A stretch of 45,402 bases of DNA from Flavobacteriaceae bacterium (GTDB taxonomy: Bacteria > Bacteroidota > Bacteroidia > Flavobacteriales > Flavobacteriaceae): contig JAHEMY010000009.1 in the NCBI GenBank assembly GCA_024643425.1, positions 1 to 45,402 on the forward strand, in the 5' to 3' direction. The translations under genes and the position numbers were made by a program. This document shows positions 1 to 45,402 of the stretch, piece by piece. The notes below the pieces were generated by a model. The model did not search any database. It was not told where the DNA came from and saw only the letters and a program-made list of their open reading frames with translations. The number at the start of each line of letters is the position of its first letter. Position 1 is the stretch's first letter.

Positions 1-188
1 ACTTTGTATTCACTGAAATTCTATCAATTGGACTGTTCTATGCCTTTGCCCACTATTTTATTGGTGAATATGGTGTAGAAGGGGTGGTGATTGGTCACCT
101 TATACGATATATCGTGTATTTGATCGTGGTGCTTATTTTAGTAGTCAACTACGTGCGAAGAACCTCCAAAAAAAATAGCAGCGCTTAA
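1..188 (+). CDS. C-terminal end of a membrane protein, probably a polysaccharide flippase (5' truncated)
   Basis: The reading frame is open from the window edge and ends at TAA 186-188, giving 61 residues of a C-terminus. It contains a hydrophobic hairpin around YAFAHYFIGEYGVEGVVIGH and IVYLIVVLILVVNYV, then a basic tail (RRTSKKNSSA). The pattern of a Gly-rich turn followed by a last transmembrane helix and a Lys/Arg tail resembles the end of Wzx/MATE-type flippases, including the gene immediately downstream. The stop overlaps the start of the next gene (TAATG), so the two are probably translationally coupled in one operon. The flippase assignment is inference from about 60 residues; another polytopic membrane protein of the polysaccharide locus remains possible. 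Confidence 0.55.
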   Translation, partial: FVFTEILSIGLFYAFAHYFIGEYGVEGVVIGHLIRYIVYLIVVLILVVNYVRRTSKKNSSA

Positions 189-1663
189 TGGATCAGGGAC
201 AATCGTTTAAGAGCATTTTAAAAGCTACCTCGCTCTTTGGTGGGGTGCAGGTGTTCAATATCCTTATTTCGATTGTACGTTCAAAATTTATAGCACTCTT
301 CATAGGGCCCTTAGGCATGGGAATCTCCAGCTTATTACTTTCTACCGTAGGAGTTTTAAGTGCCTTGACCAATTTAGGATTGGACCGGAGTGCTGTCAAG
401 GAAATTTCGGCTGCGAAAGAACAAAAGGCAAGCCAAACTGTCGAAAAGACGGTAGGAATTTTAAATCGGTTGGTCGTTATCACCGGATTGGTAGGAGCTT
501 TATTGATGATAATCACGTCCCCCTGGCTTAGCGAGATTGCCTTCGGAAACAGGGATTATACGTTTTCGATTATGGGGGTTTCTGCAGCCCTATTTTTTAA
601 ACAATTAACCGATGGGAAGCTTGCAATTCTTCAGGGATTACGACAATTAAAAGGCTTGGCGAAGGCCAACCTTTTGGGTAATTTCATCGGACTCCTTATT
701 ACGGTTCCGCTCTATTATTATTTTAGGATTGATGCGATTGTCCCGGCCATCATCCTTGCGGCTGCCATTAGTTTTGTGGTGACCTTTTATTATGACACAA
801 GACATGGATTAAAGGCGAATAAAAGTACCACCAAGGAAGCATTTCAATTGGGGAAACCTATGATTCAATTGGGAGTCATGCTAAGCTTGAGTAGTATAAT
901 TACGTTGATTGTCGCCTACATCATACAAATTTTTATCAGTGCTCAAGGAGGAGTGGATGAGGTTGGATTATACAATGCAGGTTTTCTAATTCTCAATACC
1001 TATGTTGGCTTGGTATTTACTGCAATGGGAACCGATTATTTCCCACGCCTTTCTGCAATCGCCGACAACCGAGAGCAAACCAATCAAACCGTATTTGAAC
1101 AAGCTTATATTGCGATTTTACTGATGGTTCCCGTGATCGTCATCTTTTTGGCTTTCGCCCCTCAAATTATTGAACTATTATACACCGAAGAGTTTTTACC
1201 CATCATTGCCCTTGTTTCATGGGGAATCTTGGGAATGCTCTTTAAAGCGGTTTCGTTTTCGATGGGTTATATCTTGATTGCAAAAGGCGATTCTCGTATG
1301 TTCATTCGAACAGCGATCGTTTTTAACGCCTTGCTCCTAACCGCTAATGTGATTGGATATACGTACGGCGGACTCAAAGGCTTGGGGATTAGTTTTTTTG
1401 TCTATTACATTCTTCATTATATAGGACTGCATTTACTTACCCGATCGATCTATCAATTTCGCTTTAATAAAGAGTTCTATCCTGTATTTATCATTAGCAT
1501 GATACTCTGTGGAGTTGCCTTTTGGATAGCGCAATGGGAGCAGGGAATGACGAGATACTTAGTGATGGGTGTGATAATTGTTATTTCTTGCCTATTTTCG
1601 TTGTATTATTTGGATCGTAAAATAGACATCAAACAATATTTAAAACGATTCTTGAAACGCTAA
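188..1663 (+). CDS. O-antigen/exopolysaccharide flippase (Wzx-like)
   Basis: This 491-residue polytopic membrane protein has about 12-14 hydrophobic segments. It begins with the amphipathic start typical of polysaccharide flippases (SILKATSLFGGVQVFNILIS), and a GPLGMG turn precedes the second helix. Length and helix distribution fit the MOP superfamily O-antigen translocases, which move undecaprenyl-linked oligosaccharides across the inner membrane before polymerisation. The ATG overlaps the stop of the upstream membrane gene, and the acyltransferase starts one base after this stop, so this is an operon. A second flippase-like C-terminus lies directly upstream, which would make a tandem pair. 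The family call is good; the exact substrate cannot be read from the sequence. Confidence 0.85.
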   Translation: MDQGQSFKSILKATSLFGGVQVFNILISIVRSKFIALFIGPLGMGISSLLLSTVGVLSALTNLGLDRSAVKEISAAKEQKASQTVEKTVGILNRLVVITGLVGALLMIITSPWLSEIAFGNRDYTFSIMGVSAALFFKQLTDGKLAILQGLRQLKGLAKANLLGNFIGLLITVPLYYYFRIDAIVPAIILAAAISFVVTFYYDTRHGLKANKSTTKEAFQLGKPMIQLGVMLSLSSIITLIVAYIIQIFISAQGGVDEVGLYNAGFLILNTYVGLVFTAMGTDYFPRLSAIADNREQTNQTVFEQAYIAILLMVPVIVIFLAFAPQIIELLYTEEFLPIIALVSWGILGMLFKAVSFSMGYILIAKGDSRMFIRTAIVFNALLLTANVIGYTYGGLKGLGISFFVYYILHYIGLHLLTRSIYQFRFNKEFYPVFIISMILCGVAFWIAQWEQGMTRYLVMGVIIVISCLFSLYYLDRKIDIKQYLKRFLKR

Positions 1664-1664
1664 T

Positions 1665-2414
1665 ATGGATGCACTGCGCGCATTATATCATCGATGGAAA
1701 CACGCCTGGAAGCTTTTTTGGGCGGTTAATTGGTGGAAAACGTATCGTTTTAATTTTAAGATGTTTCCTTCGTCCGTGGCTTTGAAACTCCCCGTAATGT
1801 TTTATGGAAGTGTAAAGTTTGGTGATATAAGCGGAACGGTAACTTTAAAGGGACCCATTAAAAAAGGGATGGTTGGATTTGGTCAGCCCTACGAACTGGT
1901 CACTCGATCCAAAGGAACCGCTGAACTCTTTTTACAAGGTGAAATTGTTTTTAACGGATATGCGCAGTTTGGGAAGGATTACTTTGTTCACGTAGGAGAA
2001 GGGGCTCGTTTGGAAATGGGAACCATGGCCTCGATGGCTTCAAATGGAAAGATAATTTGCAAGGATGAAATTGTTTTTGGCGATTATGCCCGAATGGGTT
2101 CTGAAGCCCAATTAATGGACACTAACTTTCATCAAATGTATAATACCGAAACTGGTGAGAAATATCCAATGACAGGCAAGATTCGCCTCGGGGAATATAA
2201 CTTCATCAGCAATCGTGTAACCGTGATGCAAGGAACCAAAACGCCAAACAATTGCACCATTGCTTCGAATACCTTGTGCAATAAGGACTACACGAACTTA
2301 GGAGAAAACATCTTAATAGGGGGCATTCCCGCAAAGCTTCTAAAAACAAATATCTCAAGAGATTGGAAGTCGGAAGAGGAACTCATGAAGCGCTACCTCA
2401 TACTCTATAAATAA
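1665..2414 (+). CDS. Hexapeptide-repeat (left-handed beta-helix) acyltransferase
   Basis: The 249-residue protein has an amphipathic Trp-rich N-terminus (residues 1-35), then imperfect hexapeptide turns from about 55 to 225 that would form a left-handed parallel beta-helix. The segment MDTNFHQM (151-158) holds His156, the expected catalytic histidine of the CatB/WbbJ-type acetyltransferases. The C-terminal part carries the usual ending IGGIPAKLLKTN of sugar O-acetyltransferases. The likely role is acetylation or other acylation of a sugar in the nascent surface polysaccharide. It starts one base after the flippase stop and ends 4 bases from the stop of a convergent glycosyltransferase. Donor and acceptor are unknown. 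Confidence 0.8.
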   Translation: MDALRALYHRWKHAWKLFWAVNWWKTYRFNFKMFPSSVALKLPVMFYGSVKFGDISGTVTLKGPIKKGMVGFGQPYELVTRSKGTAELFLQGEIVFNGYAQFGKDYFVHVGEGARLEMGTMASMASNGKIICKDEIVFGDYARMGSEAQLMDTNFHQMYNTETGEKYPMTGKIRLGEYNFISNRVTVMQGTKTPNNCTIASNTLCNKDYTNLGENILIGGIPAKLLKTNISRDWKSEEELMKRYLILYK

Positions 2415-2418
2415 ATTC

Positions 2419-3555
2419 TTATCGTTGCCAAGTGGCAATGTACTTTGCTGCGATGGTTTTGTAATAATGCTCCTTTTCAATAAAGGCACGGGCATTTTTA
2501 GAGATGGTCTTTAGGTTTTCAGGGTGGTCAATTAAAAAAGATAATTTTTCAACCAAATCTTTTACATTAGGCAAGGCGTTAATGGCTACCGTATTTTCTT
2601 CTAGATCATACTGTTCCAACCACTCTTTTTCGGCTCCGGTGAACACCACTTTTCCTTTCGCCATCGCTTCAAGAGCATTGTAGCCTTGGTCGTAGCCTAG
2701 CACTTGATCCATCAGAATATGAGCCTCATTGTAGGCATTGATGTATTCGTTGTAAGGCACGTCTTCAGTAGTGATTACTTTCACTCGAGCGCCATACTTT
2801 TCCCGAATAAGCGCTAAGGCCGCTTCAAAATAATCACTGCCTTTCTTGTAATAATTAGCGCGGTTAATTCCATGGAAAATTACAATAGGTCCTTCTAAAT
2901 TCAAGGGTTGGTATTGAATTATATCGGTATTGATCGGATTCGGAATTAGCCCTAAATAGTTTGAATTCCCAATCAATGGAATGTGGTAATCCAAGTCGGT
3001 TGCAATAACACCTTCCACACTACTCATTACTGCTTTGTGCAATTTCTTATAAGGAGGCGTCAGGTATTTTAAAATAGGTTCGAAGGCAGCTTTTGTCACT
3101 TTCTTTTCGAACAAAGGAGAGAGGATGGAATACCTAAACTTTTTTTCATACGCATAGGAGACACTGAGATAATCGGTTCCGCAGGAAAGCACAAAAAGCT
3201 TGTTATTATGTGCTTTTAAAAAATTTAAGACCACTTCTTCTTCACGCGGCTGAATTCCTAAGGCACTTTCATTGATTAATTGAACTACGTCAAATCCTTT
3301 TAAGGCATTGGCATGTTCAAGGAATTGATTTTTTATGGCAATGGAGGCAAGATCTATTTTGAATAAACTGAAGATGAGGTTCTTCAGTTTCATGGAAAGT
3401 CCTTTTGTATACTTTCGTTGAAACTTAATATCCACAGGGTAATTTTTAAAATAATCCCCACACCCAATCAAGGTCACTTCATGGCCTAAAGAAACTAATC
3501 CTTCTTTAAGTGAATTGTGCAGTCGGCTATACTCTCCTACTAAAAGTATCTTCAT
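2419..3555 (-). CDS. Family 4-type (GT-B) glycosyltransferase
   Basis: The 378-residue cytosolic protein begins MKILLVGEYSRLHNSLKEGL, a GT-B N-terminal Rossmann start with a Gly-rich turn. The C-terminal half contains the nucleotide-sugar region GYNALEAMAKGKVV (291-304), which matches the Glu-containing signature of GT4 enzymes (Glu296), and a short helix tail. It should transfer a sugar from an activated donor onto a lipid-linked polysaccharide precursor. It lies antisense to the flippase and acyltransferase operon and converges with it, leaving 4 bases between stop codons. Its start is divergent from the next glycosyltransferase. Donor and acceptor sugars cannot be predicted. Confidence 0.8.
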   Translation of the reverse strand: MKILLVGEYSRLHNSLKEGLVSLGHEVTLIGCGDYFKNYPVDIKFQRKYTKGLSMKLKNLIFSLFKIDLASIAIKNQFLEHANALKGFDVVQLINESALGIQPREEEVVLNFLKAHNNKLFVLSCGTDYLSVSYAYEKKFRYSILSPLFEKKVTKAAFEPILKYLTPPYKKLHKAVMSSVEGVIATDLDYHIPLIGNSNYLGLIPNPINTDIIQYQPLNLEGPIVIFHGINRANYYKKGSDYFEAALALIREKYGARVKVITTEDVPYNEYINAYNEAHILMDQVLGYDQGYNALEAMAKGKVVFTGAEKEWLEQYDLEENTVAINALPNVKDLVEKLSFLIDHPENLKTISKNARAFIEKEHYYKTIAAKYIATWQR

Positions 3556-3562
3556 ATCTTTG
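3555..3562 (+). promoter_or_regulatory. Bacteroidota-type -7 box (TATCTTTG) for the glycosyltransferase at 3585
   Basis: TATCTTTG fits the TAnnTTTG element used by the main sigma factor of Bacteroidota. It sits 22 bases before the TTG start at 3585 and touches the start codon of the divergent glycosyltransferase. No clear TTG/TTTG -33 box is visible at the right distance, so this is a moderate call. Confidence 0.45.
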
Positions 3563-3584
3563 TTAAGACCACTAAGGTAACTAT

Positions 3585-4691
3585 TTGAACGAAGTTAAAA
3601 ATACAAAAGTATGCCTCGTATCTATTTCTCTGGGAAGCGGAGGAGCAGAACGATCGGTTTCCATTCTTTCCAGAATGCTTGTGGGCCTTGGTTTTGAGGT
3701 AAGTATTGTACTTCTGAATAATGAGATAGAATATCCTTACAAGGGCACCATTTTCAATTTGGGTGTATTAAAAACAGGGAAGGACAATCTATTTAAGAGA
3801 ATGATGCGGTTTCGGGCATTTCGTTCGTTTCTGAAGAAGGAGCAATTCGATGTTATTATTGATCATCGTTCAAAGAACCAGTACCAACGAGAGGTTTTTT
3901 ATAAGAAATACCTCTACCGCCAATTTAAAACCATCTATGTAACGCACAGCTCAAGTGTTTCTTTATCGCTTACCGAAGCACCGGAGAAATTCGCTGCCCT
4001 TTGTAATTCGAATGTTTATAATGTTGCGGTTTCTAAATTTATCGAATCTCAATTGTTCGAGAAATATCAAATTGAACATCGGGTGACCATACCAAATGCT
4101 TACGATGAAGAGTGGTTGCAAAATAATTCAGGAATCTTGCCCGAAGTTTTATTGAACAAGAAATACCTGCTGTTTTATGGTCGGCTCGAGGATGAAGTCA
4201 AAGATCTTAGTTTCTTATTAAATGCTTTTGAAGCTTCCAAACTTTTCACCGATGAGATCTACTTGGTGATTATGGGCGATGGAGCCGATCGGGAAATGCT
4301 TGAAGCGAAGGCAAAAGCATTAAAATCGAATACACACATTGTATTCATTGGCCATCATCCTGCTCCCCAAGTAATTGTAAAAGGAGCACATGCAGTATGC
4401 CTCACTAGTTTTTTTGAAGGGTTTCCCATGGTTCTTATCGAAGCACTGGCGTTGGGAGTGCCCGTGGTTTCTTTGGATATCGATTCGGGACCTTCAGAAA
4501 TAATTAAGGATGGAATGAATGGATTGCTAGTGAAAGAGAGAAATATTGCTACTTTTGCGAAGGCATTAATTGAAATAGCCACCAATGAAGAGCGTTATCA
4601 ATCGATGAAGGCAAATGCCGGAAAATCGGTACAGGCCTATTCGATGGATGAGATTGCCCAACATTGGAAAAAACTATTGACCCATGAGTGA
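3585..4691 (+). CDS. GT4-type glycosyltransferase (TTG start)
   Basis: The 368-residue GT-B enzyme has the N-terminal motif LVSISLGSGGAERSV (11-25), seen in many family 4 transferases, and the E-x7-E signature SFFEGFPMVLIEALALGVPV with Glu278 and Glu286. It probably adds a sugar to the lipid-linked repeat unit of the surface polysaccharide. The start is TTG at 3585: an in-frame TAA at 3573 rules out anything longer, and no ATG lies before the conserved Rossmann strand. An AAGG stretch lies just upstream of the TTG. Its 3' end overlaps the cupin gene by 8 bases, so the two are probably coupled. Confidence 0.82.
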   Translation: MNEVKNTKVCLVSISLGSGGAERSVSILSRMLVGLGFEVSIVLLNNEIEYPYKGTIFNLGVLKTGKDNLFKRMMRFRAFRSFLKKEQFDVIIDHRSKNQYQREVFYKKYLYRQFKTIYVTHSSSVSLSLTEAPEKFAALCNSNVYNVAVSKFIESQLFEKYQIEHRVTIPNAYDEEWLQNNSGILPEVLLNKKYLLFYGRLEDEVKDLSFLLNAFEASKLFTDEIYLVIMGDGADREMLEAKAKALKSNTHIVFIGHHPAPQVIVKGAHAVCLTSFFEGFPMVLIEALALGVPVVSLDIDSGPSEIIKDGMNGLLVKERNIATFAKALIEIATNEERYQSMKANAGKSVQAYSMDEIAQHWKKLLTHE

Positions 4692-5097
4692 CACTTCACT
4701 TCAACAAATTGAATTACTCGACATTCCTAAAATTGAGGATCCTCGAGGAAATTTAGCGGTGATTGAAAAAAACACCTTGCCTTACTCGGTAAAGCGGGTG
4801 TATTATTTGTACGATGTCCCTAGCAATGCTGCTCGTGGAGGGCACGCTCATATAGAGCAACTAGAATGCCTGATTGCACTAAGTGGAAGTTTTTCGGTGG
4901 TGTTGGACGACGGACAAGAAAAAAAATCATTCGTACTTAATAAGCCTAACAAAGCATTATTGATTCCTACCGGTATTTGGAGAGAACTCGAAGATTTTTC
5001 TTCCGGTGCGGTGTGTTTAGTGCTTTCTTCGGGAGAATTTCTTGAAAGTGATTACATTCGATCCTACAACGACTTCCTAGCGTTTAAAAAGAAGTAG
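4684..5097 (+). CDS. WxcM/FdtA-type cupin, probable dTDP-4-keto-6-deoxyhexose 3,4-ketoisomerase
   Basis: This 137-residue single-domain cupin matches the FdtA/QdtA/WxcM family in length and motifs. After a conserved EDPRGNLAVIE start comes RGGHAH (51-56), whose histidines His54 and His56 correspond to the catalytic pair of the ketoisomerases. IPTGIWRELEDFS follows, and then the C-terminal SDYIRSYNDFL that ends many family members. These enzymes convert dTDP-4-keto-6-deoxyglucose to the 3-keto isomer on the way to 3-amino-3,6-dideoxy sugars such as Fuc3NAc or Qui3NAc. The partner aminotransferase and acetyltransferase are not in the window. It overlaps the upstream glycosyltransferase by 8 bases and the convergent GT2 gene by 14 bases. 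Confidence 0.85.
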   Translation: MSDTSLQQIELLDIPKIEDPRGNLAVIEKNTLPYSVKRVYYLYDVPSNAARGGHAHIEQLECLIALSGSFSVVLDDGQEKKSFVLNKPNKALLIPTGIWRELEDFSSGAVCLVLSSGEFLESDYIRSYNDFLAFKKK

Positions 5098-6037
5098 TTC
5101 GAATTCCGAGTTTTTCCAAACCTGATTTTAGTTTCACAAATAATGATAGGACCGGTCTGGGCAGATTTAGTAAAAATCGTTGCTTAGCGTTAAGGTGATC
5201 GCGATTCAGCTTGGATATATATTCTTTAAAAGTGTTTTCATCACCTGCAAATCGGTGTTGAAGCGCAAACGAATAACGATTTAGATCCAAGTATTTCTTC
5301 AAAAATTGATTCTTTGTGGCCTCGTCCTCATACCGATCCAAATCCATGAAGTTGCGATCCAGCGTTGGGCTGTTTGAAATTCGATTGCTCCCTTGAAGGT
5401 TGTGGCTGGCGGAAATTCGATTGGAGAACACCAACGGTGCCTTCAGGGCTGCGCGCAACCATAAGTCGGTGTCTTCTCCCGCTCCCATGGTGATGCTTGT
5501 ATCAAAACCATTCAGCGCTTGAAAAAACGATTTTTCAAAACACACGGCAGAGGTCCAGGCAAGGCAATCGACCAATGAATTTTCAAAAAAATTGCTCACG
5601 GGACCTTTCCATTCAGGTCCTTTGTTCAAAATGGGAGCTATCATGGATGAAACCAATTGATCGTTAAATCGCTTTTCATAGGCGGTTGCGTACCAAGATC
5701 CCTCCGGATGAGTATCGATTAATTCTTTTAGGTCTTCAAGATGATATGGATACCAATAATCGTCGGCATCGAGAAATACAACATACTGGCTTTCTGCCTT
5801 TTCTACCCCAAAATTTCGAGTTGGGGCCACGCCTTCATTGGCTTTTGTAAAAATACGGTGTTGCTTGGTGGCATGCGAACGCGCAATTTCCAAACTTCGA
5901 TCGGTAGAACCATCGTCTACGATCACCACTTCAAAATTCTGGAACGATTGCAAGGAAAGACTTTTCAGCGTGTTCGCAATATCACGCTCTTTGTTATAAA
6001 GAGGTATAATTACCGAGAAAAAAGGGTTTTCTGTCAT
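5084..6037 (-). CDS. Family 2 (GT-A) glycosyltransferase
   Basis: The 317-residue protein opens with the GT2 core FFSVIIPLYNKERDI. DDGS follows at 41-44, then the metal-binding FLDADD with Asp90 and Asp92 (DxD-like). The NEGVAPTRNFGVEKA segment (67-81) is typical of the family. A C-terminal extension of about 100 residues is less conserved in appearance and has no obvious transmembrane helix, so this is a soluble or peripheral enzyme acting at the cytosolic face of the inner membrane. It converges with and overlaps the cupin gene by 14 bases. It is the last recognisable gene of the polysaccharide locus on this side. Confidence 0.85.
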   Translation of the reverse strand: MTENPFFSVIIPLYNKERDIANTLKSLSLQSFQNFEVVIVDDGSTDRSLEIARSHATKQHRIFTKANEGVAPTRNFGVEKAESQYVVFLDADDYWYPYHLEDLKELIDTHPEGSWYATAYEKRFNDQLVSSMIAPILNKGPEWKGPVSNFFENSLVDCLAWTSAVCFEKSFFQALNGFDTSITMGAGEDTDLWLRAALKAPLVFSNRISASHNLQGSNRISNSPTLDRNFMDLDRYEDEATKNQFLKKYLDLNRYSFALQHRFAGDENTFKEYISKLNRDHLNAKQRFLLNLPRPVLSLFVKLKSGLEKLGIRTTSF

Positions 6038-6128
6038 CGCAATAAATGATGCTGTCGCAAAAGTTTCTGAATCGCTAAATTACCATTTTTAAAAAAAGAA
6101 GTGCTTAATTTTTTAGTACATTAGGAGA

Positions 6129-7508
6129 ATGCAACATTTAAGAACAATAGGCTGTTTCTTCACCGTTTTACTGTTTTTGGTTCATTCGGTCTATGCGCAA
6201 ACACGTGAAAAACGTTTTGAGCCGAACGATTATGGTACTACGGCAAAGATCACTCCCAATAAGGGTTTGGATGTATCGTTGGATTATTTAGATTTTCTGG
6301 GTCTACCCAAAGCCTGGTATTATACAACAGGCAGAAGGGATATTTCAGTAGGAATATCCGATGCTTTCGTGGATTCTACCGATGTTGAATTCAGAGGAAA
6401 AACGAAAGTATTTAGAAAGTCACCGCTTGTAAAAGGTCACGGGATGGGAGTAGCTTCCATTGCTGCAGCTCAAGGAGATAATGCTTTTGGGGTTCCCGGA
6501 ATCTGTTACGACTGTTCAATTTCCACCACTACTTATGGCGACTTTTTACACTTCGATGCTCTCATGGAATTATCTAGAGCCGGGGTAAAAGTGATTAATT
6601 GTAGTTGGGTAGGGGTAGCAAATTATAAAAAGGCTCAGGACAGTATTGATAAAATGTTTCGAAACGGAACCGTCATCGTAGCAGGGGCAGGAAATAAGAG
6701 CTGGAAAATTTCACAAGGGAATTTGCGGTATTATCCTGCATCCTATGACCATGTTATTTCTGTGGCCTCCGCGATGTATAAATACCCGGAGCCCTTGGAT
6801 AATTTAAACTACGAAGAAAAAAACGGTCATCCGTATGTTGAAAATATTCGCGGTTATGTTGGGCGCACCGCCGGATTTCTAAATCACGATGAATCCAAAC
6901 CTTTGCGCATATACCCTGCTTCCACGTCAACTTTAAATGAATTTGTGGACATATTAGCTCCTACGGTAGGAGTTTTTCGATACAGTAAATATGCTTTGGA
7001 AAAAGAGACAGAAATGGTCTCCTTCGAAGCGACCTCCACCGCAACGCCTTTTGTCACGGGGACTATCGGACTCATGTTTTCGCTCTATCCCTGTTTGCCT
7101 GTTGATGAGGTGGAATCTATTCTGAAAATCACTTCCATGAATATCGATGATATCGAGGTCAATAAACCTTATGCGGGAATGTATGGCGCCGGTATATTAC
7201 AAACCGGAGATGCTGTTGAAATGGTTTATCAGTTAAACAACCCGAAAGAAACCGCCTATATTCAAAATCAGAAATTTAGTCGTTGGGATTTTAAAATCAC
7301 CGCTCATTCAAAAGCTGTCGTTATTCGAAATCAAAAATTTACCGAAAAATCGACACTGGATTTAATTGCAAAGAATCAAATTGTCGTTCAACCAAATACG
7401 CAGCTTAAACCGGGGAAAGAAGGAAGGATTCATTTAAAAATTGAGCCGGAAATAAAGAAAGAGTGCGATTTAGTACTTAGGGATCCTAGTATTTTAAATA
7501 ATAATTAA
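6129..7508 (+). CDS. Secreted S8-family (subtilisin-like) serine protease
   Basis: The 459-residue protein has a cleavable signal peptide (hydrophobic residues 8-22, cleavage near VYA-Q). The peptidase S8 triad can be placed: Asp78 in VGISDAFVD, His104 in KGHGMGVAS, and Ser303 in FEATSTATPFVTG. Asn189 in VAGAGNKS is the oxyanion-hole residue. The usual GTSMAAP serine motif is replaced by ATSTATP, as in many Bacteroidota subtilases. The last 80 residues look like a small beta domain, and there is no obvious T9SS C-terminal signal. The protein is probably periplasmic or surface-exposed. Its stop overlaps that of ftsE on the other strand. The substrate is unknown. Confidence 0.85.
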   Translation: MQHLRTIGCFFTVLLFLVHSVYAQTREKRFEPNDYGTTAKITPNKGLDVSLDYLDFLGLPKAWYYTTGRRDISVGISDAFVDSTDVEFRGKTKVFRKSPLVKGHGMGVASIAAAQGDNAFGVPGICYDCSISTTTYGDFLHFDALMELSRAGVKVINCSWVGVANYKKAQDSIDKMFRNGTVIVAGAGNKSWKISQGNLRYYPASYDHVISVASAMYKYPEPLDNLNYEEKNGHPYVENIRGYVGRTAGFLNHDESKPLRIYPASTSTLNEFVDILAPTVGVFRYSKYALEKETEMVSFEATSTATPFVTGTIGLMFSLYPCLPVDEVESILKITSMNIDDIEVNKPYAGMYGAGILQTGDAVEMVYQLNNPKETAYIQNQKFSRWDFKITAHSKAVVIRNQKFTEKSTLDLIAKNQIVVQPNTQLKPGKEGRIHLKIEPEIKKECDLVLRDPSILNNN

Positions 7509-8188
7509 ACGGTTTTTTGAACCACTTCAAAAATTTGGTGATCGTCACATTTTAAAGTCTTCGAAGGATATTTTAGAATCAATGCATAGTCGTGGGTTGC
7601 CATTAAAATGGTATTGCCGTTCTTGTTGATTTCTTGGAGCACTTGCATCACTTCCACACTGGTTTGCGGATCGAGATTTCCGGTGGGCTCATCGGCAAGG
7701 ATTAATTCGGGATCGTTTAACAATGCACGGGCAATACCAACACGTTGTTGTTCTCCTCCTGATAGCTGATAAGGATACTTGAAGCTTTTGCTTTTCATGC
7801 CCACCTTATCTAAAACCGAATCGATCTTCTGATCCATAGCTGCTTTGTCTTTCCACCCGGTCGCATGCAGCACAAACAGCAAATTGTCTTTTATAGTGCG
7901 ATCGTTGAGAAGTTTAAAATCCTGAAATACTACGCCCAATTTTCGCCGTAAAAAGGGAATGTCTTTTTCTTTCAAGGTGGTAAGATCGAAGCCCACAATC
8001 GTTCCTTCGCCTTTTTGTAAAGGAAGGTCTCCGTAAAGTGTTTTCATAAAACTACTTTTACCACTTCCGGTTTTACCAATAAGATAAACAAATTCACCTT
8101 TGTCGATCGAAACACTTACATCGTCAAGAATTAGGCTTTCTCTTTGGAAAATAGATGCGTTTTTTAGTTCTAAAACAGCTTGCGACAT
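7505..8188 (-). CDS. ftsE: FtsE-type ABC transporter ATP-binding protein
   Basis: The 227-residue ATPase has every ABC motif: Walker [10 protein letters not shown] (38-46), Q-loop Gln89, signature LSGGEQ (142-147), Walker B ILADEP with catalytic Glu167, and switch His199. The stretch [17 protein letters not shown] closely resembles FtsE rather than LolD, which supports a cell-division role. FtsE with FtsX activates septal peptidoglycan hydrolases at the inner membrane. No ftsX is adjacent, and Bacteroidota often encode it elsewhere. A TACATTTG box lies 21 bases before the ATG. The gene converges with the subtilase, and the two stops share TTAA (7505-7508). Confidence 0.85.
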
Positions 8189-8209
8189 GAATAAAGTTTT
8201 ATGCTAGGT

Positions 8210-8217
8210 CAAATGTA
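8210..8217 (-). promoter_or_regulatory. -7 box (TACATTTG) of the ftsE promoter
   Basis: Read on the minus strand, TACATTTG matches TAnnTTTG and ends 21 bases before the ftsE ATG, predicting a transcript start near 8205. No convincing -33 TTTG is seen. Confidence 0.5.
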
Positions 8218-8231
8218 CAAAAGTGAGCGTA

Positions 8232-8708
8232 TTAATCCCGTGACGAGCTGACTTTTTCCACTTGTAATTTGAGTGTTTCAATTTCTTGCTGCTGTTCGAG
8301 CGTATAGAGGGTAAGCTCTTCAATTTTTTTCAACAATAAAAGGTTGAATTCCTTTAGTTGAATACCTTCTTCATTCATTGTTTCTGCGGAAGGAACTTCG
8401 GGTAAGTGATAATTGTTTTTTATAAATTGTTCTAAATCCTTCAACGACATTCGCTCATAGCCGGGCTGAAGTTCTGAAGAACCCGTATAATAAGATTCAA
8501 AAACATAGTCGGGTGCTACGGCACCGTTCAAATCGACCTTAACTTCTTGGGTATGAATCTTTCCTTTTACCGTGAGTAATTCATCCGGGGATTTCGTGCC
8601 GATGCCAATTTTTCCGTTTTTCTCAGTGATGGTGGAAAAATTTCCAGGCTGTGCTGCACAGCCAAAGGATACTGAGAAGGCTATAACTATTAACATTAGG
8701 TTCTTCAT
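8232..8708 (-). CDS. Exported tail-fibre-like/coiled-coil protein of Bacteroidota type
   Basis: With the ATG at 8708 the product has 158 residues and starts with a signal sequence (MKNLMLIVIAFSVSFGC). Cys17 could be lipidated, or cleavage could follow the nearby AAQ. A longer frame to TTG 8762 would bury this signal and is not preferred. The body has the NGKIGIGTKSPDELLTVKG element found in many Bacteroidota exported repeat/tail-fibre-like proteins. It then has YHLPEVPSAETMNEEGIQLK and a C-terminal coiled coil rich in Leu, Glu and Gln. That ending resembles the chaperone/trimerisation stalk of phage tail-fibre proteins, but nothing here suggests a prophage. The function is unknown; a surface role is likely. 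Confidence 0.7.
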   Translation of the reverse strand: MKNLMLIVIAFSVSFGCAAQPGNFSTITEKNGKIGIGTKSPDELLTVKGKIHTQEVKVDLNGAVAPDYVFESYYTGSSELQPGYERMSLKDLEQFIKNNYHLPEVPSAETMNEEGIQLKEFNLLLLKKIEELTLYTLEQQQEIETLKLQVEKVSSSRD

Positions 8709-8854
8709 AACAAATGTAATTTTGGTTTTATCTGACTTTAAAAATACAGTAATTTTCGGCAACTAAATTTACAAGGCTCCATATACGTATTTCCGGAATA
8801 TGCCGTTTAGTAGTACAGGTAATTTAAGCAATCACAGCCCAAAATCGTTTAAAC

Positions 8855-11800
8855 ATGTCCAAAAACCTCTTTGCCACTCTTTCCATAATTTTTTACCTAC
8901 AAATACTTTCAGCTCAACAAACCGAAGTCTTTACCAATAATCAGGTTCGCTACCACAAGGCGGTTGAATTGTATAATGAGCAACAATATTTAGCGGCCCA
9001 ATCCCTTTTCTCGAGCATCAAAGAATCGACGGGTGATGAAACCATTCAAGGAGATTGTTCCTATTACATTGCCAATTGCGCAGTTCGTTTGAATCAGCAG
9101 GATGCCGATTTTCTCATGGAGCAATTCGTGTCCCAATACCCCACCAGTATAAAACGGAACGATGCATACATCAATGTGGCAAATTTCTACTTTGAAAACG
9201 GGAAGTATTCCTATGCGCAAAAATGGTACGACAAAGTAGACGAATCTTCTTTGAGCCGCGCAGAGCGAGAACGTTTTTATTTCAACAATGGGTATGCCTT
9301 TTTTTCCAACAAGCGCTACCAGGAAGCTCAAAAATATTTCAACCGAGTAAGCGATTCACAGAAGTACGGTGCTCAGGCGAAATACTATTTGGGGTTTATC
9401 GCCTATGAAGGGGATAACTATGAAGAGGCCAACAAACAGTTCGAAACAATCGAAAATGAAGAGCGTTATGCGGAAGGTTTGAGCTACTATAAAGCCGACA
9501 TGAACTTTAAACTTGGGAAGTTTCAGGAGGCCATCGATTTAGGACTTGAGCAGTACGAGCGATCCAGTCCTCAAGAAAAAAGTGAGCTTTCAAAGATTAT
9601 AGGAGAAAGTTATTTCAACTTGGGAAGTTATTCGGAGGCCATTCCGTATTTAAAAGAGTACAAAGGAATTAAAGGAAGGTGGAACAACACCGACTATTAC
9701 CAATTAGGCTATGCCTTTTATAAACAAGGTGAATACGAAAACGCCATAGGAGAGTTCAATAAAATTATCGATGGTCGAAACGCGGTGGCACAGAACGCTT
9801 ATTATCATTTGGCAGAAAGCTACCTGCAGTTGGACCAAAAGCAACAGGCGCTCAATGCCTTTAAGAATGCTTCTGAAATGGATTTTTCTGCGGAAATTCA
9901 GGAAGATGCCTGGTTGAACTATGCCAAATTGAGTTACGAGATTGGAAATAGTTATACGAGCGTCCCACAGGTGATTCTTTCATTTTTAGAAACCTATCCC
10001 AACAATGCTAATGGAGTTGCTTTAAAGGATTTATTAATCGATTCATACATCACGTCTAAAAATTATCAAGCGGCTCTTGAGCTACTGGAGAACAACAAAT
10101 CGTTTGAAAACAAAAAGGCTTATCAAAAAGTTACATTTTTCAGGGGTCTTGAGCTATACAATGAAGGGAATTATCAGGAGGCCGTGGCACTTTTTGAGAA
10201 ATCGCTAAAAGAACCTATTGATGCTGTGATCACTGCACGTGCGACCTATTGGAAGGCAGAGAGTGATTATTTGGCCTCTAACTTTGAAGCAGCCTTAGTC
10301 GGTTACAAGCAATTCTTGCAACTGCCGAAAGCTTCAGAATCTCCGGAATTTGAAAATAGTCGCTACCATTTAGGATATAACTATTTCAAACTTAAAAATT
10401 ATTCGGAAGCGATTCGCAACTATGAGCTTTTCTTGGAATCATCTTCAAACAATGCAGCGCGAAAGAATGATGCATACCTCCGTTTAGGCGATAGTCATTT
10501 TATGAGCAGTTCCTATTGGCCTGCCCTTGAGAATTACAATAAGGCGATAGAAGGAAATGCTCCCGATCAAGATTATGCTGCATTTCAAAAGGCGATGAGT
10601 TACGGATTTGTAGACCGACAAGACAATAAATTGGAGGAATTAAAGAGTTTTGGGTCGCGCTATCCAAAATCGATTTATCGAGATGATGCGCTTTACGAAT
10701 TAGGGAATGCCTATGTGTCACAAGACAATACTCGCGATGCCATGGTAGCTTATGGAAAACTGGTAAAAGACCTTCCGGGCAGCAGCTATGTTTCCAAAGC
10801 ACTTTTGAAACAAGCACTTATATTAGATAATTCAGGGAAAAGTTCTGAAGCCTTGGTGCTTTTTAAGAAAGTAGCTCAAGAATTCCCAAGCACCCCCGAG
10901 GCACTTCAAGCAGTGTCTTCAGCAAAAATAATCTACATCGATCAAGGTCAGGTGAACGAATATGCAAATTGGGTAAACACCCTCGATTTTGTAGAAGTTG
11001 AGAATGCAGAGTTGGACGATGCCAGTTATCAAGCAGCCGAGCAGCCTTATTTGCAAAATAAACCAGCGCAAGCGATAAGTCGTTTTGAAGCCTATTTGAA
11101 GGATTTCCCTGAAGGTGTTCATGCGCTCAACGCCCATTTCTATTTGGGGCAACTCTATTTCGCAGAAGAAAAAAACGAAAAGGCAATTCCTCATTTTAAA
11201 TTTGTGGTAGACAAGGATCGCAGTGAATTTACGGAACAGGCGCTAGCTCGTATTTCTGAATTATATCTCACAAAGAAAGACTATCAAAATGCGTTAGGCG
11301 CTTTGAAACGATTGGAACGAGAAGCAGATTTTCCACAAAACGTCGTGTTTGCACAAACCAACGCGATGAAGGCAAATTATGAATTAAAAAACTACTCGGA
11401 AGCGGTTAGCGATGCCGAGAAAGTGTTGAAGAATGAAAAAGTGGATAACGCCATTAAAAGCGACGCCCAAGTAATTATTGCGCGTTCGGCCATGCAAACT
11501 GGCGACGAAGGAAAGGCAGAAACAGCCTATGCTGAAGTATCAAAGATCGCCACCGGAAAATTGGCTGCTGAAGCTTTGTATTACAGGGCGTATTTCCAAC
11601 ATAAAAAGATGAATCACGAGGATTCAAACAGCTCCATTCAGCAGCTTGCAAAGGAATATTCCGGTTACAAGTATTACGGAGCCAAGGGCTTGGTGTTAAT
11701 GGCGCAAAATTTTTATGCTTTAAAAGATGCGTATCAAGCGACTTATATCTTGGAAAGTGTGATTAGTAATTTTACCGACTATCCGGATGTGGTCGACGAG

Positions 11801-11875
11801 GCCAAGGCCGAACTCGCCGTCATTAAAGCAAACGAATCTAAGACAAACAGCTCTGTTGAAACCGACGGAAACTAA
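8855..11875 (+). CDS. Large periplasmic tetratricopeptide-repeat protein
   Basis: The 1006-residue protein has a signal peptide (hydrophobic residues 5-18, cleavage near LSA-Q). After it come many TPR-type helix pairs over nearly the whole length. Repeated signatures such as YYLGFIAYEGDNYEEA, YQLGYAFYKQGEYENAI, YHLGYNYFKLKNYSEAI and FYLGQLYFAEEKNEKAI each follow the W/Y-LG-Y-A-Y pattern. The architecture is a long superhelical scaffold for protein-protein contacts, presumably in the periplasm, like a much expanded YbgF/BamD fold. The next gene, 26 bases downstream, encodes an outer-membrane barrel and is probably cotranscribed. That suggests the two work together at the outer membrane. No specific function is known to me. 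Confidence 0.8.
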   Translation: MSKNLFATLSIIFYLQILSAQQTEVFTNNQVRYHKAVELYNEQQYLAAQSLFSSIKESTGDETIQGDCSYYIANCAVRLNQQDADFLMEQFVSQYPTSIKRNDAYINVANFYFENGKYSYAQKWYDKVDESSLSRAERERFYFNNGYAFFSNKRYQEAQKYFNRVSDSQKYGAQAKYYLGFIAYEGDNYEEANKQFETIENEERYAEGLSYYKADMNFKLGKFQEAIDLGLEQYERSSPQEKSELSKIIGESYFNLGSYSEAIPYLKEYKGIKGRWNNTDYYQLGYAFYKQGEYENAIGEFNKIIDGRNAVAQNAYYHLAESYLQLDQKQQALNAFKNASEMDFSAEIQEDAWLNYAKLSYEIGNSYTSVPQVILSFLETYPNNANGVALKDLLIDSYITSKNYQAALELLENNKSFENKKAYQKVTFFRGLELYNEGNYQEAVALFEKSLKEPIDAVITARATYWKAESDYLASNFEAALVGYKQFLQLPKASESPEFENSRYHLGYNYFKLKNYSEAIRNYELFLESSSNNAARKNDAYLRLGDSHFMSSSYWPALENYNKAIEGNAPDQDYAAFQKAMSYGFVDRQDNKLEELKSFGSRYPKSIYRDDALYELGNAYVSQDNTRDAMVAYGKLVKDLPGSSYVSKALLKQALILDNSGKSSEALVLFKKVAQEFPSTPEALQAVSSAKIIYIDQGQVNEYANWVNTLDFVEVENAELDDASYQAAEQPYLQNKPAQAISRFEAYLKDFPEGVHALNAHFYLGQLYFAEEKNEKAIPHFKFVVDKDRSEFTEQALARISELYLTKKDYQNALGALKRLEREADFPQNVVFAQTNAMKANYELKNYSEAVSDAEKVLKNEKVDNAIKSDAQVIIARSAMQTGDEGKAETAYAEVSKIATGKLAAEALYYRAYFQHKKMNHEDSNSSIQQLAKEYSGYKYYGAKGLVLMAQNFYALKDAYQATYILESVISNFTDYPDVVDEAKAELAVIKANESKTNSSVETDGN

Positions 11876-11901
11876 TTCATCAATCCTAAAATCAAACTTG
11901 A

Positions 11902-13659
11902 ATGCGATTCCTTAGCACTTATAAAAACACAATTTTGAATTTTCACATAAAAAGTCTTTTTCCCTTGGTATTGACATTTTTAAATGTCGTTTTCGCAATC
12001 GCCCAAGAGAAAGATGATCTTGGCACAGAGGTGGTGAATATTGTAAAACCTTACACGCCCACTATTTCGGATGCATTTAAAGTAAAGGAAACACCTTTCT
12101 TAAACGACTCGGTAAATACGCAAAAGAAACCGGTGACGTATGAGATATTTTCGGTTCCCGTTGCTTCTACGTTTACTCCTGCCAAAGGAAAGGCAACCAC
12201 TGTTGAAAAAGCCAAGCCACTTCAATTATTTGATAACTATGCCAGCCTAGGGTTTGGAAGCTATACTTCTGTTCTTGCAGAATTATTCAGCAGTTTTGAA
12301 ATTAGTCGGACCGACAACGCCAGCCTGTTCTTTAGGCATAATTCGGCTCAAGGTGGCATAGAAGGAGTTCGCTTGGATACCAAGTATTTCGACACCGAGC
12401 TTAGTGGTAATTATTCAAGTAGACAACGTGACTTATCGTATGGTTTGGAAGCTGGAATTAATCACCAAATTTTTAACTGGTATGGATTGAATTCACTATT
12501 TGATGATGCGAGTTCAATAACGATTAACGAAATCGATCCACGACAAAGTTATTTTGGAGTGAATCTTGGAGGAAATCTTACCATAGAAGAGTCGGTGTTT
12601 ACCGGAGGAACTGCACATATTTATTACACAGCGGATGCTTTTTCATCGTCTGAAATCAATGCGACTGCGAAGCCTCAATTTTCATTTCCTTTAAGCGATT
12701 TCACCTTAGGGGTTGAAGGAATGCTCGATTACCTTTCCGGTAGTTTTGATCGAAATTATTCAGATACCGCCTCTATTTCATATAGTTATTTGAATGCAGG
12801 AGTGACTCCGGCCCTTATTTATAACGACGATGACCTCACACTATCCTTAGGAGCACAAGCAGTGGTAAGTTTGGATTCAGAAAATAGCGATACCAATTTC
12901 TTTATCTACCCAAAGATTGATGCATCCTATCGATTGGTCGACGAGATTCTCATTGTTTACGGAGGAGTTCATGGAGGGTTGAGCCAAAATAGCTATCGCA
13001 ATTTTAAAGAAGAAAATCCTTTTGTTTCTCCCACCCTGGGCATTGCTCCTACGAGCACGCTCTACGATGCTTTTGGAGGAGTCAAAGGAAAACTTAGCAA
13101 TGAAGTAGGATATAATCTTCGTGCGAGCTATGGAAAGCAAGAAAATAGAGCCTTTTTTCAATTGAACCCATACAAAGGGATGAATTCAAATTTTGAAGGT
13201 TACGAATATGGGAATTCGTTTGGAGTGGTATATGATGATGTGAACACCCTTCAAATTTTTGGAGAATTGGTGGTGGCTCTTTCAGAAGGATTTTCATTGG
13301 GAGCCAAGGGCGGATTTTACAGTTACTCGCTGGATAGTCAGGCAGAGGCGTGGAACTTACCTCAATTGGAAGCCAGCGTATTTTCAAATTTTGATATCAC
13401 AGAAAAAATCTTTGGAGGAGTTTCTTTCTTTTTTGTGGGAGAACGAAACGATTTATTTACCTCAGGAGCATCTTCAGAAGTAATTTCCCTAGATGCTTAT
13501 TTCGATGCCAACGTCAATGTTGGGTACCGAGTAAGTGATCGATTATCGGTGTTTGCCAAAGGAAATAACCTGTTTGGAACCAATTACGAGAAGTGGTTGA
13601 ACTACCCGGTGCAAGGAATTCAGGGACTTATTGGGGCAACTTATAAATTTGATTGGTAA
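11902..13659 (+). CDS. Outer-membrane beta-barrel protein (TonB-receptor-like, without obvious plug)
   Basis: The 585-residue exported protein has a long signal region (hydrophobic 17-33, cleavage near AIA-Q). A short periplasmic stretch with the motif VVNIVKPYTPTISDAFKVKE follows. From about residue 105 on, alternating polar/aromatic beta strands end in GATYKFDW, the C-terminal aromatic being typical for BAM-inserted barrels. It lacks a recognisable TonB plug domain, although such proteins are commonly annotated as TonB-dependent receptors. Strand count suggests a barrel of more than 14 strands. It sits 26 bases after the TPR gene and ends before a strong terminator. Ligand and function are not known. 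Confidence 0.75.
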   Translation: MRFLSTYKNTILNFHIKSLFPLVLTFLNVVFAIAQEKDDLGTEVVNIVKPYTPTISDAFKVKETPFLNDSVNTQKKPVTYEIFSVPVASTFTPAKGKATTVEKAKPLQLFDNYASLGFGSYTSVLAELFSSFEISRTDNASLFFRHNSAQGGIEGVRLDTKYFDTELSGNYSSRQRDLSYGLEAGINHQIFNWYGLNSLFDDASSITINEIDPRQSYFGVNLGGNLTIEESVFTGGTAHIYYTADAFSSSEINATAKPQFSFPLSDFTLGVEGMLDYLSGSFDRNYSDTASISYSYLNAGVTPALIYNDDDLTLSLGAQAVVSLDSENSDTNFFIYPKIDASYRLVDEILIVYGGVHGGLSQNSYRNFKEENPFVSPTLGIAPTSTLYDAFGGVKGKLSNEVGYNLRASYGKQENRAFFQLNPYKGMNSNFEGYEYGNSFGVVYDDVNTLQIFGELVVALSEGFSLGAKGGFYSYSLDSQAEAWNLPQLEASVFSNFDITEKIFGGVSFFFVGERNDLFTSGASSEVISLDAYFDANVNVGYRVSDRLSVFAKGNNLFGTNYEKWLNYPVQGIQGLIGATYKFDW

Positions 13660-13738
13660 TAAAAGCAACCTAAACAGTTCTATTGCATCTACTTATTGTA
13701 TTGAAAAGGAAAAATTAAATTTAGGGTTTAATATAAGG

Positions 13739-13770
13739 AAAGCATTCTTCGTCTAGAATGCTTTTTTTAT
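13739..13770 (+). terminator. Rho-independent terminator after the outer-membrane barrel gene
   Basis: A perfect 8-bp stem AGCATTCT/AGAATGCT (13741-13748 with 13755-13762) has a 6-base loop and is followed by seven T (13762-13768). It ends the TPR/barrel transcript and lies only about 20 bases before the next gene. Confidence 0.85.
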
Positions 13771-13791
13771 TTTTACAAAAAATCGAATGCT

Positions 13792-15414
13792 ATGAAATAT
13801 TTCAGTCTATTGACAGTGACAATTGTGTTAATCTCGTGCTCACAACCTAAGATTCCTGTCGACTTATTGGTTATAAATGCTGAAGTATATACGGTGAACG
13901 ATACTTTTGATAAGGTTGAATCCTTTGTAGTAAACGACGGTGTAATCCTTGAATTGGGTTCTTCTGAAGCCATGCAATCAAAATATGCTGCGGCAGCTAT
14001 TTACGATGCAGAAGGAAATACCATCGTTCCGGGCCTTATTGATGCTCATGCTCATTTATTTTATTTTGGCTTGGGATTGCAAAATATCGATTTGGTTGGA
14101 ACCACGAGCAAGGAAGAGGTGCTTGAAAAATTGGTGGCTTTTGAAAAAGATCGAAATACACCATTCATCACAGGGAGAGGCTGGGATCAAAACGATTGGG
14201 AGGTCAAAGAATTTCCTACAAAAGAAGACTTAGATTCATTATTTCCCAATACTCCTGTAGCATTGTCTAGAATCGACGGACATGCCTTATGGGTTAATTC
14301 TAAAGCCCTGGAATTGGCAGGGATTACCGCCGAAACGAAAATGAGTGGAGGAGAAGTGATTTTAATCAACGGGGAACCTTCAGGGATTTTAGTAGACACA
14401 CCATCCAGTTTAGTCTATGCGGTTATTCCGGAAACAAGCAGAGCTACGGAGATTTCGGCATTATTGGATGCTGAAAAAATTTGCACGGACCTGGGTTTAA
14501 CTACAGTGAATGACGCCGGATTAGATCGAAGTATTATCGAATTAATAGATAGCTTACAGCAAGCCGGCCTTATGAAACTAAAGGTATATGCCATGGCATC
14601 CGATTCGGAATCAAACCTGGATTATTATTTAAATAAAGGCATTATAAAAACCGATCGATTGAATGTGCGTTCCATAAAAGTTTATGGAGATGGTGCGTTG
14701 GGATCTCGCGGAGCTGCATTACGCGCCCCTTATTCGGATCAAGCCAATCATTATGGGGCTATGATTACCACCCAAGAGCAGCTGGAACAATTGGCAGAGC
14801 GAATCGCAAAAGCAGGATACCAAATGAACACGCACGCCATTGGTGATTCGGCAAATATTGCGGTGCTTAGAGCCTATTCAAAGGCTTTGGAAGGAAAGAA
14901 AGATGCGCGCTGGAAGATTGAACATGCCCAAATCATAAGTCAGGCGGATTTCGATAAATTCTCAAATAACATCATACCCTCGGTTCAACCTACCCACGCT
15001 ACAAGTGATATGTATTGGGCAGAGGATCGATTAGGTGCAGAACGAATTAAAGGTTCCTATGCTTATAAAACGCTCTTGGAGAAAGCAGGGTCAATTGCCC
15101 TTGGAACGGATTTTCCGGTTGAAAAGGTAAATCCCATGCATACCTTTTATGCAGCTACCGCCCGAAAAGATTTAAACCATTATCCGGAATCCGGCTATCA
15201 AATGGAAAATGCGCTAAGCAGAGAGGAAACCTTAAAAGGGATGACGATCTGGCCAGCCTATTCTAATTTTGAAGAAGGGGAAAAAGGGAGTTTGGAACTA
15301 GGAAAAGCAGCCGATTTTGTGGTGCTAGACACCAATATCATGACCTGTCCGGAAGACGCCATCCCCAATACTCAGGTTTTGGCAACCTATATTAATGGTG
15401 AAAAAGTAAATTAA
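13792..15414 (+). CDS. Amidohydrolase-3 family (YtcJ-like) lipoprotein
   Basis: The 540-residue protein has a lipoprotein signal ending VLISC (Cys16), so it is probably anchored in an envelope membrane. The metal-dependent amidohydrolase core follows: GLIDAHAHLF gives His86 and His88, SIKVYGDGALGSRG holds Lys296 as a possible carboxylated bridge, and His348 (NTHAIGDSAN), His378 (IEHAQI) and Asp440 (LGTDFPVE) complete the site. YtcJ-type enzymes hydrolyse amide or N-acyl bonds, but their substrates are mostly unknown. The gene directly follows a terminator, has only a weak candidate promoter, and abuts a convergent metalloprotease gene. Confidence 0.85.
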   Translation: MKYFSLLTVTIVLISCSQPKIPVDLLVINAEVYTVNDTFDKVESFVVNDGVILELGSSEAMQSKYAAAAIYDAEGNTIVPGLIDAHAHLFYFGLGLQNIDLVGTTSKEEVLEKLVAFEKDRNTPFITGRGWDQNDWEVKEFPTKEDLDSLFPNTPVALSRIDGHALWVNSKALELAGITAETKMSGGEVILINGEPSGILVDTPSSLVYAVIPETSRATEISALLDAEKICTDLGLTTVNDAGLDRSIIELIDSLQQAGLMKLKVYAMASDSESNLDYYLNKGIIKTDRLNVRSIKVYGDGALGSRGAALRAPYSDQANHYGAMITTQEQLEQLAERIAKAGYQMNTHAIGDSANIAVLRAYSKALEGKKDARWKIEHAQIISQADFDKFSNNIIPSVQPTHATSDMYWAEDRLGAERIKGSYAYKTLLEKAGSIALGTDFPVEKVNPMHTFYAATARKDLNHYPESGYQMENALSREETLKGMTIWPAYSNFEEGEKGSLELGKAADFVVLDTNIMTCPEDAIPNTQVLATYINGEKVN

Positions 15415-16197
15415 TTATTGGCCTCCTTTGGCCTGAAGGTCAGCAATACAAAGCGGATCTAACTGCGGAACCATTCCTCTGGCCATAAATCTGTTCAAAG
15501 CACTCCGGCCAACATTGGTCGCGTTAAAATACATGAGACATTCTTCGACAATGCAGTGTTTAGAATTGCTTGGGTCTTCATGTGCATTGTGAATATCGTC
15601 GTTTTGAAGGTTAATCAAACCTAAAATATGGCCAAATTCGTGCTCGAGCGTTGTTTGCTCTAAAATAGGAAGTAACTCAGGATCCGATTGTGTGATCAAT
15701 TCCAACGTTTTTTGATAAACGACAACGGACGTATTGCGATAGGCGGTTCCTAACGTAACAGAGCTTTGTGTATCGTTGCTGGAACTTCCGTTAGAAAAAA
15801 AGATGTAAATGGCAACCGTTCCGGTTTCATTATAAAGCGTGCGATATTCTTCTTCAATAGTTTTAATTTGATCTAAGGTAAAAGGAGCTCCTGCCTGATT
15901 CGGAATTTCTCGTTCAATAAATTGAACTCCTCCGGGCTTCACCACCCTTGCATTTACAAAATTTTTAAAGGCATTGACAGATTCTGCCTCAGGACGATAG
16001 GATTCCGTGTAAACCAGTTCAAATTTTAATTTATCGTAACGATCATCGGATAGGATGTCTTCTGCTGAGGTGCCCAGCGGCTGTTTGTTTTCTATTGTGT
16101 TATCGATAGGACCCTCATCAGCATCATCATTTTTACAAGCCGAAAGACTTAAAAATAGAATTATCAAAAGAAATATCGAAGCATACAAGCCCTTCAT
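15415..16197 (-). CDS. Zinc-metalloprotease-like lipoprotein
   Basis: With ATG 16197 the product has 260 residues and a lipoprotein signal ending LSLSAC (Cys21). A longer frame from ATG 16245 would add 16 residues that disturb the signal and would place the start upstream of the best promoter. The zinc motif is HEFGHILGLIN with His186, Glu187 and His190. The usual third His of HExxHxxGxxH is Asn here, so the third ligand may be His206 in AHEDPS. Met222 in CLMYF would be the Met-turn of a metzincin. Similar Bacteroidota proteins are annotated as membrane metalloproteases. The gene diverges from the DUF2059-like gene and abuts the amidohydrolase stop. Confidence 0.72.
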   Translation of the reverse strand: MKGLYASIFLLIILFLSLSACKNDDADEGPIDNTIENKQPLGTSAEDILSDDRYDKLKFELVYTESYRPEAESVNAFKNFVNARVVKPGGVQFIEREIPNQAGAPFTLDQIKTIEEEYRTLYNETGTVAIYIFFSNGSSSNDTQSSVTLGTAYRNTSVVVYQKTLELITQSDPELLPILEQTTLEHEFGHILGLINLQNDDIHNAHEDPSNSKHCIVEECLMYFNATNVGRSALNRFMARGMVPQLDPLCIADLQAKGGQ

Positions 16198-16209
16198 GTG
16201 CAATTTTTG

Positions 16210-16226
16210 TATTTTTGACAAACATA
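16210..16226. promoter_or_regulatory. Back-to-back -7 boxes of a divergent promoter pair
   Basis: TATTTTTG on the plus strand (16210-16217) and TATGTTTG on the minus strand (16226-16219) both fit TAnnTTTG and are separated by one base. They would serve the gene at 16249 and the metalloprotease gene starting at 16197, and they decide the latter start. Neither has an obvious -33 TTTG. Confidence 0.6.
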
Positions 16227-16248
16227 ACGTAAATCTCTCATTCATATA

Positions 16249-16773
16249 ATGAAGTCATTCTTTTTAACGGTTTTTTTAGTGGTTTGTTTTTCAAGTTCGG
16301 CGCAAATCGACGATTTTCAAAAGGAAATTATCGATCTCCTGAATGTTAATGGCACTCGTGTAGATTGCGGGGTTGCCTTTTATGAAGTCTTTCCTGTTTT
16401 ACAACGAAATTTCAAAGGTCGTGATATTCCCGAAGAAGCCTGGGGGCAATTGCAAGAGGACGAAGAGCAACAAGTGGATGAAGCCTTACGTCAATTAAGT
16501 TTCGCATACAGAAAGTATTTCACCCGCGAGGAAATAGGTGCGATGACGGATTTTTATATGACCGATGCGGCACAAAAATACCTTTCTGATGAAGGGCTTT
16601 CAGAAGAAGAAAACACACAAATCGACGAATTTTTAGCGAGCGATTTGGGCCTGAAAATGAAGGAAAATAAAAAGGACCTTTTAGCCGATACGCAGAAAAT
16701 AAAGGCACAATGGAGTCGCGATTTATTTGGAACAAAAATTAGGCAGCTCGTAAAAGGAGGATTCGTAAATTAA
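16249..16773 (+). CDS. Exported DUF2059-like protein
   Basis: The 174-residue protein has a signal peptide (MKSFFLTVFLVVCFSSSAQ, cleavage near SSA-Q). The mature region is mostly helical and acidic. The segment FAYRKYFTREEIGAMTDFYM (residues 85-104) looks like the core of DUF2059, whose members are small periplasmic proteins of unknown function. It has its own -7 box at 16210-16217. The TAA shares TTAA (16770-16773) with the stop of the convergent methyltransferase gene. The DUF assignment is from motif resemblance only. Confidence 0.65.
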   Translation: MKSFFLTVFLVVCFSSSAQIDDFQKEIIDLLNVNGTRVDCGVAFYEVFPVLQRNFKGRDIPEEAWGQLQEDEEQQVDEALRQLSFAYRKYFTREEIGAMTDFYMTDAAQKYLSDEGLSEEENTQIDEFLASDLGLKMKENKKDLLADTQKIKAQWSRDLFGTKIRQLVKGGFVN

Positions 16774-17468
16774 AAAAGCCTAGCGAGGTAATCGAAATTA
16801 GTTCCTCTGGCAAGTACCTCGAAATTAAATCCATTTTCCTTTGCAAGGTCTTCGAACAAACGTTCATCTAAATACAACCAAGGAAATGCTTCACTCTGTT
16901 GGCCTTTATAGGAAACTGTAAATTCAAGTTCACCATAATAACGATCGGCCGGCACCCAAATGCCGCCCTCTTCAGAACGATCGTACATATATTTTAAATC
17001 ACTGGAATCGATTAAAATTTGTCCTTTGGGATTTAATAGGGTTTTGAGATGCTGTAAATAGGTAGCTGTCTCTTCAACCGACTCAAAGATACCGGTGCCG
17101 TTCATTAAAAGCATAACTGTATCAAAGGTGGTCTCGTTATAATCAAGGAGCGAACGGTTGCTCACGTTTTTTACCCCACGAGCGCTTGAAACTTTCACAG
17201 CCCCTTTTGATGTATCTATGCCAGTGACGTGAAAGTCATGCTCCTGCAACCATAATGCGTGGTTTCCGGCTCCACAACCAACATCCAAGACACTTCCCTT
17301 TGCTCTATGTAAAGCAGTTTGTTCAATCTCCGGCATTTCCTCAAAAGTTCGAAATAAATAGGGAAGGGGGAGTTCATCTTCATCACTTATGGTAGTTTCG
17401 GTGATAAGATCTTCGGTATATCGCCCTTCAAAATAATCGATGAGTGCTTGTCCTATGATGTCGTTCAT
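16770..17468 (-). CDS. Class I SAM-dependent methyltransferase
   Basis: The 232-residue cytosolic protein carries motif I LDVGCGAGNH (61-70) and the acidic residue of motif II, Asp85 in VTGIDTS, which together bind S-adenosylmethionine. A LNPKGQILIDSSDL segment follows, as in the later strands of the Rossmann-like fold. The substrate cannot be inferred. The stop overlaps that of the DUF2059-like gene. The start is 17 bases from the start of the divergent YkgJ-type gene. Confidence 0.82.
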   Translation of the reverse strand: MNDIIGQALIDYFEGRYTEDLITETTISDEDELPLPYLFRTFEEMPEIEQTALHRAKGSVLDVGCGAGNHALWLQEHDFHVTGIDTSKGAVKVSSARGVKNVSNRSLLDYNETTFDTVMLLMNGTGIFESVEETATYLQHLKTLLNPKGQILIDSSDLKYMYDRSEEGGIWVPADRYYGELEFTVSYKGQQSEAFPWLYLDERLFEDLAKENGFNFEVLARGTNFDYLARLF

Positions 17469-17473
17469 TTCCC

Positions 17474-17481
17474 TATTTTTG
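17474..17481 (+). promoter_or_regulatory. -7 box (TATTTTTG) directly before the YkgJ-type gene
   Basis: The box ends 4 bases before the ATG at 17486, so transcription would begin at or within one or two bases of the start codon, implying a leaderless mRNA. A TTG at 17448-17450 would be a -33 box with a long 23-base spacer. Confidence 0.5.
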
Positions 17482-17485
17482 AACT

Positions 17486-17977
17486 ATGGATGAAATTCTG
17501 AAACAACTTCCACAGCAGGCCAAAGATACGGAGAAAGAGAACAAGAAATTCTTTGAACGGCTTAAGAAAAAACCGCCTAAGCATTTGGACACGCTGATGG
17601 TTGAATTGCACGAAGCTGAGTTTCAACGAACCGATTGTCTAAGCTGTGCCAATTGTTGTAAAACAACCGGCCCTCTTTTCACCGATAAAGATGTCGAACG
17701 TATTTCGAAACATTTAAGAATGAAACCACAGCCCTTCATCGATGCCTATTTAAGAATTGATGAAGATAACGATTATGTGTTGCAAAGCGTTCCATGCACA
17801 TTTTTGGGTGCCGATAATTATTGTTCGATTTATGAAGTGAGACCAAAAGCTTGTCGTGAGTTTCCACATACCGACCGCAAGAAATTTCAACAAATTTCAA
17901 ACCTAACGATAAAGAATGTCGCAATTTGCCCGGCGGCATTTAACATCGTTGAAGCGATGAAAAAAAGGTTGCCATAG
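17486..17977 (+). CDS. YkgJ-family cysteine-cluster protein
   Basis: The 163-residue cytosolic protein has eight cysteines in the YkgJ/CxxCxxCC pattern. Cys51, Cys54, Cys57 and Cys58 lie in DCLSCANCC. Cys104 is in VPCTFL, Cys113 in NYCSIYE, Cys123 in KACREFP and Cys148 near the end. The family is thought to bind a zinc or iron-sulphur cofactor, and its biochemical role is not settled. The first 45 residues are helical and charged. It may be translated from a leaderless message. The T9SS-type gene follows after two bases, so the two could be cotranscribed. Confidence 0.85.
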   Translation: MDEILKQLPQQAKDTEKENKKFFERLKKKPPKHLDTLMVELHEAEFQRTDCLSCANCCKTTGPLFTDKDVERISKHLRMKPQPFIDAYLRIDEDNDYVLQSVPCTFLGADNYCSIYEVRPKACREFPHTDRKKFQQISNLTIKNVAICPAAFNIVEAMKKRLP

Positions 17978-17979
17978 CA

Positions 17980-18873
17980 ATGTTTAAGTATCTTATTTTT
18001 TTCATTCTTTTTTTTCTATCGAATCTACATTTCGGTCAGACGCTGAGTTTTCCGGATCCAAACTTTGAAAATGCTTTGGTTAATTTTGAAGTGGTCGATA
18101 CCAACGGGAACGGTTTGGGCGATAGTGTTTGTGATACCAATGGGGATGGATTTATCCAATTGAGCGAAGCGCAGGCGGTTATAGGGCTTATTGTTTCATA
18201 TTATAATATTGAGTCGCTGGAAGGAATAGAATTCTTTAGCAATTTAGAAACCTTAAAGTCGCGCGGAAATTTTTTAACCGCCCTAGACCTTTCTCAAAAT
18301 GCTCAATTAACGTGGTTGCATGTTGAAACCAACCCGCTTTCGAATCTTGATATTTCACAAAACTTTTTAATGGAACGACTATGGATCTATCAAAATGAAC
18401 TTACGGAATTGGATGTTTCGCATATGCCCCAATTGAATTCACTTCGCGTCTACAGCAACCCCTTGGAATCGTTGAATATTCAAAATGGGAATAATGTAGC
18501 ACTCACCAATTTTTTGGCCTATGATACAGCGCCTTTATATTGTATTCAAGTGGATGACGAAGCCTATGCCAATAATCAAAGCGAATGGCAGAAAGATGCT
18601 TTGACTGTTTACAGCGAAGACTGTTCACTGGGTTCAGCGACTTTAAAGGTGCGAAATACTAGGCTCTACCCGAATCCTACTGAAAAACTACTCCATGTTG
18701 AAACCAGCTCGCGAATTTTGGCAATCTATGTATATGATCTTTCGGGAAAATTACTTTTAAAACTAGTTCCTGAAAATGGAATTATAAACCTGGATCAACT
18801 AGGGGCCGGATATTATTTGCTCAAGATTGAAGACAACCAAGGTTTTTACACCAAGCAAATCATCAAAAAATAG
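17980..18873 (+). CDS. Secreted LRR-like protein with EF-hand loop and T9SS type A sorting domain
   Basis: The 297-residue protein starts with a signal peptide (MFKYLIFFILFFLSNLHFGQ). The region DPNFENALVNFEVVDTNGNG precedes a canonical EF-hand loop DTNGDGFIQLSE (52-63, with Asp52, Asn54, Asp56 and Glu63), which should bind calcium. Residues 75-175 contain short leucine-rich repeats (LTALDLSQN, LSNLDISQN, LTELDVSHM, LESLNIQNG) of the Bacteroidota internalin-like type. Residues 229-297 form the T9SS type A C-terminal domain: LYPNPTEKLLHV, YDLSGKLLLKL, GAGYYLLKIE, then TKQIIKK. It should cross the outer membrane by the type IX system and be surface-attached or released. Confidence 0.88.
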   Translation: MFKYLIFFILFFLSNLHFGQTLSFPDPNFENALVNFEVVDTNGNGLGDSVCDTNGDGFIQLSEAQAVIGLIVSYYNIESLEGIEFFSNLETLKSRGNFLTALDLSQNAQLTWLHVETNPLSNLDISQNFLMERLWIYQNELTELDVSHMPQLNSLRVYSNPLESLNIQNGNNVALTNFLAYDTAPLYCIQVDDEAYANNQSEWQKDALTVYSEDCSLGSATLKVRNTRLYPNPTEKLLHVETSSRILAIYVYDLSGKLLLKLVPENGIINLDQLGAGYYLLKIEDNQGFYTKQIIKK

Positions 18874-20103
18874 CTATTCGTACAGTAGGTATTTTTTTCG
18901 AATAGATTGAAATGCTTCCAAATCTTCTTTCCAAGTAGCTCGAATCGCTTCTGAAGACATGCCGGATTCAATTTGTTCAAGTAGTTTTTCAGTACCGGCA
19001 AGTTTGGTGAAAAAACTTGAAAAGAAGTCCTTTTGCGTTGGATAGGCATGATAAGCATCAATCAACCACTGCAAATTCAATTGGTCCATGCGTTTCACAT
19101 TTCTCAAGTCCATCCCGTGACAAACTTTTCCTTTATGCTTTGGATTTTTCGCACCTTCATTGGATTCCGGAGTAAAAGTAAATGTGTAGATATCTTTAGG
19201 AAGTTGCGGGTCCCCAAAAATTTGAAATTGCATATCGGTTCCTCGTCCTGCACTTATGGAGGTCGATTCGAAAAAACAAAGACTTGGGTATAAATTAATG
19301 GACTGGTCGTTCGGTAAGTTAGGCGATGGTTTTATAGGCAAGGAGTAAGGCATTTCATGAGAGTAATTTTTATTTTGAATTACCGTAAGATCGCATTGGA
19401 CTCCATTGGCCAACCACTTTTCTCCATTCATCATTTTCGCATATTCTCCTATGGTCATTCCATGAACAACCGGAACAGGATGCATCCCTACAAAGCTTTT
19501 GTATTTTGGATTGAGGATAGGTCCGTCGATATAGTGTCCATTCGGATTCGGGCGGTCCAACACAATGACGGGAATTTTTTGTTCGGCACAAGCCTCCATC
19601 ACATAATGAAGGGTCGATATATACGTGTAAAAACGAGCTCCCACATCTTGGATGTCGAAGACCACTAGGTCTAAGTCGGCGAGTTGCTCGGGACTTGGTT
19701 TCTTGTTACTGCCATATAGCGAAACAATGGGCGTTCCCGTGGAAACATCGACACCATCTTTTACAACCTCTCCGGCATCAGCTGTGCCTCGGAATCCATG
19801 TTCGGGAGCAAATACTTTTTTAACGGTTACTTTTTTTGAGAGTAAAAAATCGACCAGATGGATATTTTCGGATTGCTCATTTATAAATACAGAGGTAGGA
19901 TTCGCTACAATTCCGACATTTTTTTGCTCGAGCAGCGGAGCATATTCTTCCCAGGCTTGAACGCCACATTGAATGTCCGATTTGTCAAGTTCTAAAAATT
20001 CCGGCTTTTCGCTATTCTGACTCCCGCAAGAAAAACACAAGAGCATCGTTAGAGGAAGTACCATTTTTAATGTATTTTTGAACAAATCTAACCCCTTTTT
20101 CAT
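18874..20103 (-). CDS. DUF1343 lipoprotein, NamZ-type exo-beta-N-acetylmuramidase (GH171-like)
   Basis: The 409-residue protein has a lipoprotein-type signal with Cys26 in LLCFSCGS. From about residue 45 it has the DUF1343 hallmarks: GIVANPTSVF, FAPEHGFRGTADAG, GTPIVSLYG, FDIQDVGARFYTYISTL, VLDRPNPNG and SINLYPSLCFFESTSISAGR. Characterised DUF1343 proteins (NamZ) release N-acetylmuramic acid from the non-reducing end of peptidoglycan fragments, so a cell-wall recycling role in the periplasm is likely. Its ATG is only two bases from the GTG of the divergent permease gene, and its stop abuts the stop of the LRR gene. Confidence 0.85.
   Translation of the reverse strand: MKKGLDLFKNTLKMVLPLTMLLCFSCGSQNSEKPEFLELDKSDIQCGVQAWEEYAPLLEQKNVGIVANPTSVFINEQSENIHLVDFLLSKKVTVKKVFAPEHGFRGTADAGEVVKDGVDVSTGTPIVSLYGSNKKPSPEQLADLDLVVFDIQDVGARFYTYISTLHYVMEACAEQKIPVIVLDRPNPNGHYIDGPILNPKYKSFVGMHPVPVVHGMTIGEYAKMMNGEKWLANGVQCDLTVIQNKNYSHEMPYSLPIKPSPNLPNDQSINLYPSLCFFESTSISAGRGTDMQFQIFGDPQLPKDIYTFTFTPESNEGAKNPKHKGKVCHGMDLRNVKRMDQLNLQWLIDAYHAYPTQKDFFSSFFTKLAGTEKLLEQIESGMSSEAIRATWKEDLEAFQSIRKKYLLYE
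20073..20080 (+). promoter_or_regulatory. -7 box (TATTTTTG) for the LolC/E-like permease
   Basis: A full TAnnTTTG match lies 25 bases before the GTG start at 20106, giving a leader of about 20 bases. It lies inside the 5' coding end of the divergent DUF1343 gene. Confidence 0.5.
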
Positions 20104-20105
20104 AC

Positions 20106-21341
20106 GTGAATTTCGAATTATTTACGGCCCGTCGCATCATTGCTTCGAAGGATTATAAAAGTAGTGTTTCGGCACCAATTATAAAAATTGCGATTACGGC
20201 AATTGCCTTGGGAGTGGTGATTATGATGATCTCTGTAGCAACGGGAGTTGGACTGCAAAAAAAGATTCGTGAGAAGGTGTCTGCCTTTAACGGAGATATC
20301 ATTATTAGCAACTTCGATTCCAACGAAAGTAATGATGATCAAGTACCCATTTCAATAAACCAAGATTTTTATCCTGAATTTAATGGCGTTGATGGAATTT
20401 CTTATGTTCAAGTAACGGCTTCAAAAGGAGGGATTGTGCGCACTGAAACCGATTTTGAAGGAGTGGTTGTGAAAGGTGTGGGAGCCGATTTTAACTGGGA
20501 TTATTTTCAGGAATACCTCATAGCAGGAGTAGTTCCCAATTTTACAGAAAATCTAAACGATGAAATAATAATATCATCGTATTTAGTAAAACGATTACAA
20601 TTGAATCTTGGGGAACGCATCAATATCTTTTTTCTTCAAGAAGATGGCGAACGAAAAGTGCGTAGTCGCGGATTTAAGATTGTGGGGATTTACGATAGCG
20701 GATTTCAACAATTTGATGAGCAATTCATTTTGGCGGACATTCGACATATTCAACGATTAAATAATTGGGAAGCGGATCAAGTTGGTGGCTTTGAAGTTTT
20801 TGTGGAAGATTTCAATAACATAAGAAACGTAGGGGTAGCGGTTTATAATGCTACACCTAGCACCATGGATAGCATTACCATTCGCGATAAGTATTATTCA
20901 ATTTTTGAATGGTTGGATCTCTTCGACTTTAATATATTACTCATTATTGGAATAATGATCTTAATTGCCGGTATCAATATGATTACTGCCTTGCTGGTTT
21001 TAATCTTAGAGCGAACCCAAATGATTGGAATTCTAAAGGCTTTAGGAAGTTCAGATTGGAGCATTCGGAAGGTGTTTTTGTACAATGCGGGGTATATTAT
21101 TTGTGTAGGGCTCTTTTTCGGAAACCTATTTGGATTAGGGTTTCTTTTTCTTCAGAAATATGGTAAAGTAATTACACTAGATCCCACTACCTATTATGTT
21201 TCGGAAGCACCTGTATTTATCGATCCCATGCATATTATATTACTTAATATTGGAACCCTGCTTCTTTGTTTAATCATGTTATTGATTCCTTCCTATTTAG
21301 TGTCAAAAATTTCACCGGTGAAAGCCATTCGGTTTGAATAA
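20106..21341 (+). CDS. ABC transporter permease, LolC/LolE (MacB-FtsX) family
   Basis: The 411-residue inner-membrane protein starts with GTG. The next in-frame stop upstream is at 20079 and no ATG lies before the conserved FELFTARRIIASKD. Architecture is typical: an N-terminal helix (about 25-48), a periplasmic MacB-type core (50-270), then three helices near the C-terminus (GIMILIAGINMITALLVLIL, NAGYIICVGLFFGNLFGLGF and the last around 375-400). ERTQMIGILKALGSSDWSIRK is the coupling region of LolC/E proteins. It likely helps release lipoproteins from the inner membrane with a LolD-type ATPase not present here. Confidence 0.85.
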   Translation: MNFELFTARRIIASKDYKSSVSAPIIKIAITAIALGVVIMMISVATGVGLQKKIREKVSAFNGDIIISNFDSNESNDDQVPISINQDFYPEFNGVDGISYVQVTASKGGIVRTETDFEGVVVKGVGADFNWDYFQEYLIAGVVPNFTENLNDEIIISSYLVKRLQLNLGERINIFFLQEDGERKVRSRGFKIVGIYDSGFQQFDEQFILADIRHIQRLNNWEADQVGGFEVFVEDFNNIRNVGVAVYNATPSTMDSITIRDKYYSIFEWLDLFDFNILLIIGIMILIAGINMITALLVLILERTQMIGILKALGSSDWSIRKVFLYNAGYIICVGLFFGNLFGLGFLFLQKYGKVITLDPTTYYVSEAPVFIDPMHIILLNIGTLLLCLIMLLIPSYLVSKISPVKAIRFE

Positions 21342-21377
21342 ACCCTGTTGGACGCATTGAAAACAGTTTGGGTTTTG

Positions 21378-21385
21378 TATTTTTG
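21378..21385 (+). promoter_or_regulatory. Promoter (TTG -33, TATTTTTG -7) of the cysteine synthase/CBS-like gene
   Basis: TATTTTTG fits TAnnTTTG and a TTG at 21357-21359 lies 18 bases upstream, within the normal spacing for this phylum. The predicted transcript starts near 21390, 14 bases before ATG 21404. Confidence 0.65.
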
Positions 21386-21403
21386 CACTGCTTAAAATTT
21401 ACC

Positions 21404-22384
21404 ATGGAATACGCAGAAAATATCTTGGGAACTATCGGAAATACTCCGTTGGTTAAAATAAATAAACTCACTAGTGAATTACCTTGTTTGGTATTGGCGA
21501 AATACGAAACCTTCAATCCCGGAAATTCGGTAAAAGACCGCATGGCTTTGAAAATGATCGAAGATGCCGAAGCCGATGGGCGCCTAAAGCCGGGAGGGAC
21601 CATCGTTGAAGGAACTAGTGGAAATACGGGGATGGGGCTTGCGCTAGCCGCCATTGTAAAAGGCTACAAAATGATTTGTGTGACTTCCGACAAGCAAAGC
21701 AAGGAAAAGGTCGATATATTGAGAGCCGTTGGGAGTGAGGTTTACGTGTGTCCTACCAACGTAGCACCCGAAGACCCTCAGTCGTATTATTCTACCGCAA
21801 AACGCTTGGCTACTGAAATCCCTGGTGCTTGGTATGTAAATCAGTATGACAATCCGAGCAATGCAATAGCACATTACGAAAGTACAGGTCCCGAAATTTG
21901 GAAACAAACCGATGGAAAAGTGACGCATTTTGTTGTAGGCGTAGGAACCGGAGGAACCATAAGTGGGGTTGGGAAATACCTTAAAGAACAAAATCCAAAT
22001 GTAAAGGTTTGGGGAATTGACACCTATGGGAGTGTGTTTAAAAAATACCACGAAACCGGTATTTTTGATGAAAATGAGATCTATCCTTACGTAACTGAAG
22101 GTATCGGAGAAGACATTTTGCCTGCCAATGTGGATTTCTCCATCATCGATGGCTTTACTAAAGTAACCGATAAAGATGCAGCCGTATATACGCAACGACT
22201 TTCCAAAGAAGAAGGAATGTTTTTAGGAAATTCAGCAGGAGCTGCCATAAAAGGAGTATTGCAATTAAAAGAACATTTCTCCAAAGATGATGTCGTCGTG
22301 GTACTCTTTCACGACCACGGAAGCAGGTATGTTGGGAAGATGTTTAACGACGATTGGATGCGCTCCATGGGGTACATCGAATAG
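21404..22384 (+). CDS. PLP-dependent cysteine synthase / cystathionine beta-synthase-type enzyme
   Basis: The 326-residue fold-type II PLP enzyme has ENILGTIGNTPLVKI at the start, NPGNSVKDR with the Schiff-base Lys44, the substrate loop EGTSGNTGMGLA and the phosphate-binding VGVGTGGTISGVGKYL. DKQSKEKVDILRAVGSEVY and the C-terminal GKMFNDDWMRSMGY resemble cystathionine beta-synthase more than CysK, so both beta-replacement reactions are possible. No regulatory CBS domains are present. ATG 21404 was chosen because it opens the conserved N-terminus and follows a promoter; the frame extends upstream only through a TTG that would precede the transcript start. A strong terminator follows. Confidence 0.85.
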   Translation: MEYAENILGTIGNTPLVKINKLTSELPCLVLAKYETFNPGNSVKDRMALKMIEDAEADGRLKPGGTIVEGTSGNTGMGLALAAIVKGYKMICVTSDKQSKEKVDILRAVGSEVYVCPTNVAPEDPQSYYSTAKRLATEIPGAWYVNQYDNPSNAIAHYESTGPEIWKQTDGKVTHFVVGVGTGGTISGVGKYLKEQNPNVKVWGIDTYGSVFKKYHETGIFDENEIYPYVTEGIGEDILPANVDFSIIDGFTKVTDKDAAVYTQRLSKEEGMFLGNSAGAAIKGVLQLKEHFSKDDVVVVLFHDHGSRYVGKMFNDDWMRSMGYIE

Positions 22385-22402
22385 ATAAATTGTCACATAT
22401 AG

Positions 22403-22429
22403 AATCCTTCCAAGTCGGAAGGATTTTTT
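22403..22429 (+). terminator. Rho-independent terminator after the CBS-like gene
   Basis: A 9-bp perfect stem AATCCTTCC/GGAAGGATT (22403-22411 with 22417-22425) has a 5-base loop, followed by T residues to 22429. Confidence 0.88.
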
Positions 22430-22473
22430 AGTTTGGTGCTTTTCAACTCCTCATCACCAAATTTGTTTCAGAA

Positions 22474-23766
22474 ATGAAAGAGGAGTTTCTACACTATGTA
22501 TGGCGGTTTCAAAAGTACCGCAAACAACAACTTAAAACCTATCGAGGTAGTTTATTAAAGGTTCTCAAAGTAGGAACACCGAACCCTAATGCGGGCCCGG
22601 ATTTTTTGATGGCTCATATTTGCGTGGACGACAAGCAATGGGTCGGGCATGTTGAAATTCACATAAATTCGTCCGATTGGATGGTGCATGGCCACGATAC
22701 AGATTCGAATTACGACAATGTGATTTTACATGTGGTCTGGGAGAACGATATCGAAATATGCTTGCCCAATGGTCATTTTTTAGAGGTTTTGGAACTGAAG
22801 GATTTAGTATCCGAAAATCTATTACACCATTATGCTCGATTGGTGGAGGGCCTGCCTCAATTTATTGCCTGTGAACGAGAATGCGCCAAGGTACCTAGCT
22901 TGGTAATCGAGAAATGGTTAGAACGACTCTACGTAGAACGCTTGGAAAATAAGGTTACACAGGTTAATGATTTACTCGATCTAACCAAAAATCACTGGGA
23001 AGCAGTTTGTTTTTATTTAATAGCGCAGGCTTTTGGTATGAAGGTAAATGGCTCGGCATTTCTTAGTATGGCTCAGTCCATCGATTTTAAAATTATCAGG
23101 AAATGTACTTCGCATCCTGTAGTAATGGAAGCTTTGTTTCTGGGTCAAGCGGGTTTGCTTGAAGAAGAATGCACGGATGCCTATTTTAAATTTTTGCAGA
23201 GCACCTACCGTTATTTGCAATTGAAATTCGGCATTGAGAATGCACATGTTGAACGACCACAGTTTTTTAGACTGCGACCAAATAATTTCCCAACCATTCG
23301 GTTATCGCAACTTGCGGTCTTATGGTCGTCTAAGCCTACCATCTTTGGCGCTTTAATTAAAATTGATTCAGTGAAGGAGGCGTACCGCCTTTTCGAAGTG
23401 GACGCTGCGTATTATTGGAAAGATCATTATCGATTTGGTGTGGTATCAAAAAGCCGGCCTAAGGCAATATCAAAATTGCTGGTTCATTCAATCTTACTTA
23501 ATGTGGTCATTCCATTGCAACTTGTCTATGCTGCAAAATATGGAAAGGAAATATGGTCACAAGTCGAAACTCTTTCAAAGCAAATACCGATAGAAAAAAA
23601 TAAGGTGATAAGGAATTATGAAAAATTGTTTTTGTTCGAGAATCATGCTTGGAATGGTCAAGCACTACTTCAAATGCACAAAAGATATTGTTCAGAAAAA
23701 CGATGTGCGAACTGTGGCGTGGGAGCCTTTCTTTTAAAAGAACTTTCTCATTCAAATACATTTTAA
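22474..23766 (+). CDS. DUF2851 family protein
   Basis: The 430-residue protein matches DUF2851 by its opening EEFLHYVWRFQKY and by VGTPNPNAGPDFLMA, VGHVEIHINSSDW, YDNVILHVVWEND and RPNNFPTIRLSQLA. The family is widespread in Bacteroidota and Chlorobi and its function is not known. The N-terminal part looks nuclease-fold-like (conserved Glu, Asp and His in GHVEIH and DNVILHVVWE), but this is inference. The C-terminus has a CxxC-type cluster (CSEKRCANC) that could bind zinc. There is no signal or membrane segment, so it is probably cytosolic. It stands alone between a terminator and the second subtilase. Confidence 0.8.
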   Translation: MKEEFLHYVWRFQKYRKQQLKTYRGSLLKVLKVGTPNPNAGPDFLMAHICVDDKQWVGHVEIHINSSDWMVHGHDTDSNYDNVILHVVWENDIEICLPNGHFLEVLELKDLVSENLLHHYARLVEGLPQFIACERECAKVPSLVIEKWLERLYVERLENKVTQVNDLLDLTKNHWEAVCFYLIAQAFGMKVNGSAFLSMAQSIDFKIIRKCTSHPVVMEALFLGQAGLLEEECTDAYFKFLQSTYRYLQLKFGIENAHVERPQFFRLRPNNFPTIRLSQLAVLWSSKPTIFGALIKIDSVKEAYRLFEVDAAYYWKDHYRFGVVSKSRPKAISKLLVHSILLNVVIPLQLVYAAKYGKEIWSQVETLSKQIPIEKNKVIRNYEKLFLFENHAWNGQALLQMHKRYCSEKRCANCGVGAFLLKELSHSNTF

Positions 23767-23833
23767 AAAATCGAAAGAAAAATATATGTAAGAAAATTCT
23801 TTATAAAGATATCTTAAAATAAAAAAATAATTA

Positions 23834-23841
23834 TAAATTTA
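23834..23841 (+). promoter_or_regulatory. Possible -7 box for the second subtilase gene
   Basis: In the AT-rich spacer after the DUF2851 gene, TAAATTTA lies about 27 bases before the ATG at 23869 and differs from TAnnTTTG at one base. No clear -33 element is seen. Confidence 0.3.
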
Positions 23842-23868
23842 GACATTAACCATTAAACTACATAACCA

Positions 23869-25086
23869 ATGAAAAAATCCATTTCTACAAAATTAGGCGT
23901 TCTTGCGATGCTTGGATTGCTGGCAAGTTGCCAGTCCGATCAAATCGAAAGCACAGACGAAGGAGGTCTAAACTTAACGGCAACCATCAAGGCGAAAGCA
24001 GGTTCTTACATTGTGACCTACAATGACTCGTATAGCAAAATGCCGGCATTGCCAAAAACAACCAGTAAAGCGGATTATCAAGCACAATCCGAAAGCCTTA
24101 AACAGATGTACACAGAAATATTTTCTGACATTAATTTGAGTACTGACGCTATTTCGCAAACGTATGGGTATTCCATTAAAGGTTTTGCAGCAAATCTAAC
24201 AGAAGAGCAGGTGCGCGTATTATTAAATGACCCTCGGGTTAAATCAATCGAGGAAGACGGTGTTATTGCCTTAGGTCCAGGAAATGGAAATGGAAACGGT
24301 GGCGGTGGCGGCGGAGGAAATCCGACCCAAACGGTTCCTTATGGAACCACGCGCGTTGGAGGAGGTAATGCAGCTTCTTCACACACCGCATGGGTAATCG
24401 ATACCGGGATTGATCAGGACCATCCTGATCTGAATGTTGATACAGCGAGAAGCCTTTCCTTCCTATCCGGAGGGCCTTCTAATTTATCTCCAGACGATTA
24501 TAATGGACATGGAACTCATGTTGCCGGAACCATCGCAGCCATTGACAATAGCATTGGTTCTCTTGGTGTAGCCCCCGGAACTACCGTGGTAGCAGTGAGA
24601 GTTTTAGATCGTCGTGGTAGTGGATCCACTTCGGGAGTTATCGCCGGAGTTGATTATGTAGGAGCGAGTGGTTCTAATGGAGATGTTGCAAACATGAGCC
24701 TTGGAGGTGGTGTTTCGACTAGTTTGGACAATGCTGTGCTAGGAGCATCTTCTTCTGTTAAATTTGCCTTGGCAGCAGGAAATGAAAGTGATAACGCTTT
24801 GAATCATTCTCCAGCCAGAGTAAATGGCCCGAATATTTATACAATTTCAGCAATGAACAGCAGTGATAATTGGGCGAGTTTTTCAAATTATGGTTCCCCT
24901 GTAGATTATTGTGCACCGGGTGTTTCTGTCTATTCTTTATGGAAAGATGGAGGTTACAATACCATTAGTGGTACTTCTATGGCAGCGCCACATGCTGCCG
25001 GAGTTCTACTTTTAGGAAATCCGTCTACCGATGGATATGTAAATGGAGACCCTGATGGAAACCCTGATCCAATTATTCATAATTAG
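23869..25086 (+). CDS. S8 subtilase with I9 propeptide, lipoprotein-type signal
   Basis: The 405-residue protein has a lipoprotein signal ending GLLASC (Cys21). An inhibitor I9 propeptide domain (about 46-135) contains YIVTYNDSY and VKSIEEDGVIAL. A Gly/Asn linker (138-151) joins it to a complete subtilisin domain with Asp178 in VIDTGID, His214 in NGHGTHVAGT, Asn305 in AAGNES and Ser370 in SGTSMAAPHAAG. Together these predict an auto-processed, envelope-attached endopeptidase. The short acidic tail (NGDPDGNPDP) has no T9SS domain. It is closer to classical proteinase K/thermitase-like enzymes than the other subtilase in the window. A strong terminator follows at 25107. Confidence 0.9.
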   Translation: MKKSISTKLGVLAMLGLLASCQSDQIESTDEGGLNLTATIKAKAGSYIVTYNDSYSKMPALPKTTSKADYQAQSESLKQMYTEIFSDINLSTDAISQTYGYSIKGFAANLTEEQVRVLLNDPRVKSIEEDGVIALGPGNGNGNGGGGGGGNPTQTVPYGTTRVGGGNAASSHTAWVIDTGIDQDHPDLNVDTARSLSFLSGGPSNLSPDDYNGHGTHVAGTIAAIDNSIGSLGVAPGTTVVAVRVLDRRGSGSTSGVIAGVDYVGASGSNGDVANMSLGGGVSTSLDNAVLGASSSVKFALAAGNESDNALNHSPARVNGPNIYTISAMNSSDNWASFSNYGSPVDYCAPGVSVYSLWKDGGYNTISGTSMAAPHAAGVLLLGNPSTDGYVNGDPDGNPDPIIHN

Positions 25087-25106
25087 TGAGATTTTTTAAG
25101 AATAGG

Positions 25107-25135
25107 AAAAAGCCGCTTTGATAAGCGGCTTTTTT
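25107..25135 (+). terminator. Rho-independent terminator after the subtilase gene
   Basis: Perfect stem AGCCGCTT/AAGCGGCT (25111-25118 with 25123-25130) with a 4-base loop TGAT, extended by flanking A/T pairs and a run of T. Confidence 0.9.
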
Positions 25136-25161
25136 GTTACTTTTAACAACTAATACATTTT

Positions 25162-25383
25162 ATGTTTAATAGATTGCGACATTACTTTGAAAAACGAGGA
25201 TTCTTCGTGAGTTCCAGGCTGGCAGATCGATTAGGGATGCGTGCACGTACCGTTCGTTTTTCATTCATCTATCTCACCTTCGCTACCTTTGGGGCAGGAT
25301 TCGCTTTGTATCTGTTTTTGGCATTCTGGCTGCGGGTAAAGGATTTAATATATACCAAACGAAGTTCCGTTTTTGATTTATGA
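25162..25383 (+). CDS. Small PspC-like membrane protein
   Basis: The 73-residue protein has a basic N-terminal helix (FNRLRHYFEKRGFFVSSRLADRLGMRARTVR, split by a turn) and one hydrophobic segment (FSFIYLTFATFGAGFALYLFLAFWL). It ends in a short polar tail. The layout resembles the PspC domain, in which a short DNA- or membrane-binding-like helix region precedes a transmembrane helix, but it is reduced. It overlaps the K+ channel start by four bases (ATGA, 25380-25383), a sign of translational coupling and a shared operon. No function beyond possible membrane-stress or channel-associated roles can be read. Confidence 0.65.
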   Translation: MFNRLRHYFEKRGFFVSSRLADRLGMRARTVRFSFIYLTFATFGAGFALYLFLAFWLRVKDLIYTKRSSVFDL

Positions 25384-26390
25384 TACGACTTCTTCAGTCT
25401 AAAATATTAGGAGCAATTTTACTCTTGGTGCTTATTTTTGTAATAGGCATCATGGGGTTCATTATTTTTTTCGAATATACCTTTATTGATGCATTCTATA
25501 TGACTGTAATAACAATTACTACAGTTGGTTTTGGACATTTGCATCCCATGTCGGCGGCCGAAAAAATATTTACATCATCGCTAATTCTTTCGAGTATCTT
25601 TATTGTTGGGTATGCGATCAAAGTAATTTCAGAATACATTTTAAGTAAAAGTAATATAGGTAACCTAAGAGAAAAGAAAGTGCAAGAAAAAATCAACAAA
25701 CTCCATAATCATGTGATTGTTTGCGGATATGGACGAAATGGAAAACAGGCAATTCATAAATTGAAAGCCTATAAGAAGCATTATGTGATTGTCGAAATGA
25801 ACGAAGAAGTAATTGAACGGTTTTACGATGAGAAACATTTATTTGTTCATGGAAACGCCAATGAAGATGAAGTGCTCATAAAAGCAGGATTGGAACGAGC
25901 TTCAACCCTGATCTGTGCGCTTCCAAGTGATGCGGATAATCTATTTATTGTATTGTCTGCGCGACAGATCAACAAGAATTTGAAAATCATAAGCAGAGCC
26001 ACCGAAGAAACCTCCTATCAGAAGTTAAAATTGGCCGGAGCAGACAATGTAATCATGCCCGATAAAATTGGCGGAGAACATATGGCTTCCTTAGTGGTGG
26101 TTCCTGATTTGGTTGAATTCTTAGACAATCTCTCGGTTTCAGGAGAGGAAGATAGTATCTATGTAGAGCAAGTACCTTTTGAAAAAGTTTGTCCGAGTGG
26201 AAATGAACAGGCCATTAAAGATTTGGACTTGCGAAAAAAAACGGGCTGCTCAATTATTGGATATAAAACTCCGGAAGGAGAGTATATAGTAAATCCCGAA
26301 CCATCCCTTATTTTAAAAAAAGATTCAAAACTTATTCTCATTGGAAGACCGAATCAAATTGAAAGCTTAAAACAACTCTACCATGTATAA
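25380..26390 (+). CDS. Two-TM potassium channel with RCK (TrkA-N/TrkA-C) domains
   Basis: The 336-residue protein has TM1 (about 8-31), a pore loop with selectivity filter TTVGFG (47-52), TM2 (about 65-88), an RCK-N Rossmann domain starting HVIVCGYGRNGKQ (111-123), and an RCK-C-like part from about 245. This is the MthK/Kch type of ligand-gated K+ channel of the inner membrane. The filter is GFG followed by His (HLHP) where Asp or Glu is common. The start overlaps the PspC-like gene by four bases. The RCK ligand (nucleotide or ion) is not evident. Confidence 0.9.
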   Translation: MIRLLQSKILGAILLLVLIFVIGIMGFIIFFEYTFIDAFYMTVITITTVGFGHLHPMSAAEKIFTSSLILSSIFIVGYAIKVISEYILSKSNIGNLREKKVQEKINKLHNHVIVCGYGRNGKQAIHKLKAYKKHYVIVEMNEEVIERFYDEKHLFVHGNANEDEVLIKAGLERASTLICALPSDADNLFIVLSARQINKNLKIISRATEETSYQKLKLAGADNVIMPDKIGGEHMASLVVVPDLVEFLDNLSVSGEEDSIYVEQVPFEKVCPSGNEQAIKDLDLRKKTGCSIIGYKTPEGEYIVNPEPSLILKKDSKLILIGRPNQIESLKQLYHV

Positions 26391-26482
26391 GTTGTAAGAG
26401 AATTAATCAAGAGCAAAATTTGAATCCAGCATTTTTTTTAGCATCTTGCTGCCAATAATAAAATTCTAACAAAAAACCCATT

Positions 26483-28171
26483 ATGAAGAAATATCTTCTT
26501 TCCCTATTTAGTTTTCTGATTCCTTTTATTTCTTTTGCTCAAGAGGCGGAAGTTGGGGTTGATCAAAAAATTGACCAAGCCTTTAAACCGGTTTCAGACT
26601 TCTTTTCTCACGTTATCTTTTTTGAGATCGCTGGCACCCCCTTCGTTCTAATATTATTGGTGGGTAGTGCTGCTTTCTTCACCATTTATTTTGGTTTTCC
26701 AAATTTTAGATATTTCTGGAGAGCCATTCAAACGGTTAGAGGTAAATATGAAGATATTGAAAAACATGGTGCGAAAATTTTATACGGTGAAGATGGGATT
26801 GCACAAGGAACGGATCTTACAAAGGTAGACGACCTTGACGAGCATATTGATCAGCTTCCGGACGACTTAGCCATCGATGGAGATATAAAAGATACCATCC
26901 GTGATGAAAGTTCACATGGAGAGGTTTCCCACTTTCAGGCTCTCGCCACTGCTGTTTCCGGAACCGTTGGAAATGGTAATATTGCAGGAGTTGCCTTAGC
27001 GATTGCTTTAGGCGGTCCCGGAGCCACTTTTTGGATGATTGTTTGCGGATTATTGGGAATGTCCACAAAATTCGTCGAATGTACTCTTGGGGTTCAATAT
27101 CGGGATGTAGGTGAAGATGGAACCGTTTATGGTGGTCCGATGTATTACCTTACAAAAGGACTTAAGGAGCGCGGTATGGCAACTTTAGGAAAAATTGCAG
27201 CAGTTCTTTTCGCTATCTTCTGTATTGGTGGTTCATTTGGAGGAGGAAACGCTGCGCAATCAAATCAGGCCACTATCGTATTAAAAGAATTGTTAGGTCT
27301 TGAAAGTGCTGGCGCCGGATTCTGGATTGGTGTAGTAATTGCATTTTTCGTGGGAATTATTATCATAGGAGGTATCAAGCGAATTGCTTCGGTGACCGAA
27401 AAGATTGTGCCTTTCATGGCAGTTCTTTACATTCTTTGTTGTCTTTATATTATCCTAAGCAACTTCAGTTTACTTGACGATGCTATTGCCTTGATTGTTC
27501 AAGAGGCATTCAACCCTAAAGCGATTGGAGTAGGAGGTGTAATTGGGGTGTTATTGGTTGGTTTCAAGCGTGCTGCATTTTCTAACGAAGCAGGAGCCGG
27601 ATCGGCATCGATTGCGCACTCTGCGGTTCGAACCAAATATTCTGCCAGTGAGGGATTAGTAGCGTTGTTAGAACCATTTATCGATACCGTTGTAATCTGT
27701 ACCATGACTGCCTTGGTAATTATCATTTTTAACTTCGGAGGCTTTTTTGAATACGGAGGTGACGGAAGTGGTGCCGTACTCATTAATGGTGTATCCTACG
27801 AAGGTGCCGGAATTACATCAATAGCGTTTGCCGAATACATTCCTTATTCTAAAATTTTCTTAACCATTGCGGTGGTATTGTTCGCAGTTTCTACAATGAT
27901 TTCATGGTCGTATTACGGTCTTCAATCATGGAAATTCTTATTTGGAAGAGGTAAAAGAGCCGATTTAACGTATAAAGTATTGTTCCTTGTTTTTGTAGTG
28001 GTTGGTGCTGCAGCAAGTATGAAATCGATTTGGGACTTTTCCGATGCAATGATTTTTGCCATGGTATTCCCTAACATGGTCGGGTTGTATTTACTATTCC
28101 CGGTTGTGAAGAAACAATTAAAACGCTACTTGGATGCCATAAACATGAAAGAAGAGGCCATTCAGGACTAA
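26483..28171 (+). CDS. Alanine/glycine:cation symporter (AGCS family)
   Basis: The 562-residue polytopic protein matches the AGCS family by SHFQALATAVSGTVGNGNIAG (149-169), FWMIVCGLLGMSTKFVE and GFKRAAFSNEAGAGSASIAH. It should couple Na+ or H+ entry to uptake of alanine or glycine. Two oddities are visible. The N-terminus (1-20) looks like a cleavable signal peptide ending SFAQ. A hydrophilic acidic segment of about 55 residues (90-145) separates TM1/TM2 from the family motif, making it longer than the usual 450-480 residues. The gene has no obvious promoter; a TTTG near 26417 may be a -33 element. Confidence 0.9.
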   Translation: MKKYLLSLFSFLIPFISFAQEAEVGVDQKIDQAFKPVSDFFSHVIFFEIAGTPFVLILLVGSAAFFTIYFGFPNFRYFWRAIQTVRGKYEDIEKHGAKILYGEDGIAQGTDLTKVDDLDEHIDQLPDDLAIDGDIKDTIRDESSHGEVSHFQALATAVSGTVGNGNIAGVALAIALGGPGATFWMIVCGLLGMSTKFVECTLGVQYRDVGEDGTVYGGPMYYLTKGLKERGMATLGKIAAVLFAIFCIGGSFGGGNAAQSNQATIVLKELLGLESAGAGFWIGVVIAFFVGIIIIGGIKRIASVTEKIVPFMAVLYILCCLYIILSNFSLLDDAIALIVQEAFNPKAIGVGGVIGVLLVGFKRAAFSNEAGAGSASIAHSAVRTKYSASEGLVALLEPFIDTVVICTMTALVIIIFNFGGFFEYGGDGSGAVLINGVSYEGAGITSIAFAEYIPYSKIFLTIAVVLFAVSTMISWSYYGLQSWKFLFGRGKRADLTYKVLFLVFVVVGAAASMKSIWDFSDAMIFAMVFPNMVGLYLLFPVVKKQLKRYLDAINMKEEAIQD

Positions 28172-28188
28172 CAAAGCTTAAATTTATA

Positions 28189-28218
28189 ACTCCCCTTAAA
28201 CTTTAATAAAAGGGGAGT
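28189..28218 (+). promoter_or_regulatory. Hairpin immediately before the helix-hairpin-helix gene start
   Basis: A perfect 9-bp stem ACTCCCCTT/AAGGGGAGT (28189-28197 with 28210-28218) ends exactly at the ATG at 28219. There is no T-tract after it, so it is a weak terminator at best. It may hold ribosome access or separate the two genes' messages. Confidence 0.5.
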
Positions 28219-29097
28219 ATGTTTAGAAACAATTTTAAATCCCACTTTATTTTCACGAGAAGTGAACAAGGTGGGATTGTTTTTTTGAGCTGTTTATTGC
28301 TCATGCTTATGGGCATTCATTATTATCTCAATTTTCAAGAAACTGCTTCATGGACTTTCGAAGATGAACAATTAAGAGCACTTCAAAAGGAAATGGACTC
28401 GTTGCGATGTGTTAAATCGGAACAACAGAAACCAACGTTGTATCCGTTCAACCCAAACTTTATTTCCCAATACAAAGCTTATACGCTCGGAATGTCAGGA
28501 GATCAATTTTTTGCTTTGCAACAATTTAGGGATGAAAACAATTGGATTCGTTCTAAATCTCAATTTCAGAAAATTACCGGAGTCGATTCGATCTGGCTGG
28601 ACAGCATAGGTCCTTACTTTAGATTTCCCACTTGGGAGCGTAAAACTAAAAACAAGCCGAAGACAAGGTCATTTTCAGAGCTTTCCTTTCATGAGAAAAC
28701 AGATTTGAATAATGCAACAGCGGAAGAACTTCAAAAAATTTCTGGAATTGGGACAGTCCTAAGTCAGAGAATTGTGGATTATAGGGAAAAGTTGGATGGA
28801 TTTTCAGATGATAGCCAGTTATACTTCGTTTATGGATTAGATGCGAAAGTGGTTGATGAAACCTTAAAACAGTTTACAGTGAAGACACCGAAGGAAATTA
28901 AAAAAATGAACGTTAATATCGTTTCAGCCTCCGATATCGCCACCATTCCTGGAATCTCATTCGAGCTTGCCAAAAAAATCTGGGAGTATGTTCGACTCCG
29001 CGACGGGATTGAGGATGTCTCGGAATTAACAAAATTTGAAGAACTCTCAACACGACAATTTGGGCTAATTAAATTATATTTGTCGGCTAACGAATAA
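28219..29097 (+). CDS. Membrane-anchored helix-hairpin-helix (ComEA-like) protein
   Basis: The 292-residue protein has a short cytosolic N-terminus, one transmembrane helix (about 20-38), and then helix-hairpin-helix units. One complete unit lies at 163-197 (LNNATAEELQKISGIGTVLS), a second at 232-285 (VNIVSASDIATIPGISFELA), and a degenerate third at about 85-130. Such units bind DNA backbones non-specifically, as in the competence receptor ComEA. The topology suggests a DNA-binding domain outside the inner membrane. Competence has not been shown for most Flavobacteriaceae, so the role is open. A hairpin sits directly before its start. Confidence 0.78.
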   Translation: MFRNNFKSHFIFTRSEQGGIVFLSCLLLMLMGIHYYLNFQETASWTFEDEQLRALQKEMDSLRCVKSEQQKPTLYPFNPNFISQYKAYTLGMSGDQFFALQQFRDENNWIRSKSQFQKITGVDSIWLDSIGPYFRFPTWERKTKNKPKTRSFSELSFHEKTDLNNATAEELQKISGIGTVLSQRIVDYREKLDGFSDDSQLYFVYGLDAKVVDETLKQFTVKTPKEIKKMNVNIVSASDIATIPGISFELAKKIWEYVRLRDGIEDVSELTKFEELSTRQFGLIKLYLSANE

Positions 29098-29144
29098 TCG
29101 TTAGCATAATAATCCCTAAGGATCGTTAAACATTTAAATACCGC

Positions 29145-30311
29145 ATGAATCAATCATACTTTACCGAAGAACACGAGTTTTTTAGAACATCCTTTCGCGA
29201 CTTTCTTCAAAAAGAAGTAACTCCTCATATTGAAAAGTGGGAAAAAACAGGAACTATTGAACGTTTCATTTGGAAAAAAATGGGTGAAATGGGCTATTTT
29301 GGAATTTCGTATCCAGAGGCTTATGGAGGATTGAATCTTGACCTTTTTTACATGGTGATATTTTTGGAAGAAATGCAGCGTGTGAACAGTGGTGGATTTG
29401 CCGCAGCCATGTGGGCTCATGCTTACTTAGCAATGACGCACCTTCACAAAGAAGGAAATCACGAGCAAAAAGAAAAGTACCTCACACCCAGTATAAGCGG
29501 TGAAAAAATAGGTTGTTTATGCATCACCGAACCTTTTGGGGGTAGTGATGTTGGAGGAATGAGATCAACCGCCGTTAAGGAAGGAAGTCATTATGTATTA
29601 AACGGATCCAAGACCTTTATTACCAATGGTGTTTATAGCGACTATTTAATTGTTGCTGCCAAGACAAAACCCGAATTAGGGAACAAAGGCATCAGTATCT
29701 TTGTGGTGGATCGGGACACACCGGGAATCGCTTCTACAAAATTGGACAAGTTGGGGTGGCGTGCAAGTGATACCGCGGAAATTTCATTCGATAATGTAAA
29801 AATTCCTGTGGAGAATTTATTGGGTTCCGAAAATGAAGGGTTTGCTTATATCATGCAACACTTTGCACTGGAACGCCTTATTATGGGAGTAAATGCTCAT
29901 GCACGAAGTGAATGGGCTATTGAATATACCATTCAGTACATGAAAGATCGAATGGCGTTTGGAAAGAGTATCTCAAAATTTCAAGCCTTACGTCATCAAG
30001 TGGCTCAAATGAGTACTGAAGTAGAAGTTTGTAAAACCTTTAACTACCAGGTTACTAAGAGCCTTGATGAAGGTTTGTATGTGGTGAAGGAAGCGACTAT
30101 GTCGAAATTAATTTCAACAAAAATTGCCGATGAGGTTGCCTATCAATGTCTTCAGTTATTGGGGGGGTATGGCTATATGGAGGAATATCCTTTGGCACGA
30201 TTACTGCGTGATAGCAGGTTAGGACCCATAGGCGGAGGTACATCAGAGATTCTACGGGAGATTATTGCCAAAATGGTAATCGACGGAAAAGAATACAAGC
30301 CTGCCACCTAA
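29145..30311 (+). CDS. Acyl-CoA dehydrogenase
   Basis: The 388-residue flavoenzyme has the N-terminal helical domain, the FAD-binding signatures CITEPFGGSDVGGMRST (126-142) and LNGSKTFITNG (152-162), and the C-terminal LGGYGYMEEYPLARLLRDSR. The position used as catalytic base in MCAD (before GTS) is Gly364. Instead Glu243 in ALERLIMG lies where isovaleryl-CoA and long-chain dehydrogenases keep theirs, so it probably belongs to that group. It oxidises acyl-CoA to trans-2-enoyl-CoA and passes electrons to ETF. The chain specificity is uncertain. A TATATTTG box at 29075-29082, inside the upstream gene, may be its promoter. Confidence 0.88.
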   Translation: MNQSYFTEEHEFFRTSFRDFLQKEVTPHIEKWEKTGTIERFIWKKMGEMGYFGISYPEAYGGLNLDLFYMVIFLEEMQRVNSGGFAAAMWAHAYLAMTHLHKEGNHEQKEKYLTPSISGEKIGCLCITEPFGGSDVGGMRSTAVKEGSHYVLNGSKTFITNGVYSDYLIVAAKTKPELGNKGISIFVVDRDTPGIASTKLDKLGWRASDTAEISFDNVKIPVENLLGSENEGFAYIMQHFALERLIMGVNAHARSEWAIEYTIQYMKDRMAFGKSISKFQALRHQVAQMSTEVEVCKTFNYQVTKSLDEGLYVVKEATMSKLISTKIADEVAYQCLQLLGGYGYMEEYPLARLLRDSRLGPIGGGTSEILREIIAKMVIDGKEYKPAT

Positions 30312-30327
30312 TTAAAAAACGTTCAAA

Positions 30328-31755
30328 ATGAGACATCGTATAATAAAACAAATTTTAAATGTAGTTGTTGGGTTATGGTGTCTTAGTGGATTTTCCCAAA
30401 CAGAGCTGAAAAGTAAGATCTCCGATTTCTTGACCTTTGCGCCTATTGAAAGTGCCAGTGTTTACATCGAAAACACGACCATTGGTACTGTAAGTAACAC
30501 CGATGGAAAATTTGTACTGTCCGTTCCACAAGAATATGTTCAGGATACGTTGGTGATTTCTTCCATTGGATATAAAAGTTTTCGGACTGCCATTAAGGAT
30601 TTTGATAACACGATGGACATTTATCTTGAAGAAGACGTAGCTTCTTTGGATGAAATAGTACTTGTCGCCGAAACTCGTCCAAAAACAGGGAACGACATTG
30701 TCTTACGGGCTATTGAACGATTTCCTAAAAATTTACCGGAACAACCCTATTTACAAAAAGGCTTTTTAAGGCATAAAGAGCGAAATAAGAAGGAATATAA
30801 ATGGCTTATTGAAAGTGCCATAACATTGTACGACTCAAGTTATGCGTCGGGGGCAAAGGACAATCTGAAAATTAATGTCGAAGAGACCCGTAAAAGTTAC
30901 GATTTGCGAAATGTGGATAGCATGTTCACGTATTATTCTTACCTAAAGTACAATGCCCGAAATGTAAATTTGAAATCAAAGCAAATGCGCAGGGATACCA
31001 TTAAAACGGCTTCATTGGTAAAAGCCATAAAATGGAACGATGAGCGAATCAATGGACTGGATAACCTCTTTAAAGGGAAACTTAATTTGGTCCGAAATTC
31101 AAATGAATCCAAAGCGCTGTTTGGCGAAAAAATATTGGAGACGCATCAATTTACGCTCGACACAGTATTGGTCGATAACGGTAGAAAGATTTATAAGATC
31201 AAGATTTCAAAAAGTAAAGATTTCGTGGGATTGAACACGAAGAATATCTATAACGAGGGATTTGAGGCAAATGGTTGGATCTATATCTATTGGGACAATT
31301 ATGCCGTCAAGAAAATAGAATATACCTTGATTGCTGCTTCAGACACTCAGAAGAAGCGCAGTAAGTCGTTGTTTGATACAAAAGTGAATCACAAGTTGAT
31401 CATGACCTATATGGAATACGATGGTAAGATGTATCCCAATTACATTTATTATGAAACACCTAAATTGGTCAATGCGGGTGATCGCTCTTCCGATCGAGAT
31501 CGGGAAGAGAACAAGGCGAAGAATAATCCTGATGAGCAATTTTACTATACCACTCAAGAAATACTTTTCACCGAAATTGTTCAGGATGCGGAGCTTGTAA
31601 ATGAAGCCTTGGAAGGGGAGTGGTCTGAAGATATCTTTTCACCCCGCCCTTACAACCAGTCATTTTGGAAAAACTACAATGTCCTTTTGGAAAGTGAAGA
31701 AGAGGAAAAGCTAATTGAAGATTTAAGTCAGCGTACTACCTTATATAAACAATAG
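30328..31755 (+). CDS. Exported protein with CarboxypepD_reg-like domain
   Basis: The 475-residue protein has a signal peptide (cleavage near GFS-Q at residue 24). A carboxypeptidase regulatory-like (CNA/SusC-type) beta-sandwich follows (about 28-105), containing APIESASVYIENTTIGTVSN and DTLVISSIGYKSF. Residues 110-470 form a larger domain without recognised motifs, probably beta-rich. Proteins of this shape are common in Bacteroidota, lie in the periplasm or outer membrane, and are annotated only as regulatory-like-domain proteins. It follows the acyl-CoA dehydrogenase by 16 bases, so the two are probably cotranscribed. The role is unknown. Confidence 0.75.
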   Translation: MRHRIIKQILNVVVGLWCLSGFSQTELKSKISDFLTFAPIESASVYIENTTIGTVSNTDGKFVLSVPQEYVQDTLVISSIGYKSFRTAIKDFDNTMDIYLEEDVASLDEIVLVAETRPKTGNDIVLRAIERFPKNLPEQPYLQKGFLRHKERNKKEYKWLIESAITLYDSSYASGAKDNLKINVEETRKSYDLRNVDSMFTYYSYLKYNARNVNLKSKQMRRDTIKTASLVKAIKWNDERINGLDNLFKGKLNLVRNSNESKALFGEKILETHQFTLDTVLVDNGRKIYKIKISKSKDFVGLNTKNIYNEGFEANGWIYIYWDNYAVKKIEYTLIAASDTQKKRSKSLFDTKVNHKLIMTYMEYDGKMYPNYIYYETPKLVNAGDRSSDRDREENKAKNNPDEQFYYTTQEILFTEIVQDAELVNEALEGEWSEDIFSPRPYNQSFWKNYNVLLESEEEEKLIEDLSQRTTLYKQ

Positions 31756-31836
31756 GGGTTCCTAGCTGGCATGATTCTTTGAAAGGTCAATTGAAAAAAA
31801 AATCATTTCTCGAATCAAGTTTATAAAATCTTTTTT

Positions 31837-31844
31837 TATCTTTG
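31837..31844 (+). promoter_or_regulatory. -7 box (TATCTTTG) of the rpsU promoter
   Basis: Full TAnnTTTG match. Transcription would begin near 31849, giving a leader of about 26 bases that contains the strong Shine-Dalgarno sequence. The -33 region is AT-rich without a clear TTTG. Confidence 0.6.
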
Positions 31845-31859
31845 CCGTCCCTAAAGAGA

Positions 31860-31867
31860 GGAGGTGA
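31860..31867 (+). promoter_or_regulatory. Full-strength Shine-Dalgarno sequence of rpsU
   Basis: GGAGGTGA (31860-31867) is fully complementary to the anti-Shine-Dalgarno end of 16S rRNA and lies 7 bases before ATG 31875. The neighbouring genes have only A-rich leaders. It also fixes the start codon. Confidence 0.9.
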
Positions 31868-31874
31868 TGATACT

Positions 31875-32069
31875 ATGTTAATTATACCAGTAAAAGACGG
31901 AGAAAACATTGACAGAGCGCTAAAGCGTTTCAAGCGTAAGTTTGACAAAACAGGCACTATGCGTCAATTGAGAAGTAGACAACAGTTTACCAAGCCTTCT
32001 GTAGTGCGTAGAGCTCAAGTTCAAAAAGCCCAGTACATTCAGCATTTAAGAGATCAGGAAGAAATTTAA
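31875..32069 (+). CDS. rpsU: 30S ribosomal protein bS21
   Basis: The 64-residue basic protein matches bS21: MLIIPVKDGENIDRALKRFK, then TMRQLRSRQQF and a Lys/Arg-rich C-terminal helix. bS21 binds the 30S platform next to the anti-Shine-Dalgarno end of 16S rRNA. The chosen ATG 31875 follows the conserved ribosome-binding site; extension to TTG 31842 would run back over it. In Flavobacteriia bS21 helps hide the anti-Shine-Dalgarno sequence, and rpsU is one of the few genes with a strong site, so autoregulation is likely. A terminator follows at 32092. Confidence 0.93.
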   Translation: MLIIPVKDGENIDRALKRFKRKFDKTGTMRQLRSRQQFTKPSVVRRAQVQKAQYIQHLRDQEEI

Positions 32070-32091
32070 CGTTCCTTTTTTGAAAATAACG

Positions 32092-32133
32092 AAATCCGCT
32101 CCCTTCATAATAGAAGTTGAGCGGATTTTTTTT
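32092..32133 (+). terminator. Rho-independent terminator of rpsU
   Basis: Perfect 10-bp stem AAATCCGCTC/GAGCGGATTT (32092-32101 with 32119-32128), 17-base loop, followed by a run of T to 32133. It separates rpsU from the recombinase gene. Confidence 0.88.
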
Positions 32134-32204
32134 GTGACTTACTTTGAAGGTACAGTAGAAAGAATATTGTACATTTATTGAGTCACCTACAATGCGAATC
32201 ACAA

Positions 32205-33095
32205 ATGCCCTTTCAAAAATTCATCGATTATTTGCAGCTGGAAAAAAAATATTCAGTGCATACGGTCAAGGCATACCAAAAAGATTTAGAAGAATTCTTA
32301 GCATTTATTCATGAGGAGTTTGAGACTGATGAGGTTGAAACGGCTCATTATGCCATGGTGCGTAATTGGGTTGTATCGTTAGTTGATCAAGGCATTAGTA
32401 ATCGCAGCGTAAATCGAAAGATGTCTTCGCTGAAGACTTATTATAAGTTTCTCCTTAAAACGGGCCAAATTTCGGAAAACCCAATGGCCAAACACAAATC
32501 CCTCAAAACATCCAAAAAGATACAAGTGCCTTTTTCTGAAAAGGAGATCAATAATGTTATTGAATTATTGTCGGAAGAGCAAGGATTTAAAGGGTTGCGA
32601 AACCGACTTATCGTAGAGCTCTTTTATGCTACAGGAATGCGTAGAGCGGAATTGGTTAATTTGAAAATTTCGGATGTGAGTCTGGGACAAAGAACCATTA
32701 AGGTTTTAGGAAAAAGAAATAAGGAGCGCATTATTCCTTTACTCTCTTCCACACAAAAAACCTTAGAACAATATTTAGAGGAGCGAACTCGTTTAGAAAA
32801 TATGGTGGATGATAAGTTTTTATTACTGTCTGAAAAAGGAGTTAAAATATATGAAACTCTTGTCTACCGAATTATTAATACCTATTTTAGTAAAGCATCA
32901 GAAAAGACTAAGAAGAGCCCTCATATCTTACGACATTCTTTTGCAACGCACCTTTTGAATGAGGGTGCAGAATTGAATGCAGTGAAAGAGCTGCTGGGGC
33001 ATGCGAGTTTGGCTTCCACCCAGGTGTATACACATAATAGTATCGCCCAATTGAAACAGGTGTACCAAAATGCGCATCCTCGAAATACAAATTGA
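32205..33095 (+). CDS. xerC: Chromosomal tyrosine recombinase, XerC-like
   Basis: The 296-residue protein has an N-terminal SAM-like core-binding domain (about 1-90) and a catalytic domain with all active-site residues: Arg146 (ATGMR), Lys170 (VLGK), His240 and Arg243 (PHILRHSF), His266 (LLGHASL) and nucleophile Tyr275 (TQVYTHN). This is a Xer-type recombinase that resolves chromosome dimers at dif, possibly with a second Xer encoded elsewhere. ATG 32205 was chosen over a TTG at 32178 because MPFQKFIDYLQLEKKYS is the conserved N-terminus. Its position between rpsU and hpf, with no att repeats or cargo, argues against a mobile integrase. Confidence 0.85.
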   Translation: MPFQKFIDYLQLEKKYSVHTVKAYQKDLEEFLAFIHEEFETDEVETAHYAMVRNWVVSLVDQGISNRSVNRKMSSLKTYYKFLLKTGQISENPMAKHKSLKTSKKIQVPFSEKEINNVIELLSEEQGFKGLRNRLIVELFYATGMRRAELVNLKISDVSLGQRTIKVLGKRNKERIIPLLSSTQKTLEQYLEERTRLENMVDDKFLLLSEKGVKIYETLVYRIINTYFSKASEKTKKSPHILRHSFATHLLNEGAELNAVKELLGHASLASTQVYTHNSIAQLKQVYQNAHPRNTN

Positions 33096-33120
33096 GACTA
33101 ACTTTTAAATCTTCTTGCGT

Positions 33121-33423
33121 ATGAAAGTGAACGTAGAAACCCCCAACTTTGTGGCAGATGTCAAACTTATCGATTTTATTGAAAAGCGACTTTCTAAACT
33201 GGAATTGTTTTACGATAAAATAATATTTGCAGACGTCTTTTTAAAAGTTCAAAAAACAAGTGAAAAAGAAAATAAAACAGTCGAAATATTATTGAGCATT
33301 CCCGGTGGGGATCTCATAATCAAAAAGGAAGCTAAAACCTTTGAAGAGGGTACCGACGACTGTGTTCGATCTTTAGAGCGACAGTTGAAAAAAAGAAAGG
33401 AAAAACAACGCGCCTTTTTATAG
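33121..33423 (+). CDS. hpf: Ribosome hibernation-promoting factor (HPF/RaiA family, short form)
   Basis: The 100-residue protein has the HPF/YfiA beta-alpha-beta-beta-beta-alpha fold: MKVNVETPNFVADVKLIDFI, EKRLSKLELFYDKI, VEILLSIPGGDLIIKKEAKTF and the basic C-terminal helix RSLERQLKKRKEKQR. It binds the mRNA/tRNA channel of the 30S subunit in stationary phase and silences ribosomes. Having no C-terminal dimerisation domain, it is the short form. ATG 33121 opens the conserved first strand; a TTG two codons earlier is possible but unnecessary. A terminator-like hairpin follows at 33475. Confidence 0.88.
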   Translation: MKVNVETPNFVADVKLIDFIEKRLSKLELFYDKIIFADVFLKVQKTSEKENKTVEILLSIPGGDLIIKKEAKTFEEGTDDCVRSLERQLKKRKEKQRAFL

Positions 33424-33465
33424 CATTTTTTTTTCAAAAAGATTTTTTTCAAACAAATATTTATA

Positions 33466-33473
33466 TACATTTG
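33466..33473 (+). promoter_or_regulatory. -7 box (TACATTTG) for the tRNA operon
   Basis: Full TAnnTTTG match about 50 bases before tRNA-Thr(TGT), with a T-tract where the -33 box would be. The predicted transcript start is near 33478, inside the left arm of the hairpin at 33475-33496. Confidence 0.6.
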
Positions 33474-33474
33474 C

Positions 33475-33501
33475 AGTCCGTTAGAAATAGCGGACTTTTT
33501 T
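33475..33501 (+). terminator. Terminator-like hairpin after hpf, overlapping the tRNA promoter
   Basis: Stem AGTCCG/CGGACT (33475-33480 with 33491-33496), 10-base loop, and six T ending at 33501. It probably stops transcripts coming from hpf; transcripts started at the local promoter would lack part of the left arm. Confidence 0.65.
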
Positions 33502-33522
33502 ATGGCTAATTTTAGCTTAAAA

Positions 33523-33596
33523 GCCGATGTAGCTCAGCTGGCTAGAGCAGCTGATTTGTAATCAGCAGGTCGTGGGTTCGAGTCCCTCCATCGGCT
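33523..33596 (+). tRNA. tRNA-Thr (anticodon TGT)
   Basis: A 74-base cloverleaf with acceptor GCCGATG/CATCGGC and anticodon loop TTTGTAA between GCTGA and TCAGC. T arm GTGGG/CCCTC has one T-T mismatch (second pair). CCA is not encoded. It is first of four tRNA genes before tuf and should read ACA/ACG-type threonine codons. Confidence 0.95.
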
Positions 33597-33642
33597 CTAA
33601 AAAAGAAGAAGTTCTTTGTAATAAAATGTTTTAAAAGCATTG

Positions 33643-33724
33643 GGGGAGATACTCAAGCGGCCAACGAGGACAGACTGTAAATCTGTTGGTTTTACCTTCG
33701 CAGGTTCGAATCCTGCTCTCCCCA
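33643..33724 (+). tRNA. tRNA-Tyr (anticodon GTA)
   Basis: An 82-base class II tRNA with acceptor GGGGAGA/TCTCCCC, anticodon loop CTGTAAA between ACAGA and TCTGT, and a long variable arm (GGT/ACC stem). T arm is GCAGG/CCTGC. CCA is not encoded. Confidence 0.95.
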
Positions 33725-33794
33725 CTATTTGAGGAATCAAAAAAACAGACGTTCAAAGATCCACGGAAGGCGGCTAAAATTTCTTGACGAAATT

Positions 33795-33825
33795 TTTGAA
33801 ACAAATTCAAAATTGATTATCTTTG
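33795..33825 (+). promoter_or_regulatory. Promoter for tRNA-Gly - tRNA-Thr - tuf
   Basis: TTTG (33795-33798) and TATCTTTG (33818-33825) are separated by 19 bases, an excellent match to the Bacteroidota promoter. The predicted start is near 33830. This lets tuf be transcribed separately from the first two tRNAs. Confidence 0.75.
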
Positions 33826-33830
33826 CACGC

Positions 33831-33856
33831 ATTTTTAGGGGTTAAAGTCTAAAAAT
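33831..33856 (+). repeat. Inverted repeat at the predicted 5' end of the tRNA-Gly/tuf transcript
   Basis: Perfect ATTTTTAG/CTAAAAAT (33831-33838 with 33849-33856) with a 10-base spacer. It would form a hairpin at the very 5' end of the transcript, perhaps guiding processing. No other feature fills the 176-base space between tRNA-Tyr and tRNA-Gly. Confidence 0.5.
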
Positions 33857-33900
33857 TTGACATATTGAAAGTAGATGTCCGAAGCAATTCGGAATCAAAA

Positions 33901-33973
33901 GCGGGAGTAGCTCAGTTGGTAGAGCGTCAGCCTTCCAAGCTGAATGTCGCCGGTTCGAACCCGGTCTCCCGCT
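33901..33973 (+). tRNA. tRNA-Gly (anticodon TCC)
   Basis: A 73-base cloverleaf with acceptor GCGGGAG/CTCCCGC, anticodon loop CTTCCAA between TCAGC and GCTGA, and T arm GCCGG/CCGGT. CCA is not encoded. Confidence 0.95.
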
Positions 33974-34064
33974 CAAAAAAATCTTCAAGAAAGGTATTGG
34001 TTCCTTGCTTGGGGTTTTTCTTGTTACCAAAAGGTAACATCACTCCAAACCGCAAACCAGTCAA

Positions 34065-34136
<72 letters not shown>

Positions 34137-34190
34137 CAATAAAGTACAAAATTGAACACTAATATATAACTAAGATTAAATTAATACAAA

Positions 34191-35378
34191 ATGGCAAAAG
34201 AAACATTCGACCGTTCGAAACCACACTTAAACGTTGGTACTATCGGTCACGTTGACCACGGTAAAACAACTTTGACTGCTGCTATTACTAAGGTAATGGC
34301 TGATAAAGGGTATTCTGAAGCTCGATCTTTTGATCAGATTGATAATGCACCAGAAGAAAAAGAAAGAGGGATTACTATCAACTCTTCACACGTTGAATAT
34401 CAAACGCAAAATCGTCACTATGCTCACGTTGACTGTCCAGGTCACGCGGATTACGTAAAGAACATGGTAACTGGTGCTGCGCAAATGGATGGTGCTATCC
34501 TTGTAGTTGCTGCTACTGATGGTCCTATGCCTCAAACACGTGAGCACATCCTTTTAGGTCGTCAGGTTGGTATTCCTCGTATCGTTGTTTTCATGAACAA
34601 AGTAGATATGGTGGATGATCCAGAATTGTTAGAGCTAGTTGAAATGGAAATTCGTGATCTATTAAGCTTCTACGAATATGATGGAGATAACGGTCCTGTA
34701 ATTCAAGGTTCTGCACTTGGTGCTTTGAACGGAGAAGAGAAATGGGTAAACACTGTTGTTGAATTGATGGAAGCAGTTGATTCTTGGATTGAAGAGCCAA
34801 TTCGTGAAGTAGACAAGCCTTTCTTGATGCCAATCGAAGACGTATTCTCTATTACTGGTCGTGGAACTGTTGCTACAGGTCGTATCGAAACTGGTGTTGC
34901 AAACACTGGAGATCCAGTTGAAATTATTGGTATGGGTGCTGAAAAATTAACTTCTACTATTACAGGAGTTGAGATGTTCCGTAAAATCCTTAACCGTGGA
35001 GAAGCTGGAGATAACGTAGGTATCCTTTTGAGAGGTATTGAAAAAACCGACATCAGAAGAGGTATGGTTATCGTGAAGCCAGGTTCTGTAAAGCCACACG
35101 CTAAATTCAAAGCAGAGGTTTATATCCTTAAAAAAGAAGAAGGTGGACGTCACACTCCATTCCACAACAACTACCGTCCACAGTTCTACGTTCGTACAAC
35201 CGACGTAACTGGGAACATCAATCTTCCTGATGGAGTTGAAATGGTAATGCCAGGTGATAACCTTACTATTACTGTAGACTTGATCCAAGCAATTGCAATG
35301 ACAATTGGACTACGTTTCGCTATCCGTGAAGGTGGTAGAACAGTAGGTGCTGGTCAGGTTACTGAAATTCTAGACTAA
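34191..35378 (+). CDS. tuf: Elongation factor Tu
   Basis: The 395-residue protein is a standard EF-Tu: P-loop GHVDHGKT (about 19-26), switch [14 protein letters not shown] for guanine specificity and SALGAL, followed by the two beta-barrel domains with [11 protein letters not shown] and the C-terminal [19 protein letters not shown]. It delivers aminoacyl-tRNA to the ribosomal A site using GTP. The leader is A-rich without a Shine-Dalgarno sequence. Codon use is strongly biased (GGT, GCT, GTT/GTA), as expected for a very highly expressed gene. It sits between tRNA-Thr(GGT) and tRNA-Trp. Confidence 0.98.
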
Positions 35379-35400
35379 TTAAAGTTTAAATAAAAGTCTT

Positions 35401-35435
35401 AAGGTGTCTTGCTCTGCAGGACGCCTTGACTTTTC
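35401..35435 (+). terminator. Hairpin between tuf and tRNA-Trp
   Basis: Stem AAGGTGTC/GACGCCTT (35401-35408 with 35420-35427; one G-T pair) with an 11-base loop, then a T-rich stretch. It may be a partial terminator or processing site, letting some transcripts read on into tRNA-Trp and secE. Confidence 0.55.
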
Positions 35436-35437
35436 TT

Positions 35438-35510
35438 ACGGGTTTAGCTCAGTTGGTAGAGCACTGGTCTCCAAAACCAGGTGTCGGGAGTTCGAGTCTC
35501 TCAACCCGTG
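35438..35510 (+). tRNA. tRNA-Trp (anticodon CCA)
   Basis: A 73-base cloverleaf with acceptor ACGGGTT/AACCCGT, anticodon loop CTCCAAA between CTGGT and ACCAG, and T arm GGGAG/CTCTC. The 3' CCA is not encoded. It lies 48 bases before secE. Confidence 0.95.
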
Positions 35511-35558
35511 CTCTTGGAAAAAGTAGGCTCTCGAAGCTGAGAAATAAAAAAAGAAACA

Positions 35559-35747
35559 ATGATAAACTACATCAAAGAATCCTATAGCGAATTAAAAAAC
35601 CATGTTACATGGACATCGTGGTCTGAAGCTCAAAAGCTTACCGTGGTAGTAGCTGTTTTTTCAGTGTTGTTAGCATTGGCTATTTGGGGTGTAGATACTG
35701 TTTTCAGTAAAGTAGTAGGTCAATATTTTCAATGGATTAAATCCTAA
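35559..35747 (+). CDS. secE: Protein translocase subunit SecE
   Basis: The 62-residue protein has the SecE layout: an amphipathic N-terminal helix (YIKESYSELKNHVTW), the conserved WTSWSEAQKLT turn and one transmembrane helix (about 28-50). It stabilises SecY in the translocon. nusG follows after 12 bases, the nearly universal secE-nusG order. Confidence 0.93.
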   Translation: MINYIKESYSELKNHVTWTSWSEAQKLTVVVAVFSVLLALAIWGVDTVFSKVVGQYFQWIKS

Positions 35748-35759
35748 GTAAAGTACAAA

Positions 35760-36314
35760 ATGACTGAAACAAAAAGTACAAAAAAGTGGTATGTAGTTCG
35801 CTCCGTTAGCGGGCAAGAGAATAAGATTAAATCTTATATCGAGTCTGAGATCGTTCGTTTAAATCTTGAAGATTATATCGAACAAGTGCTGGTGCCTACC
35901 GAAAAAGTGATTCAAATTAGAAACGGAAAAAAAATCAATAAAGAACGGGTTTATTTTCCAGGATATATCATGGTCCAAGCGAGCTTGGCCGGAGAGATTC
36001 CACATATTATACGTTCTATTAATGGCGTAATTGGCTTTTTAGGTGAAACCAAAGGTGGGGATCCTGTGCCATTACGTCAATCTGAAGTGAACCGAATGCT
36101 AGGAAAGGTAGATGAGTTGGCGGTTCAAGACGATAATGTAAATATTCCGTTCATCATTGGTGAAACAGTGAAGGTAATCGACGGACCGTTCAACGGTTTC
36201 AATGGAACGGTTGAAAAAATTAATGAAGAAAAACGCAAGCTTGAAGTAATGGTGAAAATTTTCGGAAGAAAGACACCATTAGAGTTAAGCTATATGCAAG
36301 TAGAAAAAGTTTAA
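35760..36314 (+). CDS. nusG: Transcription termination/antitermination factor NusG
   Basis: The 184-residue protein has the NGN domain (KWYVVRSVSGQENKIKSYI, then VYFPGYIMVQ) that contacts RNA polymerase. A flexible linker precedes the KOW domain (IIGETVKVIDGPFNGFNGTV) near the C-terminus, which binds Rho or uS10. It modulates pausing and couples transcription to translation. It belongs to the secE-nusG-rplK run. Confidence 0.96.
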   Translation: MTETKSTKKWYVVRSVSGQENKIKSYIESEIVRLNLEDYIEQVLVPTEKVIQIRNGKKINKERVYFPGYIMVQASLAGEIPHIIRSINGVIGFLGETKGGDPVPLRQSEVNRMLGKVDELAVQDDNVNIPFIIGETVKVIDGPFNGFNGTVEKINEEKRKLEVMVKIFGRKTPLELSYMQVEKV

Positions 36315-36330
36315 TTGTTACGCTTTAATA

Positions 36331-36362
36331 GGTTTTTTCTGAGCTTCCACAACGAAGAAACC
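36331..36362 (+). promoter_or_regulatory. Hairpin in the nusG-rplK spacer
   Basis: GGTTTTTTC/GAAGAAACC (36331-36339 with 36354-36362; one G-T pair), 14-base loop, 18 bases before rplK. It is a candidate leader element, for example for L1 or L11 feedback, but no family match can be claimed. Confidence 0.4.
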
Positions 36363-36380
36363 GGTTTTAAATTTTAAAAA

Positions 36381-36818
36381 ATGGCAAAAGAAGTAGGTAA
36401 AGTTGTAAAGTTGCAAGTTCGCGGAGGAGCGGCTAATCCCTCTCCACCAGTTGGACCCGCTTTAGGTGCTGCAGGTGTTAACATTATGGAGTTCTGTAAG
36501 CAGTTCAACGCTCGTACGCAGGACAAACAAGGAAAAGTATTGCCAGTTGCGATTACGGTTTATAAGGACAAATCTTTCGATTTTGTTATTAAAACCCCAC
36601 CAGCTGCTGTACAAATCCTTGAGGCTGCCAAGGTCAAAAAAGGATCTGGAGAGCCCCATGTGAAAAAAGTAGCCACCATTTCATGGGATCAAGTTAAGGT
36701 AATCGCCGAAGACAAGATGCCAGATTTGAACGCATTTACCATCGAGTCTGCTATGAAAATGGTAGCCGGGACAGCACGTTCTATGGGAGTGAAAATTAAA
36801 GGTGCCGCACCTTTTTAA
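36381..36818 (+). CDS. rplK: 50S ribosomal protein uL11
   Basis: The 145-residue protein shows the uL11 signature: [20 protein letters not shown] at the N-terminus, [15 protein letters not shown], and the C-terminal rRNA-binding domain ending [12 protein letters not shown]. It forms the base of the GTPase-associated stalk with 23S rRNA. rplA follows after 21 bases. Confidence 0.97.
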
Positions 36819-36839
36819 TCAAGAAAAAGAATCTAAAAA

Positions 36840-37538
36840 ATGGCAAGATTAACAAAAAAGCAAAAGGAAGCTTCGGCTAAAATAGAGCCAAACAAGACCT
36901 TTACGGTAATTGAGGCTTCTGCTTTAGTAAAAGAGATCACCAACGCAAATTTTGATGCGTCTGTGGACCTTGCTGTACGTCTTAATGTAGATCCGCGTAA
37001 AGCGAATCAAATGGTACGTGGTGTGGTAACACTTCCTCATGGTACTGGTAAGGACGTAAAAGTTTTAGCATTGGTTACTCCCGATAAGGAGGCTGAAGCT
37101 AAAGAAGCAGGTGCAGACTATGTTGGTTTGGACGAATACCTCGATAAAATTAAAGGAGGATGGACAGATGTCGACGTAATTGTGACTATGCCGAGTGTGA
37201 TGGGTAAATTAGGTCCGTTAGGACGTGTGTTAGGTCCTCGTGGCTTGATGCCGAACCCCAAGACTGGTACAGTAACAATGGACGTTGCTAAAGCTGTTTC
37301 TGATGTGAAAGCTGGTAAAATTGACTTTAAAGTTGACAAAACCGGAATCGTTCACGCTGCAATTGGAAAAGCATCTTTTGATGCAGAGAAAATTGCCGGA
37401 AACGCAAAAGAATTATTAACAACCTTGGTGAAATTGAAGCCTCAGGCAGCTAAAGGAGTTTATATCAAAAGTATTCATATGTCAAGTACTATGAGTCCTA
37501 GTGTTGAGATAGACTCTAAACGATATGCTGAGCAGTAA
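36840..37538 (+). CDS. rplA: 50S ribosomal protein uL1
   Basis: The 232-residue protein has the uL1 two-domain pattern, including [40 protein letters not shown] and [19 protein letters not shown]-like C-terminal residues. It binds the L1 stalk of 23S rRNA and in many bacteria represses its own operon. rplJ follows after only 11 bases, so there is no room for an L10-type leader there. Confidence 0.97.
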
Positions 37539-37549
37539 AATTGTAAGAT

Positions 37550-38071
37550 ATGACTAGAGAAGAAAAATCAGTAGTAATTGAACAGTTGACCGCCCAGCTT
37601 GCAGATAACGCTAACATTTATTTAGCGGATATTTCAGGATTGGATGCCACTGCAACTTCAAACTTACGACGTGCTTGCTTTAAAGCAGGAATTAAGCTAA
37701 ATGTGGTTAAAAACACATTGTTGGCCAAGGCGATGGAAAGTTCCGATAGAGATTTTGGTGAGTTAACCAAAGTTCTTAAAGGAAATACTTCTTTGATGTT
37801 CTCTGAGACAGGAAATGGTCCTGCCAAAGTAATCAAAGAATTCAGAAAAAAATCCGACAGACCTTTATTAAAAGGAGCTTTTATTGAAGAAGCTGTGTAT
37901 ATCGGTGATAACCAATTGGATGCTCTTGTGGATATCAAATCCAAAGAAGAACTTATTGGAGACATCATTGCATTACTTCAATCTCCGGCTAAAAATGTTG
38001 TTTCTGCTCTTAAGAGTAGTGGAGGCACCATTGCAGGTATTGTTAAAACCCTATCTGAGAGAGAAGGGTAA
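37550..38071 (+). CDS. rplJ: 50S ribosomal protein uL10
   Basis: The 173-residue protein shows the uL10 N-terminal rRNA-binding domain: TREEKSVVIEQL, LADISGLDATATSNLRRACF and LNVVKNTLLAKAME. Its C-terminal helix anchors the bL12 dimers (NVVSALKSSGGTIAGIVKTL). It is the base of the ribosomal stalk. rplL follows after 60 AT-rich bases. Confidence 0.97.
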   Translation: MTREEKSVVIEQLTAQLADNANIYLADISGLDATATSNLRRACFKAGIKLNVVKNTLLAKAMESSDRDFGELTKVLKGNTSLMFSETGNGPAKVIKEFRKKSDRPLLKGAFIEEAVYIGDNQLDALVDIKSKEELIGDIIALLQSPAKNVVSALKSSGGTIAGIVKTLSEREG

Positions 38072-38131
38072 CCTAAATTATTGCACTAATTAAATTACAT
38101 AAATTAAAAATTACACTTAAAACGATAGAAA

Positions 38132-38506
38132 ATGGCAGATTTAAAAGATTTCGCAGAACAATTGGTTAACCTAACTGTAAAAGAAGTTAACGAGTTAGCT
38201 ACTATATTAAAAGACGAGTATGGTATCGAGCCTGCTGCTGCAGCTGTAGCTGTTGCTGCTGGTCCTGCTGGAGGTGGTGAAGCCGCTGAAGAGCAATCAG
38301 AATTTGATGTTATCCTTAAAGCCGCTGGTGCTTCTAAATTAGCTGTAGTAAAGCTAGTTAAAGAATTAACAGGTGCTGGTCTAAAAGAAGCTAAAGATTT
38401 AGTTGATAATGCTCCTTCTCCAATTAAAGAAGGTATTGCAAAAGACGAGGCTGAAGCCCTTAAAGCTCAGTTAGAAGAAGCTGGAGCTGAGGTTGAGCTT
38501 AAGTAA
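38132..38506 (+). CDS. rplL: 50S ribosomal protein bL12 (L7/L12)
   Basis: The 124-residue protein has the bL12 N-terminal dimerisation domain ([20 protein letters not shown]), an Ala/Gly-rich hinge (about 35-52) and the factor-binding C-terminal domain ([33 protein letters not shown]). It recruits elongation factors to the ribosome. A strong inverted repeat follows before rpoB. Confidence 0.97.
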
Positions 38507-38528
38507 GCCACTCACCTTCAAACCTTAA

Positions 38529-38569
38529 GGTTTAGGTCTTTGCCAACGCGGTTAAGACCTAAACCATTT
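38529..38569 (+). terminator. Attenuator-like hairpin between rplL and rpoB
   Basis: A perfect 12-bp inverted repeat GGTTTAGGTCTT/AAGACCTAAACC (38529-38540 with 38554-38565) with a 13-base loop, followed by a short T run. It lies in the 133-base spacer where many bacteria lower transcription from ribosomal-protein to polymerase genes. Confidence 0.75.
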
Positions 38570-38639
38570 TGCGTATATAAAGGTTTTAGATTTATAAAGT
38601 ACGCAAACCACTAATTTTTAATTAAAATTCTATCCATAG

Positions 38640-41600
38640 ATGTCAGCAACGCAAACTGAAAGATTGAATTTTTCCTCTGTACAGAACAAGCCCGATTATC
38701 CGGATTTCTTGGATATCCAAATTAAATCCTTTCAGGATTTTTTCCAATTGGAAACCAAGTCAGAAGAAAGAGGCAACGAAGGTCTATATAAGACTTTCCT
38801 GGAAAACTTCCCTATTACCGATACCCGAAACCAATTCGTACTCGAATTTTTAGATTACTTCGTAGATCCACCAAGATATTCCATTCAAGAATGTATCGAA
38901 CGTGGACTTACCTACAGTGTTCCTCTAAAAGCGCGATTGAAGTTATTTTGTACCGACGAGGAACATGAAGACTTCGAAACCATCGTTCAGGATGTATACT
39001 TGGGAACGATTCCTTACATGACTCCTTCCGGTACTTTTTGTATCAATGGAGCCGAGCGTGTAGTGGTTTCTCAGTTACACCGTTCACCAGGGGTTTTCTT
39101 TGGTCAGTCTTTCCATGCAAATGGAACTAAATTATATTCTGCCAGAGTAATTCCTTTCAAAGGCTCTTGGATTGAATTCGCGACCGATATCAATAGCGTA
39201 ATGTACGCCTACATCGATCGTAAGAAAAAATTACCTGTAACTACCTTGTTCCGTGCTATCGGTTTTGAAAGAGATAAGGATATCCTTGAAATCTTCGACC
39301 TTGCAGAGGAAGTGAAGGCAAGTAAGACGGGTCTTAAAAAATATTTAGGCCGTAAACTCGCTGCTCGTGTTTTGAAAACATGGCATGAGGATTTCGTGGA
39401 TGAAGATACTGGAGAAGTGGTATCAATCGAGCGAAACGAGATCATCCTCGATCGTGATACGGTACTTGAGAAAGAGCACCTTGATGAAATCGTAGATTCT
39501 GGTTCAAAAACCATTCTACTTCATAAGGAAGATAACCTTCAAGCGGATTATGCCATTATTCATAATACCCTTCAGAAGGATCCTACCAACTCCGAAAAAG
39601 AAGCGGTAGAGCATATCTACAGACAATTGCGTAATGCCGAACCACCCGATGAAGAAACAGCTCGTGGAATTATCCACAAATTGTTCTTCAGTGACCAACG
39701 TTACAACCTTGGGGAAGTAGGTCGTTACCGAATGAATAAGAAATTAGGGTTGGATATCGAAATGGATAAGCAAGTGCTTACCAAAGAAGATATCATTACC
39801 ATCGTAAAATATTTGATCGAGTTAATTAACTCAAAAGCTGAAATCGATGATATTGACCACTTAAGTAACCGTCGTGTTCGTACGGTAGGTGAGCAATTAT
39901 CACAGCAGTTTGGAGTTGGATTAGCGCGTATGGCTCGTACCATTAGAGAGCGTATGAATGTTCGTGACAACGAAGTGTTCACACCGATCGATTTGATTAA
40001 CGCTAAGACTTTGTCTTCAGTAATCAACTCGTTCTTTGGTACCAACCAGCTTTCTCAGTTCATGGACCAAACCAATCCTCTTGCGGAGATTACGCACAAG
40101 CGTCGTCTTTCTGCACTAGGGCCAGGGGGTCTGTCAAGAGAAAGAGCAGGATTCGAGGTGCGTGACGTTCATTACACACACTACGGACGACTATGTCCTA
40201 TCGAAACTCCTGAAGGACCAAACATTGGTTTGATTTCTTCACTTTCTGTGTTTGCAAAAGTGAATAACTTAGGATTCATCGAAACTCCTTACCGTAAGGT
40301 AGAGAATGGTCGTATCGATCTTAAGAACGAACCAATTTATCTCTCAGCAGAAGAAGAGGAAGAAAAATTAATCGCTCAAGCGAACATTCCATTGAAAGAC
40401 GATGGAACCATCGATACCGATCGTGTAATTGCACGAATGGAAGGTGATTTCCCGGTTGTGGATCCAAAAACGGTACATTATACCGATGTAGCTCCAAACC
40501 AGATTTCGTCAATCTCTGCTTCCTTGATTCCATTCTTGGAGCATGATGATGCGAACCGTGCATTGATGGGATCGAACATGATGCGTCAGGCCGTTCCTTT
40601 ATTAAGAGCCGAGTCTCCTATTGTAGGTACTGGTTTAGAGCGTCAAGTAGCTTCCGATTCACGAGTGTTGATCAATGCTGAAGGAGATGGTGTTGTGGAA
40701 TATGTTGATGCAGACAAAGTAACCATCAAATACGATCGTTCGGAAGAAGAGCGTATGGTAAGTTTCGATGGTGATGCGAAAACCTACAACCTTATTAAAT
40801 TTAGAAAAACGAACCAAAGTACTTCGATTAACTTGAAGCCAATCGTTAAGAAAGGTGACCGAGTAAAAAGAGGTCAGGTACTTTGCCAAGGATATGCAAC
40901 CGAAAAAGGTGAATTGGCTCTTGGTAGAAACATGAAAGTAGCCTTTATGCCTTGGAAAGGGTATAACTTCGAGGATGCGATTGTGATTTCTGAAAAAGTA
41001 GTTCGTGACGATATCTTCACTTCTATTCATATCGACGAATATTCTTTGGATGTTCGTGATACGAAATTAGGAAACGAAGAATTGACCAACGATATTCCAA
41101 ACGTATCTGAAGAGGCTACTAAAGACTTGGATGAGAACGGAATGATTCGCATTGGTGCCGAAGTAAAGCCTGGTGATATCTTGATTGGAAAAATTACTCC
41201 AAAAGGAGAAAGTGATCCAACCCCTGAAGAGAAATTACTACGTGCCATCTTTGGTGACAAAGCAGGTGATGTAAAAGATGCTTCTTTAAAAGCTTCTCCT
41301 TCATTACGAGGAGTGGTAATCGACAAGAAATTATTCTCAAGAGCTGTAAAGGACAAACGTAAGAGAGCTAAGGATAAGGAGGACATCGCCGAATTAGAAT
41401 TAAAGTATGAAGTGAAATTCCAAGAGCTGAAAGATGTTCTTGTGGAAAAACTATTTACCATCGTTGGAGGAAAAACTGCGCAAGGAGTAACCAACGACCT
41501 AGGTGAAGTAGTTTTCCCTAAAGGAAAGAAATTCACTTTAAAGATGTTGAATGCAGTAGATGATTACACGCACTTAGTAGGTGGTACCTGGACAACAGAC

Positions 41601-42452
41601 GACGATGCTAATGTGTTGGTGCGCGATCTAATGCACAATTATAAAATTAAGGAGAACGACCTTCAAGGAAACTTGCGACGTGAGAAATTTACCATTTCGG
41701 TGGGAGATGAATTGCCTGCAGGGATCTTGAAACTAGCTAAAGTTTACATCGCTAAAAAACGTAAGTTAAAAGTGGGTGATAAAATGGCGGGTCGTCACGG
41801 AAACAAAGGTATTGTTGCTCGTATTGTTCGTCAGGAAGACATGCCGTTCTTAGAAGATGGAACACCGGTGGATATTGTATTGAATCCACTTGGGGTACCT
41901 TCACGTATGAACATTGGTCAGATCTACGAAACAGTATTAGGATGGGCCGGACAAAAGTTGAATCAAAAGTATGCTACGCCAATTTTCGACGGAGCTACTT
42001 TGGATCAGATCAACGAATTGACCGATAAAGCCGGAATTCCATTATTCGGACACACCTATCTATATGATGGTGGTACCGGAGAGCGTTTCGACCAACCTGC
42101 AACCGTAGGGGTGATCTATATGTTAAAATTAGGTCACATGGTAGACGATAAAATGCACGCTAGATCCATTGGACCATACTCACTTATTACACAACAGCCA
42201 TTGGGTGGTAAAGCCCAGTTTGGAGGTCAGCGTTTTGGAGAGATGGAAGTTTGGGCATTGGAAGCTTATGGAGCATCCAGCACATTGCGTGAAATTTTGA
42301 CCGTGAAATCGGATGATGTAATCGGACGGGCTAAGACATATGAATCCATCGTAAAAGGGGAGACTATGCCAGAACCTGGACTACCGGAATCTTTCAACGT
42401 GTTAATGCACGAATTGAAAGGATTAGGATTGGACATCAGATTAGAAGAATAG
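38640..42452 (+). CDS. rpoB: DNA-directed RNA polymerase subunit beta
   Basis: The 1270-residue protein has the hallmark segments. The rifampicin-binding region runs from about residue 465 to 540 ([40 protein letters not shown]). The GRHGNKG motif lies near residue 1050, and the C-terminal [15 protein letters not shown] precedes [10 protein letters not shown]. The rifampicin region has the wild-type residues Ser, Asp, His and Arg at the main resistance positions, suggesting susceptibility. It forms the active-centre pincer together with beta prime. It is complete in the window. Confidence 0.98.
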
Positions 42453-42458
42453 GACAAC

Positions 42459-42476
42459 GCCCTGCTTCGGCAGGGC
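42459..42476 (+). promoter_or_regulatory. UUCG-capped hairpin after rpoB
   Basis: Perfect 7-bp stem GCCCTGC/GCAGGGC (42459-42465 with 42470-42476) closed by a TTCG tetraloop in C(UUCG)G context, which is exceptionally stable as RNA. It starts 6 bases after the rpoB stop and has no T-tract, so it is more likely a processing or stability element than a terminator. Confidence 0.7.
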
Positions 42477-42492
42477 AAATCCATTCCGAGGT

Positions 42493-42510
42493 GGGACAGT
42501 TAGACGTCCC
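42493..42510 (+). promoter_or_regulatory. Second small hairpin in the rpoB-rpoC spacer
   Basis: GGGAC/GTCCC (42493-42497 with 42506-42510) with an 8-base loop, 16 bases after the UUCG hairpin and 32 bases before rpoC. It is weaker than the first. Confidence 0.45.
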
Positions 42511-42542
42511 GATTCAACAAACAAAAGAATATTTTCAGCATT

Positions 42543-45402
42543 ATGTCAAGAAATAAAGAAAACACAGTACAGAAATTCAATAAAATTTCGATTGGTTTAG
42601 CTTCTCCTGAGTCTATTTTGGCAGAATCTCGGGGAGAGGTTTTAAAGCCAGAGACAATCAACTACCGTACGCACAAACCAGAGCGTGACGGTCTTTTCTG
42701 TGAGCGTATTTTTGGTCCTGTAAAGGATTACGAATGTGCCTGTGGTAAATATAAAAGAATTCGCTACAAAGGAATCGTATGTGACCGATGTGGTGTAGAA
42801 GTAACAGAAAAGAAAGTACGTCGTGATCGTGTTGGACACATCAATTTGGTAGTTCCCGTTGCACACATTTGGTACTTCCGTTCGTTACCAAACAAAATTG
42901 GATACCTATTAGGACTTCCTTCCAAGAAATTGGACATGATTATTTATTATGAGCGTTACGTGGTTATTCAACCGGGTATTGCAAAGAATGAAGAAGGGGA
43001 GCCAGTACAAAAAATGGACTTCTTAACGGAAGAAGAATATCTAAACATCTTAGATACCCTTCCGCAGGAAAACTTATACTTAGACGATAACGATCCAAAT
43101 AAATTCATCGCCAAAATGGGTGCTGAATGTTTGGTGGAATTATTGCACCGAATTGACTTGAATACGTTGTCATTCGAATTACGTCATAAAGCAAACAACG
43201 AAACTTCTAAGCAACGTAAAACAGAAGCTTTGAAGCGTCTTCAAGTAGTGGAGTCGTTCAGAGAAGCTGCTTTGAACCGTGAGAACAGGCCGGAATGGAT
43301 GATCATGAAAGTGGTTCCTGTTATCCCGCCGGAATTACGTCCGTTAGTGCCGTTGGATGGTGGTCGTTTTGCGACTTCCGATTTGAACGACCTTTACCGT
43401 CGTGTGATTATTCGTAACAACCGTTTAAAGCGATTGATGGAGATCAAAGCTCCTGAAGTGATTTTACGTAATGAAAAGCGTATGCTTCAAGAGTCGGTAG
43501 ATTCACTTTTCGATAACACACGTAAGTCTTCAGCCGTAAAAACAGACAGCAACCGTCCGTTGAAATCTCTTTCAGATTCCTTAAAAGGAAAACAAGGACG
43601 TTTCCGTCAGAACTTATTAGGAAAACGTGTAGATTATTCAGCACGTTCGGTAATTGTTGTTGGACCTGAATTGAAATTATTCGAATGTGGTCTTCCAAAA
43701 GATATGGCCGCTGAGCTTTACAAGCCATTCGTGATTCGTAAGTTGATCGAGCGTGGTATTGTAAAAACAGTAAAATCTGCTAAAAAGATTATCGATAAAA
43801 AAGAACCTGTAGTTTGGGACATCCTGGAAAACGTATTGAAAGGACATCCTGTATTACTAAACCGTGCTCCAACTTTGCACCGTTTGGGAATTCAGGCGTT
43901 TCAACCTAAATTAATTGAAGGAAAGGCAATCCAGTTACACCCATTAGTATGTACTGCGTTTAACGCGGATTTCGATGGGGATCAAATGGCGGTGCACCTT
44001 CCATTAGGACCTGAGGCAATTTTGGAATCTCAGTTGTTGATGTTGGCTTCACATAATATCTTGAACCCTGCAAACGGATCACCGGTGGCAGTACCTTCTC
44101 AAGACATGGTACTTGGATTGTATTATATGACCAAGTTGCGTAAGTCTACCGACGATTACAAAGTGAAGGGTGAAGGACTAACGTTCTATTCTCCGGAAGA
44201 GGCTTTTATTGCTTACAATGAGCGTCAGGTTGAATTGAATGCAGAGATTCGTGTAAGAACAAAAGATTTAGACGAAAACGGAAACTTGGTTAATAAGATC
44301 ATTACAACGACTATTGGTCGTGTGATTTTCAATGATAGTGTTCCGGAAGAAGCTGGATTTATCAATGAAGTATTGACTAAGAAATCCTTACGAGATATAA
44401 TTGGTAACATTCTTACTGTGACTTCAGTTCCGAAAACGGCTGGGTTCTTGGATGAAATTAAATCGTTAGGATATAAATTCGCATTTGAGGGTGGTCTATC
44501 GTTTAGCTTAGGGGATATCATTATTCCTAAAGAAAAGCAAGGAATGATTGATGCTGCAAATGCACAGGTTGACAATATTATTGCCAACTATAACATGGGA
44601 TTAATTACCAATAACGAACGTTATAACCAGGTAATTGATATTTGGACGGCTACGAATGCTGAATTGACCGAATTGTCGATGAAGCGTATTCGTGAAGATC
44701 AACAAGGATTTAACTCGGTGTATATGATGCTTGATTCCGGGGCGAGGGGTTCGAAAGAACAAATTCGTCAGTTAACCGGTATGCGTGGATTGATGGCAAA
44801 ACCGAAAAAATCAAACTCTGGTGGAGGTGAAATTATTGAAAACCCGATTCTTTCTAACTTTAAAGAAGGACTTTCGATTTTAGAATACTTTATCTCTACG
44901 CACGGTGCTCGTAAAGGTTTAGCGGATACGGCGTTAAAAACTGCAGATGCTGGATACTTAACACGTCGATTGGTAGATGTTTCGCAGGATGTGATCATCA
45001 ACACTGAAGACTGTGGTACCTTAAGAGGTATTGAAGTAACGGCATTGAAGAAAAATGAAGAAGTTGTTGAAACACTTGCAGAGCGAATCAAGGGACGTAC
45101 TTCATTGAATAATGTGTATGATCCTTTAACAAAAGAATTGTTCGTAGAGGCTGGCGGTCATATTAGCAATGCTGTTGCCGATAAGATTGAAAATTCACCG
45201 TTAGAATCTGTAGAAGTTCGTTCTGCGCTTACTTGTGAAGCGAAGAAAGGTATTTGTGCGCAGTGTTACGGACGTAACCTAGCTACCAATAAAATGGTAC
45301 AACGAGGTGAAGCGGTTGGTGTTGTTGCAGCACAATCGATTGGAGAACCTGGAACACAGTTAACCTTGCGTACGTTCCACGTGGGAGGTATCGCCGGAAA
45401 CA
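42543..45402 (+). CDS. rpoC: DNA-directed RNA polymerase subunit beta prime (3' truncated by the window)
   Basis: The frame starts at ATG 42543 ([20 protein letters not shown]) and stays open to the window edge, giving about 953 residues of an expected 1400 or more. The first zinc site is present: Cys65, Cys67 (ECACGKY), Cys80 and Cys83 (VCDRCGVE). The catalytic [12 protein letters not shown] starts at residue 474, with Asp476, Asp478 and Asp480 holding the active-site magnesium. Near the edge the second zinc site ([14 protein letters not shown]) and [16 protein letters not shown] are visible. It is separated from rpoB by 90 bases with two hairpins. Confidence 0.98.

Follow-up and report, generated by a model that had tools for sequence, protein, structure and literature searches.

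An rpsU gene with an extended Shine-Dalgarno sequence in a Flavobacteriaceae bacterium: probably an ordinary instance of the published bS21 control unit, set beside Shine-Dalgarno-less bS21 copies in relatives

The rpsU gene of a Flavobacteriaceae bacterium, located on the 45,402-nucleotide stretch of DNA analysed here (the window; contig JAHEMY010000009.1 of assembly GCA_024643425.1), very probably forms a short monocistronic unit controlled by the feedback loop already published for bS21. Autoregulation of this kind is thus established in the literature, and the gene in the window is best seen as an ordinary example of it. In the excerpts of McNutt et al. 2023 (PMC9976891) that are cited throughout, F. 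johnsoniae ribosomes without bS21 initiate faster on rpsU by way of its extended Shine-Dalgarno (SD) sequence, a single gene carries an SD beyond chance in most of 200 Flavobacteriales, and ~80% of Flavobacteriales meet the criteria of that study. By homology, we infer that the tail is sequestered and that feedback operates here as well: ribosomes with bS21 (plus bS18 and bS6) would hide the 16S 3′ tail and initiate poorly on rpsU, and 30S subunits without bS21 would have a freer tail, pair with the rpsU leader over 12 bp, and produce bS21 until the pool is full. An earlier sequence-only reading had proposed bS21 autoregulation of rpsU, a proposal supported by its match to the published F. johnsoniae mechanism, to the SD criterion, and to the comparative data. 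The unit would be one more case in which the absence of a component from the ribosome regulates one particular gene.

The rpsU product, translated from the ATG at 31875, is a bS21 protein (PF01165, E = 2.1e-19) whose residues 1–62 align with the bS21 chain 7jil_z (E = 1.4e-28) of the F. johnsoniae ribosome; Tyr54, read off the sequence, lies in its C-terminal part (Table 1). Because a search of the organism’s own assembly for a 16S 3′ end gave no match, its tail was inferred from relatives, in which the 16S rRNA ends in GGAACACCUCCUUUCU throughout the 65 copies listed; these came from the 43 genomes, out of 120 in the family, that matched the search pattern, whereas 77 did not match. Other tails occurred in a few family genomes of a later sample, with GGAAUACCUCCUUUUU in G153 and G304 and an odd match in G010. 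The predicted rpsU helix assumes an own tail like that of the relatives, and CACCUCCUUUCU as the own 16S 3′ end would fit. Computed against GGAACACCUCCUUUCU, the helix consists of 12 consecutive pairs, one of them G-U, and its energy falls well under the published criterion (below −13 kcal/mol), though this was computed with an energy program other than that of PMC9976891. The claim that GGAGGTGA at 31860–31867 is fully complementary to the 16S 3′ end held for the position and failed for the wording, as its last A faces an A in the relatives’ tail and the helix runs further 5′ than GGAGGTGA, to 31855; apart from that wording the observation of an unusually strong SD at rpsU is real, and is in this sense partly confirmed.

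Table 1. Features of the rpsU unit, with positions in the window
Feature	Position	Strand	Basis
rpsU, bS21, 64 aa, Tyr54 present	31875..32069	+	PF01165 (Pfam), S21p (NCBIfam), alignment to 7jil_z
Extended Shine-Dalgarno AGAGAGGAGGTG	31855..31866	+	12 pairs with the relatives’ 16S tail; duplex −20.7 kcal/mol
−7-type promoter box TATCTTTG	31837..31844	+	sequence; fits the flavobacterial consensus TTG..TANNTTTG, compared with its TANNTTTG part only
Intrinsic-terminator hairpin (32091–32129) and T run	32091..32133	+	fold of 32070–32140

Within the window, the SD of rpsU stands apart. Among 33 start codons hand-picked from the ORF list and scored, the 32 other than rpsU lay between +0.7 and −8.4 kcal/mol. 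The frames that the sequence-only reading had labelled tuf, secE, nusG, rplK, rplA, rplJ, rplL, and rpoB reached only −0.5 to −4.0 kcal/mol, in line with its contrast between these genes and rpsU; the ribosomal protein frames scored, all with weaker sites than rpsU, were the four named rplK, rplA, rplJ, and rplL. Beyond the window, genome-wide uniqueness rests on pattern searches rather than on scoring of the whole sequence. The pattern GGAGGTGA-N3-12-ATG occurred at 16 distinct places in the genome (17 rows) compared to 14 for the reversed pattern, and the 15 places other than rpsU were all within or opposite long open frames, including four with a long frame from the ATG that lay, by eye, inside larger coding frames. 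The looser AGGAGG-N4-13-ATG gave 222 matches compared to 196 for its reverse, both being counts of pattern matches only. A genome with numerous sites of equal strength at other genes would have spoken against the proposal, and no such abundance was seen within these searches. A strong SD alone is no proof of regulation, and it could simply serve to translate a small, abundant protein efficiently, without feedback. This explanation is improbable, as the window frames named tuf, for ribosomal proteins, and rpoB do without such a site, and as depletion of bS21 in F. johnsoniae raises an rpsU reporter ~3-fold and leaves SD-less reporters nearly unchanged (excerpts of PMC9976891).

The anatomy of the locus is that of a compact unit, and both the −7 box and the terminator ascribed to it by the sequence-only reading are present. 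The flavobacterial promoter consensus TTG..TANNTTTG is taken from the accessible part of PMC3587595; since the box ends 30 nt before the ATG, a leader of about 24–25 nt is predicted. A TAnnTTTG motif ≤60 nt upstream was found for 97 of 102 SD-bearing rpsU genes compared to 11 of 48 without an SD. A terminator scan of the window gave none and the hairpin downstream of rpsU came from folding (−19.6 kcal/mol, z = −4.65, 0/200 shuffles as low), beyond which lie a tyrosine-recombinase gene and an S30AE-domain gene. Many other ribosomal proteins repress their genes by binding a structured leader, and bS21 might do the same at rpsU. This is very unlikely, since the rpsU leader with early coding sequence folds little better than its shuffles (z = −1.17, 27/200 as low), a search with Rfam at its thresholds returned only tRNAs in the window and no family at the leader, and the conserved element is the 16S-complementary stretch itself, which tracks the 16S sequence. 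A tiny frame overlapping the rpsU start (ATG ATA CTA TGT TAA, from 31867) was considered and set aside as a by-product because it accompanies the GATG found in certain leaders, and many other leaders lack it.

Conservation of the element was explored in a sample of 120 family genomes, 115 of which had a bS21 match, with 150 bS21 genes read in 114 Flavobacteriaceae genomes. A strong SD was kept in 102 of the 150 genes (dG, −16.3 to −21.6 kcal/mol) and the remaining 48 were at −10.2 kcal/mol or weaker. The element is short, and −15 kcal/mol is reached by 54 of the window’s 18,152 25-mers, but those at −20 kcal/mol or below (three, both strands counted) all overlap rpsU, and conservation of the strong SD at bS21 genes already refutes chance complementarity, leaving it a negligible probability. 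In 12 of the 114 genomes no bS21 locus in the initial set carried the SD, although one of them (G093) later proved to have such a gene; on this evidence the loop is not universal.

Outside the usual tail, the leader and the 16S rRNA change together. In family f4, probably the Chryseobacterium family judging from its UCUCA tail, the leader fits the changed tail in all six loci for which both gene and tail are known: for five loci with a UCUCA core, pairing to the own tail gives −14.7 to −14.9 kcal/mol and pairing to the usual tail −4.8, and for one with a UCUCU core the two values are −16.1 and −6.0, respectively. Covariation of the rpsU leader and the 16S tail is already in print, the excerpts of PMC9976891 stating, from Jha et al. 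2021, that Chryseobacterium and relatives have a UCUCA anti-SD with a matching rpsU leader. Of 30 loci from hand-chosen genomes across the order, 11 had a strong SD, 18 had none with either their own or the usual tail, and for one the tail was not known; those without an SD included both f15 loci and eight of 13 f6 loci. In three f6 loci (L267, L268, L276) KHSSTG replaces KFD in bS21 and yet pairing to the usual tail gives their SD −19 to −23 kcal/mol, so that outside the Flavobacteriaceae the SD accompanies more than a single type of protein.

Seven genes of the canonical type (L072, L075, L087, L088, L093, L102, L131) are without the strong SD, all from streamlined genomes ≤1.9 Mb, and 6 of 13 genomes of this size with a gene read have kept it. 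In favour of the loop, all but one of the 102 SD-bearing bS21 proteins have Tyr54, compared to four of seven canonical-type proteins without an SD (Fisher p = 6e-4, relatedness ignored). G304 (L286) and G153 (L287), both with the 16S tail GGAAUACCUCCUUUUU, have as their sole bS21 match a gene of the Arg24 type without an SD. On a bS21 tree (150 rows, 64 columns) the SD state changed six times compared to a shuffled mean of about 41; with 3 of 147 inner branches starred and several long branches, the tree was not used for dating the duplication.

A single bS21 match was found in the window genome; many relatives have more. Two or more matches were found in 44 genomes, reduced to 42 because the second match fell below the cut-off in G027 and G041. 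In all 42 multi-copy genomes (two or three bS21), exactly one examined copy had a dG below −13 kcal/mol, a count made up of 35/35 from the first set and seven from later reading and complete for 40 of the 42 (one copy over the cut-off was left out in each of G097 and G015). There were 164 bS21 matches, of which 14 were outside the first listing: ten were read later, two (G097, G015) were unfetched, and two (G027, G041) were dropped, the second copies of the latter giving no hit on later reading; L369 is a refetch of L169. Among the SD-less copies, L108 stands out with a site of moderate strength (−10.2 kcal/mol). A split at residue 24, chosen after the leaders had been seen, separates most copies: a strong SD occurs in none of the 40 genes with Arg24 and in 102 of the 110 others. 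The Arg24 genes keep Tyr54 in 39 of 40 cases and a Tyr-Ile/Val-Gln triplet in 36 of 40. Eight further SD-less copies lack the triplet (0/8), two having by eye lost the tyrosine, and L171 also lacks it, which weakens the case for a common function of SD-less copies; overall, Tyr54 is kept by most of one large SD-less type and less so by more divergent copies. Identities by codon position were 0.83, 0.92, and 0.55 for 31 SD-less copies and 0.81, 0.88, and 0.54 for 94 SD-bearing genes, showing that the protein is under selection. Their missing SD needs no special cause, as nearly all genes of this order lack one by default.

Several SD-less copies lie next to a sigma factor gene. An RpoD-like gene (287 codons) is located upstream of the SD-less bS21 in 15 of 28 named loci (L183–L191, L193–L196, L199, L201), with a gap of 19–37 nt in nine and 103–219 nt in six; at L216 only about 200 nt upstream were visible. 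In some genera the additional bS21 gene thus directly follows a second RpoD-like gene. Of 17 further genomes with an Arg24 paralog, six (G045, G014, G013, G115, G068, G071) have a second RpoD adjacent to it and another elsewhere, and for the other 11 the search at that threshold gave a single RpoD match. Of the genomes without an Arg24 paralog, six of eight also have two matches (25 genomes searched overall), so that a second RpoD can occur independently of the paralog. Dokdonia is credited with two RpoD homologs in the accessible part of PMC3587595, and a single RpoD match was found in the window genome. Excerpts of PMC10931766 place rpsU and rpoD of E. coli in one operon.

Viral copies were likewise without the usual SD. 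From a viral set of 80 loci (L402–L481, with L479 dropped for want of a leader), none of the 79 bS21 genes whose leader could be read fell below −13 kcal/mol with the usual tail; over the first 40 residues, 29 of these genes are distinct. One locus (L403) scored −14.9 kcal/mol with a UCUCA-type tail and looks like host DNA. Many of the viral relatives end in Tyr-Ile/Val/Leu-Gln, and their leaders are A/T-rich. A phage origin of the SD-less paralog was considered and rejected, as the 14 matching phage records, all with <60% identity, offer no close source.

From the published model it follows that SD-less copies would escape the loop and, if bS21-like in binding, would repress the SD-bearing copy. 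A bolder reading is that each multi-copy genome has exactly one SD-controlled copy and that the SD-less copies, some apparently cotranscribed with a second RpoD-like sigma gene and some phage-borne, act as drivers, those keeping Tyr54 filling the pocket, hiding the anti-SD, and switching the housekeeping rpsU off, so that ribosomes would exchange one bS21 for another in a sigma-linked manner. This reading is speculative and probably wrong as a whole; our already low confidence in it was lowered slightly further because of the eight SD-less copies without the triplet and the occurrence of a second RpoD without the paralog. The genomes with several bS21 genes nevertheless constitute a natural test of the model, which predicts the direction in which rpsU translation should shift when an SD-less copy is lost or overproduced. 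A literature search at the level of titles and abstract beginnings, covering few subscription papers, gave no account of SD-less bS21 copies or of a sigma linkage in Flavobacteriaceae, and both are absent from the accessible portions of PMC9976891, PMC10783764, PMC3587595, PMC12186496, and PMC10931766; where the excerpts of PMC9976891 name bS21 paralogs, these are from phyla other than Bacteroidota.

Set beside known systems, the window unit is closest to rpsU of F. johnsoniae as described in the excerpts of McNutt et al. 2023 (PMC9976891), being likewise a stand-alone bS21 gene in SD-poor surroundings, with a leader of similar length (~25 nt, as predicted here, and 25 nt there) and an SD within the published range (9–13 bp, −14 to −21 kcal/mol). 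No difference of principle was found against the parts of the F. johnsoniae description available, the SD in the window having one G-U pair. The Chryseobacterium-type (UCUCA) system has the same locus and logic with both partners changed, whereas the window belongs to the ordinary GGAGG type. Francisella, in the portions of PMC9578407, PMC9976891, PMC12186496, and PMC10931766 at hand, has several bS21 genes per genome, as do the multi-copy relatives described here and unlike the window genome with its one; set against the Francisella paralogs, the multi-copy Flavobacteriaceae are distinguished by an SD on only one of the copies examined.
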